DNA of 64,000 bases from Caldilineaceae bacterium (GCA_022821585.1 JAJEDI010000050.1:1-64000), one strand, 5' to 3'. Shown: positions 1-64,000, counted from the first letter of the stretch. Numbers and translations are program-made. Notes: generated by a model from the sequence alone, not told the origin.

Positions 1-90
1 CCACCCCCGCCCCCCGGGTCTTTTTGGGGGGGGGGGGGGGCGGGGCGGGCCCCCCCCCACAAGGGAGGGCCGAATAGGCCCGACCGCCCA
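1..90. repeat. Contig-edge low-complexity tract fused to a structured intergenic repeat (copy 1)
   Basis: The first 58 bases are almost only C and G homopolymers, which looks like unreliable sequence at an assembly edge. From about base 58 the sequence matches the 3' part of the repeat at 43236-43296, including the small hairpin gggcc/ggccc (67-71 with 77-81) and the terminal cgccc (85-89). The 5' hairpin expected here is garbled. The likely reading is that assembly stopped inside a repeat. Confidence 0.7.
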
Positions 91-439
91 GAGCTGCAGG
101 GGTCAGGGGCTGGCGGCGAGGGCTTAGAGACTTCGATTCCCCTCCTTCAGAGTTGATCTCGGAATTGCCATGGTTTTGTCGCTGCCAGAGAGTTACGAGA
201 GCTCACCCCAGTATTTGACGGCACCCTGCGCCACTGGTCTGGGCGTGCGTTCCTGGTAGTCAAGGGGTGGTCATCGGGGTAGGGCAATCGCGGCAAGGGG
301 GGCGCTGGGCGGACGAGAGCAAGGGTTGGGTTATCGTGTGCGGCCAGATCAGGCGAAGACTGTTCAGTTATGGCATAATTGTGGCCACGAGAGCGATATC
401 CAAATATTCAATTGCGTCCATCTTCCAGAGGAGGCCGGC
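91..439. other. Intergenic, no gene recognised
   Basis: No convincing coding region, RNA gene or clear promoter was seen between the edge repeat and the start of the dioxygenase gene. Short open frames here lack ribosome binding sites and family resemblance. Confidence 0.5.
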
Positions 440-1171
440 ATGCGTTCAGAGACATACCGTCATTATTGGGAAAAGGGATGGGCAGTGGAGGAGGGGGTCT
501 TCAGCCGTGAGGAGACGGACCGGATTGCCGAGGTTGCCCTTGAGTTGAGCCAGCAGGAGCTGAGCAGCGAGGGTGACGGATATGTGGTCGACAAGTCGGA
601 AGGCGGAGAGATTGCACCGCGCAAGATCGACACGCCGTTTCTGAAGAGAAGCGAATTTCAGGCGTTTATTTTGGATGAGCGGCTGACAGCATTGCTGGCG
701 AATCTGCTGGGCGCTTCGCCCCTGTTGTCGGGCGACCAGATCTTCATGAAGCCGCCCCATTTCGGCTCTGCCAAACCGTACCACCAGGACAACTTCTACT
801 TCCAGTGCCATCCCGGCGACCATGTGGTCACGGCGTGGATTGCGCTTGACGACGTAGAAGAGGAGAATGGCTGTCTGCGCTACATTGACGGCTCTCACAA
901 AGGTCCGATCCTGCCGCATGAAGCGGTGCCGGGGGAACCGTACAACCTGGTGCCGCCGCCGGATCTGATCGACCTGCAGAAGGAGTCGCTGGCCCTCGTC
1001 AAGAAGGGGGGCGTGGTGTTTCACCACAGCCAGGCGCTGCATACATCGCATCGGAACGAGTCGGACCGGTGGCGGAGGGGGTATGCCACTCATTGGGTGA
1101 CTGCCTACGTGACCTGCACGAAAAACACGCTCGACAAGGCTTACTTCCGCCGCGATGACTATCCCGCATAA
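440..1171 (+). CDS. Phytanoyl-CoA dioxygenase (PhyH) family protein
   Basis: A predicted non-haem Fe(II)/2-oxoglutarate oxygenase of 243 aa, a usual length for bacterial PhyH proteins. The iron site is visible: H115-x-D117 in YHQDN and a distal His, best H201 in ALHTSH, followed by the 2-oxoglutarate-binding Arg region (R210-R213). The start at ATG 440 is chosen because gaggagg lies 5 nt upstream (428-434); a longer frame from 326 exists but lacks this signal and the family does not need it. The substrate cannot be read from sequence; PhyH relatives hydroxylate lipids, small metabolites or antibiotics. It precedes the ABC transporter block by 112 bp on the same strand but may be independent. 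Confidence 0.88.
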   Translation: MRSETYRHYWEKGWAVEEGVFSREETDRIAEVALELSQQELSSEGDGYVVDKSEGGEIAPRKIDTPFLKRSEFQAFILDERLTALLANLLGASPLLSGDQIFMKPPHFGSAKPYHQDNFYFQCHPGDHVVTAWIALDDVEEENGCLRYIDGSHKGPILPHEAVPGEPYNLVPPPDLIDLQKESLALVKKGGVVFHHSQALHTSHRNESDRWRRGYATHWVTAYVTCTKNTLDKAYFRRDDYPA

Positions 1172-1283
1172 CTTGGGGAGGCAAGGCAGCGACAAGCTGC
1201 ACAGTCGGAATCACGTCAAATGACCAGTCCTCTTACAACGGCATAATCGATTCGTTCAAATCCATCTAAAGGAGACGCCTTTT

Positions 1284-2456
1284 ATGAATCGCTCGACTGT
1301 TTCACTAATGGTGATTGCTTTACTGGCACTCATACTGAGCGCCTGTGTTGCGCCGGCACCCGCCGCACCTGCAGCCGAAGAAGAGCAGATGGCGGCTGAG
1401 GAGCAGCCGATGGCGGACGAGGCAGCCGACGCTGATAGCGAGGCTGAGTTCGAGCGCATACTGGCCTGTGTTGAAGAAAACTTCCCGGCCGAGAGCTACT
1501 TCACCAATGAACTTCTGCCAGCTGCAGATGCGACCTGGGAGCCGATGGAATGCGACAGCGTCGACAGCATCAAGGTCGGGATGCCGTGGGTGCTGAACGA
1601 TGAGGAGGCGCCCTGGTACAACGCGATCGAGCTGGGGTACTTCGCCGATGTGTGTCTGGAGGTCGAGTTGGTAGCCGGGGGCCCTGGCGTGGACCATCTG
1701 CAGACGCTTGCCGGCGGGGCCGTGGATATTGCGGTGGTGGCAGGCGGTAGTAGAGTACCTTCGATTGTTTCCAGCCCCACGCCGGCGGACGTCGTGGCTG
1801 TGGGTACATTCCTCAAGCACAGTCCCTATATCTGGTTGGGTCTCGATCCGGAAACGCCGCAGGACCAGCGCTCTGACAAAGTCTTGACTCCACAGGACTT
1901 CATAGGAAAGAAAGTAGGCCTGCAGGGGAATGACGACTACCTGTTCTCGTTCATGGCCAACAAGCATGGCATTCCGGCCGACCAGGTCGAGCTAATGCCA
2001 GCCGGATTTACACCGGACCCGGTGCTGGTTGGGGCGATGGACTACATCGGCGCGTGGATCGTCAACCAGCCGCGGCTGCTGGAGGAGAAAGGTTTCATGA
2101 ACTGGGTGGCTTTCCGGTTCAGCGATTGGGGTTGGGACGGATACGGTGACGTGACGGTCGTGCGGCGGGAGACTTTTGAGGAGAATCCCGACCTGGTGCG
2201 GCGGTTCCTGGCCGCCCAGACGGCGGGACTGAACTACCTGCTCGAGAATCCCGATGAATCTGCCGAGATCGCGGTTGTGTACGGGGTTGACGCGCAGCTT
2301 ACCAAGGAGCAGGCCTTGCGCCGATTCGAGTTGCAGGAAGCGCTTGTGCTCGGAAGCGACGATCTGCCCGTGTCCCACATGTCGGCTGGACGCTGGAATA
2401 CGCAGGTGGCCTCGATGATCCAGTACGACCAGCTTCAGCTGGAGGCCTGCGAATAG
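1284..2456 (+). CDS. NMT1/THI5-like ABC transporter substrate-binding lipoprotein (paralogue 1)
   Basis: Extracytoplasmic solute-binding lipoprotein, 390 aa. It has a signal peptide with lipobox LSAC (Cys21), an acidic Ala/Glu linker to about residue 52, an extra N-terminal segment with Cys62 and Cys90, then an NMT1/THI5-type domain starting near KVGMPWVLN (97). RBS aaagga lies at 1268-1273 before ATG 1284. Four Cys (62, 90, 124, 389) are conserved with the downstream paralogue, suggesting disulfides outside the membrane. The family binds thiamine-precursor pyrimidines, riboflavin, alkylsulfonates and similar ligands, so the ligand is uncertain. The ATPase and permease follow downstream, with two nucleoside-phosphorylase-like genes after them. 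Confidence 0.87.
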   Translation: MNRSTVSLMVIALLALILSACVAPAPAAPAAEEEQMAAEEQPMADEAADADSEAEFERILACVEENFPAESYFTNELLPAADATWEPMECDSVDSIKVGMPWVLNDEEAPWYNAIELGYFADVCLEVELVAGGPGVDHLQTLAGGAVDIAVVAGGSRVPSIVSSPTPADVVAVGTFLKHSPYIWLGLDPETPQDQRSDKVLTPQDFIGKKVGLQGNDDYLFSFMANKHGIPADQVELMPAGFTPDPVLVGAMDYIGAWIVNQPRLLEEKGFMNWVAFRFSDWGWDGYGDVTVVRRETFEENPDLVRRFLAAQTAGLNYLLENPDESAEIAVVYGVDAQLTKEQALRRFELQEALVLGSDDLPVSHMSAGRWNTQVASMIQYDQLQLEACE

Positions 2457-2724
2457 TCGGTGCGAAGTGCTACAACGCTGCTCCAACGGGTGCTTTCCGC
2501 AGGCCCCGGAGTAGCGCTTGCCAGCCGATAGATTTCGCATATGAGGGTTAACGTTCGTAAGTAAAGCTGAGGGCAAGGGCCGTGCTCTTGTCCTTGGCCT
2601 TTCTCGATTTCTCAGGTACTTCTCTGAGGGACGCTTTCCAAGCGGACCGCCGCTTCAATCCACTATCCAGCTAAATTCATTTCCAGGTCCTCCGACAGAA
2701 AAGCTGTTCAAGAGGAAACAAATA

Positions 2725-3873
2725 ATGCGCAAAGCTTCTCTCTCTTTCTTATTGTATATGCTGCTTTTGCTTATTCTGAGCGCCTGCACTATTCCGGTCG
2801 TCATCCCCGAAATCGAGGGAGGAGCCGGCGCGGTCGCGGGGGATCCAGCCGACGGTGACGCCGAGTTCCAGCGGCTGCTGGCCTGTGTCGAGGAAAGCTT
2901 TCCGGCTGAAAATTACATTACGAATGAATTCCTGCCCGACCTCAATGCCGCCTGGGAAACGATGGACTGCGAAAGCATGGACCGGGTGAAGGTTGGGATG
3001 TCCTGGATACTAAACGACGGCGGCGCGCCCTGGTACAACGCGGTGGAACTGGGGTTTTTCAACGATGTTTGTCTGGAGGCCGAGCTGCTGCGCGGCGGGT
3101 CGGGTATCGGCCACGTGCAGACTTTGATTGACGGCGACGTTGACTTCGCGGTCAGTGCCGGCGGCAGCCTGATTCCCGGCCTGCTCACGGGTCACGAAGG
3201 GGCAGATATCGTTGCCGTCGGCGCCATAATCAAACACAGCCCATACATCTGGCTGGGGCTGGACCACGATACGCCCCGGGACCAGCGGTCCGATAAGAAA
3301 CTGACGCCGCAGGACTTTATTGGCAAGAGGGTCGGAGTACACGAGGGTGAAGGCTACTTCTTCGACCTCATTTCGGGAAGGCACGGCATCTCCCCGGACC
3401 AGGTTGAGCTCGTCGTGACCGGCTATACGCCGGAGCCATTGATTGAGGGCAAGATGGACTACACGGGAGCCTGGCTGATCAATGAGCCCCGGCTATTGGA
3501 AGCGCAAGGCTATATGAACTGGGTGGCGTTCCGGTTCAGCGAATGGGGCTGGGACGATTATTCGGAAGTTCTGGTCGTGCGGCGGACGATGCTGAAAGAA
3601 GACCCCGACCTGGTGCGGCGCTATCTGGCGGCAGTCTTTCAGGGGCTCAGGCATGTGATTGAGGACCCCGAAAACTCCGCCGAGATCGCGGTCAGGTACG
3701 GTGTAGATGCGGAGTTGACCAAGGAACAAGCTCTGCGAAGATACGAGCTACAGGAGGCTCTTGTAGCCGGGGATGACGAAGTGCCTCTGGGCCACATGTC
3801 GGCCGAGCGGTGGAACAGGCAGGTGGCGTCGTTGATCCAGTATGACCAGATGGAACTACCTATGTGCGAGTAG
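2725..3873 (+). CDS. NMT1/THI5-like ABC transporter substrate-binding lipoprotein (paralogue 2)
   Basis: Tandem duplicate of the preceding lipoprotein, 382 aa, alignable along the whole mature domain. Signal peptide with lipobox LSAC (Cys21), a shorter Gly/Ala/Asp linker, and the same four Cys at 54, 82, 116 and 381 with identical spacing (28, 34, 265 residues), so there are no net length changes after the first Cys. RBS agagga at 2711-2716. Ligand-facing segments differ modestly (for example HEGEGYFFD against QGNDDYLFS), which may mean different but related ligands. Only 24 bp separate it from the ATPase gene, so it is probably the SBP translated with the transporter. Confidence 0.87.
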   Translation: MRKASLSFLLYMLLLLILSACTIPVVIPEIEGGAGAVAGDPADGDAEFQRLLACVEESFPAENYITNEFLPDLNAAWETMDCESMDRVKVGMSWILNDGGAPWYNAVELGFFNDVCLEAELLRGGSGIGHVQTLIDGDVDFAVSAGGSLIPGLLTGHEGADIVAVGAIIKHSPYIWLGLDHDTPRDQRSDKKLTPQDFIGKRVGVHEGEGYFFDLISGRHGISPDQVELVVTGYTPEPLIEGKMDYTGAWLINEPRLLEAQGYMNWVAFRFSEWGWDDYSEVLVVRRTMLKEDPDLVRRYLAAVFQGLRHVIEDPENSAEIAVRYGVDAELTKEQALRRYELQEALVAGDDEVPLGHMSAERWNRQVASLIQYDQMELPMCE

Positions 3874-3897
3874 GCGCGCAAGAGGAAGAGAACTGCA

Positions 3898-4650
3898 TTG
3901 ACAATCGAGTTTTCGCAAGTCAACAAGAGGTTTGGCGATATAGTGGCGTTACAGGAGGTCAGCCTTACCGTTGAGGACGGCGAGTTTGTCACGTTGATCG
4001 GCCCGTCGGGCTGCGGCAAGACGACGATGCTGCGCATTGCAGCCGGGCTGGAGGAACCGACCGGCGGCTCGGTCCTGGTCAACGGGGACACACCCAGGAA
4101 CGCGTGCCGCGAACACCAGATCGGGGTTGCGTTTCAGCGCCCGGCCTTGCTGGCATCGCGTTCGGCGTTGAGCAATGTCAGCATGACATTGGAAATTACT
4201 GGCCTGGACGGCGCATTGTCACCGGATGAACTGCTGACCGACTTTGGCCTGGGGGAGTTTCACCACCACTATCCACACCAGCTTTCGGGTGGGATGCAGC
4301 AGCGGGTCAATATTGCCGCCGCGCTTGTCCACAATCCGGCTATTCTGCTGCTGGATGAACCGTTCGGTGCGCTGGACGAGTTGACGCGGGAGGCGATGGG
4401 GGAATGGCTGGGCGGCGTCCTGAGCAAGTCAGCCAAGACGGTCATTTTCGTTACGCACAGTGTTGAAGAGGCAACCATTCTGTCCGACAGAGTGGTTGTG
4501 TTGTCAGCCCGCCCCGGGCGGATTGCGGAAGTTATCGAGGTCGGGCTGCCGCGGCCGCGTTCTAGGGCTTCCCGAACCGACGAAGACTACCTGCGCGAGG
4601 TGGCGCGAGTGCGCACTTCGCTCTACCAAGCCGTCGAATTGAGCAACTGA
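3898..4650 (+). CDS. ABC transporter ATP-binding protein (SsuB/TauB/ThiZ type)
   Basis: Cytoplasmic ATPase subunit of the NMT1-type importer, 250 aa. All nucleotide-binding motifs are intact: Walker A GPSGCGKT (35-42), Q-loop Q80, signature LSGGMQ (129-134), Walker B ILLLDEP (149-155), D-loop ALD (158-160) and H-loop His187. The start is TTG at 3898 preceded by agaggaag (3881-3888); no ATG fits the conserved N-terminus. It lies 24 bp after the second SBP and 97 bp before the permease. Similarity to sulfonate, taurine, nitrate and pyrimidine importers does not settle the substrate. Confidence 0.93.
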   Translation: MTIEFSQVNKRFGDIVALQEVSLTVEDGEFVTLIGPSGCGKTTMLRIAAGLEEPTGGSVLVNGDTPRNACREHQIGVAFQRPALLASRSALSNVSMTLEITGLDGALSPDELLTDFGLGEFHHHYPHQLSGGMQQRVNIAAALVHNPAILLLDEPFGALDELTREAMGEWLGGVLSKSAKTVIFVTHSVEEATILSDRVVVLSARPGRIAEVIEVGLPRPRSRASRTDEDYLREVARVRTSLYQAVELSN

Positions 4651-4747
4651 AACACAGGTCGGGAACCCTAGGTGCGCACTCCAAGAAGATGCAATATTGG
4701 CAAGAGCAATCGTTTCTGTTGGCTTCACTAACGACCGGGTAAATCTC

Positions 4748-5497
4748 ATGAACGATCGTCTTGCCTATCTCATAATGATAGTCTCGGTACCTATCCTGTG
4801 GGTCCTGGCAATACAGATCACGGGCTTTCCGTCCTTCCTGCTTCCGCCGCCGGACATGGTGGGTGACGTGTTGTGGACCGAGCGGGAGCTACTGGCTTCT
4901 CACACATGGACTACGATCGTAGAGGCGTTGACCGGATACGCGGTTGCCAATGCGATAGCGATTGCCTTGTCGATTTCGTTCCTTTACTTACCGTGGATGG
5001 AGTCACTAGCCTTGCCGTGGACGGTGGTCATCAAGAACGTCCCGTTTGTGACGATCGCCAGTATTCTGATCATCATTCTCGGTGACACGCCGCTGCCCAA
5101 AATCATAATTGTGGTCCTGATCACGTTTTTCCCAATTTTGGCTAATGTGACAAAGGGGTTGAAATCGGCCGACCCGGTGCTGCTTGACAGGATGCAGACT
5201 CTGGACTCCAGTCAGTGGGAGATTTTTACGAAGGTACGCTGGCCGAGTGCACTCCCGTACTATATTGCTGCTCATGAGATCGCATTCACCGGAAGCATAA
5301 TCGGTGCGGTCGTTGCAGAGTGGCTGTTTGCCCGTAAGGGTCTCGGCTATCTGATCGTACAATCGATGTCGCAGTATCGAGCAGACAGAGTTTGGGCTGT
5401 TACGATCGTGGCCAGCGCGCTTGCGGTGGGGGCCTATCTTCTGGTTAAGGCAATTGAGAAGTATCTGTTCCGCTGGCAGGTCCAAGACCTTTCGTGA
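4748..5497 (+). CDS. ABC transporter permease (BPD_transp_1, SsuC/ThiX type)
   Basis: Inner-membrane channel subunit of the importer. From ATG 4748 it is 249 aa with about six hydrophobic segments, and the EAA-type coupling loop (SSQWEIFTKVRWPSALPYYI) sits between the later helices. An in-frame TTG at 4697 would add 17 residues; neither start has a strong RBS, and ATG is preferred because the added residues are not membrane-like and the shorter form matches the usual length. It forms an importer with the ATPase and one or both lipoproteins upstream. Confidence 0.88.
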   Translation: MNDRLAYLIMIVSVPILWVLAIQITGFPSFLLPPPDMVGDVLWTERELLASHTWTTIVEALTGYAVANAIAIALSISFLYLPWMESLALPWTVVIKNVPFVTIASILIIILGDTPLPKIIIVVLITFFPILANVTKGLKSADPVLLDRMQTLDSSQWEIFTKVRWPSALPYYIAAHEIAFTGSIIGAVVAEWLFARKGLGYLIVQSMSQYRADRVWAVTIVASALAVGAYLLVKAIEKYLFRWQVQDLS

Positions 5498-5541
5498 TGC
5501 GGATCCTGTCTAGCTGACAAACTTAGATTATTCTGGCACTT

Positions 5542-6528
5542 ATGCAAATCAGAGTCGATACCTCCGTAGAGTACGATGGGCCCAAGGCTGAGTTCGCCTC
5601 TTTCACCGGCAGCCCGCTTTGGGGGTATGGTGTGGACGGCGTAATCGAGCGGGCGGAAGCTCAGGGCTGGCAGGCGGCGAGACGAGAGCGTTTGAAAACG
5701 CCTTACGGGCTTTCGCCGCTGGTGGTCCACTTTGTTACTTCGTCCGGACGCGATGTGCTCTGGATCCCGTCATACGGAGAGGTGGTGGGGGAGGACTCGC
5801 TCTATCACTTGAATTATGAAAAGAGTTTCTGGGTGTTGTGGCAGGCGGGAGTCAAGGTGATGCTGGTGGGAGGTACTTCGGGCATTGCCGACTGGCGCCA
5901 GGGTGAGGAGGCGATCCGTCCGGGCGACGTCGTGCTGCCGTGGAGTTTTTGGACGCGTCCGGTCCACCGCGGGTTGCCGGGTACTCCGTTCGAGAGCATG
6001 TGGTCGAAGTCGCATTTCCTGCTGGGGCAGCCGTTTTGCCCGACTTTGCAGGGGATCATGGAATCGAAGCTGGCGCCGTTTGTGGAAAGCGGCCAGATCC
6101 GGGGTGTGCGCCCGCCTGCGGACACGCGTGTGGCGCTGGTGGTGCCGGAGTCGATCACGTTTGAGACCGATTTCGACATTCTTCACTGGCTGGCGGTGTC
6201 GAAGAACGCATCGGACCTGCAACCTGAGCGGCCAACGGTGGCCACATTGCATGGAGACTGTATGAATCCGTTGCTGGCCAGGTACCTGGGCATCCATGTG
6301 CTTTACTACCACATGGTCAGCAACTACGCGCAGGGGTTAGAGCCTGAACACAACATCCGGGGAACGATTCACCACCTGTATACGAAGGTATTTCCTGAAA
6401 TATCATTGGAGTTGGAATTGGCGTTGCTGTCGACGCTTCAGATTCCGGATGGGGACGGCTGTGTTTGCACCTCCAGTTTGACTGAAGCGCCACCAGTTTT
6501 CAGTCAGTCACTAACTCAGCCCGATTGA
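5542..6528 (+). CDS. Divergent MTAP/PNP-family nucleoside phosphorylase-like protein
   Basis: 328 aa relative of 5'-methylthioadenosine / purine nucleoside phosphorylases. Family landmarks include YHLNYEKSFWVLWQAGV (88-104), the GGTSG...AIRPGDVVLPWSF stretch (110-136) and a base-site loop MVSNYAQG with Asn261. The N-terminal phosphate loop, normally GGSG, reads FTGSPLWG (21-28), so the second Gly of the loop is Pro. Asn at the base site resembles 6-oxopurine-specific PNPs, whereas adenine-type MTAPs have Asp. It lies 44 bp after the permease and 68 bp before a second homologue, so import and cleavage of a nucleoside-like compound is a reasonable inference. It may instead be catalytically altered. 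Confidence 0.7.
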   Translation: MQIRVDTSVEYDGPKAEFASFTGSPLWGYGVDGVIERAEAQGWQAARRERLKTPYGLSPLVVHFVTSSGRDVLWIPSYGEVVGEDSLYHLNYEKSFWVLWQAGVKVMLVGGTSGIADWRQGEEAIRPGDVVLPWSFWTRPVHRGLPGTPFESMWSKSHFLLGQPFCPTLQGIMESKLAPFVESGQIRGVRPPADTRVALVVPESITFETDFDILHWLAVSKNASDLQPERPTVATLHGDCMNPLLARYLGIHVLYYHMVSNYAQGLEPEHNIRGTIHHLYTKVFPEISLELELALLSTLQIPDGDGCVCTSSLTEAPPVFSQSLTQPD

Positions 6529-6596
6529 ACGGCAGACACCGAACAGGAATCTCCAGCTACGGGCCTTCATCCTCACAAGTAACTTAAGGACGACAA

Positions 6597-7496
6597 ATGA
6601 CCAATATACCATCGGCCAGCTATGCCCTTATCGGCGGCTCCGGCACATGGGGCGCGCGTTTTCCAGAAGACCTGGAGATGCCCAACGTTGAACTTACCGA
6701 CTACTTTGAGAGTTTCGAGACTCCTTTTGGTCCTTCGGCACCATTCAAGCTGCTACGCATTGCCGGGCAGCCGGTGTGGCGAACGGCCATGCACGGGATG
6801 TGGGACCATGGGGGCGGACCCGGGTCACGGCCGCGGACTCCTTGGCTGGCGGCGAAGCAGGTGGGTTGGATCCTGGAGCAGGCGGGAGTCCAGTGGGCGA
6901 TGGTCGAGGCATCGGTGGGGGGCATACAGAGGCCGGACAGGCCGGGTGCGCCGCTGCCGCCGTGGAGCATCACGATTAACACGGATTACATGATGTTTTT
7001 CAGGCCGGATGACGACCAGCCCTTCTTTGGCGGTCGCAAGCGGTCGGCCCGGTTCAAGGACCCGTTCTGTCCTATCATGAGCGAACTCCTCTACCAGGCG
7101 GCGAAGAAGGAGCCGAAGTTTGCCGGCGTGTACAAGGACGCCATCTATGTTTGCACGGCTTGGGGTCGCTTTGAGACGGTGAAGGAGATCCAGGTCTACG
7201 CTGAGATGGGGGCGCATGTGGTGGGTCATACGCTGGCGCATGAATTGCCGGTTTTTCGCAAGGCGGGCGTCCGTCTTGCTTCGGTGGGTATCATCTCCAA
7301 TCATGCTGAGGGTAGAGACGAATGGGTTGGCGACAATCCTGATGCAATGGCCGATTTCTACTTCAGCTGTCCTCACTATTTGGGGCCGGTTATGGCAAAT
7401 GCCATGGAGGCGCTGATAGAGAGCGGCGTGACGGCGCCCGAGGATCCGGACATTTACCTCTACGGTCTGGGACAGTTCCCTGTTGAGGGGGCTTAG
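6597..7496 (+). CDS. MTAP/PNP-family phosphorylase-like protein (second homologue)
   Basis: 299 aa, close to the usual MTAP size. The N-terminal phosphate loop ALIGGSGTWG (10-19) is canonical. The segment CTAWGRFETVKEIQVYAEMGAHVVGHT (186-212) matches the conserved MTAP region, except that the usual VGMT is VGHT. The base-site loop is SNHAEG with Asn235 in place of the adenine-selecting Asp. The preceding gene is a distant paralogue, so they may be two isozymes or two subunits. Start ATG 6597 with a weak purine-rich RBS (aagga). Expected reaction: phosphorolysis of a nucleoside or methylthio-nucleoside; the base is unproven. Confidence 0.78.
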   Translation: MTNIPSASYALIGGSGTWGARFPEDLEMPNVELTDYFESFETPFGPSAPFKLLRIAGQPVWRTAMHGMWDHGGGPGSRPRTPWLAAKQVGWILEQAGVQWAMVEASVGGIQRPDRPGAPLPPWSITINTDYMMFFRPDDDQPFFGGRKRSARFKDPFCPIMSELLYQAAKKEPKFAGVYKDAIYVCTAWGRFETVKEIQVYAEMGAHVVGHTLAHELPVFRKAGVRLASVGIISNHAEGRDEWVGDNPDAMADFYFSCPHYLGPVMANAMEALIESGVTAPEDPDIYLYGLGQFPVEGA

Positions 7497-7551
7497 GCTA
7501 GCAACCGCTGAAAGCCAAACAGGTATGTAAATTGACGGTCTACTCTGAGAC

Positions 7552-8235
7552 TTACGGCTCTCCCGTCGCGACATTGGGGGAGCCGACGGTCCAGAGTGCA
7601 CGCGACTCGTCGACTTGGCTGCAGTTCTCCAAGGTGAGCGTGCGCCGCAGGTGACTGGGGCCGCGGGTGGGTTCGCCAGGCTCTGGGCCTACGGTCAGAC
7701 ACAGTTCACCGTCTGCGGTTATCTGTTCGAGCCGGATCTGACCGTTTTCGTGGTACCGGAACTGTTGCAGGTTGGCGTCGGAACAGCCTGCCAGTTGCAG
7801 CGTTGATCCTGATTCTTCCCCACTTGCTTCCACACAAAGATCATACGCGGGCATGGAAATGTGTCCCGCGGATGGAAAATTGAAGTTAAACATCTCATCG
7901 TCGGCGCGGGGTTTGCAGGTGTGCGCGGTGAGGGCTCCCTGCAGGTTGAGGGAACGGCCGAAGCCGGGTACGTCTACGCAGTAGTATTCCGGCTCGTCTA
8001 GGGGGTCGAGCAGTTGGATCAGGCCGGGTGAAGCAGGTACGCTCACTTCGGAAGATTCTGATTCAGCTTCGATTGGAGTGGGGCTTTCGTCGGCTACTGC
8101 TGGGGGCGCCGGTGTTTCCAGCGGCGGAATCGCGACCTGGCAGGCGACAAGGAATAGGGTGGCCAGGCACAGGAGGAGTCCATGGCAAGCTTGGCTGGGG
8201 GACAGGATGCGTCGGGGCTTTCGGTTTTCCGACAT
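7552..8235 (-). CDS. Lipoprotein with ricin-type (beta-trefoil) lectin-like domain
   Basis: 227 aa from ATG at 8235, chosen because aaggaga lies just upstream on this strand; a longer frame from 8283 lacks an RBS. Signal peptide with lipobox LVAC (Cys32), a Pro/Glu/Ser linker, then a Cys-rich C-terminal half in which segments such as LCVEASG, STLQLAGCSDANLQQFRY and ELCLTVGP repeat in the manner of ricin B / carbohydrate-binding beta-trefoils. It is probably a surface-exposed sugar-binding lipoprotein. It is divergent from a sulfatase gene, with a hairpin repeat in between. No catalytic domain is present. The lectin assignment is moderate. Confidence 0.65.
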   Translation of the reverse strand: MSENRKPRRILSPSQACHGLLLCLATLFLVACQVAIPPLETPAPPAVADESPTPIEAESESSEVSVPASPGLIQLLDPLDEPEYYCVDVPGFGRSLNLQGALTAHTCKPRADDEMFNFNFPSAGHISMPAYDLCVEASGEESGSTLQLAGCSDANLQQFRYHENGQIRLEQITADGELCLTVGPEPGEPTRGPSHLRRTLTLENCSQVDESRALWTVGSPNVATGEP

Positions 8236-8377
8236 TCGAAAGTTCTCCTTCGGGAGAGGCAGGTTGGCCTGACCGCATACCAAGAAGGCTGCTGCGCGCC
8301 GGTGGGATTATACACCGGTCAGGCCGCGTACGTCACTTAAGGCGCTGCCTGTTCTGTGCTGGACTGGGGAAAACGCG

Positions 8378-8405
8378 AGGGCACCCACAAGGGGTGCCCC
8401 TACGG
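8378..8405. repeat. 28-bp hairpin repeat, copy 1
   Basis: A perfect 8-bp inverted repeat gggcaccc/gggtgccc (8379-8386 with 8392-8399) with loop acaag, followed by ctacgg. The same 28 bases occur at 40207-40234. This copy lies between divergent genes, so it is not acting as a terminator of either. Confidence 0.8.
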
Positions 8406-8427
8406 GGGGATTGCGGATTGAAGAGGC

Positions 8428-9795
8428 ATGGCAACCACGCTAACACAGCCGAACATTCTCCTGTTCGTCACTGACGATCACGGGCAGTGGGCGAGTGGGC
8501 TTTACGGCATTAGGGAGTTGGTCACACCTAATCTAGACCGGTTGGCGGCATTGGGTGTGGTGATGGAGAACGCGTTTACGCCGACGCCGGTCTGCTCGCC
8601 GGCGCGCGCTTCGCTGCTGACGGGATTGACGCCTTCGCAGCACGGGGTCCACGATTACATTGCGATGGCGTTTGACCGGGGGCCGTGGCTGGCGGGGGAA
8701 AGGACTCTGCCGCAACTGCTGCAGGAGGCAGGTTACCGAACGGGGTTTGCCGGCAAGTGGCACATGGGGAATGAAGACGAGCCGGCTCCGGGAATCGATT
8801 CCTGGTTCAGTGTGGGAAGCTCCTACCCGCTGTTACACGAGGGGACAAGAGAGTTCTGCAATCAGGGACGGATGGAGGTTTTTTGCGGTAACACTGATGA
8901 GATCATTGCTGAACAGGCTACGAGGTTTGTCAATGCGGAGGATGAGAGACCGTTTTTTCTTCTCGTCGGCCTGACGGCTACACACGGGCCCTGGAGTGGA
9001 CATCCGGAACGGCTGGCGACCTTGTATCGCGACGCTACATTTGGCGACATTCCTGTGGCCGAGTCCTATCCGTTTGGTGAACAGGCGTTGGAGTCGCGGA
9101 GCGTGGACCGGCGTCGCGAGCGGGAGGCGCAGGCCCAGTACTATGCCGCGGTCAGTCATGTTGACGAGATTGTCGGGCGGCTGGTGGGTGCAGTTGACGG
9201 GGCAGGCAAGTTGGACAATTCGCTGGTCGTGTACACGTCGGACCACGGGCTGAACTGCGGACATCACGGTATATGGGGCAAGGGGAACGGGACGCGGCCA
9301 TTGAACATGGTGGAGGAGTCGATACGCGTGCCTATGATAGTGAAATGGCCGGGCGTCTTGCGGGCGGGAATGCGGTGCCGGGAACTGGTAGATCACCTGG
9401 ACCTGTTTCAGACACTGGCGGAAGCGGGACAAGCGAAGCTACCCCCTGGCGGTAATTACGCGGGCCGAAGCATGCTGCCGCTTTTCGTTGACCAGCAAGG
9501 GGACGCGTCCTGGCGGGATGTTCAGTTTGGCGAGTATGGAACGGTGCGCATGGCGCGGACGCGTCGACATAAGCTGGTCCAGCGGCATCCGAGCGGGCCC
9601 GACGGACTCTTCGACCTAGAGAACGATCCAAGAGAGCGCCGCAATCTCATTGACAGCGCCTCGTACCAGGCCGTACGGATTGAACTCTCCCGATCGATTA
9701 AACGGCACTTCGACCGCTACTCCAGGCCGGGCAAGAGCGGTACGTTGGGGGCCGGGTTGCCGCAGCACAACATGACTGAATTCTGGCGAGTTTAG
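8428..9795 (+). CDS. Type I sulfatase (formylglycine-dependent)
   Basis: 455 aa alkaline-phosphatase-superfamily sulfatase. The activation motif CSPAR is at 56-60, with Cys56 the residue converted to formylglycine by a maturase not seen in this window. Metal ligands are visible: D16-D17 in VTDDHGQ and D272-H273 in YTSDHG. Active-site Lys/His appear in GKWHMGN (K110, H112). No signal peptide is evident, so it may be cytoplasmic or exported by other means. Likely role: release of sulfate from sulfated sugars or arylsulfates. Start ATG 8428 with agagg upstream. Its stop overlaps the stop of the convergent MFS gene. Confidence 0.92.
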   Translation: MATTLTQPNILLFVTDDHGQWASGLYGIRELVTPNLDRLAALGVVMENAFTPTPVCSPARASLLTGLTPSQHGVHDYIAMAFDRGPWLAGERTLPQLLQEAGYRTGFAGKWHMGNEDEPAPGIDSWFSVGSSYPLLHEGTREFCNQGRMEVFCGNTDEIIAEQATRFVNAEDERPFFLLVGLTATHGPWSGHPERLATLYRDATFGDIPVAESYPFGEQALESRSVDRRREREAQAQYYAAVSHVDEIVGRLVGAVDGAGKLDNSLVVYTSDHGLNCGHHGIWGKGNGTRPLNMVEESIRVPMIVKWPGVLRAGMRCRELVDHLDLFQTLAEAGQAKLPPGGNYAGRSMLPLFVDQQGDASWRDVQFGEYGTVRMARTRRHKLVQRHPSGPDGLFDLENDPRERRNLIDSASYQAVRIELSRSIKRHFDRYSRPGKSGTLGAGLPQHNMTEFWRV

Positions 9796-11219
9796 GCCGG
9801 TTGTTCAGTTTTGGACTTCAGCGACCAGAGTAGCGTAGCCCCGATAACAACAGCTACGATATAGAATTGCAGTCGATAGGCCTGGCTGATGGCCAGAGGG
9901 GAGGCGTCGGTCACGTCTACCGGCATGCCGGCAGAGCGGGCTACATTGCTGGCAAAGACGGCCCCCAGCAGAGCGATCCCAGTGGTTTGACCGATCATGC
10001 GCGTCAGGCCGATCAGGCCTGAGGCGACTCCGAGCCGGGCTGGGGGCGCGGCGCCCATGATGACGGTACTGTTGGGGCTCATGAACAGTCCGATGCCGAT
10101 GCCCATGGGCAATATGCGCAGGAGGAAGCCAAGCTGGCTGTTGTCCACGTTGACGGTGCTGGCTACGAGGAAGCCGACGAGGAGGGTTGCGAGTCCCAAG
10201 AGGGTTACGCGATGGGCGCCCAGGCGGTCGGCGAGATAGCCGGCAGTGGGGGCAATTAGTGCGATTTCGATGGAGACGATGGCCATCACGAAGCCGACCT
10301 GCAGGATGGTGAGGCCAAGGGCAAGCTGCATGAAGAAGGGCAGGAGAAAAGTGACGCCGGAGGTTGCGATGCCGGCGAGCGCGGCAAGCGCGATGTGGAG
10401 AGTGAACGGGCGACTGCGGAAGAGTTCGAAGTCGAGCACGGGGTGGGCGACGCGGCGTTCGGTGTAGAGAAAAGCAGCGAAGCCGACGGCGCTGGCAGTA
10501 AAGAGGAGGAGGACATAGATATGGGCGAAACCGATGAGTTGGCCATAGGAGAGGCCGAGAGAAAGCGTACACATGGTCGCGCCGATTAGGGCCGCGCCCA
10601 GGATGTCGAAGCGCCGGGACCTGCCGGAGGGCGACAGGGCGGGGAGGTACCTGGCCGCCATGAGCGCGGCCAGTACGGCGCAGGGACCAAGCATGAAGAA
10701 GGCGATCCGCCAGCCGTAGGCGCCGATCAGATAGCCGCCGAGTATCGGGCCCACGAAGTGTCCGAAGGAGTTGGCGCCGGCGGCGATTCCCAGTACACGC
10801 CCCTTTTCGGTATCGGGAAATATTTCGGCGACGATGGCCATTGAGAGGACGGTGACGACGGCGGCGCCGGCGGACTGCAGAACGCGGAAACCGATAAGGA
10901 AGTAGACGCTGGGTGAAAGGGCGCAGAGAAGGGAGGCCAGCCCGAAGAAGAGATTCCCGACGATGAAGATGCGTCTCTTGCCAAACATGTCAGCCAGGCG
11001 GCCAACGCTCAGCATCACCACTGCAAGCGTGATTTGGAAGCTGAGCAACACCCACTGGATGGTGGTGAAGTTGGTTCCCAACTCTTGGGAGAGGGTCGGC
11101 AGTGCGGCCTGAATTATGCTTTGGTTGAGGGCCTGAACCAGGATTCCGGCGACAACGGCCAGTAGCGCAACCCATTTGCGGGTACGGGCGGCTTCCAGGG
11201 TGGAGGCATCACTGTTCAT
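9792..11219 (-). CDS. MFS transporter, DHA2/EmrB-QacA-like
   Basis: 475 aa integral membrane protein with a run of about 12-14 hydrophobic helices. The drug:H+ antiporter loop is visible after helix 2 as GRLADMFGKRR, and a motif C-like GxxxGPxxGG appears as FGHFVGPILGGYL. A second loop copy AGYLADRLGAHR occurs in the C-terminal half, as expected from internal duplication. Typical function is proton-driven efflux of small hydrophobic molecules, but metabolite export cannot be excluded. Its stop codon overlaps that of the convergent sulfatase. The RBS is weak. Confidence 0.88.
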   Translation of the reverse strand: MNSDASTLEAARTRKWVALLAVVAGILVQALNQSIIQAALPTLSQELGTNFTTIQWVLLSFQITLAVVMLSVGRLADMFGKRRIFIVGNLFFGLASLLCALSPSVYFLIGFRVLQSAGAAVVTVLSMAIVAEIFPDTEKGRVLGIAAGANSFGHFVGPILGGYLIGAYGWRIAFFMLGPCAVLAALMAARYLPALSPSGRSRRFDILGAALIGATMCTLSLGLSYGQLIGFAHIYVLLLFTASAVGFAAFLYTERRVAHPVLDFELFRSRPFTLHIALAALAGIATSGVTFLLPFFMQLALGLTILQVGFVMAIVSIEIALIAPTAGYLADRLGAHRVTLLGLATLLVGFLVASTVNVDNSQLGFLLRILPMGIGIGLFMSPNSTVIMGAAPPARLGVASGLIGLTRMIGQTTGIALLGAVFASNVARSAGMPVDVTDASPLAISQAYRLQFYIVAVVIGATLLWSLKSKTEQPA

Positions 11220-11316
11220 GTAGGGGCCGGACCCGGTTGGAAGAAGGCTTGCCGTTCTTGCTTGCTGTCATGTAAGGCGGGAGAGTCCCTCCACTCCAGA
11301 AATCCTCATGCCGCAA

Positions 11317-12669
11317 TTACAAGCTGCCGATTGCCTTGATCAGGTGGCCGGTGAAGAGAATGGAGCGCATGTAATCTTCGACGTAAATGTTTTCGTTGGG
11401 CGCGTGGAGGTTCGAATTGGGGTTGCCGACGCCGCCGCCGGAGATGCCGGGGATGCCGAAGGTCCCGCACAGCTGGTACATGGGTCCGCCGCCGGCTGAA
11501 GAGGGGTAGACGACAGGTTCTGCGCCGAAGATGTCGCGGGCCACTGAGATGCTGGCCTGGACCCAGGGATGGTCAACCTGCGACCGGTATGGCCAGAGCT
11601 GCGCGAGGAGCTCGACGTTGACGTCGGTAAAGCCACGGCGGTCGAGGTGCTCTCTGACGAGTCGCAGTACCAGTTCGGGGTTCAGGTTGGGGACCAGCCG
11701 GAAGTCCACCTTTGTTGAGGCCTGGTTGGGGAGGACGGTCTTCAGGCCGGGGCCTGTGTAGCCGGTCAGGAAGCCGCAGATGGTGCAGGTCGGGTCGAAG
11801 AGGAGTTGTTTGACGATGTCGGGGCCGGTTGCTCCTTTGAGGAATGAGCTTATGCCGAAGTCCTGCTTGTTCTGCTCTTCATCGAAGGGGATTCCCTGGA
11901 TGTATTCCAACTCGTCAGCGGTGGGCTTAACTACGTGGTCCATGAGGCCGTCGACGGTAATGTTTTCGTTTTCGTCTTTGAGGCTGGCGAGGGCCCAGAT
12001 GAGGCGCCATGCCGGATTGCCGACGATGGGGGCGTTCATGGAGTGGAGGTCGCTGCTTGCGCCGCTGACGGAGAGGCCGAGGTAGGCAATTCCTTTCATG
12101 CCGAGAGAGATGACGGGTCTGCCGGCGCCATCCCTGCGGCCACCTTCCCACAGGCAGGCGTCGGCGCCTTCCAAGAGGCCGCGATTTTCTTCGACGAAGC
12201 GGCCCAAGTTGGGGCTGCCGATCTCCTCTTCCCCTTCAACAATCCACTTTATGCGGAAAGGAAGCTCGCCAATTTCCTGCTGGTAGGCCTCTATGGCCTG
12301 GACGCGCGCCATCCAGGGCCCCTTGTTGTCGGAGACGCCGCGGGCCCAGACGCGGCCGTCACGGATCTCGGCGTCGAAGGGGCCGGAATCCCACAGGTCC
12401 AAGGGTTCCGGCGGCTGGACGTCGTAGTGGTTGTAGATCATGAGAGTCTTGTCGCCGGACCCCATTTCGCCGTAGACAACAGGCGCCCCACCTTCGACGG
12501 AAATCACTTTGGACTCGAAGCCAACGTTGCGCAGCCGGTCGCTGACCCATTCGGCGGTCTCATCTATGCCTATATTCTGCGCGATGATGCTCGGCTTGCG
12601 GCAGAATTCCTGAAGTTCAGCGAGAAAGCGTTCCTGGTTTTTGCGGACGTTGGCTTCGAAGCGGTCCAT
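11317..12669 (-). CDS. M20 family metallopeptidase (CNDP-dipeptidase-like)
   Basis: 450 aa di-zinc peptidase of the M20 family. Motifs in order: HYDVQ (H81, D83), GVSDNKG with bridging Asp114, EGEEEIGS with catalytic Glu148 and metal Glu149, and a late NLHAPNENI His. The dimerisation domain lies between. Length and motifs match cytosolic non-specific dipeptidases / carnosinases rather than ArgE. Start ATG 12669 has aggaga upstream. It lies in a run of minus-strand genes together with a racemase-family and an aspartoacylase-family enzyme, which suggests turnover of dipeptides or N-acylated amino acids. Confidence 0.92.
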   Translation of the reverse strand: MDRFEANVRKNQERFLAELQEFCRKPSIIAQNIGIDETAEWVSDRLRNVGFESKVISVEGGAPVVYGEMGSGDKTLMIYNHYDVQPPEPLDLWDSGPFDAEIRDGRVWARGVSDNKGPWMARVQAIEAYQQEIGELPFRIKWIVEGEEEIGSPNLGRFVEENRGLLEGADACLWEGGRRDGAGRPVISLGMKGIAYLGLSVSGASSDLHSMNAPIVGNPAWRLIWALASLKDENENITVDGLMDHVVKPTADELEYIQGIPFDEEQNKQDFGISSFLKGATGPDIVKQLLFDPTCTICGFLTGYTGPGLKTVLPNQASTKVDFRLVPNLNPELVLRLVREHLDRRGFTDVNVELLAQLWPYRSQVDHPWVQASISVARDIFGAEPVVYPSSAGGGPMYQLCGTFGIPGISGGGVGNPNSNLHAPNENIYVEDYMRSILFTGHLIKAIGSL

Positions 12670-12824
12670 TTGTTTCTCCTGTGGTTCGATGCAGGGGTTG
12701 CCAGGGGCAGACTGTTGCGCTGCCCCTGAAATTGCCTCTATTGGTGTTTTCCGTATCCGAAAGAAGGTCTTCGGCTGGTGCGAAAGCGGTCCGGTCTTGA
12801 CGAAAGCCTACGACTGCCGGGCTG

Positions 12825-13619
12825 TTAATTCAACGAGGGGACGGCCTCGGACGAAACTGGGAAACGAGCGTGCCTGGCAAACGAGAGCTGGAGCTGATAC
12901 TCGTTGTAGTACCTGCGTGTGGCAGCAACCATTTCGATGTACTTAAGCGCCGTGATCATGGGGTCGAGCACAGTGATAGGTACGGCGCGGGCGACGGGTT
13001 CGAGCAGTCCCGACCAGAGCGTGCAGGCGAAGAAGACTGCGTCGGCGCCATCTTCTTCCAGGGCGAGCCTGGCCTGATCTACTCCATCTTCGCGTGCGGC
13101 GCGATCCATTTCCTCGACAACGATACGACGCAGCTCCGACTCATCCTGCTCGAAGAGACGCATGGCCATGTCGGCATCGGGATGGGCGAAATGGGCCTCG
13201 CGCACTGAGGCCAGCCAGGGAGCCATGTTGTATCTGTGGACCAGGTGGTTCCAGGAGCCGCCGTTTTTTCTGCCGGCGATAATCGTTACGCGTCCCAGTG
13301 CGGGCGCGGTGTGGGCCAAGGCTTCGAAGGGGCCGGAGACGGGGATATTGACGAGTCGCTTTGCATCTTCAACGCCCGGGTCGGCGCAGCAGCCGATCGA
13401 AATGCCATCGAACCCTTCTTTCTCGCCCTCGGTGACGGCATGAAGGAGCTGATTTGTGAAGTAGGCTGCCGGGGGCAGGTAGGGTGTCTTTGGCACATCC
13501 TGCAAGCTGCGAACCACGAGTTCGGTGTCGGGGCAGGCGGCGGGCTGCAAGATGTTGTAGGTGTACTCGTCGTACATGTCCGTCCCGAGAGGATTAATGT
13601 ACAGGATTCGGGTTGTCAT
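12825..13619 (-). CDS. Asp/Glu/hydantoin racemase-family protein
   Basis: 264 aa from ATG 13619, which has aaggag upstream; the frame extends to 13820 but without family similarity. The two-cysteine architecture of the Asp/Glu racemase superfamily is present: Cys77/Cys78 in IGCCADPG and Cys199 in FFACTLWSG. The first motif resembles hydantoin and allantoin racemases. The superfamily also includes maleate isomerase (NicE) and arylmalonate decarboxylase, so racemisation is not certain. Its place between the M20 peptidase and an MFS transporter, in the same strand block as NicX-like genes, makes a maleate-isomerase-like or hydantoin-racemase-like role worth testing. Confidence 0.82.
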   Translation of the reverse strand: MTTRILYINPLGTDMYDEYTYNILQPAACPDTELVVRSLQDVPKTPYLPPAAYFTNQLLHAVTEGEKEGFDGISIGCCADPGVEDAKRLVNIPVSGPFEALAHTAPALGRVTIIAGRKNGGSWNHLVHRYNMAPWLASVREAHFAHPDADMAMRLFEQDESELRRIVVEEMDRAAREDGVDQARLALEEDGADAVFFACTLWSGLLEPVARAVPITVLDPMITALKYIEMVAATRRYYNEYQLQLSFARHARFPVSSEAVPSLN

Positions 13620-13713
13620 GAGACTGCTCCTTGCTGAGAAAGGGGCTGCACAAACGGTTAAACTGCCGTGTTGACCAGATAGTCTGAAGTTTAGTCCAAT
13701 CCATCGTATGAAA

Positions 13714-14976
13714 TCAAGTTGAAGGTGGTTGAAAGACGGCGCGAAGCCTGCTTCCATATCGTTGCCTGAACTCCGGCAGGAAAAACGAGCCCAAGCCTGT
13801 GAGCGCGGCAAGGGCGGCAAGGGCGTACATGCTGGCGTTCAGTCCGAAGACATCGCCCAGCATGCCGATTGGCGTTACGAAAAGCGCACCGATTCCCCAG
13901 ACCATACCCATCATCACTCCTGAGGCCATTGCCATGCGGTCGGGGGCGAGCTCCTGGGCCAAAACGGTGGCCACAGGCTGGCTTGCAAACAGGGCCATGC
14001 CGGCGATGACCAACATCAGCAGGCTGAGGATGCCGTCTGTTCTGACGAAGGCGAAGATCGTGGCCGCAGAAAGCAGGAGCGAAAGTGCGATGACCCACGA
14101 GCCGGAGTAGCGGTCAGACAGGTGGCCGCCAAGGAGTCCACCCAGAGCGCCGAACAGGGAGAGCGCGGAAAGGCCGAGGCCGCCGATGACGAGGGTGACG
14201 GCGCGGCTGTCAACGAGAAATATGGGAAGGAAGGTCCTGAAGCCGCCCCAGATCGCAGCGCGGAAGGTCATCAGCACGGCTAGTAGAAGCAGCGGTCCGA
14301 CAAAAGTCTGGGCTGCGGAAGCCAACCCTCTGCCGTCGCCTTCGTTCGATTTGGACGTTGAAGGTTCTTTGGGAACGTCCACGCCGATAAAGTAGTAGAT
14401 GGCAGCGGCGGCAATCAGCCCGAACGGAATCATCAGGTAGGTGGACTCGAGGCCGAACAGGGTGACGACGCCGACGCTGAGGAGGGGTCCGACGGCGATG
14501 CCGATGTTGCCGGCGAAGGCGAAGATGGACATGGCGGTACCGTGGCGGCCGCCGGAGGTGGCGCGCACCATCATGGCGGCGTGGGGATGGAAGATGGCGT
14601 TGCTGAACCGTCCAAAGACAACGCATACCATGAGCAGAGCATAGGTCGGCGCAAGGCCAATGAAGCTCATACCAAGCGCCGCACCGATCAGGCCCAGGAT
14701 CATGAACCAAGCGCGGGGGAAGCGGTCCACCAGCCAGCCGATGAAGGGCTGTACGGGCATGAGCATGAAACTGGTGAGGGAGGTGAAGAATCCCACATCG
14801 GTCAGGCTCAGCGACATTCTGTCGATGAGCAGAGGCCAGAGGGGGATGAGCGTGGCGTAGTACATATCGCCCACGAGGTGGCCGAAGGAGAGAACGCCGA
14901 GTTTGAATTTATCAAGTTTGACGGCCGTTGCGGCTGACGCCGGCGGCAGCGCGCTTACATTGACATCGGAACTCAA
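13714..14976 (-). CDS. MFS transporter, fosmidomycin-resistance (Fsr)-like
   Basis: 420 aa with about 12 hydrophobic helices. The N-terminal stretch GHLVGDMYYATLIPLWPLLIDRMSLS resembles the opening of Fsr-type MFS proteins, and GWLVDRFPRAW is the loop after helix 2. The start is TTG at 14974-14976; no ATG or GTG occurs before the first helix in this frame. The substrate is unknown. A soluble loop near residue 200 (KEPSTSKSNEGD) separates the two six-helix halves, as usual. It lies 94 bp upstream of the racemase-family gene. Confidence 0.85.
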   Translation of the reverse strand: MSSDVNVSALPPASAATAVKLDKFKLGVLSFGHLVGDMYYATLIPLWPLLIDRMSLSLTDVGFFTSLTSFMLMPVQPFIGWLVDRFPRAWFMILGLIGAALGMSFIGLAPTYALLMVCVVFGRFSNAIFHPHAAMMVRATSGGRHGTAMSIFAFAGNIGIAVGPLLSVGVVTLFGLESTYLMIPFGLIAAAAIYYFIGVDVPKEPSTSKSNEGDGRGLASAAQTFVGPLLLLAVLMTFRAAIWGGFRTFLPIFLVDSRAVTLVIGGLGLSALSLFGALGGLLGGHLSDRYSGSWVIALSLLLSAATIFAFVRTDGILSLLMLVIAGMALFASQPVATVLAQELAPDRMAMASGVMMGMVWGIGALFVTPIGMLGDVFGLNASMYALAALAALTGLGSFFLPEFRQRYGSRLRAVFQPPST

Positions 14977-15338
14977 GTTTCGCTATCCGTTCCCGAGCAG
15001 GTTATGCAAGGCGGTTTGAACAGAGCTTTCCACCTAACCAAGGAATAGCCAGGCTTTGTACTGGGTGCGGTCTGTGTGAATCAGGACTTGTCAGTTCGCA
15101 TACGGTGGCATGGGCACCCGCTGGCAGTGCGGCACACGGTCGGTCAGGCATGTTGTAGGAGGGGGGGCGTTGCGGGGGCGGAGCCCCCGCACAAGGGAGG
15201 CCGCTTGCGGCCGACCGCCCAAAGTAAAGGAAAGAGAAAAGAGAAGAGAGGAAAGAGAAACCAACCTCGCACCTCACTTTGGAGGGCAAACTGGCAAAGG
15301 AGTCGTTTATACCTGACCGGGAGTTTCGGTCCATGTCG
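14977..15338. other. Intergenic region containing repeat copy 2 and a purine-rich tract
   Basis: No gene was recognised. The region contains the structured repeat at 15165-15222 and, right after it, a strongly purine-rich run of about 40 bases (from 15223). Short open frames here run through the repeat and are not credible genes. Confidence 0.6.
15165..15222. repeat. Structured intergenic repeat (copy 2), three-way-junction-like
   Basis: It can fold as an outer stem gggcg/cgccc (15165-15169 with 15216-15220), a perfect 8-bp hairpin gcgggggc/gcccccgc with loop gga (15172-15190), the linker acaaggga, and a second hairpin ggccgc/gcggcc (15199-15212). The same layout with a different second stem occurs at 43236-43296, and a damaged copy lies at the window start. 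Confidence 0.78.
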
Positions 15339-16340
15339 TCAGCGTTCGCGGAAGGTGAATGCGATCTGGGTACCTTCGGGCACGACTTGCGTGTAACCGA
15401 CGCCGCCGGTGAATGACCAGCAGTAGCCGTCGTAGGGCATTTTGACTTCCTCGATCAGGTCGCCCCAGACGTCCATCATGTCGACGGCCGTGTCGCCCTC
15501 GCGCAGGAAGGTGCCAGGGGGGTGCTTGATCCACATGAGGCCGCCTTTGTGCGAGGTGAGGCGGTCGGCCATGTAGAAGTCGCCCTGCATGGGAGGCGTT
15601 GCCTGGGGAACGATGTCGCCTTCCAGCATGCCGATAGCCTTCATGGTGTTGGTGATCCCGATCTGGCCGGAGTTCGTGTTGTCCTCCCAGAGGAAGAAAT
15701 CGGCGATCAGTTCGGGCGTCATGGAGGGAATGCCGTGGGCCAGGGAGCTGCCGACGACGCCGGTGGCGGAGCGGCCGGGCGAATCGATGACGGTGAAACC
15801 CCAGGCCTCCGCCATCTTTTCCATCTCGTTGAGTACGTTTTCGTCGGGACAGGCGTCGCGGCGAATTAAGGTGAAGGGGATGGCGTCGGGGGGATTGGAG
15901 TGAACGTCGATGGAGTGGGTGGCCACCTTGAGCGCTTCGCCGATCACGCCGGCCAAACGAAGGGTGACAGTGCCGCCGGAATCGGCCGGCCACATGGGAG
16001 CAGAGGACATGTTGATGCCGTCGCCGGTGGGGGCGATTACGGGGGAGAAGTAGGAGCCGACCTGGAAGGCGAAGGGGTTGCCGACGGTTATGGCAACGAG
16101 GCGCCCTTTCAGCTGCTGGGGGTCGGTGGCGCGTACGGTTTTGAGGAGGGCGCCGGTGCCGTTGATTTCGGTGCCGTGGATGGAGGCGGTGACCACCAAC
16201 GTGGGGCCATCTTCGACGCCATTCACGATAACAACAGGCACACCAACTTTGTTGCCATCGGCCAGGGTGACGTGGCCGAGGTGGCCCTTTACGACTTCAC
16301 CTGGCGCGGCGCTCAGGCCTGCGAGTTCGAAGTTTGCCAT
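15339..16340 (-). CDS. Succinylglutamate desuccinylase/aspartoacylase (AstE/AspA) family protein
   Basis: 333 aa zinc-dependent deacylase/carboxypeptidase-fold protein. Zinc ligands are clear: H55 and E58 in SIHGTEINGT, and H147 in SIDVHSNP. Members hydrolyse N-acyl amino acids or related amides; subfamilies in environmental bacteria are often misannotated, so the substrate is unknown. Start ATG 16340 has a good aaggag RBS. The C-terminal domain (from about 240) resembles the beta-barrel added in AstE-like proteins (PPGTFLREGDTAVDMMDVWGDL). It lies on the same strand as the M20 peptidase and the peptide ABC transporter, suggesting peptide or acyl-amino-acid degradation. Confidence 0.87.
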   Translation of the reverse strand: MANFELAGLSAAPGEVVKGHLGHVTLADGNKVGVPVVIVNGVEDGPTLVVTASIHGTEINGTGALLKTVRATDPQQLKGRLVAITVGNPFAFQVGSYFSPVIAPTGDGINMSSAPMWPADSGGTVTLRLAGVIGEALKVATHSIDVHSNPPDAIPFTLIRRDACPDENVLNEMEKMAEAWGFTVIDSPGRSATGVVGSSLAHGIPSMTPELIADFFLWEDNTNSGQIGITNTMKAIGMLEGDIVPQATPPMQGDFYMADRLTSHKGGLMWIKHPPGTFLREGDTAVDMMDVWGDLIEEVKMPYDGYCWSFTGGVGYTQVVPEGTQIAFTFRER

Positions 16341-16463
16341 GTTAACTACTCCTTTGTGTTCAGTGTCGCGTAGAGAATCGTTTGGCGCATCCGGTCGGGT
16401 CTGCGGGCCGGAGGTTCCGGGAAAGTATGCGTGCGACGGTTCGAGCCGTTTCGATTCGGGTCG

Positions 16464-17801
16464 CTAGTGTGCGCTGGTCGGCTGCAGGTCCGACAAAGTG
16501 TCGGTCGGCCGGTTGGCTGTATTCAGAATTACGACCTCCACAGTATGGGCAAGAATGACTGAAGCCGCTCCCACAACGACGCCAGAGGCCAGCCCGACCG
16601 AGACGCCGATTGTCAACGCCAGTAACATGCTGACCATGTTGACCGCCATACCAAGCTGAATGAAGCGGGTATCATGTCGCTTCATGAGGCGGCCGCGATA
16701 CAGGTTTTGCCAGGCCATCAGAAAGGTGATCGGAACCATGAACTGTGCGCCGAGCGCTGCCAGCGGCTTGATATCGGCAGGAACACCCAAGAGGACGGAA
16801 AAGTAGAAATGGTCCAAGGGCGTGAAAACGAGCAACGCCATGGCGAGGCTGAGGAGCGCGCCGGAAACGACGATGAAGCGACGCAGGGCTCGGTAAGTGC
16901 GTTCATCTTTGAGGAGGGCTATTACGACCTCATGGGAGGCGCGCATCGGGCTGGAGAAGAACATACCCAGGCCGAAAGCGACCGGAAAGGCGGCCAGGGA
17001 AGCGGCGGGCATGGCAGAGCGGGCAATGCCGGCGACGACAAGAGGACGGGAGATGACGCGCATGACGTCGGTTGCGGCCAGGGGGAGATAGAAGCGCCAC
17101 ATTCCGGCGTACGTCATGTCGGGCTGACGTTGATCGGGAGCTTCCTCTCTGCCGAAGATGTGGGTACGAACTATCGGCCGTGCCCACCAGGCAATCACAA
17201 GTGCCTCGACGATTACACTTAGAACCATGGCCAAACCACCGAGCGCGGCGCCAGGCAGGCCTCCGAACCAGACGCCGACGGCCATGGTGGCGGTCAAGGT
17301 GGCAAGCCGGAACATCGTTCCCCAGGTGATATGGCGGGTGTAGCCATGTCTGATGAGGACACCTTGCAGAAAGCGGCGCAGGCCGATGGCGGCGGGCCAG
17401 AGCAGAAGAAGTTGCATTGCGGGACGGGCGGCAGACGCCACTTCCTCCGAGAGGCCGAGGAGGGTCCGGGTCATGACGTGGTAGGCCGGTGTAAAGAATA
17501 GCAGTGCGCTCACGACGGTCATCAGAATCGACAGGTGAAGCATGAAGCGCCAAACCAACTGATACATGGCGCGATTGCGGACGAGGGCCACCCCGGTGCC
17601 CAGCATGTAAATGATGGGGCTTTCCATGAGGATGGCAATTGGTTGGGCCACTCCGAAGGCGGCCAGTTCCAGTTCCGGCTGCGGCAGACGTGTGATGCCG
17701 GCGCTCACCACAGGGTCGGCGATGCTCATCATCAGCCAACTGAGCGCCAGCGGATACCAGAAGGCGAAGATATAGCGCTGGCTCAGTTTTGTGGGAACCA
17801 C
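16464..17801 (-). CDS. MATE/MOP-superfamily-like multi-pass membrane protein
   Basis: 445 aa, about 12 hydrophobic helices arranged as two similar halves (first half from FAFWYPLALSWLMMSIADPVVSAG, second from FYLPLAATDVMRVISRPLVVAG). This duplicated layout is typical of MATE exporters, lipid flippases and ANKH-like proteins. No diagnostic ion-binding residue was identified, so drug efflux is only one option. The start is GTG at 17799-17801, with no ATG nearby upstream. It ends the minus-strand block below the peptide transporter. A 236-bp gap with a long inverted repeat separates it from the upstream SBP gene, so it may have its own promoter. Confidence 0.72.
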   Translation of the reverse strand: MVPTKLSQRYIFAFWYPLALSWLMMSIADPVVSAGITRLPQPELELAAFGVAQPIAILMESPIIYMLGTGVALVRNRAMYQLVWRFMLHLSILMTVVSALLFFTPAYHVMTRTLLGLSEEVASAARPAMQLLLLWPAAIGLRRFLQGVLIRHGYTRHITWGTMFRLATLTATMAVGVWFGGLPGAALGGLAMVLSVIVEALVIAWWARPIVRTHIFGREEAPDQRQPDMTYAGMWRFYLPLAATDVMRVISRPLVVAGIARSAMPAASLAAFPVAFGLGMFFSSPMRASHEVVIALLKDERTYRALRRFIVVSGALLSLAMALLVFTPLDHFYFSVLLGVPADIKPLAALGAQFMVPITFLMAWQNLYRGRLMKRHDTRFIQLGMAVNMVSMLLALTIGVSVGLASGVVVGAASVILAHTVEVVILNTANRPTDTLSDLQPTSAH

Positions 17802-17846
17802 TGGCCTGGCAGCCTCTTACAGGTCATCAAGTTGAACTCTGAACAG

Positions 17847-17917
17847 GACAGTGCCGGAGACGATGTCAACTTCGTCGCTGGACGGCGAGTCTTGTAAATA
17901 ATGTCCCCGGCACTGTC
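17847..17917. repeat. Inverted repeat, 11-bp perfect arms (15 bp with one mismatch)
   Basis: gacagtgccgg at 17847-17857 is exactly complementary to ccggcactgtc at 17907-17917. The arms extend inward by gac with one mismatch. About 49 bases separate the arms. It lies after the stop of the peptide SBP gene and before the MATE-like gene. It may be a terminator-like cruciform or the remnant of a small palindromic mobile element; there is no transposase. Confidence 0.6.
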
Positions 17918-18037
17918 GGTTTCTGTATTAGTACCTGCATCTCAAGAGTTGAGCAGGTTGGTCCAGGATGCCACTCGACCCTGCGAAACCGCCCGACCGG
18001 TCGAGTGGCTGCATACTACTTTTGCCATGTCCCTGGG

Positions 18038-19765
18038 CTACTCGCTATCGCGATAGAGGTGCCAATAGCGCGTGCGGGTATCGGGGAAGGCAACGTAGCC
18101 TTCAATATCGGAACCGATGGCCAGATTGAAGTAACGGGCGCCAATCCAGATCCAGGAAGCATTGTCGATATGCAGGCGCTGCGCCTGGCTGTACAGTTCG
18201 AAACGGGCATCTTCATCTACGGTCGTGCCGGCTTGGCGGATCAAGTCATCTGCTTCCTCCAAGCAGACACCGCTGTAGCGATTGCCGTATGAGGCGCAAC
18301 CGAGCAGGATGTCCATGAAGTAGCCGGGCTCGGCCGTCCATGGGAAGAGTGTGTCGAGCGCCGAGGTGTGCGTACCCTGGTTCTTGCCTTCCTGATAGGC
18401 AGCGCGCGGCATGGGATTGATATTGACCGTGATGCCTGCTTCCGACAGGGCGCTCTGAATGATCTTGGCCATGCTCGCCTGTTCGGGCGTGCCCAGGTCG
18501 ATGTTCAGATCGAACTCCAAGCCGTCCGTATAGCCGGCCTCAGCCAGAAGTTCTTTCGCCTTGGCAAGGGCCTCTTCTTTGGGCAGATCGTAGGGCCAGT
18601 AGCTGTGGTCGTAGCCATGTACCATAGAAGGAACCGGACCGAAACTTCGTTCGGCGCTGCCATACCAGACATTTTTGATGATATCGTCATAGGGAATGAG
18701 GTATGACACAGCCTGCCGCACACGCTTGTCGTTGAAGGGTTCCGTGTTGTGGTTGATCGGCATAACGATCATGTCGCCGATGCGCACCTGCTTTGTGCTG
18801 ACATTGGCATCGCTGCGAAGATCGTTGATTTCCTTGGCTGACAGGTCCTGGGCCATATCGACCTCGCCGGCCTTGAGCAGCAGCACGCGGTCGGCCGACT
18901 CGGGCACGACGGTAAAGATTATGCGGCTAAAGAACGGCTCTTTACCTTGCCAGTTGGGGTTGGTGCGGAACTCCATCGACTCGTTGGGGATGCGTTCATG
19001 GATGTAGTAAGGGCCGCTGCTGGGCATGTTGGTTTTGGCGAACTCCTGGCCCCACTTGTCGCCGTCGGCTTCGCCGGCGTCCATGTAGGCCTGGCTGTCG
19101 ATGAGGTAGCCGAACTGACAGCAGCTCATGAAGGGGCGCAGGATAGGCGTCCAATCGGAGGCATTGAAGCGGAACGTGTAGTCGTCGATCACCTCAAACC
19201 CTTTGAGCGGCTCCTCTTTGGTGGCCAGTCGCACCAGGCGGTCGAGCGACGGTGGGACACGCATGTTGCCGCGCCGGTCCTTATAGTACAAGTAGTCGTT
19301 GGCTGTGATTTCATTGCCGGAAGGATAGTGCTTCATGCCTTCTGGCAATTTGAAAGTCCATTGTGTGCCATCCATCGAGATCACCATCGTTTCGGCCAAC
19401 ATCGGCTCGAAATTGAGTGCATCGCCGGTCAAGCTGCCGTCCTCATGCTCGATGATGGCCGGCTGGGCCCAACTGCCGAGGACATTGACTTGGGTCTCTG
19501 TCATGCGCGGGAAGGCGCCAGAGGCGTCCCAGTCGAGGGTAGAGAGATCCTGGCTGACGGCGACGATCAGAGTTCGATCTTCTTCAGAGGCGGTGGCGAG
19601 GGCGGCTTCACGGCCGGTCATCCCGGACGTATCGGCGGCGGCCTCTCCAGTGTCGGCCGAGTCAGCGGGGCCAACAGCGGGGGCACAGGCAGCCAGCAGC
19701 GCCAAGACAAGAAAGCTGACAACAGTCACCATCACGACACGGTGCGACTTCGTTTTGCTGAGCAT
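18038..19765 (-). CDS. Peptide-type ABC transporter substrate-binding lipoprotein (SBP_bac_5)
   Basis: 575 aa from ATG 19765, preceded by aaggag; the frame reaches 19822 without an RBS. Signal peptide with lipobox LAAC (Cys27), a short Ala/Asp/Ser linker, then the DppA/OppA-type fold with typical stretches such as TWTFKLPEG-like (QWTFKLPEGMKHYPSG), SGPYYIHERIPNESMEF and FNDKRVRQAVSYLIPYDDI. It captures substrate outside the cell and delivers it to the permeases encoded upstream in the same operon. Cluster-5 SBPs bind peptides but also opines, sugars, nickel or other small molecules, so a peptide ligand is not certain. It lies 188 bp after the ATPase gene, a longer gap than elsewhere in the operon. 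Confidence 0.92.
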   Translation of the reverse strand: MLSKTKSHRVVMVTVVSFLVLALLAACAPAVGPADSADTGEAAADTSGMTGREAALATASEEDRTLIVAVSQDLSTLDWDASGAFPRMTETQVNVLGSWAQPAIIEHEDGSLTGDALNFEPMLAETMVISMDGTQWTFKLPEGMKHYPSGNEITANDYLYYKDRRGNMRVPPSLDRLVRLATKEEPLKGFEVIDDYTFRFNASDWTPILRPFMSCCQFGYLIDSQAYMDAGEADGDKWGQEFAKTNMPSSGPYYIHERIPNESMEFRTNPNWQGKEPFFSRIIFTVVPESADRVLLLKAGEVDMAQDLSAKEINDLRSDANVSTKQVRIGDMIVMPINHNTEPFNDKRVRQAVSYLIPYDDIIKNVWYGSAERSFGPVPSMVHGYDHSYWPYDLPKEEALAKAKELLAEAGYTDGLEFDLNIDLGTPEQASMAKIIQSALSEAGITVNINPMPRAAYQEGKNQGTHTSALDTLFPWTAEPGYFMDILLGCASYGNRYSGVCLEEADDLIRQAGTTVDEDARFELYSQAQRLHIDNASWIWIGARYFNLAIGSDIEGYVAFPDTRTRYWHLYRDSE

Positions 19766-19953
19766 GTGTGCAAACTCCTTTCGGCGAAAGTGTTTCAGGA
19801 AGCGCCAGCTCGCTGTCCACATTGTCTGTCGAATTATTGGTAGAGGCCTGACAGCTGGTTCAGGACTCTGTTACTTGGCGGCGTTCGTGCAGGGGCCGGG
19901 CTCCGTCGCCAGAATCACAGGGGCGGGTGGCACTGCCATTCACGATTATGCGC

Positions 19954-20985
19954 CTAGGAAAGCTGTGACAGGGCGGAGGCGGTGTTGCTTCCGCCAAGAC
20001 GGATATTCTCATCGACGAGGACACAGGCGGCCTGGTGGGACTCTCCGACTTGCAGAAGCGGTGGTCCCGGTTGCAGGCAGGCGTCTCGCCGGTACGGGCA
20101 TCGGGAATAGAGGCGGCAACCTGGGGGCAGGTCGATGGGACTGGGCACTTCCCCGGGCAGCTTCAGGCGTTCCTTGCCGCGTTGGGCTGGATCGGGAATG
20201 GGTACCGCGGAAAGCAAGGCCTGGGTGTAGGGGTGGGTCGGAGAGTCAAAGATGTCCTCAGTGCTGCCAATTTCGACGATGCGTCCCAGATACATAACCG
20301 CCACTTGATTGCAGGTATGCTTAATGACACTGAGGTCGTGGGAGATGAAGAGATAGGTCAGGCCCATTTCCTCTTGCAACTGGGTAAGGAGGCGAAGTAT
20401 CTGGCCACGAACCGATACATCGAGGGCGGAGGTCGGTTCGTCGAGGACTATGAAATCGGGATGTGTGGCGATGGCGCGGGCGACGCCGATGCGCTGCTGC
20501 TGACCGCCGCTGAATTGGTGAGGGTAGCGCGTGAGGTGATCGGGCTGCAGGCCCACCTGAGAGAGCAGCTGGCGGACCCGCTGGTCCTTCTCGTGCGCAT
20601 TCAGATTGGTGTGCAGATCGAGGGGCTCGCGCAGGATATTGCCAATGGTCATGCGGGGGGTAAGCGAACCGCCGGGGTCCTGAAAGACCATCTGCATACG
20701 ACCGCGCATCTGGGAGACCTGCTCGCTTTTGAGGTCGGTGAGGTTGTGCTCACCCATTCGGATTTCGCCGGATGTCGGTTCGATCAGTCGCAGGAGGCAA
20801 CGTCCGGCGGTCGTCTTGCCGCAGCCGCTTTCGCCGACGAGCCCCATGGTGGCGCCTTTGGGGATGTCGAACGAGATATCGTCAACCGCGCGCAGGCGTA
20901 CATGGGAAAACATGCCGACGCGAATCGGAAAATCTTTGCGGAGGTTGCGGATTTGTACGAATGCTTCGCCGTTGGCGTACGTCAT
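19954..20985 (-). CDS. ABC transporter ATP-binding protein (DppF/OppF-like)
   Basis: 343 aa. Walker A GESGCGKTT, Q-loop VFQDP, signature FSGGQQQR, Walker B FIVLDEPTSALD and H-loop LFISHD are all present. The C-terminal oligopeptide/dipeptide extension is recognisable in PPGCRLYSRCPYRRDAC, which in this family can carry a Cys cluster. It pairs with the DppD-like ATPase upstream (66 bp) to drive the heterodimeric importer. The N-terminus has the usual leading segment (VQIRNLRKDFPIRVGMFS) before the ATPase core. Confidence 0.94.
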   Translation of the reverse strand: MTYANGEAFVQIRNLRKDFPIRVGMFSHVRLRAVDDISFDIPKGATMGLVGESGCGKTTAGRCLLRLIEPTSGEIRMGEHNLTDLKSEQVSQMRGRMQMVFQDPGGSLTPRMTIGNILREPLDLHTNLNAHEKDQRVRQLLSQVGLQPDHLTRYPHQFSGGQQQRIGVARAIATHPDFIVLDEPTSALDVSVRGQILRLLTQLQEEMGLTYLFISHDLSVIKHTCNQVAVMYLGRIVEIGSTEDIFDSPTHPYTQALLSAVPIPDPAQRGKERLKLPGEVPSPIDLPPGCRLYSRCPYRRDACLQPGPPLLQVGESHQAACVLVDENIRLGGSNTASALSQLS

Positions 20986-21051
20986 TTTCAGTCTTTGTGG
21001 GTCAGAGCCTTCAATGCAGGCTAGTTGCAGCGTCTATTTCGAGCTGCCGAA

Positions 21052-22080
21052 TTAAGCCGTCTCCAACGTCCAGGCTTCTTCGAGCATTTCGCGTTCGATT
21101 CGTCCTGAGACGATGTGGCAACGCGTTGTATGGTTTTTTCCGGCTTCGACCATCTGCGGTTCTTCCTGCTGACAGAGATCTTCGGCAAAGGGGCAGCGCG
21201 GATGAAATGTGCAGCCGCTGGGCAGATTAACGGCGTCCGGCACAGTGCCGGGAATCGTGGAAATCGGTTTATCTATGTCTACGCGCAGGGTGGACGCGAT
21301 GAGCCCTTGGGTGTACGGATGGCGTGGACTTGAAAATATTTCGGCGACGGGTCCCTGTTCGACGACGCGGCCGGCGTACATGACTATGACCCGCTCGCAC
21401 AGCTCGGCGACAACGCCGAGGTCGTGGGTAATGAAAAGGCAGGCTGATCCGGCCGATTTCACGCGTAGACGGATCAGATCAAGTACCTGGGCCTGTACGG
21501 TGACGTCCAAGCCCGTGGTCGGTTCGTCTGCGATCAGGAGGAGCGGGTTGGCGCTGAGCGCCATGGCAACCATGACCCGCTGACACATGCCACCGGAAAG
21601 TTCATGGGGGTAGGCATTTGCCCGGCGGTCGGGATCAGCGATTTCGACGGCCCTCATCATTTCAACTGCGTGGCTGTCGGCAACGCTGCGAGAGCAGCCT
21701 TCCCGCAACTGAATGACGCGGCTGATCTGGTCGCCGACGGTGAAGAGGGGGTTGAGAGCGGCGCGCGGTTCCTGGAAGATCATGGAGATCTTGCGGCCGC
21801 GAATCGTCTGCATTTCAGCCTCGGAGCACGACATCAGGTCCTGCCCATCCAGCCAGACCTCGCCCTCGACGACTTTACCGGGCGCCTTTACAAGGCGGAT
21901 GATGGACTGAGCGGTCACGGACTTTCCGGAACCGCTTTCGCCTACCAGCCCGGTGATTTCCCCGCGATTGAGCCTATAAGAGACACTGTTGACTGCCTTG
22001 ACTACGCCTTCATAGGTGTAGAAGTAGGTGTGCAGCCCCCTTACTTCGAGAAGGGTGTCTGAGTTTCGAACTTCAATCAT
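21052..22080 (-). CDS. ABC transporter ATP-binding protein (DppD/OppD-like)
   Basis: 342 aa. Walker A GESGSGKS, Q-loop IFQEP, signature LSGGMCQR, Walker B LLIADEPTTGLD and H-loop LFITHD are intact. The C-terminal extension SGCTFHPRCPFAEDLC matches the oligopeptide-transporter ATPase tail. The start codon lies 3 bp after the stop of the permease gene, so translation is probably coupled. Together with the DppF-like partner it energises the two permeases. Confidence 0.94.
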   Translation of the reverse strand: MIEVRNSDTLLEVRGLHTYFYTYEGVVKAVNSVSYRLNRGEITGLVGESGSGKSVTAQSIIRLVKAPGKVVEGEVWLDGQDLMSCSEAEMQTIRGRKISMIFQEPRAALNPLFTVGDQISRVIQLREGCSRSVADSHAVEMMRAVEIADPDRRANAYPHELSGGMCQRVMVAMALSANPLLLIADEPTTGLDVTVQAQVLDLIRLRVKSAGSACLFITHDLGVVAELCERVIVMYAGRVVEQGPVAEIFSSPRHPYTQGLIASTLRVDIDKPISTIPGTVPDAVNLPSGCTFHPRCPFAEDLCQQEEPQMVEAGKNHTTRCHIVSGRIEREMLEEAWTLETA

Positions 22081-22083
22081 CGC

Positions 22084-22977
22084 TTACATTTCCATACGCT
22101 TGGGATCGAAGATATCCCTGAGTCCTTCAGACAGTAGATTGAAGCCGAGCACGGCGAGCATGGCGGTCAGACCCGGGAAGAATGAGATCCACCATTCGCC
22201 GCTGACTATGCCGCCGACGCCGTCGTTTATCATCGAGCCCCATTCCGGTGTTGGGATGGGCACGCCGAGGCCGATGAAGCTGAGGCTGGCGGCGACCAGG
22301 ATAGCCCAGCCGGCGTTGAGAGGGGCCTGGGCGAGAACGGGGTCGAGACAGTTGGGAATGAGATGGCGAAATATGAGCCGGTGGGATGGGTTGCCGACCG
22401 ACCTCGCGGCTTCGGCGTAGAAACTTTCCTTCTTGCTTTTCATTTCGGCGCGGACGACGCGGAGGTAGGAGGGGAAATTGATGAACGCGATCACGGCAAT
22501 AACAAGCCAGATGCTTCTCCCCAGTGCGGCGACGACAGCCATGGCCAAGATGAGGGGCGGGAAGGCCTGAAATGCATCGAGAATGCGCATGAGGATATCG
22601 TCGAAACGGCCGCTGAAGTAGCCGGTCAGACCCCCCAGAGGGACCCCGATAGCTATCGCCATGAGTACCGAGGCGATGGCGATGAAGAAGTCGACGCGAG
22701 TGGCGTAGATCACGCGGGAGTAGATATCCCATCCTACCTCGTCGGTACCGAAAAAGTGCCTGATGCTGGGCGGCTCGAACTGCTCGTCCAAGTTGGTGAC
22801 GACCGGGTCATGAGTCGCCAGCAGGGGCGCGAAGATCGCGATCAGGACGAAGAAGAGGATTATGGCGATTCCGACCATCGTCGACCAGTTGCGGCGCAAT
22901 TGGTAGAGGAATCGCTGCAGGCCAGGCGGCAGTTCCGTATCCAACCCCAGTTGCAAGGGCGTTCCCTGTGCGCTCAT
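22084..22977 (-). CDS. ABC transporter permease (DppC/OppC-like)
   Basis: 297 aa with an N-terminal cytoplasmic segment, a first helix (MVGIAIILFFVLIAIFAPLLA), the typical periplasmic loop (HFFGTDEVGWDIYSRVIYATR), and five further helices. The EAA coupling loop is seen in YAEAARSVGNPSHRLIFRHLIPN. It forms the channel with the DppB-like permease. RBS is weak for the annotated ATG 22977; no better start was seen. It is followed after 3 bp by the DppD-like gene. Confidence 0.93.
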   Translation of the reverse strand: MSAQGTPLQLGLDTELPPGLQRFLYQLRRNWSTMVGIAIILFFVLIAIFAPLLATHDPVVTNLDEQFEPPSIRHFFGTDEVGWDIYSRVIYATRVDFFIAIASVLMAIAIGVPLGGLTGYFSGRFDDILMRILDAFQAFPPLILAMAVVAALGRSIWLVIAVIAFINFPSYLRVVRAEMKSKKESFYAEAARSVGNPSHRLIFRHLIPNCLDPVLAQAPLNAGWAILVAASLSFIGLGVPIPTPEWGSMINDGVGGIVSGEWWISFFPGLTAMLAVLGFNLLSEGLRDIFDPKRMEM

Positions 22978-23073
22978 TATTCAGTCCCTGATGTTCAGGT
23001 TCAATCTCACTAATTTGCGGACTGCTGCGGACGTTCGGCGGTCAGCCGGCCATCTGCGCCAGCGGCAGTAAGG

Positions 23074-24087
23074 CTAGGCGGTAATTCTTGGATCAATGAC
23101 AAAGTAGAGGATATCCACGATCAGGAACACAAGGACGTACAGGACCGCGGCGAGCAGGACAAAGCCCTGCACGGCGTTGTAGTCCTTGACGACGATCGAT
23201 TCGAGCGCGTAGCGTCCTATTCCGGGCCAGGAGAATATCCTCTCGAGCACAACGCTGCCGCCCAACAGGTTGCCATAGACGAGGGCGACGAAGGTCAGGG
23301 GGGCGAGAAGCGCGTTGCGCAGGGCGTCGCGGAAGTAGATCTGGCGATCGGGCACGCCGTTGGCGCGGGCTGCCTGAATGTACTCCGACCCGAGGACTTC
23401 CAGCATTGACGAGCGCATCAGGCGGGTAATGGGGGCAAGGGTAACCAGAGCCTGGGTGATGACAGGCAGGGCCAAGTGTTGTGCGCTGGAGCTGAATGCC
23501 TTCCAGTTTCCGGTCAGCACACTGTCGACGAGGTAGAGGCCGGTGATCCGATCCGGCGGTGAAATGAGCAGGCCGATGCGGCCACTTGGCGGAGGGAAAA
23601 TCCGCAACAGGTAGAACAGGACGTAGATCAGGAGGAGCCCCAACCAGAATGAAGGAACGGACACGCCCAGGAGGGTGATGCCGCGGCTGATGTTGTCGAT
23701 CCAACTGTTGCGGTAGACGGCTGACAGGACGCCGAGGGGAACGCCCATCGCTATCGAAAGGAGAAGGGCGGCAGTGGTCATTTCGAAGGTGGCGGGGAAC
23801 CTCCGAATCAGGTCCTGGGCGACGGACTCGGAGGTGAACCAGGAGTCGCCGAGGTCGCCTCGCAACACGTTTCCCAGCCAGATGAAGTACTGCTCGTGCA
23901 GGGGTTTGTCGAGCCCCAGGCGCTTCGTGATGGCCTCGATTTCTTCGGGCGTTGTGTCGATCCCGACAAACAGGTAGACCGGATTGCCGGGAAGGACATG
24001 GGAGATGGTGAAGATGATGACAGAGACCCCTAAAAGGACAGGGATCAGTTGGAGCAGACGCTTGCCGACGTATTGCAGCAGTCGCAT
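23074..24087 (-). CDS. ABC transporter permease (DppB/OppB-like)
   Basis: 337 aa. N-terminal signature KRLLQLIPVLLGVSVIIFTISHVLPGNP, then a periplasmic region (LGLDKPLHEQYFIWLGNVLRGDLG), helices, the EAA loop YIQAARANGVPDRQIYFRDALRNA, and the family-typical FSWPGIGRYALE near the end. The start overlaps the stop of the upstream NicX-like gene by one base (TAATG), a sign of translational coupling. That coupling physically ties the importer to the three NicX/M29-like enzymes and suggests they act on what it imports. Confidence 0.93.
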   Translation of the reverse strand: MRLLQYVGKRLLQLIPVLLGVSVIIFTISHVLPGNPVYLFVGIDTTPEEIEAITKRLGLDKPLHEQYFIWLGNVLRGDLGDSWFTSESVAQDLIRRFPATFEMTTAALLLSIAMGVPLGVLSAVYRNSWIDNISRGITLLGVSVPSFWLGLLLIYVLFYLLRIFPPPSGRIGLLISPPDRITGLYLVDSVLTGNWKAFSSSAQHLALPVITQALVTLAPITRLMRSSMLEVLGSEYIQAARANGVPDRQIYFRDALRNALLAPLTFVALVYGNLLGGSVVLERIFSWPGIGRYALESIVVKDYNAVQGFVLLAAVLYVLVFLIVDILYFVIDPRITA

Positions 24088-25091
24088 TACTTGAGGTTCT
24101 CCGGAACGATCGTACCGTTTTCCACGATGACCTGATCGTCGACGTAGATATCGTGATCGAGGCAGCAGAAGTCCCAGTGCGACTCGACATCGTTGTCACC
24201 GCCGACCGGCCAGAAGATGTTGCGGCCAAAGGCCAAGAGGAAGTTAGCGTAGTAGGCCTCGGAGTCCATGCCGATGACGTTCCAATCGGCGCGGTGTTCC
24301 GTGCCCCAGCCGACGTGGGCCAGCTCGTAGGAGCGGGGGTCGTTCCATTGGGCGAACCATTCTTCGACCAGACGGGCTTCCGTTCCGCCTTCGAATTTGA
24401 CGATGCGGCCTTCGCGGACGGTGAGCTTTACGGGCTCGGTGGAATGGCGGCGAAACTTCAGGAAGACGGTGCCGGGGTCGACCACGATTGTACCGTCGCC
24501 CTGGCCGGGGGCGGCAAAGAAGGTAACCAGCCCTTGGGGCCAGTGGTCCCATTTGCCCGGTTCGTCGGCGAGGCTGTAGAGCGTGTAGGCCTCGCGGCCC
24601 TCCTTATTGACGGTGAAATCGGTACCGTTTTTGGACGTGATGCGCATCTCCTTGCCTGCAGTTAACAGGGGGACGCCAGCACGGCCGCGTTTGCGCACAT
24701 CCTCGTTAGGGGAGAGCCTGCGCAGAACGTCGATCGGTTCGACAACCATGAGCGCGCGCGTTCCGGACTGACGCGCTTCGTCGTGGGCCCGCGAATAGAG
24801 CCACTGCACTTGCGACATGCCAATAACGAGGTCGGCGGCTTTCCAGGCATCACGAATGTAGGCTGAGGAGATCTCAGGAAGGGTGGACGGGACGGTCATC
24901 TGGATGACTTCCGCGCCGATTTCCTGTCCCGCCGCCATGAATGCGGCAGGGTAAGTAGGGTTGAATCTGGTGTCGGTGAAGAGCAGCAGCGTCTCGTCGG
25001 AGGTGAGCTTGCATCCTTCCAATACTTCGCGAAACAGACCAACTATCTCGGTGGCGGCGTGGTAGGATACTGCGAAATCCTGCATGCGCAT
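24087..25091 (-). CDS. NicX / M29-fold family protein, paralogue A
   Basis: 334 aa. Commonly such genes are labelled leucyl aminopeptidase (M29/AmpS), but the C-terminal half follows 2,5-dihydroxypyridine 5,6-dioxygenase (NicX) closely: ADEPGKWDHWPQG (175-187), AHVGWGTEHRADW (258-270) and SHWDFCC...DIYVDD (304-319). Aligned from memory to Pseudomonas putida NicX, Fe ligands correspond to H259, A287 (Ser in NicX), H305 and D307, so three of four are kept. RBS gaggag precedes ATG 25091. It is translationally coupled to the DppB-like permease. It may be a ring-cleaving oxygenase, a peptidase, or another hydrolase; the substrate is unknown. Confidence 0.78.
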   Translation of the reverse strand: MRMQDFAVSYHAATEIVGLFREVLEGCKLTSDETLLLFTDTRFNPTYPAAFMAAGQEIGAEVIQMTVPSTLPEISSAYIRDAWKAADLVIGMSQVQWLYSRAHDEARQSGTRALMVVEPIDVLRRLSPNEDVRKRGRAGVPLLTAGKEMRITSKNGTDFTVNKEGREAYTLYSLADEPGKWDHWPQGLVTFFAAPGQGDGTIVVDPGTVFLKFRRHSTEPVKLTVREGRIVKFEGGTEARLVEEWFAQWNDPRSYELAHVGWGTEHRADWNVIGMDSEAYYANFLLAFGRNIFWPVGGDNDVESHWDFCCLDHDIYVDDQVIVENGTIVPENLK

Positions 25092-25163
25092 GGATTGACT
25101 CCTCTCTGGCTATATTCATGTCGGACGGCCGCGCCGAGGCGGCACGGAGACCGATGATGTCGT

Positions 25164-26252
25164 TTACTTCAGTTCATCCGCAACGATCTGTCCCTCTTTG
25201 ACAATCAGCTCGTCATCGAGATAGAGGTCGTGGCGCAGCAGGCAGCCACCGGCGTGCGACGGCATCGGCCAGGCAATCGATGGGCGACTCTGGCCATGGA
25301 GGCCGTTGTACGGGGCGAGCGTGGAGAAGATGTTCATGCCAAGGTGGAGCATGATACAGCCGTAATAGCTCTCCCACTCGGCGGTGTTCCAGCCGGGTCC
25401 GCCCCAGGCGGCACTCTCATGCGTGCCCCAGCCGATGTGGGCGATTCGGTAGAATTCGGGGCGTTTCAGCCCTGCGAGGTAGCTCTCGAAGCGGCGGGCT
25501 ACCCAGCCGCCCTCAATGCGGACGATTTTGCCATTTTCGAAGTGGGTAACGACCTGTTCCGGCAGCAGGTCACTGTAGGAACCGAGCAGCTCGCCGAGCG
25601 AGTCTTCGGCGTCCCATACCACCTTGCCGTTTGCCGAGTCCTCGACGGGCGCGGTGGCGACCAGGCCGAAGCCGAAGTTGTCCCAGCGGCCCGGTTCGTC
25701 GACGATGCCGACCTGGCAGTGGCCGATGCGGCCTTCGACGCTGAGGGTCAGGTCGGTACCGGCTTCGGAAGTGATGCGAAGGGTCTTGGCCTCCTGCATA
25801 CGTACGGCGCCGGCGCGTGTGCGGTCGATCATGGGCTGGGTCGGGAACAGCTTGCGCAGGAGCGTTTCTGAGCCGCCGACGGAGCAGTCCCACCAGCGGG
25901 TCCCGCTCATGATGATCTCTTCGAAGACGGGCGTGTACATGCCGATGTCGGCCACCGCTCCTTTGGCCGTGGTTGGCCGGACGACGACGTCCGCCGACTT
26001 GAGAATGTCGGCTACGAAGGAGCCGTCCTGCACGGGGTTGGCAAAACTGGTCCCGTTGGTCCGCCCGGGCATGACGACGCGGACCCAGTCTGCGCCGAGG
26101 ATGTCGAGAGCGTCGCCGTAGGCGCGCATGGCGCGTTCGTCGTAGACGTGCGAGCTCAAGAGGGCGGCGCGCGTGCCGTCCCCGATCTTGCTCAGCGCCA
26201 GGGCTTCTGCGAGTAACTGGCCGAAACTATTGGTCTGTCCTGAGGTCGACAT
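25164..26252 (-). CDS. NicX / M29-fold family protein, paralogue B (metal site altered)
   Basis: 362 aa, the most divergent of three tandem paralogues. It keeps VDEPGRWDNFG (184-194), AHIGWGTHESAAW (271-283) and RHDLYLDDE (340-348). At the positions of the NicX iron ligands it has H272, H303 (Ser in NicX), H333 and G335 (Asp in NicX), so the HxD pair has become HxG. It also carries an insertion before the last motif. It is probably catalytically different or a non-catalytic partner. Strong RBS ggagga before ATG 26252. It lies 60 bp after paralogue C and 72 bp before paralogue A. Confidence 0.74.
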   Translation of the reverse strand: MSTSGQTNSFGQLLAEALALSKIGDGTRAALLSSHVYDERAMRAYGDALDILGADWVRVVMPGRTNGTSFANPVQDGSFVADILKSADVVVRPTTAKGAVADIGMYTPVFEEIIMSGTRWWDCSVGGSETLLRKLFPTQPMIDRTRAGAVRMQEAKTLRITSEAGTDLTLSVEGRIGHCQVGIVDEPGRWDNFGFGLVATAPVEDSANGKVVWDAEDSLGELLGSYSDLLPEQVVTHFENGKIVRIEGGWVARRFESYLAGLKRPEFYRIAHIGWGTHESAAWGGPGWNTAEWESYYGCIMLHLGMNIFSTLAPYNGLHGQSRPSIAWPMPSHAGGCLLRHDLYLDDELIVKEGQIVADELK

Positions 26253-26312
26253 GCTGTTGCTCCTCCAATCGAGCTTTTGCTGCCTATGTGGTGATGGTAA
26301 TCAGTTTCAGTA

Positions 26313-27308
26313 TTACCTCAGATACTCGGGAACGATCTCCTCGTCCTCGTTAACGATCAGTTCGCCGTCGAGATAGAGGTTCTTGTGGCGGCAGCAGAGG
26401 TCGATGTGGGCCCTGGTATAGTTTGTGCCGCCGAGACCGGAGTGCTCGTGAGCGGCGTTGAAGATGTTGCGGCCAGGTGAGACCATTACGGTGCCGTACA
26501 GGCTTTCGGAGTCCATGCCGACGACGTTCCAGAGGGCTCTGTGCTCGGTACCCCAGCCGGCATGGGCGAAGCGGAAGGCGTCCGGGTCGTCGAAGGAGCT
26601 GAGGTAGTCGCGCAGGAGCTGTGCGTCGAGCCCGCCTTCGATGCTGGTGATGAGGCCTTTTTCCAGGGTCATGCGGATTTCGGAGACTGTGTGTCTGCGC
26701 TGCTGCAGGATCACGTCGCCGGCGCGCACGATGTAGGTGCCCTGGGCGGTGTCTTCGAGGGGGCCAGTGGCCACGAGTCCGGCCGGCCAGTGGTCCCAGC
26801 GGCCGGGCTGGTCTGCGAGCCCGACTTGTGCGTGCCCCTTGCGGCCGTCTTTGCGGAGGGTGAAGTCGGAGCCGGCGGAGTCGGTGACACGGATTTCGCT
26901 GGCTTCGGCCATGCGTTTGGCACCTGCGTAGGTGCGCCTGATGACGTCCTCGTTGGGGAACATGCGCTTGAGGTTGGCGACCGGTTCGTGGACCATGAGG
27001 GTGCGCGTGCCAGAAGCGAGGGCTTCGTTGTGGGCGTCGGTATAGAGCCAAGGAATCGAGGTCATGGCGACGACCATGTCTGCGGATATCCAGGCGTCCA
27101 GTACAAGCTGGGCCGAGATTTCGGCGTCGGAGGGGGCGGTGATTGTAAATACCTCCGCGCCCAAGGAAGTGGCCGCGGCCATCATTGCACCCGGGTACTC
27201 CGGAAAGGCAAATTGGGCGTCAGTGAAGGCAAGAATCACTTCGCCTTTCTTTACGTTACACAAGCGAAGATGCTCGGTAAACAGGCCAACAAGATCGGTG
27301 CCCTTCAT
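26313..27308 (-). CDS. NicX / M29-fold family protein, paralogue C (complete ligand set)
   Basis: 331 aa from ATG 27308; an upstream extension to 27398 is in frame but overlaps the promoter and has no RBS, while a purine-rich gaggtga lies before 27308. Motifs: ADQPGRWDHWPAG (165-177), AHAGWGTEHRALW (248-260), VMVSPGRN (274-281) and RAHIDLCC (299-306). Positions matching recalled NicX Fe ligands are all conserved: H249, S277, H301 and D303. It is the promoter-proximal gene of an operon with two paralogues and a peptide-type importer. Best guess is a mononuclear-iron ring-cleavage enzyme for an imported N-heterocycle. An M29 aminopeptidase remains the alternative. Confidence 0.77.
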   Translation of the reverse strand: MKGTDLVGLFTEHLRLCNVKKGEVILAFTDAQFAFPEYPGAMMAAATSLGAEVFTITAPSDAEISAQLVLDAWISADMVVAMTSIPWLYTDAHNEALASGTRTLMVHEPVANLKRMFPNEDVIRRTYAGAKRMAEASEIRVTDSAGSDFTLRKDGRKGHAQVGLADQPGRWDHWPAGLVATGPLEDTAQGTYIVRAGDVILQQRRHTVSEIRMTLEKGLITSIEGGLDAQLLRDYLSSFDDPDAFRFAHAGWGTEHRALWNVVGMDSESLYGTVMVSPGRNIFNAAHEHSGLGGTNYTRAHIDLCCRHKNLYLDGELIVNEDEEIVPEYLR

Positions 27309-27385
27309 TCCAGTCACCTCGGTTCCTTTCGGGGCGCAGTTGGGCGCCCTGGTACGATTCGGATGGTATGAATACAGTGGTCGCG

Positions 27386-27414
27386 ATTGTAAGTGCACGA
27401 CCTGTTATCATCAA
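27386..27414 (-). promoter_or_regulatory. Sigma-70-type promoter for the NicX-like/ABC operon
   Basis: On the minus strand TTGATG (27414-27409), a 17-bp spacer and TACAAT (27391-27386). Expected start is near 27378, giving a leader of about 70 nt to ATG 27308. Confidence 0.6.
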
Positions 27415-27943
27415 CGAACGTTTCTTGCTTTGCGTGGTTCAGTGTGAAGAATCGGCTTACGCTGAAAGTTGATGGCCAGCCAAGACGGTCAGCCAAAAGC
27501 TGTTTGCTACCAGTTCGTGCTCAGGGCGCAGGATGGGAGGAGTCTACTTTTCAGGCATAACCAGGTGGTCGAAACCGGGCTTCTGCTCAGTTTGCGCGCT
27601 GCCGTCGTGGCGTGATATTGCCTGAGTCGTGAGGTCAGTCTTGGATATTGGGTACGATTTTAACGATAAAACGCCTTCTGTCAAATGCGCATCTAGTACG
27701 TTCGGACGCCAAGGCCACCGCTCTCCTTTGGTTTCACTGTCCTCCTTCCGTTTCGCGCGGTTGCCGCCATCCAGTCAGTGTTGCCCTTGAAGACAGTCAA
27801 CGCAGTTGCAGTACGGAGTGTGTTATCATGCAGCCTGACTACCTGCTCAAGCCCAGGGAACCATGAGACCAGGTTCGATGAAGGCCCTGAGGACGGAGCT
27901 TGGGAAGTAGCTCAAAGCCTCACCCCCATTAAAGGATCAACCA
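27415..27943. other. Intergenic region between divergent operons
   Basis: About 530 bp beyond the minus-strand promoter with no recognisable gene. Small open frames lack RBS and similarity. A possible extended -10 box for the rightward gene lies at 27821-27829. Confidence 0.5.
27821..27829 (+). promoter_or_regulatory. Possible extended -10 promoter upstream of 2-hydroxyacid dehydrogenase
   Basis: TGTTATCAT contains TG-n-TATCAT, an extended -10 form; there is no good -35. The leader to ATG 27944 would be about 110 nt. Confidence 0.3.
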
Positions 27944-28981
27944 ATGTCCAGGAAACCCACCGTGCTTCTTGATCCCTTCTTCCGGAGGATGGACGAGATT
28001 TTCTCGGAATCGGATCTGAAGCGCCTGCACGAAATCGTCGAAGTCGTCTGGGGCAGGTCGGAGTCAATGCCTATGGAGGATGCAGTAGAAGCGCTGAAGG
28101 AGGCGGATGCTGTTGTCTGTTCCAGCTGGCACTATGGCGAAGCATTGTACAAGGCGGCTAATCTGAGGACTATAATGTCGGTTTCCGGTGCGTTTCCCCT
28201 GGAACTGGACTACGGCTATTGTTTCGCTAACGGGATCCGAGTTCTGTCGGCGGCACCAGCCTTTGGTCGCCAGGTGGCGGAGATGGCGCTGGGTATGGCG
28301 ATCGCCTGCGCACGGGGGATTGTAGATGGTCACCAGGCGATGCGGGATGGCACGGAAATCTATTCAAAGGCGGGGAATGTTGGCAACTTCAATCTCTACG
28401 GCAAACAGGTTGGGCTGATCGGGTACGGGGGACTGGCCCGCAGTCTGCATCCACTGCTTATGCCGTTTGGCTGCCGCATCTCGGTATACGATGCCTGGCT
28501 GGGGGAACGTTATCTGCAGCGCCAGGGCGTAACGCCTCTAACCCTGGAAACGTTAATGGAGACATCGCAGTTCATATTTGTGCTGGCGGTGCCGTCAGAC
28601 GAGAACCGCGCTCTGCTTGACCGTGCTCTGTTGGAACGAGTCCGGCCGGACGCGGCGCTGATACTTGTGAGCCGCGCTCATCTTGTCGATTTCGACGCGT
28701 TGACCGAGCTGCTGCATGCGGGACGCTTTCGCGCGGCGATCGACGTCTTCCCACGAGAGCCGCTTGACCCGGCACATCCGATCCGCAGCGCGCCGAATGT
28801 CGTGCTTTCAGCGCACCGCGCGGGCAGCGTAAAGGAGGCACATTGGGAGATCGGGGAGATGGTGCTGGATGATCTGGAGGCCATCGGCAAAGGCGTGCCG
28901 CCGCAACGAATGCAGAGGGCGGAGCCGGAACTGGCACCGAGGTATGCAAGCACACGAGTCAAGGGACACAGATCGAGTTAG
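27944..28981 (+). CDS. D-isomer-specific 2-hydroxyacid dehydrogenase family protein
   Basis: 345 aa NAD(P)-dependent dehydrogenase. The Rossmann glycine motif is GLIGYGGLAR (157-166), followed by an acidic residue D183 at the expected cofactor-specificity position (VYDAW). The catalytic triad is seen as R244 (VSRAHLVD), E272 (FPREPLD) and H291 (SAHRAGS). These enzymes interconvert 2-keto and D-2-hydroxy acids such as glyoxylate, hydroxypyruvate or sugar acids. RBS aaagga precedes ATG 27944. A basic C-terminal tail (ASTRVKGHRSS) is unremarkable. It stands alone, divergent from the NicX-like operon. Confidence 0.9.
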   Translation: MSRKPTVLLDPFFRRMDEIFSESDLKRLHEIVEVVWGRSESMPMEDAVEALKEADAVVCSSWHYGEALYKAANLRTIMSVSGAFPLELDYGYCFANGIRVLSAAPAFGRQVAEMALGMAIACARGIVDGHQAMRDGTEIYSKAGNVGNFNLYGKQVGLIGYGGLARSLHPLLMPFGCRISVYDAWLGERYLQRQGVTPLTLETLMETSQFIFVLAVPSDENRALLDRALLERVRPDAALILVSRAHLVDFDALTELLHAGRFRAAIDVFPREPLDPAHPIRSAPNVVLSAHRAGSVKEAHWEIGEMVLDDLEAIGKGVPPQRMQRAEPELAPRYASTRVKGHRSS

Positions 28982-29020
28982 CTCCGTGTGTGGGACCGAC
29001 ATCAGTGCGCCGGTCCGCGG

Positions 29021-30055
29021 CTAAATGTTCAGAGTAAGTCTCAGAGTTTCGATCAGCCCTGGCTGGAGATCGCTGGCCAGGGTTTCTTCGCGCCGATTGA
29101 GCCCGCTCATGTAGGTTTTGAGCAGGATGTGAAAGTCGAGCAGGGCCGCGTCGAGGTTGAGAGGATGGGACAGGCCGTCATCTTCGAGCCAGTCGAAGGC
29201 GGCTTCGGTCATTGCGGCCTGGCCGAGGATGTCCTCGTCGGGGTAGTTGTGGCTGCCGCGCTCGTGCTTACCGCGGATGGCGGTCTCCCAGCCCCACATG
29301 CTCCAGTGAACGTAGCCGTCAGTGCCGTAGACGGTGACCTGCTTGTGCACGTTGACTCGTTCGTCGCCGGCTAAAACAAAGGGGCCATTGAGGCCGCAGC
29401 GCAGGAGCGTGCTGGCGCCGTCGCAGTAGCGAATCGTCGCCAAGGTTGCGTCGGGCGCATAGTGTTGCTTGCGGCCTTCCTGCAGTCCGTTTCCGCCGGA
29501 GATCTGGGCAAAGATACTGGCCGGTTCGCCCTGGGGATGGAAGGCAGCAACCGACTGCAGTACGTGCGTTCCCTGGTAGGCCATATTCATGCGGGCACTG
29601 GCGTCGATCAGGCGGAGGTCGCCGATGGCGCCTTCAGAGACCAAGGCTTGCAAATGGCTGCGGCGGGGGTGGAAATGGAGCTGGTGGTTGATGGCGACTT
29701 TGACTTTGGCGGAACCGGCGAACTTGCGGATCGCGAGGTAGTCTTCGGCCTGGATGGCGAGCGGCTTTTCGATGATGAGGGCACCGACGCCGGCGGTTTC
29801 GGCGGCCTGCATGACTTTGAGGCGGACGTCGGGCGGGGTGTTGACGTGGACGAGGTCGGGTTTTTCGCGTTCGAACATCTCGCGGTAGTCGGTGTAGCGG
29901 GCGTCGACGTTCCAGCGCTCTCCGAAGGCGTCGAGGTTGGTGCGGTTGCGGGTGGCGATGCAGGCGAGCTGGCCGCGGGGGATGTGGGTGTAGGCGTCGG
30001 CGTGGCCGTTGGCGCGTCCGCCGCTGACGCCGATGATGGCGCATTTGTATGTCAT
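29021..30055 (-). CDS. Gfo/Idh/MocA family oxidoreductase
   Basis: 344 aa NAD(P)-binding oxidoreductase. The N-terminal Rossmann region (KCAIIGVSGGRANGHADAY) has a slightly unusual glycine loop, and the hallmark EKP triad with Lys97 lies in IIEKPLA. The C-terminal alpha/beta domain includes NHQLHFHPRR, where His residues probably face the substrate. Members oxidise inositols, sugars or their derivatives, or act as scyllo-inosose reductases. Good RBS gaggag before ATG 30055. It is convergent with the preceding dehydrogenase, with only 39 bp between their stops. Confidence 0.9.
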   Translation of the reverse strand: MTYKCAIIGVSGGRANGHADAYTHIPRGQLACIATRNRTNLDAFGERWNVDARYTDYREMFEREKPDLVHVNTPPDVRLKVMQAAETAGVGALIIEKPLAIQAEDYLAIRKFAGSAKVKVAINHQLHFHPRRSHLQALVSEGAIGDLRLIDASARMNMAYQGTHVLQSVAAFHPQGEPASIFAQISGGNGLQEGRKQHYAPDATLATIRYCDGASTLLRCGLNGPFVLAGDERVNVHKQVTVYGTDGYVHWSMWGWETAIRGKHERGSHNYPDEDILGQAAMTEAAFDWLEDDGLSHPLNLDAALLDFHILLKTYMSGLNRREETLASDLQPGLIETLRLTLNI

Positions 30056-30097
30056 GGCCGCGTTCTCCTCAATTGAGAGAGAATGACTTCCCCTCAG

Positions 30098-32263
30098 TCA
30101 GGACGTTTCCTCCAGACCTTTTTTCTGGCCCAAGTAGAGCCACACAATTCTGATTTCGTCATAGGAGTATTCGTCCCCCAGGACCTCTTTTGCTGGAGAA
30201 AGATACTCTCCGCCTGTTCTGTCTAAGGCCGTTCTGATTCTATCGAACCGCTCCTTGGGAGGCAATAGTGGTCTCAGGTCCAGTTTTTCGCCTTCGCGAA
30301 CCAAGCGATTCAGATGGCCAGCGATAGTGCTCTTCGAGAGGCCACGCTTTCTGGCAATCTCTTCAATTGACATTCCTTGTTGCAAAAACTGTCTTGTCTG
30401 GCTGTAAGTAGTGCCGAGACGTTTACTTCGATCCGATTTTTTACGCTTTTGGGCCGGAATGAATCGCTCCTTGAGGTCGTGGGAGCTGGCATAATCGACG
30501 ATTGCGGCCAAGAAAGTGTCGCCAAGCTGCTCAAGCTTACTGGCGCCCACCCCAGAAATCCGGGCCAGGCTGTCCCGGCTCTGAGGAACGTAATAGGCCA
30601 TCTGCTGCAAGGTGACATCGCCAAAGATCACGTAGGGTGGAACATCTCTTTCGGCGGCCAAACTGCTGCGCAGGTCTCGGAGCACACTGAATAGTGCACG
30701 GTCATAAGCCAAAGCCGCGCGACTTGCAGTCGATTCTTTTTCTTCCTCGCGTTTGGGCCGGGCAAGCGCTAACTCCTCACGATTCTTAAGAAACACTCTT
30801 CCGGCTTTGGTGACTCTTAGCGTCGGGTACTCCCCGCTGGTCTTGAAGAGCAGACCTTCGGCCACAAGTAGGCCGGCTATCTCCTTGAGTTCTCCATCTG
30901 AGAACTCTTCGGCAATGCCATAGACACTCAGTTTGTCGTGGCCACGTTGCCTAATTGATTTGGTGTTCGCACCGCGTAGTACGGCGCTTACATGGTTGAC
31001 ACCAAAACGTTGCTCAGTGCGGATCACTGCCGAAAGTATCTTCTGGGCGACGATTGTGGCGTCGAACTCCTCCTTAGGCACCCGGCAAAAGTCGCAGCCG
31101 CCGCAGTTTTCTCGGTCCCACTCCTCGCCGAAGTAGCCGAGGATGTACTTTCGCCTGCAAGACTGCAATTGGCAGAATTCGACAACTTGACCCAGCTTAT
31201 GGCGTGCGTTTTGGCGCTCCGATTCGTCCTCGGACTTGTCGATAAGAAACTCGAGCTTACTAACGTCGCTGAAGGAGTAGAATAGGACGCAATCGCCAGG
31301 TAGGCCGTCGCGTCCCGCCCGGCCCGTTTCCTGATAGTAGCCCTCGAGGGACTTGGGGAGGTCGTAGTGAACCAGCAAGCGAATATTGGGTTTGTCGATG
31401 CCCATGCCAAAGGCGATAGTCGCCACGACGATTGGAATACGGTCGTGTACGAAGGACTCCTGGGTCTGACGCCTCACTTCGTTCTCAAGGCCGGCATGAT
31501 ACGGCTGCGCGTCGAGTCCAGTGTCACGGAGGCGCGCGGCCAGATCTTCAGTGTCTTTTCGGGAGGTACAGTAGATGATCGTCGACGTGTCCTTGTGCCT
31601 GTCAAGGAGTGCTACAAGTAAGTCAAAACTGTCGCTCCTCTTGGGCACGACGCCGTAGCTGAGATTCGGACGATTGAAACTGGCTATGAACTGCCGAGGC
31701 CGGCTCAGCCGAAGCTGGTCGACGATGTCGCGGCGTACTTGCTCGGTGGCGGTTGCCGTCAGCGCGAGGAAGGGCACGCCTGGCATCTTCCTGCGTAGTT
31801 CGCCAAGTCGACGGTAGTCGGGGCGAAAGTCGTGTCCCCACACGGAGATGCAGTGGGCCTCGTCAACAGCAACAAGACTCACCCGGAGGCTGGCGAGAAA
31901 GTCTTGAAAGTCCGGTAATGAGAGTCTTTCCGGGGCAACGTAAAGGATTTTGAGAGTGCCTTGGTGCGCTTGTTCAAGTACGCGGCGCACCTCGAAGGAA
32001 GGTACCATACTGTTGATGGCGCCGGCTGGGATACCGTTTGCCTGGAGTGCGTCCACCTGGTCCTTCATCAATGCTATCAGAGGGGAGACGACCAAGGTCA
32101 GGCCGTCGAGGCGTAGGGCGGGCAACTGGTAGCAGAGGGACTTACCTCCTCCGGTCGGCATGAGAACAAGTGAATCTTCTCCGTTCAGTACGCTGGAGAT
32201 GATTTCTTCCTGCAAAGGCAGGAACTCGTCGTAGCCAAAATACTTTTTCAGCAAATCTAACAT
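30098..32263 (-). CDS. recQ: RecQ-family ATP-dependent DNA helicase
   Basis: 721 aa 3'-5' DNA helicase for recombination and fork repair. Walker A MPTGGGKS (35-42), DEAH (134-137), TATAT region (170-174) and motif VI QETGRAGRDG (311-320) are visible. The RecQ zinc site is C369, C387, C390, C393. A winged-helix RQC region follows, then an HRDC-like domain (YDRALFSVLRDLRSSLAAERDVPPYVIFGD) and an extra C-terminal HTH segment (MSIEEIARKRGLSKSTIAGHLNRLV), as in many long bacterial RecQs. The start is ATG 32263; the upstream in-frame extension to 32368 lacks similarity. RBS is weak. Confidence 0.96.
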   Translation of the reverse strand: MLDLLKKYFGYDEFLPLQEEIISSVLNGEDSLVLMPTGGGKSLCYQLPALRLDGLTLVVSPLIALMKDQVDALQANGIPAGAINSMVPSFEVRRVLEQAHQGTLKILYVAPERLSLPDFQDFLASLRVSLVAVDEAHCISVWGHDFRPDYRRLGELRRKMPGVPFLALTATATEQVRRDIVDQLRLSRPRQFIASFNRPNLSYGVVPKRSDSFDLLVALLDRHKDTSTIIYCTSRKDTEDLAARLRDTGLDAQPYHAGLENEVRRQTQESFVHDRIPIVVATIAFGMGIDKPNIRLLVHYDLPKSLEGYYQETGRAGRDGLPGDCVLFYSFSDVSKLEFLIDKSEDESERQNARHKLGQVVEFCQLQSCRRKYILGYFGEEWDRENCGGCDFCRVPKEEFDATIVAQKILSAVIRTEQRFGVNHVSAVLRGANTKSIRQRGHDKLSVYGIAEEFSDGELKEIAGLLVAEGLLFKTSGEYPTLRVTKAGRVFLKNREELALARPKREEEKESTASRAALAYDRALFSVLRDLRSSLAAERDVPPYVIFGDVTLQQMAYYVPQSRDSLARISGVGASKLEQLGDTFLAAIVDYASSHDLKERFIPAQKRKKSDRSKRLGTTYSQTRQFLQQGMSIEEIARKRGLSKSTIAGHLNRLVREGEKLDLRPLLPPKERFDRIRTALDRTGGEYLSPAKEVLGDEYSYDEIRIVWLYLGQKKGLEETS

Positions 32264-32410
32264 GGGGGATTCTCTTTCTTGCGTCAGGTGCGGACAAGTG
32301 GCGCCCGCTGGGTTGGGGAATCGATCACGAGTGTTCAGGGCGATGGCCAGACGACGGCGTGTGGCCATTATGGAGACACGGTCGATCCGGCTGGTCCGGG
32401 TTCCTTCCCT

Positions 32411-33436
32411 CTATTGCCATGGCTTAAGCACCACTTTGGCGCACTGGCCGCTGGCCTGCAACTCCCAGGCATCTTCAATGCGGTCGAGGGGGAAGCTGTG
32501 GGTGATGAGTTTGTCTAGTTTGTCGGGATTGGCGGCGATGACGCGCAGGATCTGCGGTGTGTCGGCCATGTTGTAGTGCCAGGAGCCGTGCAGGCTGAGG
32601 CCTTTGCGCAGCATGTCGGTGCTGACGTGGATAGGGGTGGCGTCGGTACCGCTTTCGCCGACGAAGCTGACGGTGCCCTTGCGGCGGGTGGCGTCGATGC
32701 AGAAGCGGTGGGCTGCCACTACTCCGGAACAGTCAATGCTGTGGTCGACGCCGCGGCCGTCGCGGGTGAGCGCCAAAACCTGATCGAGGGCGTCGGCGTC
32801 GGTTGGATCGACGACGCTGGCAGCGCCTAACTCGATGGCTTTGGCTGCGCGGTACTTGTTGACATCGACCCCGATCACAGTAGCACCCCGATGGGTACCG
32901 TTAATGACGCCGCCAAGGCCTACGGGGCCCAGGCCAGTGATCATCAGGATGTCATCAGGGCCTACATTTGCGCGTTGGACTGCGCCGAAGGTGGGACCCA
33001 AGCCGCAACAGGCCATGGAGGCGTGGTCGTAGGAGATGCCGTCGGGGATCGGGACCAGCATCCAGTCCTGCTTGAGCATGAACTGGGACATTGTCGCTCG
33101 GCACTCGCCGCCGGCGGGCTGAGGGGGAGGCGCCTCTGAGTCCAGGCAGTGGATGTACTCACCATTGAGGCAGAGCTCGCACTGTCCGCAGGGGGTCTGC
33201 GGCATTACGACTACCCGGTCCCCTACTTTGACACGGCAGGGCTGCGCCACTTCGACGACTTCACCAGCGGCTTCGTGGCCGAGATAAGGGGCCTCTCTGC
33301 CGGAGACGTATACCTTAAACTCAGTACACATGGGGGCGGTATGGATCTTGACGACGACCCAGTTTTCGCCGGCGGTGGGATTTGGCGCGTCAACAACGCC
33401 GCCCTGTTTTGGTCCGAATACAACAGCCGTCTTCAT
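32411..33436 (-). CDS. Zinc-dependent alcohol dehydrogenase family protein (MDR)
   Basis: 341 aa from ATG 33436, which has aaggaatggg upstream at good spacing; an ATG at 33445 sits too close to the RBS. Features: catalytic zinc residues Cys in TAPMCTEF and His-Glu in YLGHEAAGEV, a structural-zinc lobe CGQCELCLNGEYIHC, and the Rossmann loop GLGPVGLGG. It oxidises an alcohol or polyol with NAD(P). Its neighbour, an enolase-superfamily dehydratase on the same strand 91 bp upstream, suggests a sugar or sugar-acid pathway (inference). Confidence 0.92.
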   Translation of the reverse strand: MKTAVVFGPKQGGVVDAPNPTAGENWVVVKIHTAPMCTEFKVYVSGREAPYLGHEAAGEVVEVAQPCRVKVGDRVVVMPQTPCGQCELCLNGEYIHCLDSEAPPPQPAGGECRATMSQFMLKQDWMLVPIPDGISYDHASMACCGLGPTFGAVQRANVGPDDILMITGLGPVGLGGVINGTHRGATVIGVDVNKYRAAKAIELGAASVVDPTDADALDQVLALTRDGRGVDHSIDCSGVVAAHRFCIDATRRKGTVSFVGESGTDATPIHVSTDMLRKGLSLHGSWHYNMADTPQILRVIAANPDKLDKLITHSFPLDRIEDAWELQASGQCAKVVLKPWQ

Positions 33437-33527
33437 TGTTCCCATTCCTTCCTCATTGCTTGCGATTCAGGCTGAAAGCTGTCTTGCAAGTGCCACACTT
33501 TCCTTAAGTCAAGAGGCCGCTCTTAAC

Positions 33528-34667
33528 CTACCAGTTGGTAAAGGAGCCGTCGAGCCGGCGTACTTGTGGCGTCTCGCGCCACTGGGAGGGTTGGCGGGCG
33601 GCCGCTTCTCTGTCGAACTCGATGCCGAGACCAGGCAAATCGGTCGGCGTGAGGTATCCGTCCTCCCAGTAGTGCTGAACGGGCACAATGTCGGGCAGGA
33701 TTTCGGCGGGTTTGCGGGGCTGTTCCTGCACGCCAAAGTTGGAGGTGGCCAGGTTCATCTGCAGGCAGGCTGCGGAGGAGACCGGGCCGAGCGGGTTGTG
33801 TACGACCAGCTTGATGTAGTGGGTCTCGCACCAGCCGGCGATCTTGCGCGTCTCGGTGAAGCCGCCGGCGATGCACATGTCGACGCGTGCGTAGTCGATC
33901 CATTCCTCCTCGATCAGCTGGCGAAACTCCCATTTCGAAGAGAATTGTTCGCCGGCTGCGATGGGCACGTGGACGCGAGGCCGCAGCGTCTTGAAGGAGT
34001 CCGGATTCTCACTGCGCAGGGGATCCTCAATGAAGAACGGCGCGTACTGCTCGACTTCACGGCAAAGCCAGACTACGTCTGGGAGGTCGAGGCGGGTGTG
34101 GACGTCGAAACAGATGTCGATCTCGTCGCCTATGGCTGTGCGCACAGCTTCGAACTGGCGCAGGGCGGCGCGCACGGCCTGGCGGGGCTCGAGGATGTTG
34201 CCGTCCTGAGGGAGACCCCAACGTACGAATTTCCAGCCCTGCTCCTTGGTCTCGAGGCAGCTCTCGACAAGTGGTTCCACTTCGAGGGCATGGACGTGGT
34301 TGTGCGGGTAGCAGACGACCTTATCGCGGACACGGCCACCGAGGAGCTCATAGACAGGGACCCCCAGCGCCTTGCCTTTGATGTCCCAAAGTGCGATGTC
34401 GATGGCGGAGATGGCCGACCTCAGGACGCGCTGTGCGGGGAAGAAGCCGCCGCGAAAGAGCCACTGCCAGATATGTTCTATGCGAAAGGGATCCTGGCCT
34501 ACGAGTATCTCTTTGAAGTGTTGGATGGCGCCAATCACCGCCTGTTCGCGGCTGGTCAGACCGGACTCGCCTACGCCGAAGATGCCTTCATCGGTGTCGA
34601 CGACAACGAAGAGAAAGTTGCGATGGCCGGCCCAGACAGGGTAGGCGGTAATGTCGGTAATTTTCAT
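33528..34667 (-). CDS. Enolase-superfamily dehydratase (mandelate racemase/galactonate dehydratase-like)
   Basis: 379 aa from ATG 34667 with strong gaggag RBS; a longer frame to 34793 lacks an RBS. Metal ligands are D188 (CFDVHTR), E214 (FIEDPL) and E240 (AAGEQF). H190 two residues after the first Asp, and H290 in VVHNPLGPVSS, match the acid/base layout of D-galactonate-dehydratase-like enzymes. Expected chemistry is proton abstraction next to a carboxylate, followed by water loss from a sugar acid. The substrate is uncertain. It forms a likely two-gene unit with the downstream zinc dehydrogenase. Confidence 0.9.
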   Translation of the reverse strand: MKITDITAYPVWAGHRNFLFVVVDTDEGIFGVGESGLTSREQAVIGAIQHFKEILVGQDPFRIEHIWQWLFRGGFFPAQRVLRSAISAIDIALWDIKGKALGVPVYELLGGRVRDKVVCYPHNHVHALEVEPLVESCLETKEQGWKFVRWGLPQDGNILEPRQAVRAALRQFEAVRTAIGDEIDICFDVHTRLDLPDVVWLCREVEQYAPFFIEDPLRSENPDSFKTLRPRVHVPIAAGEQFSSKWEFRQLIEEEWIDYARVDMCIAGGFTETRKIAGWCETHYIKLVVHNPLGPVSSAACLQMNLATSNFGVQEQPRKPAEILPDIVPVQHYWEDGYLTPTDLPGLGIEFDREAAARQPSQWRETPQVRRLDGSFTNW

Positions 34668-35026
34668 TGGATACTCCTCGGAAACTTTTCGCTCATTGGG
34701 TTTGCCCTCGCCATTCCAGAGATGCCTACGGGGACGAGAGGAATTCGGGTCGGACTGAAGGTGGTTGGTCGAAGGCGGAGCAGCTTGTCGCAACTATCAG
34801 ATGCGGGCCGTCAGTCCAGGATGTTGGTGCCTTCGCGGTACCCTGCAAAGCCTACACGCGACGGAGGAACTTCGCAAGCCGATCGCCTTCGCGGCATGCA
34901 GAAAATCACCATAGTAGCTGGTATTGGTCCAGTTTTCGGCCCGCTTGCCGTTCTTTATTGCAGTTCGGGCGGGGTTTCCGTATGATGGGGCCAGATTCGA
35001 AATCAGAACTCATATGGAGGATTTTG
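34668..35026. other. Divergent intergenic region
   Basis: No credible gene in 359 bp between the leftward dehydratase and rightward dehydrogenase. It holds a good rightward promoter at 34958-34986. A long frame crossing this region antisense to the dehydratase is a shadow of that gene. Confidence 0.6.
34958..34986 (+). promoter_or_regulatory. Sigma-70-type promoter for zinc dehydrogenase
   Basis: TTGCAG (34958-34963), 17-bp spacer, TATGAT (34981-34986). Predicted start near 34993, about 34 nt before ATG 35027. Confidence 0.62.
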
Positions 35027-36073
35027 ATGCGAGCACTCGTCTGGACCGCGCCGGAAGTGATGGAGATGCAGGAGCAGCCCGATCCAACGCCGGTTGCGGA
35101 TGAAGTGGTCGTACGCGTGGCCTACGCGGGAATCTGCGGCTCGGAGTTGAGCGGGTTTCTGGGCCACAATGCGTTACGTACGCCGCCGTTGGTAATGGGC
35201 CACGAGTTTGCGGGCGAGATCGTGGAGGTGGGGCGCGATGTGGCCGGTCTCAGGGTCGGCGATGCGGTGACGGTCAATCCGCTTACCTACTGCGGGCAGT
35301 GCCGCACTTGCCATATGGGACTGACTCAACTTTGTCCAGAGAGGCGGCTGGTGGGCGCGCACAGGCCGGGCGCATTTGCGGAATATGTCAGTACCCCTGC
35401 GTTCGTGACGCACAAATTGCCGGACGGGATGTCCCTGCGTACCGGTTCTTTGACGGAGCCGGTGGGCGTTGGTGTGCGCATCGGCAGGCTGGCAGGAGAC
35501 GTGGAAGGGGAGTCGGCTCTGATCATTGGCGCGGGGCCGATCGGATTACTGGCCTTGCAGGCGCTTCAATTGGCAGGCGCCGAGCCGATCTTCATCGCGG
35601 ACCTCGATCCGGAACGGCTGGCGATGGGGGGCGCGCTCGGCGGAATCACGATAACGCCGCCCGGTCCAGGCACCGCCGGTGTGGGCGAAGGCGCCGACGT
35701 GGTTGAGACTGTCAAAGAGGCGACCAGCGGTGAGGGGGTCGCCGTTTCGGTTGATGCCGTAGGGACTGGGGGAACGCGCAGCCAGTGCGTGGCGGCTACG
35801 CGCAACGCTGGAATCCTGATCCTTTCCGGGTTGCACGAGGAGACGAGCCCGATGCCGGCGGCGGCGATAATTCGGCAGGAGTTGACTGTGCGGGGTAGTT
35901 TTGCATACGGTGCTGCCGACTTTGCGGACGGACTTGAGGCGTTGCATGCGGGCCACTACCGGCTTGACCCGTGGATTGTTGAGGCGCCGCTGGCTGAGGG
36001 AGGGGACTGGTTTAAGCGTCTCATTCACAGCCCGGGAAATGTTTCGAAGGTGCTGCTGGTTCCGGACCGATGA
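35027..36073 (+). CDS. Zinc-dependent dehydrogenase (MDR, threonine/sorbitol dehydrogenase-like)
   Basis: 348 aa, start ATG 35027 with atggagg at 35014-35020. The catalytic zinc motif is GICGSE (Cys in YAGICGSELSGF) with GHEFAGE. The structural-zinc Cys cluster is CGQCRTCHMGLTQLC. The nucleotide loop is IGAGPIGLLA and D199 or its neighbours (IADLDPERL) select NAD. Domain order fits polyol and threonine dehydrogenases. The promoter lies immediately upstream, so it is probably monocistronic or leads the DUF433 pair. Confidence 0.92.
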   Translation: MRALVWTAPEVMEMQEQPDPTPVADEVVVRVAYAGICGSELSGFLGHNALRTPPLVMGHEFAGEIVEVGRDVAGLRVGDAVTVNPLTYCGQCRTCHMGLTQLCPERRLVGAHRPGAFAEYVSTPAFVTHKLPDGMSLRTGSLTEPVGVGVRIGRLAGDVEGESALIIGAGPIGLLALQALQLAGAEPIFIADLDPERLAMGGALGGITITPPGPGTAGVGEGADVVETVKEATSGEGVAVSVDAVGTGGTRSQCVAATRNAGILILSGLHEETSPMPAAAIIRQELTVRGSFAYGAADFADGLEALHAGHYRLDPWIVEAPLAEGGDWFKRLIHSPGNVSKVLLVPDR

Positions 36074-36097
36074 TGAATTCGACGGGGAGTTGTCACG

Positions 36098-36355
36098 ATG
36101 GCAATGCCAGAGACGAAAACTTCAGATGAAAGCGCAGAGATCATCGTAAATGAACAAGGCGTCCCAGTATTCGCCGGCGCGGATTTTAAGGTCCGGCATA
36201 TTGCCACGGACTATATCGAGATGGGCAACAGTGTGGCTGGGATCCAACGACAGCATCCATTTCTTTCCAAAGCTCAGATTCAGGTGGCGATTTCCTATTA
36301 TCTCGATAACAAGAGGTCTTTCGACGCAGAGATAATAGAGCGCGCGCGCATATGA
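36098..36355 (+). CDS. DUF433 antitoxin-like protein
   Basis: 85 aa protein of the DUF433 family, small winged-helix-like proteins that form toxin-antitoxin pairs with DUF5615 PIN-like nucleases (as in VapB45-type modules). The core region FKVRHIATDYIEMGNSVAGIQRQHPFLSKAQIQVAISYYLDNK is typical: a recognition segment followed by a helix that binds the toxin. It lies 24 bp after the dehydrogenase. The partner gene 66 bp downstream is interrupted, so this may be an antitoxin without an active toxin. Confidence 0.85.
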   Translation: MAMPETKTSDESAEIIVNEQGVPVFAGADFKVRHIATDYIEMGNSVAGIQRQHPFLSKAQIQVAISYYLDNKRSFDAEIIERARI

Positions 36356-36421
36356 AAGGCTACACCGTGAATCGGCCAACTCGCCCATACGCCAGAAGCT
36401 CCGTAAGCGGCGAGCAAAACG

Positions 36422-36769
36422 TTGAGCCTAGCTCTATACATGGATCATTTCGTAAAGGGTGCCATAACCGTGGGCCTTCGCATTCGAGGTGTTGATGTTC
36501 TGACCGCGAGTGAAGACAGTGCATCGCGACTTGATGACTAAATGTTTTTGCGACGGTCCACCGAACTGGGTCGAGTTCTCTTCAGCCAGGATGCTGACTT
36601 GCTCAGATTGGCTGCCAGTTTTCAAAGACTGGGTATCGAGTTTACCGACCTCCTGTACGTGCATCAGTTGCGACTGAGCGTCGGCCAAGTAGTAGAGGAC
36701 CTCGACGTCGCGGCAAAGGTGCTGGACCCTGAAGAGATCGCGAATCGTATTGAATTCTTGCTGCCGTAG
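36422..36769 (+). pseudogene. DUF5615 PIN-like toxin with in-frame stop
   Basis: Reading from TTG 36422 gives MSLALYMDHFVKGAIT...SEDSASRLDD, the conserved N-terminal part of DUF5615 nucleases including the first acidic residue, then TAA at 36539-36541. The same frame continues directly as MFLRRSTELGRVLFSQDADLL and onward to a normal C-terminus ending LDPEEIANRIEFLLP. Family proteins read through this point, normally with Asp-Pro-x-Leu-Leu. The gene is therefore split by a single nonsense codon, with no frameshift. It could be a pseudogene, a sequencing error, or a protein made as two pieces; restart at ATG 36542 immediately after the stop is possible. Confidence 0.82.
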
Positions 36770-36853
36770 GTAACCAGCTGCCACCGGCAAGGGACCTTTC
36801 CTCAGTCCAATCCGGCACCATTCCATTCCTCACTCTTTCCCAGGAGAATTCCT

Positions 36854-38692
36854 ATGTCGATACCACGCCCGGAGTACCCGCGGCCGCAGTTTGTACGTAA
36901 GGACTGGCTTTGCCTGAACGGCGAGTGGGAGTTTGAGATCGATCAAGGGGACAGCGGCCTGGAGAGAGGTTTGTTGGGGCGTTCGCTTGCGGGTCTGATT
37001 GCGGTGCCTTTCTGCCCTGAGTCGAAGCTGTCGGGGGTAGAGAACCATGACTATCTGGAGGCGGTCTGGTACCGTCGGGAGGTGGAGATTCCCAGTGACT
37101 GGGTGGGGCGGCGCGTGCTGTTGCATTTTCAAGCGGTTGATTATGACGCCACTGTGTGGGTGAACGGCGAGGAAGTTGGGCGGCACAGAGGGGGATTCAG
37201 CCCCTTCACTTGTGATCTGAGCGACGCGGCACGGCCGGGTGAGCGGGTGACAGTTGTGGTGCGGGCACGGGACAACCACCGGGATCCGCAGCCGCGGGGC
37301 AAGCAGGCGCAGACGTATGGGCCGCGGGGCGCGATATACGTGAGGACGACCGGCATCTGGCAAAGCGTATGGATGGAACCGGTACCGGAAGTTCATTTGG
37401 GACGGCCGCGGCTGACGCCGGACGTTGCCAACAGTGTCATCCGTGTAGAGCAGCCGCTGGTTTTGCGGCGGGCGGCGGCGCGGCGGTTTCAGACTGCTAA
37501 GCTGGAGGGAGTTCGATTGCAGGCCCGGCTACTGGATAGCGAAGGTGTCGCGGTGGAGGCCGAATGTTCAGCCGAATTCGACCTCTGTCCGCAGCTGGAG
37601 TTGAAGATTCCAAGAGGGCGCCGCAGGCTGTGGTCGATCGAGGACCCGCATCTGTATGACTTGGTGCTGAGGCTGGTGGACGGAGGGGGCGCGATTCTGG
37701 ACGAAGCGCGCAGCTACGCCGGTCTGCGCAGCGTGGCAGTCAGCGGGAAAGCGATCACGTTGAACGGGCGGCCTGTATTTCAGAGGCTGGTCCTGGACCA
37801 GGGGTATTACCCGGACGGCATTATGACGGCTCCGAGTGATGAGGCCCTGTGCAGGGACATCGAGCTGAGCAAGGAGGCCGGTTTCAACGGCGCGCGGCTG
37901 CACCAGAAGGTCTTTGAGGAGCGTTTTCTATATCATGCGGACCGCCTCGGCTATCTGATCTGGGGCGAATTCGGGGACTGGGGTTGCCGTCATTACGGCG
38001 CAGTGGAGGACCATCAACAACCGACGCCTTCTTACATAACCGAGTGGCTGGAGGTATTGGAGCGGGACTACTCCCATCCTTCGATCGTGGGCTGGTGCCC
38101 GCTTAATGAGACCTGGCAGCCGTTGCACGACCGGATTACGACGCTGGATGCGGTGACGCGGGGGCTATTCCTAGCGACGAAGGCGATGGACAGGACACGG
38201 CCGGTGTTGGACACATCTGGCTATTCCCACCGCGTGCCGGAGTCGGACGTCTATGATAGTCATGACTACACGCAGGACACTGAACTGTATGCCGAGCGTC
38301 ATGCCCAGGTGGCCGCCGGGAAGCCCTACCTCAACCAGCGAAACGGGCAGACCTGGTCGATCCCTTACAGGGGGCAACCATTCTTCGTCAGCGAGTTTGG
38401 CGGCATCTGGTGGAACCCAGATGTAAGGGAGGGGGAAGACTCCTGGGGCTACGGAGAGAGGCCGAAGTCGATCGAAGAGTTTTATGATCGATTCACGCGC
38501 TTGTGTGGGATTCTATTGGACGACGCCGCCCATTTTGGATATTGCTACACGCAATTGACCGATATTCTGCAGGAACAGAACGGGATTTACGGTTTCGACA
38601 GGTCGCTGAAGTTTGACATGGCGAGGATACGGGCGGCGCAGGAGAGACCGGCGGCGATTGAAGCGAATGGCGGCCGACTGTCCGATCCGTAA
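36854..38692 (+). CDS. Glycoside hydrolase family 2 protein
   Basis: 612 aa, sugar-binding jelly-roll domain (to about 180, with VWVNGEEVGRHRGGFSPF), immunoglobulin-like domain (about 180-300) and TIM barrel (about 300-590). The catalytic acid/base is E419 in WCPLNETWQ and the nucleophile is E514 in FVSEFGGIWW. GH2 members are beta-galactosidases, glucuronidases or mannosidases; the specificity is not readable here. No signal peptide, so probably intracellular action on imported oligosaccharides. ATG 36854 is preceded by caggagaa. Stands between the toxin remnant and a convergent monooxygenase gene. Confidence 0.93.
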   Translation: MSIPRPEYPRPQFVRKDWLCLNGEWEFEIDQGDSGLERGLLGRSLAGLIAVPFCPESKLSGVENHDYLEAVWYRREVEIPSDWVGRRVLLHFQAVDYDATVWVNGEEVGRHRGGFSPFTCDLSDAARPGERVTVVVRARDNHRDPQPRGKQAQTYGPRGAIYVRTTGIWQSVWMEPVPEVHLGRPRLTPDVANSVIRVEQPLVLRRAAARRFQTAKLEGVRLQARLLDSEGVAVEAECSAEFDLCPQLELKIPRGRRRLWSIEDPHLYDLVLRLVDGGGAILDEARSYAGLRSVAVSGKAITLNGRPVFQRLVLDQGYYPDGIMTAPSDEALCRDIELSKEAGFNGARLHQKVFEERFLYHADRLGYLIWGEFGDWGCRHYGAVEDHQQPTPSYITEWLEVLERDYSHPSIVGWCPLNETWQPLHDRITTLDAVTRGLFLATKAMDRTRPVLDTSGYSHRVPESDVYDSHDYTQDTELYAERHAQVAAGKPYLNQRNGQTWSIPYRGQPFFVSEFGGIWWNPDVREGEDSWGYGERPKSIEEFYDRFTRLCGILLDDAAHFGYCYTQLTDILQEQNGIYGFDRSLKFDMARIRAAQERPAAIEANGGRLSDP

Positions 38693-38804
38693 CCATTGTC
38701 GACCGGATTTCGGCTTCTAGTTCACTACACCTCGAATCACTTTCCGGACTCGCCTTGCGCCGGCTAGCAAGGCTATAGGAAACAGACCTGGCTACAAGCA
38801 AAGG

Positions 38805-40064
38805 TCAACCCCGACCGGAGATCGCGGTGACGATATTGTCGCCTTCAGTGGGCCGTTCGGGCTGTTCGGCCAACCCGGCTTTGGCGGCCTGGAGTGGGTA
38901 GGCGTCCATAGGGGCTAGGCCGGACACTGGGGCCAGTGCGGGCACTCGCTGCATGGCTTTTTCGATTGCGGGCTCCAGCTTGTCCAGTTTACGTCTTTGG
39001 CGCTCTACGTGGCGGTCTTTGAAGGCGGGCATCACCTGATCGGCGAATAGATCGAGAGACTCGCAGATGTGCTCGTGGCGGTTGTTGCCGGCCTGCTGGA
39101 CGAACACGACCTGATCCACACCGGCGTCCTCCAGAGCCTCCAAGTTGCGGGCAACCTGGGGCGGACTGCCGATCCCGGCGGAGGGCTCGTATTTCTCGGG
39201 CATGTTGCGCTGAAAGTCCTGCCAGATGTCGAATTCGCCGGGTATGTGACTGCCGGTGATGTAGAAGTGGCTGAGAGCGTAGCCGAAGAACTGGAAGTTG
39301 CGGGCGCCGCGTCGTTCGGCCTCAGCGCTGTCCTCGTGGAGCATGAAGCCGGCCACGATGGCGAGATTGGGGTTGACAGTGCGGCCGATTGGGTTGCACT
39401 CACGTTCGAAGGTGTCGTAGTACTCCTCGACCCAGTGTGCAGCGCTGTCGGGATCGATAAAGGCGAAGGTCAGCGCTCCCATGCCGTAGCGGGCGGCGAT
39501 CTTGATGGTCTCTCGGTTCGAGCAGGCCAGCCACAGGGGCGGGTGCGGTTTCTGGAGGGGTTTGGGCACGACGTTGCGAGGCGGCATGGCGAAGCTCGCG
39601 CCGTCGAAGCCGGCGTACGGTTCCATCACCATCATCTTGGCGGCCTCGCGGACAGACTCTTCCCACATCAGATGCTTTTGCTCCGGGTCGATGTTGAACC
39701 CTTCGAGCTCGCTGCGGCTGCTTGAGGAGCCGGTGCCCCATTCGACGCGGCCGTCGCTGATGAGGTCGAGGGTGGCGATGCGCTCGGCGATGCGGGCGGG
39801 GTGGTTGAAATTGGTGGGCATGAGGACGATGCCGTGGCCGAGGCGGATTTGGCGCGTGCGCTGGCTGCAGGCGGCCAGAAAGACCTCTGGGGCGGAGGAG
39901 TGGGAGTATTCCTCCAGGAAGTGATGCTCGACTTCCCAGGCGTAGTCGATGCCGAGTCGATCGGCAAGCTCGACCTGATCGAGGGCCTCTTTGAGAAGAC
40001 GATGTTCGCTGTCCTCGGCCCAAGGGCGGGGGAGTTGGTGTTCGTAGAAGATGCCGAATTGCAA
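38805..40064 (-). CDS. Luciferase-like monooxygenase (LLM class flavin-dependent oxidoreductase)
   Basis: 419 aa bacterial-luciferase-fold enzyme. Family features are FGIFYEHQLPRPW at the N-terminus, DYAWEVEHHFLEEYSHSSAPEVFLAA, RVEWGTGSSSSRSELEGF (flavin phosphate region) and PPLWLACSNRETIKIAA. It uses reduced FMN or F420 to oxygenate or oxidise a small molecule; the substrate is unknown. The start is TTG at 40062-40064 with aaagga upstream, and no ATG matches the conserved MQFGIFYE beginning. The C-terminal tail past about 340 is long for the family. Confidence 0.88.
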   Translation of the reverse strand: MQFGIFYEHQLPRPWAEDSEHRLLKEALDQVELADRLGIDYAWEVEHHFLEEYSHSSAPEVFLAACSQRTRQIRLGHGIVLMPTNFNHPARIAERIATLDLISDGRVEWGTGSSSSRSELEGFNIDPEQKHLMWEESVREAAKMMVMEPYAGFDGASFAMPPRNVVPKPLQKPHPPLWLACSNRETIKIAARYGMGALTFAFIDPDSAAHWVEEYYDTFERECNPIGRTVNPNLAIVAGFMLHEDSAEAERRGARNFQFFGYALSHFYITGSHIPGEFDIWQDFQRNMPEKYEPSAGIGSPPQVARNLEALEDAGVDQVVFVQQAGNNRHEHICESLDLFADQVMPAFKDRHVERQRRKLDKLEPAIEKAMQRVPALAPVSGLAPMDAYPLQAAKAGLAEQPERPTEGDNIVTAISGRG

Positions 40065-40206
40065 GAGGTAATCCTTTGAAAGTGGCTAAGAGTCGACTGC
40101 GTTTGTCGGAACCGAGATTGTCAAGTCCATTATATGGTCATTCGACGGAGGAGACGAAGTTTCGCCAAGGGCCTGTTGGGAAAAGTCCTCAAGGGGTGTA
40201 ACTACC

Positions 40207-40234
40207 AGGGCACCCACAAGGGGTGCCCCTACGG
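40207..40234. repeat. 28-bp hairpin repeat, copy 2
   Basis: Identical over 28 bases to 8378-8405: stem gggcaccc/gggtgccc (40208-40215 with 40221-40228), loop acaag, then ctacgg. It lies between two minus-strand genes. Confidence 0.8.
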
Positions 40235-40268
40235 TAGGTGGTTGATCGGAACCAAATGTCGATGAAAC

Positions 40269-41327
40269 TTAGGGGCCGAAAAGCAGGCAGACCGCCATGG
40301 GCGCCCAGACCATGTCGCCGACGGGCGTGAGCTGGCCGCTGTCAGCGTCACGGCTGAAGACGCAGATGTCGTCTGAGTCCTGGTTGGCGGCGAGAACCCA
40401 AGCGCCGGTTGGGTCGATGGTGAAGTTGCGGGGTGTCAGACCCCGAGTGGAGGCATGGCCGGCGGCGGTGAGGCGGCCGCTGTCCTGGTCAACGGAGAAA
40501 ATAGCAAGCGTGTTGTGGTGGCGGTTCGAGCCGTAGACGAAGCGGCCATCGGCCGAAACGTGAATGTCGGCGGTGCTGAGTCCGGTCTTGTCGTCGACGT
40601 CGTCCGGGAGGGTTGAAATCGTCTGGATGGCGTCGAGTGCGCCGGTGCCGGCGTCGAAGGCGCAGACTGTCACCGTCAGGTCCAGCTCGTTGATGATGTA
40701 GGCGTTGCGACCGTTGGGATGGAAGTCAAAGTGGCGGGGGCCGGCTCCGCCTTGCACGGAAATGTGGTCGGGGTCGTTGGCGACAAGTCGTCCGTTGACG
40801 AGACGATAGATCATCACCTTGTCCATACCCAGGTCGGCCACGTAGACGCGAGTGCCGTCGGGGCTCATGGTGGTGGAGTGGGCGTGTGCCGCTTCCTGAC
40901 GCTCCTGATTGGGGCCGCTGCCGTGGTGCTGGATATTCTGCACGGGGTCGCCGATGCTGCCGTCGGCTTTGAGGGGGTAGACGGCGACATTACCGCTGTA
41001 GTAGTTGGCCACCACGAGCGTGCGGCCGCCGGGTTCGACGACCAGGTGGCAGGGTGCGGTGCCGTGGGTCGGCTGCCGATTGAGGCGGGTCAGACCACCG
41101 GTTGCAGGGTCAATGGCATAGCTGTTAACGTGCCCCGCCTCATTGTCTTCGCCCACGGCGTAGAGTATGTGGCCCTGGGGATGAAGTGTCAGAAAGGACG
41201 GATGCTCTTGTTCGGCAGCGAGAGATTCATGCCGAAGAGCGCCGGTCTGTGTATCGAAGCGATAGATGTAGATTCCTTCACTGTCTCTGTGCGTGTAGGA
41301 ACCTACATAGAGGATACGTTCCGTCAT
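40269..41327 (-). CDS. Lactonase, 7-bladed beta-propeller (6-phosphogluconolactonase-like)
   Basis: 352 aa YbhE/Pgl-type lactonase. Repeating blade motifs such as HPSFLTLHPQGHILYAV, PCHLVVEPGGRTLVVANYYSGNVAVYPL, STTMSPDGTRVYVADLGMDKVMIY, FDFHPNGRNAYIINELDLTV and NFTIDPTGAWVLAANQDSD are visible. These enzymes hydrolyse 6-phosphogluconolactone or related sugar lactones, fitting the sugar-acid context. Good aggaga RBS before ATG 41327. Length is normal for the family. Confidence 0.9.
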   Translation of the reverse strand: MTERILYVGSYTHRDSEGIYIYRFDTQTGALRHESLAAEQEHPSFLTLHPQGHILYAVGEDNEAGHVNSYAIDPATGGLTRLNRQPTHGTAPCHLVVEPGGRTLVVANYYSGNVAVYPLKADGSIGDPVQNIQHHGSGPNQERQEAAHAHSTTMSPDGTRVYVADLGMDKVMIYRLVNGRLVANDPDHISVQGGAGPRHFDFHPNGRNAYIINELDLTVTVCAFDAGTGALDAIQTISTLPDDVDDKTGLSTADIHVSADGRFVYGSNRHHNTLAIFSVDQDSGRLTAAGHASTRGLTPRNFTIDPTGAWVLAANQDSDDICVFSRDADSGQLTPVGDMVWAPMAVCLLFGP

Positions 41328-41456
41328 AGTGTGTCTCCTGGTGGGTTCGAGTCCATAACGTAGAGGGTAGAGCTATCCTGCACCCTGTCCTTGCGCGGGG
41401 AGTATATGGCGCAGGCAGCTCGCGGCGGACGGCCTGCGCTGGTTTGACCGCCGCCA

Positions 41457-42494
41457 TCAGACCGGTGCAGGCGTAGGTGCGGGTAGTTCGGGAACGTGCT
41501 GGTAGGCCGGATCGGTTTTCTGTTTGCGCATGATGGCGATGATCTCAATCCAGGCCGGCAGCAGGCCGCGTTTGCATTCCGGCATTTCCGACTTTATGAC
41601 CCGGTGAAGCTTGGGCAGATTGTAGCAGGGCACACCGGCGTACATGTGATGTTCGGTGTGATAGTTCATGTGCCAGTAGAGAAAACTGGTGAAGGGATTG
41701 AGGTAGACGGTGCGGCAACAGAGGCGGAAGTCGGGCACGTTGTCCTGGAGCCCGGCGTGCTGCAGGTTGTTGCAGAGGTAGCGCAGCCAGCCGCCGTAGA
41801 AGGGAGCGAAGGTAGTCAGGACAGGAAGGAGCCACCAGCCTGTTGCGAAGGCCACTGCCAGGATCAGTCCATGTCCCAACAGTAGGATGCGCGACCAGGC
41901 AAAGAGCCGGCGCCGCTCCTCTACTGCTTCAGGCGGAAAGATCGAGTGCTCCCATTCTCCTTCCAGGCGGCCGAGGCTGAGACGAACGGTTGACTTCACA
42001 GTGTCATAGAGATTCCAGGGACTGACCACTGCGTTTTTGAGGAAGCCGACCAGAGTCAGTTCCATTGGCAGTTCCACTTCGAGGTCGTCGGGCGGATGCA
42101 GCGTGTATTTATGGTGTTCGACGTGGCTGGTTGAGAACATCAGATGGTTACGCCAGACGAGGAAACTCAGAACGTACAGACACACGACATTCAGTGTTTT
42201 CGTCTTGAAGACGGTGTAGTGACAAAGTTCATGTGTGCCGTTGTAGAGGAAGACGTAGAAAGTTCCATGCAGAAGGAGAATGAGAATCAGCAGAGGCAGG
42301 GGTAGATTGCCGGCTGCATACCAGGCGGCGAGACCGGTAACAATGATCAGGCCCAGGTGACCGGCGACCTGGAGCGCACCTAGCCAGTCGTCGCGCTGGT
42401 TGAGCGCGTTGAGTTCTGCGCGGGCAACGGGAACACGATACCAGTTGATCTTAACGGGTTTCCGATCCTTCTGTGTCGTCTTGGCGGCAGGCAT
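41457..42494 (-). CDS. Fatty acid desaturase family protein
   Basis: 345 aa membrane di-iron enzyme. The three histidine boxes are HELCH (88-92), HVEHH (124-128) and HTEHH (279-283), with an extra His in NLQHAG (246). Several hydrophobic segments lie before and between boxes. It belongs to the acyl-lipid desaturase/hydroxylase group, and related bacterial proteins also act on carotenoids and alkanes, so the exact reaction is open. Excellent RBS aaggagg before ATG 42494. The cupin gene lies 32 bp upstream on the same strand and is probably co-transcribed. Confidence 0.9.
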   Translation of the reverse strand: MPAAKTTQKDRKPVKINWYRVPVARAELNALNQRDDWLGALQVAGHLGLIIVTGLAAWYAAGNLPLPLLILILLLHGTFYVFLYNGTHELCHYTVFKTKTLNVVCLYVLSFLVWRNHLMFSTSHVEHHKYTLHPPDDLEVELPMELTLVGFLKNAVVSPWNLYDTVKSTVRLSLGRLEGEWEHSIFPPEAVEERRRLFAWSRILLLGHGLILAVAFATGWWLLPVLTTFAPFYGGWLRYLCNNLQHAGLQDNVPDFRLCCRTVYLNPFTSFLYWHMNYHTEHHMYAGVPCYNLPKLHRVIKSEMPECKRGLLPAWIEIIAIMRKQKTDPAYQHVPELPAPTPAPV

Positions 42495-42526
42495 TTTGTA
42501 CCTCCTTCAACGGCTGGGGACGCGGA

Positions 42527-42892
42527 TCATTCGTCAGCAACATTCGTCTGACGATCCGGTGTGGAAAACATGATCGTCATAATGGCAACGTCGTCGCCGT
42601 CATTGCTGGCGTTATGGACGACATTGGCGGGAATCACGATCGTATCGCCGGGCCCCATTGGGAAGAGCTCGTCCTCCAGGGAGTGAATGATGTGTCCGCT
42701 GAGGACATGCAGAATTTCTTCACAGTTGGGATGAGAGTGGCGGAAGTTTTCGTGCCCGGCTTTGAGGACGGCGCGGCCGAAGGTCATGGTGGCGCTGTTG
42801 CCCATTTTGCCATTGGCATACCAGACCAGCTCGCCCCAGTCAAACTCCTGGACGGTGGCGTCAGCGGCTTGAAGGACAGTTTCCTGGCTCAT
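42527..42892 (-). CDS. Cupin domain protein
   Basis: 121 aa single-domain cupin. Motif 1 reads HENFRHSHPNCEEILHVLSGH (His, His, Glu metal ligands), and motif 2 GPGDTIVIPANVVHNAS. It is a small metal-binding beta-barrel, sensor or enzyme of unknown substrate. The start is ATG 42892; the open frame continues to 43141 but that extension has no cupin similarity or RBS. It is followed 32 bp later by the desaturase gene. Confidence 0.86.
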   Translation of the reverse strand: MSQETVLQAADATVQEFDWGELVWYANGKMGNSATMTFGRAVLKAGHENFRHSHPNCEEILHVLSGHIIHSLEDELFPMGPGDTIVIPANVVHNASNDGDDVAIMTIMFSTPDRQTNVADE

Positions 42893-43318
42893 AGTCTTAT
42901 CTCGCTTTGCATATGGTGGTATCGGCAAGGTGGCGCCGTTGGACGGGAGTAGATTCAGGGTGTTTTCGGCACCTTGCGCCATCTTACCATAGACGGTGGC
43001 TGGTGTCATGGCTTGCGGTGGGAGGGCGTGCGGTTCAGTTTTGGGGTAAGAAACGTCAGGTGAGGACATCGTGCCAGTGGTGGCTGAAATTGCTTGCTGT
43101 CCATCGACCAGGTGGCAGATGGGCAGGCACAATGCCGGCACCTACGGGAGCGGGACGGGGGATGGGGTGAAGCACGGCCGCCGCGGGTGGACACCGTCAC
43201 ATTGCCCTCACACTCGCTGCGGCGCGAACAAGGCCGGGGGCGTTGCGGGGGCGGAGCCCCCGCACAAGGGAGGGCCGAATAGGCCCGACCGCCCAACTGG
43301 TCACACGCTGTATTGCGA
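42893..43318. other. Intergenic region containing repeat copy 3
   Basis: No recognisable gene. It contains the structured repeat 43236-43296 near the end of the phosphatase gene; other open frames are low-quality shadows. Confidence 0.6.
43236..43296. repeat. Structured intergenic repeat (copy 3)
   Basis: Outer stem gggcg/cgccc (43238-43242 with 43290-43294), hairpin gcgggggc/gcccccgc with loop gga (43245-43263), and a second hairpin gggcc/ggccc with loop gaata (43272-43286). The first hairpin and linkers match copy 2, but the second stem differs in sequence while still pairing. Confidence 0.8.
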
Positions 43319-44104
43319 TCAAGGGTTGAGCAGCTGGATCAGTTCGTCGTGTATGCTGCCGCCGCTGGCGATGACGCCGTTGCCGTAGAGGGGGTCGCCG
43401 CCTTGCCAGTCGGTAATGCGGCCGCCGGCGCCTTCGATGATGGGGACGAGGGCGGCGCGGTCCCAGAAGTTCATTACGGGGTCGGTCATGACGTCGGCGC
43501 CGCCGACTGCGACGAGGTAGTAGCCGTGGCAGTCGCCCCAGGTGCGGTAGAGGGCGGCGCGCTGGGCGACCTGCTCGAAGGCGGGTCCGTTGTGGAAGTT
43601 GGCGACGTTGTAGTGGTCAGTGGTCAGGAAGACGGCGTCGTCGATGCTGGGGCAGTCGCGTACGCGGACGGGTTCTCGGTTGAGCCAGGCTGTTTCGCCG
43701 TCGCCGATGAGCAAGTCCTGCAGGATGGGCTGGTGGATGGCGCCGAGCAGGGCCTTCTGTTCGTGGACGAGGGCGATGAGCGTGCCGAACAGATAGCCGT
43801 GACTGATGAAGTTCTTGGTGCCGTCGATCGGGTCCAGCACCCACTGGAATGGGGCGTCGGGCTGATGGTGACCGTACTCCTCGCCGAGTATTCCGTGTGA
43901 AGGGAAGTGCTGGCAGATGAGTTCGCGCATTCGTTCCTCGGCCTGACGGTCGGCGATGGTGACGGGCGTCTCGTCGGACTTGCTGTCAACGGTGTAGCCA
44001 CTGCGGAAGTAACGGCGGATGATGGCTCCGCTCTCGTCTGCGAGAAGAGTCATGAAATCGATAAGAGCGCTGTGTTCAGAGGGGGACAGGACGGAATTGT
44101 GCAT
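43319..44104 (-). CDS. Inositol monophosphatase family protein (HisN-like)
   Basis: 261 aa, Mg-dependent phosphatase of the FIG superfamily. Metal motif GEEYGHH (E75, E76), DPIDGTKNF (D91, D94, T96) and WDRAALVPIIEGAGGRI near the C-terminus (the second motif, D at about 214). This variant with WDxAALxPIIEEAGG is common in histidinol-phosphate phosphatases, as well as inositol-1-phosphatases. ATG 44104 has aggtga upstream. It is adjacent to a divergent SDR gene. Substrate is uncertain between histidinol phosphate and inositol/sugar phosphates. Confidence 0.9.
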   Translation of the reverse strand: MHNSVLSPSEHSALIDFMTLLADESGAIIRRYFRSGYTVDSKSDETPVTIADRQAEERMRELICQHFPSHGILGEEYGHHQPDAPFQWVLDPIDGTKNFISHGYLFGTLIALVHEQKALLGAIHQPILQDLLIGDGETAWLNREPVRVRDCPSIDDAVFLTTDHYNVANFHNGPAFEQVAQRAALYRTWGDCHGYYLVAVGGADVMTDPVMNFWDRAALVPIIEGAGGRITDWQGGDPLYGNGVIASGGSIHDELIQLLNP

Positions 44105-44266
44105 GGTAGATCACCTGCTGTTACGGTATAGTAATCGATGGTAAGGGTTGGTCTGGCCGCCTTGAGCACAGGCGGAAAGATGCTCAGGTTATGATAGCTT
44201 TTTTGGGGCGGATGGCGAAAAGTTGATGGGCGCGCCGTGCGGCCACTTCAAGTGCGGAGGAAAGGG

Positions 44267-45043
44267 ATGTCGATTCTCGATAAGTTCAGATTGGACGACC
44301 GTGTCGCCCTGGTTACGGGCGGAAACCGGGGACTGGGCAGGGAGATGGCCCTGGCGCTGGCGGAGGCGGGGGCAGCGGTTGCGCTCACGAGCAGGGACCA
44401 GGAGCGAGCGGATGAGGCGGCGGGGGAGATTGCGGGGTCGCCCGCGGTCAGCGGGACGGTGCGGGGCTACGCGTGTGAAGTGAGCGACTATGCGCAGACT
44501 GCGCGGGTGGTCGAGCAGGTGATTTCGGATTTTGGAGGACTGCACGTCCTGGTGAATAACGCGGGCATTAACATTCGCGGCCCGATCGATGAGCTGGCGC
44601 CGGAGGAGTTCAAGCAGGTCATGGACACAAATCTGACCGGTGTGTGGAACATGTGCCGGGCGGCGGCGGGTCATCTGAAGGCGCAGAGGTACGGGCGGGT
44701 AATCAACGTGGGGTCGACGCTGTCGATCATCGCGTTGCCGGAGCGCACGCCTTACGCATCCAGCAAGGGGGCGGTGTGGCAGTTGACGAAGGTGCTGGCG
44801 CTGGAGTGGGCGCAGTACGGCATCACGGTCAACGCGATGCTGCCGGGCCCGTTTTCGACGGAAATGAATGTGGCTCTGGAGCAGGACCCTGAGAAGTACC
44901 GGGAGTTTATCGCCCGGATCCCGTTGGGACGCTGGGGGGACCTGGATGAGATCGGCGGGCTGGCGGTTTTTCTGGCGAGCGACGCGTCGAGTTTCGTGAC
45001 TGGGGCAGGGATGACGGTTGACGGGGGATGGACGGCGCATTAG
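44267..45043 (+). CDS. Short-chain dehydrogenase/reductase (SDR)
   Basis: 258 aa classical SDR. Cofactor loop TGGNRGLG (17-24), NNAG (97-100), catalytic S150, Y163 and K167 (YASSK), and a typical C-terminus SSFVTGAGMTVDGGW. It reduces or oxidises a keto/hydroxy substrate with NAD(P); the TSR after beta-2 (41-43) suggests NADPH could be used. Start at ATG 44267 with ggaggaaa just upstream; ATG 44237 lacks this. Followed 119 bp later by an enolase-superfamily gene, probably the same pathway. Confidence 0.93.
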   Translation: MSILDKFRLDDRVALVTGGNRGLGREMALALAEAGAAVALTSRDQERADEAAGEIAGSPAVSGTVRGYACEVSDYAQTARVVEQVISDFGGLHVLVNNAGINIRGPIDELAPEEFKQVMDTNLTGVWNMCRAAAGHLKAQRYGRVINVGSTLSIIALPERTPYASSKGAVWQLTKVLALEWAQYGITVNAMLPGPFSTEMNVALEQDPEKYREFIARIPLGRWGDLDEIGGLAVFLASDASSFVTGAGMTVDGGWTAH

Positions 45044-45162
45044 CTGCCCGCAGGCGAAGTGGTTGGCCGGGATTTGCCGTGTTTTCGAGTATGACCCGGT
45101 ATGGGCCGGTACCTTTCTCCGGAATCCAGAATCGGTGAACAGACAAGAAGGAAGAGCCAGCC

Positions 45163-46305
45163 GTGAAGATCGTATCTATTTCTACTTTGATCGTTCATGT
45201 GAACCACAGGGGCGACTGGCTGCATGTGGTCGTGGAGACCGACGCGGGCATCACCGGCGTGGGCGAAGCGAGTCACAGCGGGAATGACGCGCTGTGTGCG
45301 GCGGCGGTTGAGCAGTTTGACGCTATATTGCAAGGGGACGACCCGAGAGAGATTGCCCGCATACGCCAGGCTTTGCGGCGCAAGGATGGCGGGCGCGCCT
45401 ACAATACTGCGCTCAGCGGGCTGGAGCAGGCACTGTGGGACGTGCTGGCGCAGTCGCTGGGGGTACCGTTGCATGTCCTGTTCGGTGGTGCGGTCCGCGA
45501 CCGTCTGCGGCTGTATGCCAATATCAACCGGCACGTGACGGACCGCTCACCTGAAGGGTTTGCGCGGGCGGCGCGGCAGGCTGCAGAGCAAGGCTTTACC
45601 GCGGTAAAGATGGCGCCATTTGACGAGATGCGTCATCCCTACCGCTATCGGACGGGCCCGAAGGCGGATTGGCGTCCGGGCGTCGAGAGGGTTAGGGCGG
45701 TTCGAAAGGCGATTGGTGATGGGGTGGAGCTGGCGGTCGACTGTCACGGCCGGATGGAGGTCTCGGAGGCGGTTGTTGTGGGTCGGGAGCTGGCGGAGTT
45801 CAATCTTTTCTGGTATGAGGAGCCGGTGACGCATACGCATCCGGAAGGACTGGCGGCGGTGGCAAACAGCGTTCCGCAGCCGATCGCTTCTGCGGAGAGT
45901 GTATTCGGAGTCGAGAGCTTTCGTCCCTTTACGGCGGAGCGATGTGTGGACGTAATCATGCCGGACGTGAAGCATTGCGGCGGCGTTATGGAGCTGAACG
46001 AGATTGCGGCGTCGGCGCGAATGCGGCAGGTCCTGGTGGCTCCGCACAACCCGGCGGGGCCGCTCTCGACGGGTGTAACGGCACAGGCAGCGGCGACGTG
46101 GTCCAACTTTTATGTTCTGGAGTATGCCTGGGGCGAAGTCGACTGGCGTTCGGAGTTGCTGTCGCCTGCGGAACGGATCGAGGAGGGGTATCTGATCCTG
46201 TCACAGGAGCCGGGAAGTGGTCACCGGTTGAATGCGAAGACGGTCGAGAGGCACGGCGTGGCGGGCGCTAGCATGGCGGACTCATCCAAAGTTCGGTTTG
46301 GATAG
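45163..46305 (+). CDS. Mandelate racemase/muconate lactonizing enzyme family protein
   Basis: 380 aa enolase-superfamily enzyme with GTG start at 45163 (aaggaag upstream). Metal ligands D193 (VDCHGR), E219 (YEEP), E245 (ASAES). Candidate acid/base residues: K149 in VKMAPF, H195 and H295 in APHNPAGP, in the style of sugar-acid dehydratases. It is a second, distant member of the superfamily in this window besides the gene at 33528. Function: probably dehydration of an acid sugar. It likely forms a pair with the upstream SDR, converting a sugar or sugar acid. Confidence 0.9.
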   Translation: MKIVSISTLIVHVNHRGDWLHVVVETDAGITGVGEASHSGNDALCAAAVEQFDAILQGDDPREIARIRQALRRKDGGRAYNTALSGLEQALWDVLAQSLGVPLHVLFGGAVRDRLRLYANINRHVTDRSPEGFARAARQAAEQGFTAVKMAPFDEMRHPYRYRTGPKADWRPGVERVRAVRKAIGDGVELAVDCHGRMEVSEAVVVGRELAEFNLFWYEEPVTHTHPEGLAAVANSVPQPIASAESVFGVESFRPFTAERCVDVIMPDVKHCGGVMELNEIAASARMRQVLVAPHNPAGPLSTGVTAQAAATWSNFYVLEYAWGEVDWRSELLSPAERIEEGYLILSQEPGSGHRLNAKTVERHGVAGASMADSSKVRFG

Positions 46306-46364
46306 CAGGCGTGTTGGCAAGGGAGGTGAAGGTTTCGAATCGTTCTCTGTTTGATCAGTGTAGT

Positions 46365-47171
46365 TCAGGGCGCCTTTGCCTGCTTTTCGACGGCCAGCCA
46401 GTCGATTTCCAGCCATTGGGACTCCTCTTTTGCGACCAAACCCCAGCGGAAGCGGCCCCAGGGGGCAAACTGCAAGAACTGGTTATCGATCCAGATGACC
46501 AGCCCCAGCGGACCGGCCGGTGCGTGGTCCGATTCCAAGAGCAGGGTTCCATCCAGATAGAAACGGACGCGAGCGCGCAGCCAGTCGATGGTGTAGACGT
46601 GCCATTCTGCCATGTGTGCGGGGACCAGGTTCTCGGCGATCCCTGCTGCCTTTTGGACGGAAGGCCACAGGCTACGATGAATTCGAGGCGCGCGAAAGAG
46701 AGGCGACGTGAGGGCGAAGAGCGGCGCGTTCGCCAGGAAGCGGCCGGTACGGGTGTCGATTGTTGAGGCCTTCCATCCCCGGCCGGGTTGGTCCAATGCC
46801 ATTGGCATGTGGGCAGGCGGGCCGGCGTAGAAGAACCAGAGGGACTGGGGCAGGGCGAGACTACGCGGGCCGGTCAGGCGGAGCGGGTGGTTCCAGAAGC
46901 CGAAACCTGCGGTTCCGGTTAGCTGACCACTGTTGTGAGAAAAGCGGGCTCGGACTGACAGTCGCAAAGGGGGACACCAGGGAAAGTGGGGACGGAGGAG
47001 CGTGTGGTAGTCGTCGATCTGGGCGTTTGTGTAGACCTGACTCGAAGCCCGGCGATTGCCAAGGAGAAGGCCAGAACTGCGAGTTTGCAAAAACGCGGAG
47101 CCGCTTGCTGTCTGGCACCAACATGGTGGCAGCCCATCTGAAAAGCGGGCGTGGAAGTCGGTCCCGGTCAT
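46365..47171 (-). CDS. Concanavalin A-like/GH16-fold protein, no catalytic motif seen
   Basis: 268 aa. The segment WHVYTIDWLRARVRFYLDGTLL (192-213) and APAGPLGLVIWIDNQF are typical of laminarinase-like (GH16) jelly-roll proteins and related lectin-like domains. The GH16 catalytic ExDxxE motif was not found, so this may be a binding or structural protein rather than an enzyme. No signal peptide is obvious. The gene starts 4 bp inside the end of the methyltransferase gene, so the two are translationally coupled. Moderately confident as a real gene; function unknown. Confidence 0.7.
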   Translation of the reverse strand: MTGTDFHARFSDGLPPCWCQTASGSAFLQTRSSGLLLGNRRASSQVYTNAQIDDYHTLLRPHFPWCPPLRLSVRARFSHNSGQLTGTAGFGFWNHPLRLTGPRSLALPQSLWFFYAGPPAHMPMALDQPGRGWKASTIDTRTGRFLANAPLFALTSPLFRAPRIHRSLWPSVQKAAGIAENLVPAHMAEWHVYTIDWLRARVRFYLDGTLLLESDHAPAGPLGLVIWIDNQFLQFAPWGRFRWGLVAKEESQWLEIDWLAVEKQAKAP

Positions 47172-47839
47172 TCTACGGCCTTTTTCCTGGCGACGATCAC
47201 CAGCGGCCTGACTCTACCTTTTCCCACGATATGCTCCTCCCTGCTTAACCCAGCATCGCTTACCGCCTCGTTGACCCTCATGAACGTGTCCTCAGCCGAG
47301 GGGAAAACAAGGTGGAACAGCAGATTCAGCAGCGGACCGGGCTCGGCCAGGATCACCTCTACCATGACTGTGCATCCTCCGGATCGAAGACAGCGAGCGA
47401 ATTCCTGGTGCGTAGACGGGTCGAGGATGTAGGATGCGGGGAAGGCGCAGACGATCGTGTCAAAGACGGCGTCGGCGAAGGGCAGCTTTTGCGCTGTGCC
47501 CTGGACAAGAGGGAGTTGCTTTCCCCAACCTCTGAACTTTGCCGCTGTCAGTCGCTGCATTGCGGCGGAGGGCTCGATTCCGACAACATTGCGCTGCCCG
47601 CGCTGCAGGCGGGGCAGCAGCGCGCCGGTTCCAAAGCCAACTTCGAGGACATGGTCTCCGCGGACATAGGGTAGAGCGGCGCGGCGCCAGGCATCCCAGC
47701 GGCCGAGGCTGACGGCCCAGCTCACCGCGTCATAAGCCCAGGCCAGTTCGTTGTAGAGAAGACGATAGAGAAGCAGGTAGACTTGACGCATCAGGCCGCC
47801 GATGTATTCGGGGAGAGCAGCGCCGGCCAGGTCAGGCAA
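47168..47839 (-). CDS. Class I SAM-dependent methyltransferase
   Basis: 223 aa. SAM-binding motif [14 protein letters not shown] (motif I), GIEPSAAM (acidic loop), [14 protein letters not shown] (motif III) and a family-typical C-terminal region. Substrate unknown; similar to UbiE/MenG-type or small-molecule methyltransferases. An N-terminal helical segment ([21 protein letters not shown]) may bind substrate. It overlaps the AKR gene stop upstream by 8 bp and the glucanase-fold gene downstream by 4 bp, which fits a tight operon. Confidence 0.9.
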
Positions 47840-48692
47840 ACAGCGGCGTCATACTTTGTTCGGCGACCATGGCGGCCATCTCTTCGTCGCTGGGGCCATG
47901 GCCGTCGAAGCGGCTGGCGGCGTCGAGGACTTTGGGCAGCAGGTTGATGTCACCGGCGGTGTTCAGGAAGAGATCGCCCTGGGCAAGTATCCAGTGGACG
48001 GCGCGGTCGATGTCGGGTTGGTTCTCCAGGGGTTGGTACCAGGTAGAGCGGGTTTTGGGCGTGGTTGCCCAGGGCCCGCGCACGAGCGACTTGATTGTCT
48101 GCACGGCGATGCCCCGATTGCGAGCGAGGCCGACGACGCGGTCAAAGTCGGCGGCGTACTGGGGGTTCTGTTTCATCTGGATGTTCCAAGGGAGCAGGAT
48201 GGAGTCGAAATCGAAGGCCTGCAGGCTGCGGTTGTGGAAGGCGGCAATTTTGAGGCCGTGGCCGGTGACGCCTATATGACTTACGAGCCCCTGGTCACGG
48301 GCCTCTTTAGCGGCTTCGAGTGCGCCGTTTTCGCCCATGGCGGTGTCCCATTCGTCGGGATGACCCAGGTTGTGGAATTGGATCAGGTCGATGTGGTCGA
48401 CTCGCATCCGCTCCAGGGAAAGTTGGATTTGGGCCTTGGCTGCGTCATATTCGCGTTCATTTGTCTTAGTGGCCAGGAAGAAACGGTCGCGGTGCTTTTC
48501 GAGCCAGGGACCGAGAAGGAGCTCGGCATCGCCGTAGCTGGCGGCGGTGTCAATGTGATTGACGCCGTAGTCGAGCAGCAGCTCCATGGTGCGGTCGGCG
48601 TCGGCCTGGGTGACGCGGCCGATGGCGGCGGCGCCGAAGAGGGTTACGGTGCTGTTGTGGCCAGTGCGGCCGAAGGGACGTTGCTGAATCAT
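47832..48692 (-). CDS. Aldo/keto reductase family protein
   Basis: 286 aa from ATG 48692 (aaggaga upstream); longer frame to 48857 is not supported. AKR tetrad: D48, Y53, K76, H107 in [15 protein letters not shown] and QFHNLG. TIM-barrel NAD(P)H enzyme, lacking the longer C-terminus of the paralogues at 52367 and 53517. It is related to Gfo-like or L-fuco-type aldo/keto reductases used for sugar ketones. Part of the run that includes the lar genes, Nudix and methyltransferase. Confidence 0.88.
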
Positions 48693-48726
48693 AGAGTAAT
48701 CTCCTTGAAATGATTTGACGTTGAGG

Positions 48727-49155
48727 TCATAGCTGTTTTTCTTCCTGCAATCGCCGGCGGAGGAAGAAAAGGGCGCGTCGAAAGTCGGCGTGCCAGCCAC
48801 GGCCAGGCGGTTCATTGAGCCCGTGCCAGAAGAAGTCGAACAGGTGCCCGCCGCCATCCTGGGTAAAGAAGGTCCAGCGATCGGGCAGATTACCGGGAAC
48901 TCGGCACAGATAGAAGTGCCAGTGCTGCCTTATGCCTCTGAAGGAGAGCTGGCCGAGGGCCTTGACTACGGAAGCGTTCTCGATGCCGGATTCCTCGGCC
49001 AGTTCGCGCAGCGTGGCATCTTCCCCGCTTTCGCCGTATTCCCACGTTCCCTTTACCAGCTGCGTACCGGCGCGGGGATGGCGGAAGGCGAGGATTTCGA
49101 GCTGGTCCCTACGCCGCAGGACGATGGGAGCAACCTTTTGCACGAACTTCTCCAT
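48727..49155 (-). CDS. Nudix hydrolase
   Basis: 142 aa from ATG 49155. The Nudix box is intact: [17 protein letters not shown] spans GX5EX7REUXEEXGU. Hydrolyses nucleoside diphosphates linked to another moiety. It lies 25 bp after larC; an N-terminal extension to 49242 overlaps larC and is not needed. The NAD-derived lar pathway makes an NAD-related substrate conceivable, but this is only inference from position. Confidence 0.84.
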
Positions 49156-49180
49156 AACTGGCAACTTCGGTTCCTTCCTC

Positions 49181-50398
49181 TCAGCCGTCGGGATCGATGT
49201 TGGAGTCGACCAGAGGCGAAGCGGCTGCGAGCGCGGCGGCATACACGGTCGGCAGGGGCTTGCCGGTGGCTTCGGCCAGGGCTTGACAGTCTTCGAATTC
49301 CGGTTTGGCGCCGACGGTCATTCCTTCGACGCGCTTCACCTTGACTCGCACTGGTCCAAAGGCGGTCGTGACTGTCTTCAACTCGCGTTCAGCTATGTAT
49401 CGCCGGACTGGGTAGGCGCGAACGCCTAGCGTGGTCGTCTCGCGCAGGAGGAGTGCGGCGAGCATGGACTCATCGGCCGGCGCGGCGAGGACGCGAAGTA
49501 GCGTTCCAGGCCGGGCTTTTTTCATTCCGATCGCTGTTGTCCAGACGTCGAGCGCGCCGGCGTCGAAGAGGCGGCGCTGCACGGGCTCGTACAGTTCGGG
49601 ATTCATGTCGTCGATGTTGGTCTCGAGTACGAGCAAAGACTCGGTGGGTTCAAGGGTAGGTCGATGGGGCGCCTCGGTCAGTTCGTCTCCCAACCACAGC
49701 CGGGCGACATTAGGCCAATCGAAATTCTTAGCGCCGGCCCCGTAGCCGATGCTGCGCATACGCATTTCAGGTTGACGAAATTGTGCGAGCTCGGCGAGGA
49801 GTGCGGCGCCGGTTGGCGTCACCAACTCGCCGGGCCCGGGGGCGGGCAGAGTCGGTGCATCGACGGCGGCCAGCAGCTCCAGGGTGGCGGGCGCGGGCAA
49901 TGGAATGCGGCCGTGCATTGACCTTGCCCATCCGGAGCCGAGCGGGAGCGGAGAGGCGAAGAGAGCGCCGACACCAAGCTCATGCAGTCCGGCGCAGACG
50001 CAGACTATGTCGATGATGGCATCGAGGGCACCGACCTCATGAAAGTGTACGGCGTCGGCGGTCGTGTCGTGGATGTGCGCCTCTGCTTGTGCCAGCCTTG
50101 AAAATACCGCGCAAGCGCGGTGCCTGACTTCCGCGGGTAAGTTGGCAGTTTGGATGATCTGTGTCACGTCGGCCAGATGACGTTCCGTTGCCTGGTCGTT
50201 TGCCTCGACAATGATTTGTGTGGCGCGTATGCCACTCTTCAACACCGATTGTGCGCTGACGCTCCAACTTCCTTCCGGGAGGTTCAGGCTCCTCACGGTG
50301 CCCTGCAGGGACGTGAGCGGCCAGCCGGCGTCTACCAAGCAGCCGAGGAAGATATCGCCGGAGATACCGGATGGTACGTCGAGGTAGGCGAGTGGCAT
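49181..50398 (-). CDS. larC: Nickel-pincer cofactor insertion protein LarC
   Basis: 405 aa from ATG 50398. LarC inserts nickel into the pyridinium-3,5-bisthiocarboxylate mononucleotide made by LarB and LarE. Family landmarks: N-terminal MPLAYLDVPSGISGDIFLGCLVDAG, HFHEVGALDAIIDI, LVTPTGAALLAEL, and LVLETNIDDMNPELYEPV. In Lactobacillus the gene is read by frameshifting; here both parts are one continuous frame. The larE stop is 52 bp upstream. A longer frame reaching 50986 is an overlap with larE in another frame and is rejected as start. Confidence 0.93.
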   Translation of the reverse strand: MPLAYLDVPSGISGDIFLGCLVDAGWPLTSLQGTVRSLNLPEGSWSVSAQSVLKSGIRATQIIVEANDQATERHLADVTQIIQTANLPAEVRHRACAVFSRLAQAEAHIHDTTADAVHFHEVGALDAIIDIVCVCAGLHELGVGALFASPLPLGSGWARSMHGRIPLPAPATLELLAAVDAPTLPAPGPGELVTPTGAALLAELAQFRQPEMRMRSIGYGAGAKNFDWPNVARLWLGDELTEAPHRPTLEPTESLLVLETNIDDMNPELYEPVQRRLFDAGALDVWTTAIGMKKARPGTLLRVLAAPADESMLAALLLRETTTLGVRAYPVRRYIAERELKTVTTAFGPVRVKVKRVEGMTVGAKPEFEDCQALAEATGKPLPTVYAAALAAASPLVDSNIDPDG

Positions 50399-50450
50399 TT
50401 GAGGGGCGTGGTCGAACGTCAGTGGGTGGTGGTTAGTGGGGCAGTTCAGT

Positions 50451-51374
50451 CTACTGCCGGAAGGACAGCAGCTCGTCAACTGAAATGAGTGCCTGGTCGG
50501 CGTTGCCGTTGGCAGTTGCGTTGAGGCTGCCGCTGCGGAATCCGGCCAAGTCGAGAGTGACGTAACGATAGCCGGCGGCTTTGATGCCAGCAACGATCTG
50601 TTCGTAGTGGGCGAGGACGGAGGGAAAGTCCTCGGGCGGCAGTTCCAGGCGGGCGATTTCGTCGTGGTGGCGGACGCGGAACTGGCGCAGACCGAGGGCG
50701 ACGAGGACGTCTTCGGCGGCTTCGATCTGGCGGAGCAGTTGGGGGTCGATCGGTGTGCCGTGGGGCACGCGGGAGGAGAGACAGGCCATGGCCGGCTTGT
50801 CCCAGACCGGCAGGCCCAGGTGCCTGGCGATGTCGCGAACTTCCGCCTTGGTGATGCCGGCCTCCAGCAGAGGGGAGCGCACGCCGCGCTCGCGCGCCGC
50901 GACCATGCCGGGACGGTCGTCGCCCACGTCGCTAGCGTTGGTGCCGTCACAGACGATGCCCCAGTCCTCTTGCTGGAGGATTTCATGGAGCCGATTGTGA
51001 AGCTCCGACTTACAGAAGTAGCAGCGGTTGTTGGGGTTGGCGGCGTAGTTGGGATCCAGGTATTCCTCGGTCTTCACAAGACGATAGGGCACGCCGATTT
51101 CGTCTGCGAGCGCGACGGCGTCGCGCATCTCGCGTGCAGGGTAGCTGGGGGAGACGCCGATGCAGGCGAGGGCGCCGCTGCCGTTGCCGGCCGCGGCTGA
51201 CCTTCCGCCCAGCTCCTGGTAGGCGACGGCCATGACGACGGCGCTGTCCACGCCGCCGGAATAGGCGACGATGACGGCACCGTAGGCGCGCAGGGCGGCG
51301 CGCATGGAATCCAGTTTTGCGGCTGTTTGCGCATTAAGGGTAGACGAAACTGTTTGGCTCGCGGGATCTTTCAT
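50451..51374 (-). CDS. larE: ATP-dependent sacrificial sulfur transferase LarE
   Basis: 307 aa PP-loop protein. ATP motif YSGGVDSA (38-45), NPNNRCYFCKSEL (115-125), and KPAMACLSSRVPHG (193-206) with Cys198. In Lactobacillus LarE the sulfur-donating Cys lies in this same loop, about one position off by alignment, so the functional Cys needs checking; many homologues instead use a Fe-S cluster. The C-terminal RYVTLDLAGFRSGSLN is highly conserved in LarE. The start lies 4 bp after the larB stop. Role: twofold sulfur transfer to the pyridinium biscarboxylate cofactor precursor. Confidence 0.94.
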   Translation of the reverse strand: MKDPASQTVSSTLNAQTAAKLDSMRAALRAYGAVIVAYSGGVDSAVVMAVAYQELGGRSAAAGNGSGALACIGVSPSYPAREMRDAVALADEIGVPYRLVKTEEYLDPNYAANPNNRCYFCKSELHNRLHEILQQEDWGIVCDGTNASDVGDDRPGMVAARERGVRSPLLEAGITKAEVRDIARHLGLPVWDKPAMACLSSRVPHGTPIDPQLLRQIEAAEDVLVALGLRQFRVRHHDEIARLELPPEDFPSVLAHYEQIVAGIKAAGYRYVTLDLAGFRSGSLNATANGNADQALISVDELLSFRQ

Positions 51375-51378
51375 TGTC

Positions 51379-52218
51379 TCACCCTGACCCTGACTGGGGC
51401 CCGGCCGCTGTGCGAGCGCCGAGCCCTGTCGGCGTAAATCCGTTATTCGATGTGCGAGATCTGTTCTCGATCTTATCGTTGATCAGCGCGGCCATGTGCG
51501 CTGCGCCGTAGCCGTTGTCGATGTTTACCACGGCCATGCCAGAAGCGCAACCATTGAGCATGGCTAGTAGGGCGGCGACGCCGCCGAAGTTGACGCCATA
51601 ACCGACGCTGGTCGGGACCGCGATTACGGGTGCCTGGGTCAGCCCGGCCGCAACTGAAGCGAGGGCGCCTTCCATGCCGGCGATAACGATAACCACGTTG
51701 GCCTGCTGCAGAGCGGGGATGTGGGGGACGATTCGGTGGAGGCCGGCAACGCCCACATCGGTAACTTTGTGAGGGTCGTGTCCCATCAGGTGCAGCGTTA
51801 GGGAGGCCTCTTCGAGCACGGGCAGATCGCTGGTGCCGGCGCAGAGAAGCATTACACCGGGCTTCAAGTCGGAAATCGGATCGCGATCCAGCCAGAGGGA
51901 GCGCGCTTGCTGGTTCCACTCCAGGTCGGGCAGACGCTGCAAGGCCTCTATGTACTGGTCTTCGGTCGCCCGCGTTCCCAAGAGGCGGGGAGACTGGGCC
52001 GCCAGCCGTTCCGCGATCAACGCGACCTGCTCGGCAGTCTTGCCCTCGCAGTAGATAACTTCGGGGAAGCCGGTACGCAGCAGCCGGTGGTGGTCCAGCG
52101 TCGCAACACCCTCGAGCGTCTCGAAAGGCAATGAACGCAGGCGGCCTACTGCGGCGTCTACGGTCATGGATCCGGAGGCTACCTCGGAAAGCAGGGCTTC
52201 CAACTGCGATTCATTCAT
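51379..52218 (-). CDS. larB: Pyridinium-3,5-biscarboxylic acid mononucleotide synthase LarB
   Basis: 279 aa. LarB carboxylates and hydrolyses nicotinic acid adenine dinucleotide, the first step of nickel-pincer nucleotide synthesis. Its PurE-like C-terminal half carries LLCAGTSDLPVLEEA, VTDVGVAGLHRIVPH, IAGMEGALASVAAGLTQAPVIAVPTSVGYG, and VVNIDNGYGAAHMAAL, all diagnostic. N-terminal region (FPEVIYCEGKTAEQVALIAERLA) is also typical. It starts a larB-larE-larC series on this strand; larA (the racemase) is not in the window. Confidence 0.95.
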   Translation of the reverse strand: MNESQLEALLSEVASGSMTVDAAVGRLRSLPFETLEGVATLDHHRLLRTGFPEVIYCEGKTAEQVALIAERLAAQSPRLLGTRATEDQYIEALQRLPDLEWNQQARSLWLDRDPISDLKPGVMLLCAGTSDLPVLEEASLTLHLMGHDPHKVTDVGVAGLHRIVPHIPALQQANVVIVIAGMEGALASVAAGLTQAPVIAVPTSVGYGVNFGGVAALLAMLNGCASGMAVVNIDNGYGAAHMAALINDKIENRSRTSNNGFTPTGLGARTAAGPQSGSG

Positions 52219-52366
52219 CTCAGGTAGGCGATAGTCAAGGTCCGGCCATTGAATTCGTGCCGGTCCAGATGGGCTTCAGGCACTGTATATGTCTTGTACG
52301 GCCCCGGGCTGACGGCGATTTCCATGAATTTGCCGCGGCATGACTGGCCAGACCGGGCATGGCCGA

Positions 52367-53383
52367 TCAGACTAAGGAGCGATGCTGGCTGGGACCAAAG
52401 TCGGCCTCATAGAATGGGCTGACCATACGGCCCGGCGGGACCAATTCGTCGATGCGCTGGCGATCTTCATCGGTGACGGTGACGTCGAGTGCGCCGAGGT
52501 TGTCTTCCAGATGATCCATCGTGCGGGGACCAAGAATCGGACTGGTGATCCCTGGCTGATGAGCACACCAGGCAAGGGCCAGCTGGGAAATCGTACAGCC
52601 CTTGGCTTGCGCCAGTGGCAGAAGGCCCTCGTTGACGCGGTAGACATCGTCATTCAGGCGGTGGGAACTGGGCGGGCCCTCCTCAGCCGTAGCGTAGCGC
52701 GACCCTTGCGGCGCGTCGCCCCCGCGTGTGTACTTGCCGGTGAGAAGGCCCCCGGCGAGCGGGCTCCAAGGAATCAGGCCGATACCGTACGTCAGGGCCA
52801 TCGGTACCAGTCCTCTTTCGATGCGGCGGTCGAGGATGTGGTATGGCGGCTGTTCGGATACGAAGCGGTTGAGGCCCAATTCCTTAGCGACCCAGAGTGA
52901 CTCGACGAACTGCCAGGCTGCGAAAGTGCTGCTGCCGAGATAGCGGACCTTGCCCGACCGCACCAGGTCATCAAGGGCGCGTAAGGTCTCGTCGATGGCG
53001 GTGTCTGGGCGGGGACGGTGGGTCTGGTAGATGTCGATGTAGTCAGTCTGCAGTCGTTTGAGGCTGGCTTCGCACTGCTCGATGATGTGGCGGCGGCTGC
53101 TGCCGGCGGCGTTGGGGTCGTCGTCGTCCATTCTGCCGTGGAATTTGGTGGCAAGTACGATGCGGCTGCGACTGCCGTTTCTCTTTAAGGCTTCGCCGGT
53201 GATTTCCTCGCTACGACCACGGCCGTAGACGTTTGCGGTATCCAGGAAGTTAAGGCCAGCGTCCAGGGCTCGGTCTACGATTGCATAGGAGTCTTCCGGG
53301 GAGGTACGCATTCCGAAGTTCCAGCAGCCCAGGCAGAGTGGGCTAACCTTCATTCCCGTTCGCCCGTAGTTTCGGTACTCCAT
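52367..53383 (-). CDS. Aldo/keto reductase (paralogue 1 of 2)
   Basis: 338 aa AKR. Tetrad D48, Y53, K80, H122 in LNFLDTANVYG, VLATKFHG and IYQTHRPR. NADPH-dependent reduction of an aldehyde or ketone. Close homologue of the gene at 53517-54533 and likely a recent tandem duplicate: both contain GRTGMKVSPLCLGC, NAAGSSRRHIIEQCEASL, and PPGRMVSPFYEADFGP. The promoter at 53461-53489 has the same -10 as the paralogue. Confidence 0.92.
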   Translation of the reverse strand: MEYRNYGRTGMKVSPLCLGCWNFGMRTSPEDSYAIVDRALDAGLNFLDTANVYGRGRSEEITGEALKRNGSRSRIVLATKFHGRMDDDDPNAAGSSRRHIIEQCEASLKRLQTDYIDIYQTHRPRPDTAIDETLRALDDLVRSGKVRYLGSSTFAAWQFVESLWVAKELGLNRFVSEQPPYHILDRRIERGLVPMALTYGIGLIPWSPLAGGLLTGKYTRGGDAPQGSRYATAEEGPPSSHRLNDDVYRVNEGLLPLAQAKGCTISQLALAWCAHQPGITSPILGPRTMDHLEDNLGALDVTVTDEDRQRIDELVPPGRMVSPFYEADFGPSQHRSLV

Positions 53384-53460
53384 CTCTAAATCCTTTTCAG
53401 GTGGGGAATCGCATCTAAAGCTTTGGCATCTGGCAATTTGCGGATTCAGATCCAGTCTAC

Positions 53461-53489
53461 AGTGTACAAGCAGTTTGGACGGTTGTTAA
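53461..53489 (-). promoter_or_regulatory. Sigma-70-type promoter for AKR paralogue 1
   Basis: Minus strand TTAACA (53489-53484), 17-bp spacer, TACACT (53466-53461). The core acagtgtacaag is shared with the promoter of the second paralogue. Confidence 0.6.
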
Positions 53490-53516
53490 GTCCATTCCGG
53501 GTGCCGACAAGGGCGG

Positions 53517-54533
53517 TTACGATGTGACTCGATGCAGATTTGGTCCGAAATCGGCCTCGTAGAAGGGGCTGACCATGCGGCCGGGCGGGACAAGCTCGTC
53601 GATTTTCTGGCGATCCTCTGCAGTGATTTCGACTCTTAGGGCGCCGAGGTTGTCTTCCAACTGCTCCATCGTGCGGGGGCCGATGATCGGACTGGTGATT
53701 CCCGGTTGCTGAGAACACCAGGCCAAGGCCAACTGGGACAAAGTACATCCCTTGGCTTGGGCCAGGGGCAGGAGGCCTTCGGTCACGTCAAAGACGCCTT
53801 CGGTATAGCGTCGGGCCAGGCGCGCCTCAAGGGTTGTATCGGAAAAGCGGGCGCCTTCAGGGGCAGGCCGGCTGCGCGTATACTTGCCGGTCAAAAGGCC
53901 CCCGCCCAGCGGGCTCCATGGGATGAGGCCGATGCCGTAGGTCAGGGCCATTGGGATCAGTTCGCGTTCGATTCGCCGGTCCAGAATGTTATAGGGCGGC
54001 TGTTCGGAGACGAAGCGATTCAGGCCGAGTTCCCTGGCGGCCCAGAGCGACTCCACGACCTGCCATGCGGCGAAGGTGCTGGTGCCGATATAGCGTACTT
54101 TGCCGGAACGCACGAGGTCGTCGAGGGCGCGCAAGGTCTCGTCGATGGCTATTTCCGGACGGGGCCGGTGAATCTGATAGATGTCGATGTAGTCGGTCTG
54201 CAGCCGTGTGAGGCTGGCCTCGCACTGTTCGATGATGTGGCGGCGGCTGCTGCCGGCGGCGTTTGGGTCTTCGTCGTCCATTCTTCCGTGTACCTTAGTG
54301 GCGAGAACGACCTGGCTGCGGCTGCCGTTGCGCTTCAGGGCCTCGCCGGTAATCTTCTCGCTGCGGCCGCGACTGTAGACGTTTGCGGTGTCCAGAAAGT
54401 TAAGGCCGGCGTCCAGCGACCTGTCGATTATGTCGTAGCCATCTTCCGGGGTCGTTCTCCTGCCGAAGTTCATGCAACCCAGGCAGAGCGGGCTGACTTT
54501 CATTCCGGTCCTACCAAAGTCACGGTACTCCAT
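53517..54533 (-). CDS. Aldo/keto reductase (paralogue 2 of 2)
   Basis: 338 aa from ATG 54533 with gaggag RBS; the frame continues to 54755 but overlaps the promoter. Tetrad D48, Y53, K80, H122 matches the neighbouring paralogue. The two proteins differ mainly in the middle (residues about 220-275, the substrate-loop region) and at the C-terminal end, suggesting different substrates after duplication. Confidence 0.92.
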   Translation of the reverse strand: MEYRDFGRTGMKVSPLCLGCMNFGRRTTPEDGYDIIDRSLDAGLNFLDTANVYSRGRSEKITGEALKRNGSRSQVVLATKVHGRMDDEDPNAAGSSRRHIIEQCEASLTRLQTDYIDIYQIHRPRPEIAIDETLRALDDLVRSGKVRYIGTSTFAAWQVVESLWAARELGLNRFVSEQPPYNILDRRIERELIPMALTYGIGLIPWSPLGGGLLTGKYTRSRPAPEGARFSDTTLEARLARRYTEGVFDVTEGLLPLAQAKGCTLSQLALAWCSQQPGITSPIIGPRTMEQLEDNLGALRVEITAEDRQKIDELVPPGRMVSPFYEADFGPNLHRVTS

Positions 54534-54610
54534 TAGGCTCCTCGATTGTGAAAACTGTGGGGAAGCAAAGTGTCCGGTTACGTACTGCCGGCTGGATGCG
54601 CTGCGCCCAC

Positions 54611-54639
54611 AGTGTACAAGTGAATTGAAGCGATGTAAA
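54611..54639 (-). promoter_or_regulatory. Sigma-70-type promoter for AKR paralogue 2
   Basis: Minus strand TTTACA (54639-54634), 17-bp spacer, TACACT (54616-54611). Predicted transcript start near 54603, leader about 70 nt. Confidence 0.62.
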
Positions 54640-54773
54640 ATTTTCTCAGGAGACCGCAGTAGTACGGGTGACCTAAATTTGATCCTGTGTGCTATCGCTG
54701 CGCGGCCTGCCTTTTGGCGGACAGAGGGGCGGTACGGCCGCGGATGGATCAGCAACAGAGGGACTTGTGGAAA

Positions 54774-56489
54774 ATGACGGCATCGGCCACAGAAGACTCA
54801 TTGCGCCGGACACTGTTACGCATTGACGGCAGGGGATACGGCGCGTACAAGGACATAAGAGGGACGTACAGGTTTGCCGAATTTACCCTCGCCGTCGATG
54901 CCGTGCAAGGGGACCCTTTCGCGTCACCCAGCCGGCTGCGCGTGCTGATTCCGCCTACGACCGCCGAACTTCCTGGCCGACTGTATACGAATGCCAGCCG
55001 GGCCATTGGAGTCAGTTGCTTTCTGGCGAAGGCCTTCTCCAGCAAGGCCGGAAAGATGTCAACGCGGCGGGGAAGCGGCAAGAGCGGGGAAATACGCATC
55101 GAAGCTCCGGGGCAGCAGGTGCTGGCGAACACGGCAGTGCAGGTCCATGGCGATGGGGCTGTCGAAGCGCGCTTTACAGTCGGTCTGCCGGCACAGGGTA
55201 GAAGGGTCCTGGGCAGGCAGGCTTGCGGGATTCTCCTGGAGGACCTGCCGGAGCTAATTGCCGGTAGCCTTTATGCCCGCAGCCATACGGGAGAGGAGCT
55301 CTGGCGTCACGCGGCCGCGAACGAGGACGCCGACGCATTACGGGCAGTCCTGGCGGAGCGCGGGCTGATCGCTTTTGTCGGGGATGGCTCGATCTTGCCG
55401 CGGTCCAGCGGGGTCGACGACCGTCCAATGCAGGGCGGGTCGGTCATTTCGTTCAGGTCGCCGGAGAGTCTGAAGGTTTCGTTTTCCTTGCCCAATGCGG
55501 GAACCGTGTCCGGGATGGGTGTCTCCGCTGGTGTGACGCTGATCGTCGGTGGCGGGTATCATGGAAAGTCGACGCTGTTGCGGGCGATCGAAAGGGGTGT
55601 CTACAACCACCGGCCTGGAGATGGCCGCGAGCTGGTGGTGAGCAAGGCCGACCTTGTCAAGATACGAGCAGAGGATGGGCGGGCGGTCAGCGGTGTAGAT
55701 ATTTCCGCGTTTATCGGTGATCTGCCGCTGGGCCAGTCTACGCGCCGTTTTTCGAGCGCCAATGCCAGCGGGTCGACAAGCCAGGCCGCCGCGATCGTGG
55801 AAGCGTTGGAGGCGGAGGCGGGCGGGTTGCTTATGGATGAAGATACGGCGGCAACGAACTTCCTGATCCGGGACGCTCGCATGCAGGCTCTGGTGCCGAA
55901 GGAAAGCGAGCCGATCACACCTTATGTCGACCGCGTGCGACGGATGTACAAGGAGTACGGCGTCAGCACAGTACTCGTGGTTGGCGGAAGCGGCGACTAT
56001 CTGGACGTTGCGGACACGGTAATTGCTATGGAGACATTTCGCGCGTACGATGTGACGGCGCGAGCAAGTGCGGTTGCCTCTGATCACCCCACCGGTCGCG
56101 TCGCGGAAGGGGGCAAGTCGTTCAATGTCAATCTCCGGCGCATTCCCCGGCCAGGAAGTGTCGACCCAAGGAAGGGGCGGAGAGAATCGAGCATCAAGAC
56201 ACGAGACATGCAGACGGTCCAGTTCGGCAGGGAGACGGTGGACCTGGCGGCAGTGGAGCAGATTGTACACTGGGCGCAGACACGGGCCATCGGGGCGGCG
56301 CTCGACTACGCGAGGCGCGGATATATCGATGGGCAGTGTACCCTATCAGAGATTCTGGATCTGGTCATGGCCGATATCGAAACCAAGGGATTGGACGTGC
56401 TGGAGGGACGCCGGACCGGGGAACTCGCGCGATTCCGACGTCACGAGCTGGCGGCGGCGTTCAACCGTCTGCGGTCATTGAAAACGTAA
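54774..56489 (+). CDS. ABC-class ATPase (PF09818-like, COG3044)
   Basis: 571 aa from ATG 54774; earlier in-frame ATGs at 54687 and 54744 are alternatives without better RBS, and the conserved start LLRIDGRGYGAYKDIRGTY fits the later start. Family features: early QGDPFASPSRLRV, then Walker A GGGYHGKST (259-267, Lys265), a signature-like SSANASGSTSQAA, and Walker B LLMDEDTAATNFL. No membrane part, so it is not a transporter. The family is poorly understood; a eukaryotic relative works in RNA editing. It ends 12 nt before a double-DinB gene, suggesting a joint transcript. Confidence 0.88.
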   Translation: MTASATEDSLRRTLLRIDGRGYGAYKDIRGTYRFAEFTLAVDAVQGDPFASPSRLRVLIPPTTAELPGRLYTNASRAIGVSCFLAKAFSSKAGKMSTRRGSGKSGEIRIEAPGQQVLANTAVQVHGDGAVEARFTVGLPAQGRRVLGRQACGILLEDLPELIAGSLYARSHTGEELWRHAAANEDADALRAVLAERGLIAFVGDGSILPRSSGVDDRPMQGGSVISFRSPESLKVSFSLPNAGTVSGMGVSAGVTLIVGGGYHGKSTLLRAIERGVYNHRPGDGRELVVSKADLVKIRAEDGRAVSGVDISAFIGDLPLGQSTRRFSSANASGSTSQAAAIVEALEAEAGGLLMDEDTAATNFLIRDARMQALVPKESEPITPYVDRVRRMYKEYGVSTVLVVGGSGDYLDVADTVIAMETFRAYDVTARASAVASDHPTGRVAEGGKSFNVNLRRIPRPGSVDPRKGRRESSIKTRDMQTVQFGRETVDLAAVEQIVHWAQTRAIGAALDYARRGYIDGQCTLSEILDLVMADIETKGLDVLEGRRTGELARFRRHELAAAFNRLRSLKT

Positions 56490-56501
56490 GGAAGGACAGA
56501 C

Positions 56502-57548
56502 ATGACGCAACATTTGGCGAATTCTCCGGAAGGGCTGGGAGCGGCATATGCTGAAAGGCTGCACAGAAGCTATCTCAATTTCAGATGGCCTCTGTTCATA
56601 CTCGAACCGGAGGAGTACACGCGGCCCTGCCTAGAGAACGGGTGGACGCCACTTGCTTCGGCGGCGCATATCGCTTACTGGGACAGCTACCAGCTGCGGC
56701 GCATGCAGTCTGCGATCGATCCGCACGGGATAGAACCGGCGCCGGCGTCGGTGGAATCGAATGACGAAATGGCCGCAAAGGAGGATCGAAGCTGGGACAC
56801 AGTGCTGTCCGAGGCAGACGAGGCGCGGCAGGCACTGATCAGTTTTGCGCTTTCACTCACTGACGACCAGATCGAGGCGGAGTACGAGGTCCGAGGCAAA
56901 CGCAGCCAGATCGTGAAAGTGCTGCTTGAGCGAATGCCCGAACACGTGGCCGAGCACGCGGTTGACGTACATCGCTATTGCTTTTCGACCGACCGCTGGG
57001 GTCGCGAAAAACTATTCCGATTTTACCGGCGTCATTTCAGTAGCCTTTTGGACTCCATCACAGGTCTTACGGAAGAAAGTTGCACGACTGTGCTTGTCAA
57101 CGGGAACTGGACAGTTCGCGACGTCCTGGCCCACATCCTTGCATGGGACGAGTATGTACTGGAACTGGTCAAGCGCTGGCCTGACATTTCGCTGCCCGAC
57201 GCCCGGTCCGCGGACCCGGAGGTCGAGGATGCAGATGAGCTTTCTCATTGGGCGAGTGGGGACGTGGATACGGTCAACGCGCGGCTTCAGGATGCCCGCG
57301 GCGGTTTGACGATGATCGAGGTGTTGGACGGGCTGGCCACCTGCCACCGGCGTATCGTCAGCCGCTGCCGAAGGATGAGCGACGAGGCTGTGCGTACAGA
57401 GGTGGAGTATGACAAGGGTGAGCGGGGCAACGTCGTAAACTTGCTGGTATCGACGTCGGCGCATACGGCAGACCACGCGGCGGAAATATACGCGGCGCGC
57501 GCGGATGGGCGGTTGGTCCCAATTCGGCTGCGTAGTCAGCCGGAGTGA
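56502..57548 (+). CDS. Double DinB-domain protein
   Basis: 348 aa with two DinB/DUF664-like four-helix domains in tandem. Domain 1 has the metal-binding His triad H56, H148 and H152 (AAHIAYW and EHVAEHAVD); domain 2 has H211, H321 and H325 (LAHILAW and SAHTADHAAE). Each pair follows HxxxH spacing, so both sites could hold a divalent metal. DinB proteins are thiol-related transferases or of unknown role. RBS aaggaagga before ATG 56502; only 12 nt separate it from the ATPase gene. Its stop overlaps the convergent phosphatase. Confidence 0.87.
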   Translation: MTQHLANSPEGLGAAYAERLHRSYLNFRWPLFILEPEEYTRPCLENGWTPLASAAHIAYWDSYQLRRMQSAIDPHGIEPAPASVESNDEMAAKEDRSWDTVLSEADEARQALISFALSLTDDQIEAEYEVRGKRSQIVKVLLERMPEHVAEHAVDVHRYCFSTDRWGREKLFRFYRRHFSSLLDSITGLTEESCTTVLVNGNWTVRDVLAHILAWDEYVLELVKRWPDISLPDARSADPEVEDADELSHWASGDVDTVNARLQDARGGLTMIEVLDGLATCHRRIVSRCRRMSDEAVRTEVEYDKGERGNVVNLLVSTSAHTADHAAEIYAARADGRLVPIRLRSQPE

Positions 57549-58180
57549 GCGAAGCGCTTACTGGACTCCTGGTTGCTGAGGTGAGAGGTCTCGGAGAGCT
57601 GAATTACGTCCCAACCGCTGTCACTTCGCTGCAAAGTGAAGATGCAACAGAGCGGCACGGTTATGCGGTCTTCAAGGCCGGTCAGACCACGGACGATACC
57701 GACTACGGGGGCGCCGTGGGTAACCATGAGCATGTTTTTGTCAGGAAAGCGGTCGGTCAACGTGCGCGCGGCGATCGCGGCCCGTTCGTGGCCCTCTTCC
57801 GAAGTCTCCGGGTAGGGAAACTCATCGACAGCAGTGTAATTCTCGTCAACGCGGGGAAAACGCTGCCTCCGTTCGTCTGCGGGCAAGAGTTTCGGCGTGG
57901 ATTTGACGTTGGGCAGAATCTCGCCGATTCCCGGTTCGAGGCAAACCGGCAGGTTAAGGGCGTCTGCTATGTGTGAGGCGGTCTGAATTGTGCGCAGAAA
58001 GGGTGATGCGAAGACGCGGTGAACTGATTCGCCCTGCAAGCTAAGGCCTACTTCCTTCGCCTGCGTCTCGCCGTCGGCAGAAAGAGCAGGATCGAAGGGC
58101 CGCGACGCTGTTCTGGCCCAGCCGGGGTTCTGAAAGTCCTCGCGGTTGCCATGGCGGACTATCCAGATCCGTTGGCTCAC
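57536..58180 (-). CDS. Histidine phosphatase family protein
   Basis: 214 aa phosphoglycerate-mutase-like fold. The catalytic motif RHG lies at 9-11 (His10), with phosphate-handling residues in SPFLRTIQTA and VTHGAPVVG. Start is GTG at 58178-58180 with gaggag upstream. It may act on sugar phosphates, phosphorylated metabolites or proteins. The 3' end overlaps the DinB gene by 13 bp in convergent orientation. Confidence 0.9.
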   Translation of the reverse strand: MSQRIWIVRHGNREDFQNPGWARTASRPFDPALSADGETQAKEVGLSLQGESVHRVFASPFLRTIQTASHIADALNLPVCLEPGIGEILPNVKSTPKLLPADERRQRFPRVDENYTAVDEFPYPETSEEGHERAAIAARTLTDRFPDKNMLMVTHGAPVVGIVRGLTGLEDRITVPLCCIFTLQRSDSGWDVIQLSETSHLSNQESSKRFAHSG

Positions 58181-58512
58181 TGGTCGGCTCCTCTTTTGAA
58201 TGATTTCATTCCTGTCTGGATCGCTCGCTGACGCTCGCTATGGGATATGCCCTTCCGACCGGCGGCGGGAGAGTTGGAGCGACGCGTAGTAGGCAGTGTA
58301 TCACAGTGGACAACCCGGGAACGAAACGGAGTAGGACAGGTCGGCTTCAGGGGAATAGAGGTTACGCGGAGAAGGGTCATTTCCTGATAGGCTGTCATGC
58401 AACGAAAGATTTGTTTTACTGCCCGAATTGCGAGGCCAAAGAGGGTGTTCGGGCGCGGCCTTACATTGACAGGCCTGGTAGGCCACTCACCTGAAGACGC
58501 TCTGGATTAGCG
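58181..58512. other. Intergenic, nothing recognised besides a weak promoter
   Basis: Divergent region between the histidine phosphatase and the membrane protein. No gene recognised. A possible extended -10 on the minus strand is listed separately. Confidence 0.5.
58295..58303 (-). promoter_or_regulatory. Possible extended -10 for histidine phosphatase
   Basis: Minus strand TGATACACT (58303-58295) is TG-n-TACACT, the same -10 hexamer as both AKR promoters. No good -35 at 17 bp. Leader would be about 110 nt. Confidence 0.32.
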
Positions 58513-58932
58513 ATGGCATATACCTTTACAGACCATTACCGCCCGGCACGCCTGTGTCTGCGGGCTAACGCTGTCCTGATTGGCCTTGGGCTGGGGCTGC
58601 TGCTCCTTGCATATCCGCGAGATTTGTTCGTGGCAGCCGGGGTCACGCTGGGACCGGCGTGGACGGCACGTATTGGAGGCGGGGCGCTGATCGGTTTGGG
58701 GATTGGATTGCTTTCGGCTTCGATGGATAGGGACCTGCACCCAGCCTGGTTGCTAGCAGCCATAGTGGGTAACGGAGCCATAGCGATCAGTCTGATGGTC
58801 GCATATTTTGAAGGGGAAATGGCGGCTCTGCATCCGATCGGCGCCGGTGTTCTCCTGGTCATATTCGTGGTCTGCCTGTTGACGGTCGCGTTGTCGACGC
58901 CCCATATTCGCAGCAAGGCAGGCCATACATAG
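58513..58932 (+). CDS. Small four-helix integral membrane protein, unknown function
   Basis: 139 aa. Four hydrophobic stretches: about 20-35, 50-70, 80-100 and 110-128, separated by short loops (TLGPAWTARIGGG, SMDRDLHPAW, FEGEMAALHP). Not assigned to a known family. Isolated between a phosphatase and a phosphoribosyltransferase-like gene. Start ATG 58513 without strong RBS. Confidence 0.72.
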   Translation: MAYTFTDHYRPARLCLRANAVLIGLGLGLLLLAYPRDLFVAAGVTLGPAWTARIGGGALIGLGIGLLSASMDRDLHPAWLLAAIVGNGAIAISLMVAYFEGEMAALHPIGAGVLLVIFVVCLLTVALSTPHIRSKAGHT

Positions 58933-59374
58933 AGCGCGCCCGGGCGCGGTACCGCCTCAATCTTGCTTGGAATGAAGCGAGCAAGAGGAGTCTCTCTCTG
59001 CCCCGCCTATCGATAACCCAAGTGAAAATCTGAAGCTCGGGCTCGGTATTAGGCATGTACCGGGATTTAGTCGATCTGGGAGGTCGAAGGCGCAATCGCC
59101 CAAAGATGGGGAGAGAGGAGAGGAACACCTTCCTTTTGCCGAGAAATTGCGGCTCTTGGAACTGCAATTGTCCGAATCAGGAGGTCTCAGTTCTTCTGCC
59201 AATTTGATGCAATTGCGCTGCTTTCTGCGTACTTAATTCTTGGAGCGAGCCGCGTTCTGTGCTAGGATGTAGTGTCACGTCTGCTTTTTGCAGTTCTGTT
59301 CAGTACGGCAGGGCGAAGCCTTAGGCGCGCTGCAGACCCAGACTCGGCAGTTCCCGCGCGGAGGAGCCGGTACC
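58933..59374. other. Intergenic region with a promoter before the PRTase gene
   Basis: No gene recognised in 442 bp. A promoter-like pair lies at 59240-59268; the rest shows nothing identifiable. Confidence 0.55.
59240..59268 (+). promoter_or_regulatory. Possible promoter for the PRTase-prfA-prmC block
   Basis: TTGGAG (59240-59245), 17-bp spacer, TAGGAT (59263-59268). Start near 59275, leader about 100 nt. Confidence 0.45.
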
Positions 59375-59926
59375 ATGAGTTACGATGGAAGATCTTACCG
59401 AGTAACCATTGGAGAGTGCGAGCGTGAGCTGCCGATATTTGAAGTCGCTCCCGGCGTGAAGATCGCCATTTTCAACATGCTTGGGGATACCGAAGTCGTC
59501 GAGACGGCCGCGCAGATGTTGTCGAAACATGTGCCGGAGTTTGCAGAGGTGGTCCTGGCTCCGGAAGTGAAGGCGGTGCCGCTCGGACACGCGCTGTCTG
59601 TGGCAACCGGACTTCCGCTTGTAATCGTACGCAAGATTCGCAAACCGTATATGGTCAATTGCCTGGAAACGGAGGTCGTGAGCATAACGACGGGCGAGCC
59701 TCAGACCTTGATCATTGACGGAAAGGATTTGGGACTGATCGAGGGAAAGCAGGCGCTCCTGGTGGACGACGTCGTGAGCACGGGAAGTACACTGAACGGC
59801 CTGCGGTCACTGGTTGAAAACGGCGGTGGGCAGGTTGCTGGCGTGATGGCAGTTTTTACCGAAGGCGATCCCGGTGCGTGGGACCAGATTACAGCTTTGG
59901 GGAATCTGCCCATTTTCACTGATTGA
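59375..59926 (+). CDS. Phosphoribosyltransferase, adenine-PRT-like
   Basis: 183 aa from ATG 59375 with gaggag at 59361-59366. The PRPP loop [14 protein letters not shown] (127-140) and the APRT-like segment [27 protein letters not shown] (61-87) support salvage of a purine base with PRPP. An upstream extension to 59288 lacks similarity. It could use adenine, or another purine. It lies 42 bp before prfA, probably co-transcribed. Confidence 0.83.
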
Positions 59927-59968
59927 GTGATGATGGCAGACCGGTAACGCCAGACCAGACAGGTAAAG

Positions 59969-61051
59969 ATGATACTGACTAAGCAGCTGTCGAGAGTTGA
60001 AGAGCGGTATGAGGAGTTAGACCAGCTGATGGCGGATCCGGATGTGCTGGCCGACTATGCGCGTGTACTGGAACTGGCGCAGGAGCGCAGCAGTCTGGAG
60101 GCGATCGTCGACGCTTTTCGCCTGTACCAGGATCTGCAGCAGCAGTTGGCCGACAGCAGGGAGTTGCTGGCCGAAAGCGATGATCCGGAGCTTGCCGAAC
60201 TCGCCGAGCTGGAGATTGCCGATCTGGCGGGCCAGGTGAGCGGGCTGGAGGACGAACTGCGACGGATGCTTCTGCCCAAGGACCGGAACGACGACAAGAA
60301 TGTAATCGTTGAAATTCGGGCCGGCGCCGGGGGGGATGAGGCCGGGATATTTGCGGCTGACCTACTGCGCATGTACACGCGCTGGGCGGACGATCACAAG
60401 TTCAAGAGCGAACTCATGAGCGTCAGCGATACGGGCGTGGGCGGCATCAAGGAGGCGATCCTTGAGGTACGAGGGAAGGGCGCCTACAGCAGAATGAAGT
60501 ACGAGTCCGGCGTACATCGGGTTCAGCGTGTGCCGACGACTGAGAGCCAGGGAAGAATACATACCAGTACGGCAACTGTTGCGGTATTGCCCGAGGCAGA
60601 AGACGTTGAGATCGAGATTGCCCCGAATGAGATGAAGGTCGACGTGTTCCGCAGCAGCGGTCCCGGTGGGCAAAGTGTCAATACGACGGATTCGGCAGTG
60701 CGGCTAACGCATTTGCCGACCGGTATAGTCATCAGCTGTCAGGACGAGAAGAGCCAGCTTCAGAACCGGCTGAAGGCAGTCCGCATCCTGAAGACCAAGC
60801 TCTATGACATCGAGATGCAGAGGCAGTTAGAGGATTTGGGCGCTGCGAGGCGAAGCCAGGTTGGTTCGGGCGACCGCAGCGAGAAAATTCGCACGTACAA
60901 TTTTCCGCAGGGCCGCGTTACCGACCACAGAATCAATAAGACGCTGTTTCAGTTGGAACAGGTGCTGAACGGCGACCTTGACGAGTTTATCGAGGATTTG
61001 GCTGCGTTTGACCAGGCGCAGCAGCTGCAGGCCATGGGCGAAGAAGAATAA
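59969..61051 (+). CDS. prfA: Peptide chain release factor 1
   Basis: 360 aa, family length. Stop-codon reading motif Pro-x-Thr is P189-T190-T191 in [15 protein letters not shown], the class-1 (UAA/UAG) type. The peptidyl-hydrolysis GGQ is 233-235 in [18 protein letters not shown]-terminal region [19 protein letters not shown] is also typical. The next gene prmC starts 3 bp after its stop, the common bacterial pairing in which PrmC methylates the Gln of GGQ. Confidence 0.97.
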
Positions 61052-61054
61052 GGC

Positions 61055-62113
61055 ATGTTTGAACACAAAGAGAGTCCCGGGGAACGGGACCGGCTCGCAC
61101 CATATGTGGCCTCTGATCGATCGGACGGCCACGTTGAAACTAACCCGCATGGCAACGCCGAAAACGGGAGGCCGACCGATTGGGTGGATGGAGAGGGAGG
61201 CGGGACGCATCTTGGAAAAAGTCTTAATGAGGACCCATTTCACTGGAGTTTGACTCAGGGAACCACGGTTGGGCGCGCGCTAATCTCGGCGGCGCAGAGA
61301 CTAGGTGAACCAAGCAGCGAGATGGCGCGATTGGATGCCCAGGTACTGCTGGCCCACATTCTGGAACAGAGCCGCAGCTGGCTCTTCGCTCATCACGAGT
61401 ACGAACTCAGCGAAGGGGACTGCCGTCGATATGCGGACTTGATCACGCGGCGAAGGCGGCGGGAACCGGTGGCGTATCTGCTGGGGCGGAAGGAGTTTTA
61501 CGGCCTGGAATTTGCGGTTGACCAGCGGGTTTTGATTCCGAGGCCGGAGACTGAACTCTTAGTTGACCTTGTGCTGGCGCAGATCAACGATCGAAGCGGC
61601 CGGCCCGTGGTGGTTGCCGACGTGGGCACGGGCAGCGGGGCGATCGCGATAACAGTTGCCGTGCATGCGCCGGAGGCGAAGGTGTACGGCATCGACATCA
61701 GTCAGGATGCGCTCGACGTGGCTGAGGAGAACAGAAAGCGGCTAACGCCGGAAGCGGGTCCCCTACTTCTGGAAGGTGACCTCCTGGATCCACTGCCGGA
61801 GCCGGCCGACGTGATCGTAGCCAACCTTCCCTATATCGCGGACGAGGAGTATTCCGGCCTGCAGTCGGACGTACGCGATTACGAACCGCGCCTTGCGCTG
61901 AAGGCAGGGGTGGAAGGGCTGGACCTGATTGAAAGGCTCCTGGTGCAGCTACCTACCAAGGTGCAGCCAAGAGGAGCGGTACTGCTGGAAATCTCTCCCA
62001 GGCAGGGAGAGGTCGTGCAGAAGATGGCACAGGACCTGCGGCCAAGGCCTTCGTACGTCGGTCTACGGCGGGATTACAGCGGGCAGGTGCGGATGGTGAC
62101 ACTGGAGTTCTAG
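61055..62113 (+). CDS. prmC: Peptide chain release factor N5-glutamine methyltransferase
   Basis: 352 aa, methylates Gln235 of RF1. SAM loop ADVGTGSGAIAI (189-200), and the substrate-Gln motif is NLPY (257-260) rather than NPPY, a variant seen in some lineages. Family core from about residue 65 (VGRALISAAQRLGE). The first ~65 residues are an extra low-complexity, charged region (Asp, Glu, Gly, Asn). Start ATG 61055 sits 3 bp after the prfA stop; a later start was not convincing because L66 TTG lacks an RBS. Confidence 0.93.
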   Translation: MFEHKESPGERDRLAPYVASDRSDGHVETNPHGNAENGRPTDWVDGEGGGTHLGKSLNEDPFHWSLTQGTTVGRALISAAQRLGEPSSEMARLDAQVLLAHILEQSRSWLFAHHEYELSEGDCRRYADLITRRRRREPVAYLLGRKEFYGLEFAVDQRVLIPRPETELLVDLVLAQINDRSGRPVVVADVGTGSGAIAITVAVHAPEAKVYGIDISQDALDVAEENRKRLTPEAGPLLLEGDLLDPLPEPADVIVANLPYIADEEYSGLQSDVRDYEPRLALKAGVEGLDLIERLLVQLPTKVQPRGAVLLEISPRQGEVVQKMAQDLRPRPSYVGLRRDYSGQVRMVTLEF

Positions 62114-62241
62114 AATTGTTGTATTCCCCCGTTTGCGCGCCCGGCGAGTGATACCACAGGAGGCTCACCTCACTCCCATTGGCCGTAGTAGCAGTTAGGG
62201 TTACCCGTTCCTGGGGGCCATACCTGAAAGTTCCTGCATTC

Positions 62242-62247
62242 TATAAT
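62242..62247 (+). promoter_or_regulatory. Possible -10 box for HAD phosphatase
   Basis: Perfect TATAAT about 46 nt before ATG 62294, but there is no good -35 at 16-18 bp. Confidence 0.3.
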
Positions 62248-62293
62248 TTCGGGTCAGGCTCAGATCGTACTCCTCTTCCAAGCCGAAACAGTC

Positions 62294-63157
62294 ATGCAAG
62301 ACAGAATTGAGCTAGTCGTTCTAGACATGGACGGGACGATCTATGGCAGACGGATCGCGGGTGGTATTTCGCCGCGAGTGCGGCGTGCGATCGCGGCCGT
62401 GCAAGAGGTGGGGACGCCGGTAACTGTTGCCACAGGACGTATCTTTGACTTTGTGAGGGGGGTCGCGCCGGAGCTGGGCTTGACGCTGCCGGTGATCACG
62501 GCGCAGGGCGCGGTGATTGGCGATCCGGTCAGTGGAGAGGTGCTGTACGAGGCGTTGATAGAGCAGGAGGCTGCGCGCAGGGTGGCAGCCTGGGCCGACG
62601 GGGAGGAGCGGACGACGGTCTTCTATCTGAATGGCGCTGGCGGACGTACGCGGCTGGTGCAGAACGCGCCGGCTGCGGCAAACGGGCTATTCGGATGGGA
62701 GGGGTGGGACAGCGCTACCTATGACCACTGGTTCGGAAGTCCCAGAGAGATGCGCGGGAGTTTGGCGGAAGTGGTGTCGGAGCCAGGGGCCTGCCCTCTT
62801 AAGTTCATAACCGTTAACGACCATACACGGGAGCCCGACCAGACGGCGGCACTGCAGCGGCGGTTCGGCGACGGCGTACACATGAGCCGCTCTCACCGGT
62901 ATCTGGTGGAGGGGACGGCGCCGGAGGCCAACAAGGGGCGTGCACTGCTGTGGTTGGCAGAGAGGCTCGGCGTCGCCAAAGAGCGGGTCCTGGCTATAGG
63001 CGACAACGAGAATGATATCCCAATGCTGCGGGAGGCGGGCGTGGCAGTGTGCATGGGGCAGGCCACTGCGGTCGTGCGGGCGGAGGCCGACTGGGTGGCG
63101 CCGACGTTGGAGGAGGATGGGGCTGCAGTGGCGTTGGAACGGTTTGTGCATACATAG
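62294..63157 (+). CDS. HAD-superfamily Cof-type phosphatase
   Basis: 287 aa. Motif I VVLDMDGTIYG (nucleophile D11, D13), motif II ATGR, motif III Lys in NKGRALLW, and motif IV GDNENDIPML. The cap domain lies in the middle (about 85-205), Cof/C2B type. Dephosphorylates sugar phosphates or cofactor intermediates; specificity not readable. It is isolated with its own possible -10. Confidence 0.92.
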   Translation: MQDRIELVVLDMDGTIYGRRIAGGISPRVRRAIAAVQEVGTPVTVATGRIFDFVRGVAPELGLTLPVITAQGAVIGDPVSGEVLYEALIEQEAARRVAAWADGEERTTVFYLNGAGGRTRLVQNAPAAANGLFGWEGWDSATYDHWFGSPREMRGSLAEVVSEPGACPLKFITVNDHTREPDQTAALQRRFGDGVHMSRSHRYLVEGTAPEANKGRALLWLAERLGVAKERVLAIGDNENDIPMLREAGVAVCMGQATAVVRAEADWVAPTLEEDGAAVALERFVHT

Positions 63158-63519
63158 GCGTCTGGACGTCCCGGTCTCTCTGATTGCAGCCGTTCCTGAG
63201 GTGTTTTTCACAGTAAAATCTTTGTTGGGAATTGGTGTATTGAAGCGTTTGCTGCTATACTCTTGGCGAAATTGCGGTAAGATAGCAGACCAAGTGAAAC
63301 CCCCTCGCTGTACCTAAAGACTGCCATCGACCGATTTGAGCGGGTCCCTCCGCCAACAACACCTAACTGAACACGAGCCGCGTGCGTGCGCTCGACCATA
63401 TTCAGTCAAAGTCCCAGCGGTCTGAAACTTTTTGTGTTGCCGGTCTTGGGCCGCCGCGATTGAATTTGTCTCAGGTGGTTGAAACCCATTTTTCTGAATC
63501 CATAAGGAGATTGCACACC
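63158..63519. other. Intergenic leader region before the SBP gene
   Basis: No gene recognised. Contains a promoter-like element at 63232-63261 and a long leader of about 250 nt to the SBP start. Confidence 0.5.
63232..63261 (+). promoter_or_regulatory. Possible promoter for terminal SBP gene
   Basis: TTGGTG (63232-63237), 18-bp spacer, TATACT (63256-63261). Confidence 0.35.
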
Positions 63520-64000
63520 ATGCAAGAGAAGCAAAGTGTAAACCGTCGCCAGTTCCTGCGGATGAGTTCTGCTGTAGGCGCGACTGCGTTTCTGGCGGCC
63601 TGTGCGGCGCCGGCGGCGCCAGCTGCCGACAGTGGCGGAGAAGGCGAGGCGATGGCTGAAATGATCTCGCTGCGTTACCAGTCGCGAGAACCGGAGCGTG
63701 CGGCAGGCATTGCACAGCTCTGGAAGGAGTTCTATCCCCAATTCCAGGAAGCCAACCCCAACATCGAGGTGGAGTTCCTGCCGGACCCGGGTGGCGCCAA
63801 CCGCCGTGAAGGCGCTCTAAGCGCGATGGTCGCCGGTAATGCGCCGGATCTGACAGAATGGTGCTGCTCCAGTTCCACGTTCTTCATGCAGAAGGGCGAG
63901 ACGCTGAGCTTGCAGCCGTATATCGACCGCGATGCCGAGGAAGTCAACCTTGACGACTACTACGAGGCCCAGTTCGATCCGTGGACGTTGGACGGCAACA
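63520..64000 (+). CDS. Extracellular solute-binding lipoprotein, cluster-1 type (partial)
   Basis: First 160 codons only; cut by the window end. RBS aaggaga at 63504-63510 region before ATG 63520. The N-terminus has a twin-arginine-like motif NRRQFLRM (8-15), a hydrophobic stretch and lipobox LAAC (Cys28), so it is a Tat- or Sec-exported lipoprotein. The mature part (RAAGIAQLWKEFYPQFQEANPNIEVEFLPDPGGANRREGALSAMVAGNAPDLTEW) matches sugar-type SBPs (SBP_bac_1). Probably the first gene of a sugar importer beyond the window. Confidence 0.88.
   Translation, partial: MQEKQSVNRRQFLRMSSAVGATAFLAACAAPAAPAADSGGEGEAMAEMISLRYQSREPERAAGIAQLWKEFYPQFQEANPNIEVEFLPDPGGANRREGALSAMVAGNAPDLTEWCCSSSTFFMQKGETLSLQPYIDRDAEEVNLDDYYEAQFDPWTLDGN

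Follow-up and report, generated by a model that had tools for sequence, protein, structure and literature searches.

Here, we analysed a stretch of 64,000 nucleotides from a Caldilineaceae bacterium (GCA_022821585.1, JAJEDI010000050.1:1-64000; hereafter the window), in which three adjacent genes, designated g1, g2 and g3, encode members of a real, conserved and importer-coupled class of the NicX/M29 superfamily. A literature search returned no paper on this class, which is thus apparently undescribed. With metal-site columns of the trio and its relatives given in NicX numbering throughout, its proposed marks are His265, Glu293 and an HxD motif (HxG in g2) at 318/320, and we refer to it as the Glu293 class. 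We suggest, with a probability of roughly 0.4, that the three proteins carry one metal each and process an imported amide, probably by hydrolysis.

The trio is encoded on the minus strand and transcribed in the order g1 (26313..27308, 331 aa), g2 (25164..26252, 362 aa) and g3 (24087..25091, 334 aa), corresponding to copies C, B and A of an initial annotation made from the sequence alone. The annotation had described three homologous genes in a row, the last overlapping the start of a DppB-like gene by one base; gene order and overlap were both borne out, base 24087 being common to the end of g3 and the start of the permease gene. Pairwise identities are 46% (g1/g3), 37% (g1/g2) and 32% (g2/g3), and g2 is a divergent paralogue with additional loops close to the predicted substrate site. 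The motifs DxPGxWD, AHxGWGT and HxD and a DIYLDD-like tail, as previously named, were found in the trio. NicX binds iron via H265, S302, H318 and D320 (PMC7910607), and alignment to NicX placed H249, S277, H301 and D303 of g1, H272, H303, H333 and G335 of g2, and H259, A287, H305 and D307 of g3 in these four columns, matching every residue that the annotation had assigned. Since the local alignments are gap-free around 302 and 318-320, these assignments are safe. The complete set of iron ligands is present in g1 only, while g3 has Ala in place of Ser, and g2 carries His and Gly in place of Ser and Asp.

Each protein is 31-36% identical to NicX of P. putida KT2440 (PDB 7cn3/7cup), which was the sole significant relative in a phmmer search against the PDB (7cn3; E = 1e-51 for g1, 2e-33 for g2 and 5e-49 for g3). 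Fold comparison covered AF2 models of g1 (pLDDT 93) and g2 (pLDDT 86), with g3 being compared by sequence; the best PDB fold was again NicX in both cases (Foldseek TM 0.88 and 0.82, respectively), followed by M29 enzymes (TM 0.48-0.62, Foldseek E 1e-11 to 1e-13) and then by CgnE/CgnB. A profile built from the class additionally found PepS (E 8e-8), AmpT (1e-5) and AmpS (6e-4), while no Pfam or NCBIfam model, M29 included, matched the trio. The NicX fold and the relation to M29 proposed earlier are hence both real, and the closest match is NicX rather than an M29 aminopeptidase with conserved peptidase ligands. For full-length NicX itself, no obvious structural homologues had been reported (PMC7910607). 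The trio shares fold, length, H265, HxD and the motifs DEPGRWDH and AHxGWG with NicX. Strict membership in the NicX family nevertheless fails because Arg293, Ser302 (in two copies) and the substrate residues differ; moreover, the trio is linked to an importer instead of nic pathway genes.

One of these differences concerns Arg293, which positions Asp320 in NicX and is replaced by Glu in all three copies (E268 in g1, E294 in g2 and E278 in g3). In a computed profile alignment, the M29 metal ligands E250, E316, E340 and H345 and the H-x-D motif fall on NicX columns 194, 265, 293, 300 and 318-320. The two zinc ions of the crocagin peptide-binding protein CgnB are held by E161, E252, E274, H280, H291 and D293 (PMC10070186), i.e. 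by ligands of the same order. As column 293 holds a ligand in M29 and CgnB relatives, it is an ancestral ligand position that was changed to Arg in NicX. The trio, which has Leu, His and Met/Leu in columns 194, 265 and 300, shares the superfamily fold, the Glu at the E340 position and H-x-D with M29 aminopeptidases (AmpS 1zjc, PepS 4icq, AmpT 2ayi), but lacks the other three ligands of the M29 EEHYHD set and is only ~11-14% identical to these enzymes. Judged from the aligned residues, the predicted site is His-Glu-His-Asp in g1 and g3, with Ser added in g1, and His-Glu-His(302)-His in g2.

A residue survey of 75 clusters at 80% identity put these states into context. The NicX clade comprises 32 clusters with Arg293-Ser302 plus two with Leu293. 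Ala or Gly occupies column 302 in 27 of the 34 Glu293-class clusters; Ala287 of g3 is therefore the usual state, and the Ser of g1 is an exception common to a g1 relative (L077). Gly320 occurs in two clusters, both with a ligand-type residue at 302 (His or Glu), compared to none of the other 73, a coincidence with p = 0.0004 if kinship is ignored and with only two lineages contributing. The second lineage (L043, genome G035) stands on a branch unrelated to g2 and reads His-Glu-Glu(302)-His, likewise without Asp320. From the residue pattern, this suggests that a metal ligand of g2 has moved from 320 to 302. With Arg293 but Ala302, a protein from Proteobacteria (L087:1458-2588) bridges the NicX clade and the Glu293 class.

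The annotation had interpreted the three genes as paralogues with stepwise loss of iron ligands; our phylogenetic analysis does not sustain such a loss from a NicX-like ancestor. In the maximum likelihood tree, the sister group of g1 consists of single genes found in other Chloroflexota and in a Paracoccaceae MAG, that of g3 consists of genes from another Chloroflexota group carrying three copies, and g2 falls on a long branch outside the g1 group, the g3 group and the NicX clade, its exact position being less sure due to the length of the branch. Forcing the trio into one clade was rejected (AU p = 0.0006), which rules out a recent tandem triplication with stepwise decay, and Ala302 is common in the class outside NicX. 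By their sequences, g1, g2 and g3 are old paralogues. That copy B is the odd one was seen correctly.

Within the genus, 12 of 17 genomes carry the trio, although one of them, on a short contig, shows just g2 and g3. Among 29 further genomes of the family, none had the trio, and one contained a single distant copy. The order g1-g2-g3-DppB-C-D-F-SBP-MATE is kept in all 10 relatives with sufficient flanks, so that the same trio-plus-importer arrangement does recur elsewhere. Ligand-column states are fixed in all genus orthologues examined, and the site residues of g2 did not vary among any of the orthologues recovered, even in one with 85% identity. Omega values amount to 0.020 (g1), 0.053 (g2) and 0.044 (g3), compared to 0.146 for the nearby recQ. 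Fixed states and omega values of 0.02-0.05 indicate that the residue pattern of the trio is not a product of chance, and g2 as a pseudogene or decaying gene is ruled out by its omega value and invariant site. Close plasmid copies of g2 were not found; the matches examined were true NicX. Two genomes of the genus without the trio (G012, L044; G010, L045) harbour two other, distantly related superfamily genes with His265 and His293, adjoining SBP-DppB-DppC and two M24 genes, and tandem pairs of M29-ligand-type and His265-type genes recur in other Chloroflexota (L050, L248, L249, L251). A g1-like gene in a Chloroflexota MAG (L079:1442-2518, L150) is interrupted by an in-frame TAG, and a single genome of the Burkholderiales (G467, L145) holds fifteen NicX-family matches.

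Downstream of g3, all on the minus strand, follow the five components of a Dpp/Opp-type ABC importer: a DppB/OppB-type permease (23074..24087; Pfam BPD_transp_1, 1e-44; NCBIfam Opp2B/DppB under the equivalog cut-off), a DppC/OppC-type permease (22084..22977; PF00528, PF12911), two ATPases of the DppD/OppD type (21052..22080) and DppF/OppF type (19954..20985; both ABC_tran and oligo_HPY), and a DppA-like family 5 solute-binding lipoprotein (18038..19822; SBP_bac_5, 1e-73), for which the closest relatives of known structure bind dipeptides or heme. In contrast to the known systems, the importer scores below NCBIfam equivalog cut-offs and is embedded in a NicX-like block. Taking two or more of SBP, DppB and DppC near the locus as an importer, we found it at 17 of 19 Glu293-class loci, 10 of the 19 belonging to the genus of the window, and at none of 56 NicX (Arg293) loci (p = 6e-15); after lineages had been collapsed by hand, 8 of 10 versus 0 of 12 remained (p = 1e-4). 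The coupling proposed in the annotation is thus real and extends beyond the genus. Near Glu293-class genes of other Chloroflexota and of Paracoccaceae, the importer has a different gene order and is accompanied by a LacI gene. Four such loci (L077, L078, L080, L081) consist of a LacI-SBP-DppBCDF unit and one g1-like gene, divergently oriented in L077, which indicates that the link is kept despite changed gene order. A riboswitch that would name the cargo was found neither in the window nor in the 635-base leader.

The block continues on the same strand with a MATE/ANKH-type membrane transporter (16464..17801; Pfam ANKH, 3e-7), a syntenically conserved member, and an AstE/AspA-type (DoeB-like) N-acyl amino acid deacylase (15339..16340; PF24827, 1e-10; omega 0.026), which has a readable zinc motif (HGTE, DVH), matches N-acetyl-diaminobutyrate deacetylase in the PDB (5e-8) and stands next to the MATE gene wherever the sequence of the relatives reaches that far. 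Then follow a syntenic MFS transporter (13714..14976; MFS_1, 2e-39), a member of the Asp/Glu/hydantoin racemase superfamily of the hydantoin racemase type (12825..13820; PF01177, 2e-20), whose true start probably lies further in at about 13620-13730, and a syntenic M20 metallo-carboxypeptidase/dipeptidase (11317..12669; PDB Sso-CP2, 2e-94). A role of the racemase-family gene as NicE-like maleate isomerase was rejected, as its PDB matches are hydantoin racemases instead. In five genomes followed further, the block extends to the MFS, racemase-family and M20 genes, and G004, the most divergent member of the genus, likewise keeps it up to M20, with different genes upstream. Neighbours in other lineages include an M19 and a glutamine-amidotransferase-like protein (L078), M24, octopine dehydrogenase and MATE (L084), creatininase, AroM, M24 and octopine dehydrogenase (L276), two M24 genes (L044), and two Amidohydro_2 genes and one of the PTE family (L043). 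Across lineages, the neighbours of the Glu293 class are hence hydrolytic (amide/peptide) or related to amino acids, and are not nicotinate genes.

What might the trio do? In our favoured model, the importer would take up a small amino-acid-like or peptide-like amide, which the three proteins, probably with one catalytic metal each as far as their residues tell, would open or cleave, either one after another or as a single mixed oligomer. The most likely reaction would be metal-dependent hydrolysis of a C-N bond; the AspA-type deacylase, the hydantoin-racemase-type protein and the M20 peptidase might then complete the breakdown. Gene context cannot prove chemistry, and H265 and the general active-site frame are common to the class and the proven dioxygenase NicX, which speaks against hydrolysis. 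Moreover, since the M29 ligands at 194, 265 and 300 are missing, the hydrolytic mechanism of M29 enzymes is not simply transferable. The same loss largely refutes the reading of the trio as ordinary M29 aminopeptidases, in line with the automatic label 'leucyl aminopeptidase', which we consider very improbable: similarity in fold and profile to AmpS, PepS and AmpT, a dipeptide importer and peptidases close by are in its favour, but the low TM values and the lack of a Pfam M29 match add to the case against it. The annotation had supposed that the importer delivers a substrate for ring cleavage. While the importer link stands, cleavage of a pyridine ring is weakened by the residues that bind 2,5-dihydroxypyridine: E177 is changed to Gln, Gln and Leu in g1, g2 and g3 and H105 to Tyr, even in g1 with its four iron ligands, and H189 is retained in g1 and g3 only. 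Single-query searches of the window's genome (~94% complete) gave no NicC-like match, a weak negative, and only ~25% superfamily matches to NicE and NicF elsewhere, and the neighbouring genes point to amides and peptides. True NicX genes of rhizobia cluster with nicotinate-breakdown genes (mo-hydroxylase, monooxygenase, hydrolase, racemase-family, amidase), and true NicX genes in complete nic clusters (L177:8992-10017, L178:9007-10038) also bear the public annotation 'leucyl aminopeptidase'.

An Fe(II) dioxygenase function of at least one copy on an imported N-heterocycle other than 2,5-dihydroxypyridine, with the AspA-type protein as deformylase/deacylase, would fit to NicX as nearest solved relative, the iron ligands of g1 and a deacylase almost as constrained as g1. 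We nevertheless regard it as unlikely: NicX lost its iron in Ala mutants of the four ligands and also in R293A (PMC7910607), and this very residue is Glu in all copies, the E177 and H105 positions are altered, nic genes are lacking as outlined above, and true NicX occurs in nic clusters without this importer. Similarly doubtful appears an arrangement of enzyme and partner, in which g1 and/or g3 would be the enzymes and g2 (perhaps also g3) a binding or scaffolding paralogue with degenerate site, by analogy to CgnE and CgnB (6zsu, 6zsv). These are same-operon paralogues of the common fold with unlike metal sites, and a second copy with broken metal site arose 3-5 times in crocagin-type systems (PMC10070186); the adjacent superfamily pairs with unlike site residues at L044, L050, L248, L249 and L251 point in the same direction. 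The crocagin proteins differ, however, in the two-zinc site of CgnB, a role in RiPP biosynthesis, a monomeric state, the absence of an importer and a sequence far from the trio. In addition, g2 retains four residues that could bind metal, none of which varies, and compared with the CgnB/CgnE case its change looks like substitution of one ligand by another instead of erosion. Of these readings, we prefer the hydrolytic processing of an amide taken up by the importer, with oxidative cleavage and the enzyme-plus-binder arrangement as serious rivals. A more specific and rather speculative version assumes that g2 is active with a metal site new to this fold, made of three His and one Glu, its fourth ligand shifted from 320 to 302, within a mixed g1/g2/g3 complex for a new type of importer-coupled ring or amide cleavage. 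The 302/320 exchange offers a direct mutational test. As one fold accommodates a dioxygenase of proven ring-cleaving activity, dinuclear peptidases and proteins that bind peptides, separated by countable ligand changes, the His265/Glu293 middle class could reveal how a hydrolase site turns into an oxygenase site or the reverse, and annotations of the 'leucyl aminopeptidase' type would give way to an importer-coupled pathway of uncultured Chloroflexota that can be tested.

Upstream of g1, a sigma-70-like block (TTGACA-N16-TAAAAT, 27657..27684, minus strand), conserved among six genomes and a putative promoter, stands ahead of g1 and of the remnant of a GntR/FCD regulator gene (27466..27687, minus strand; tblastn 59% over 74 aa, internal stop). 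Two relatives (L040, L040:12771-13631; L038/L074) have an intact regulator gene upstream of g1, whereas it is truncated in the others, which kept the promoter-like block; this suggests that local regulation was lost in most lineages.
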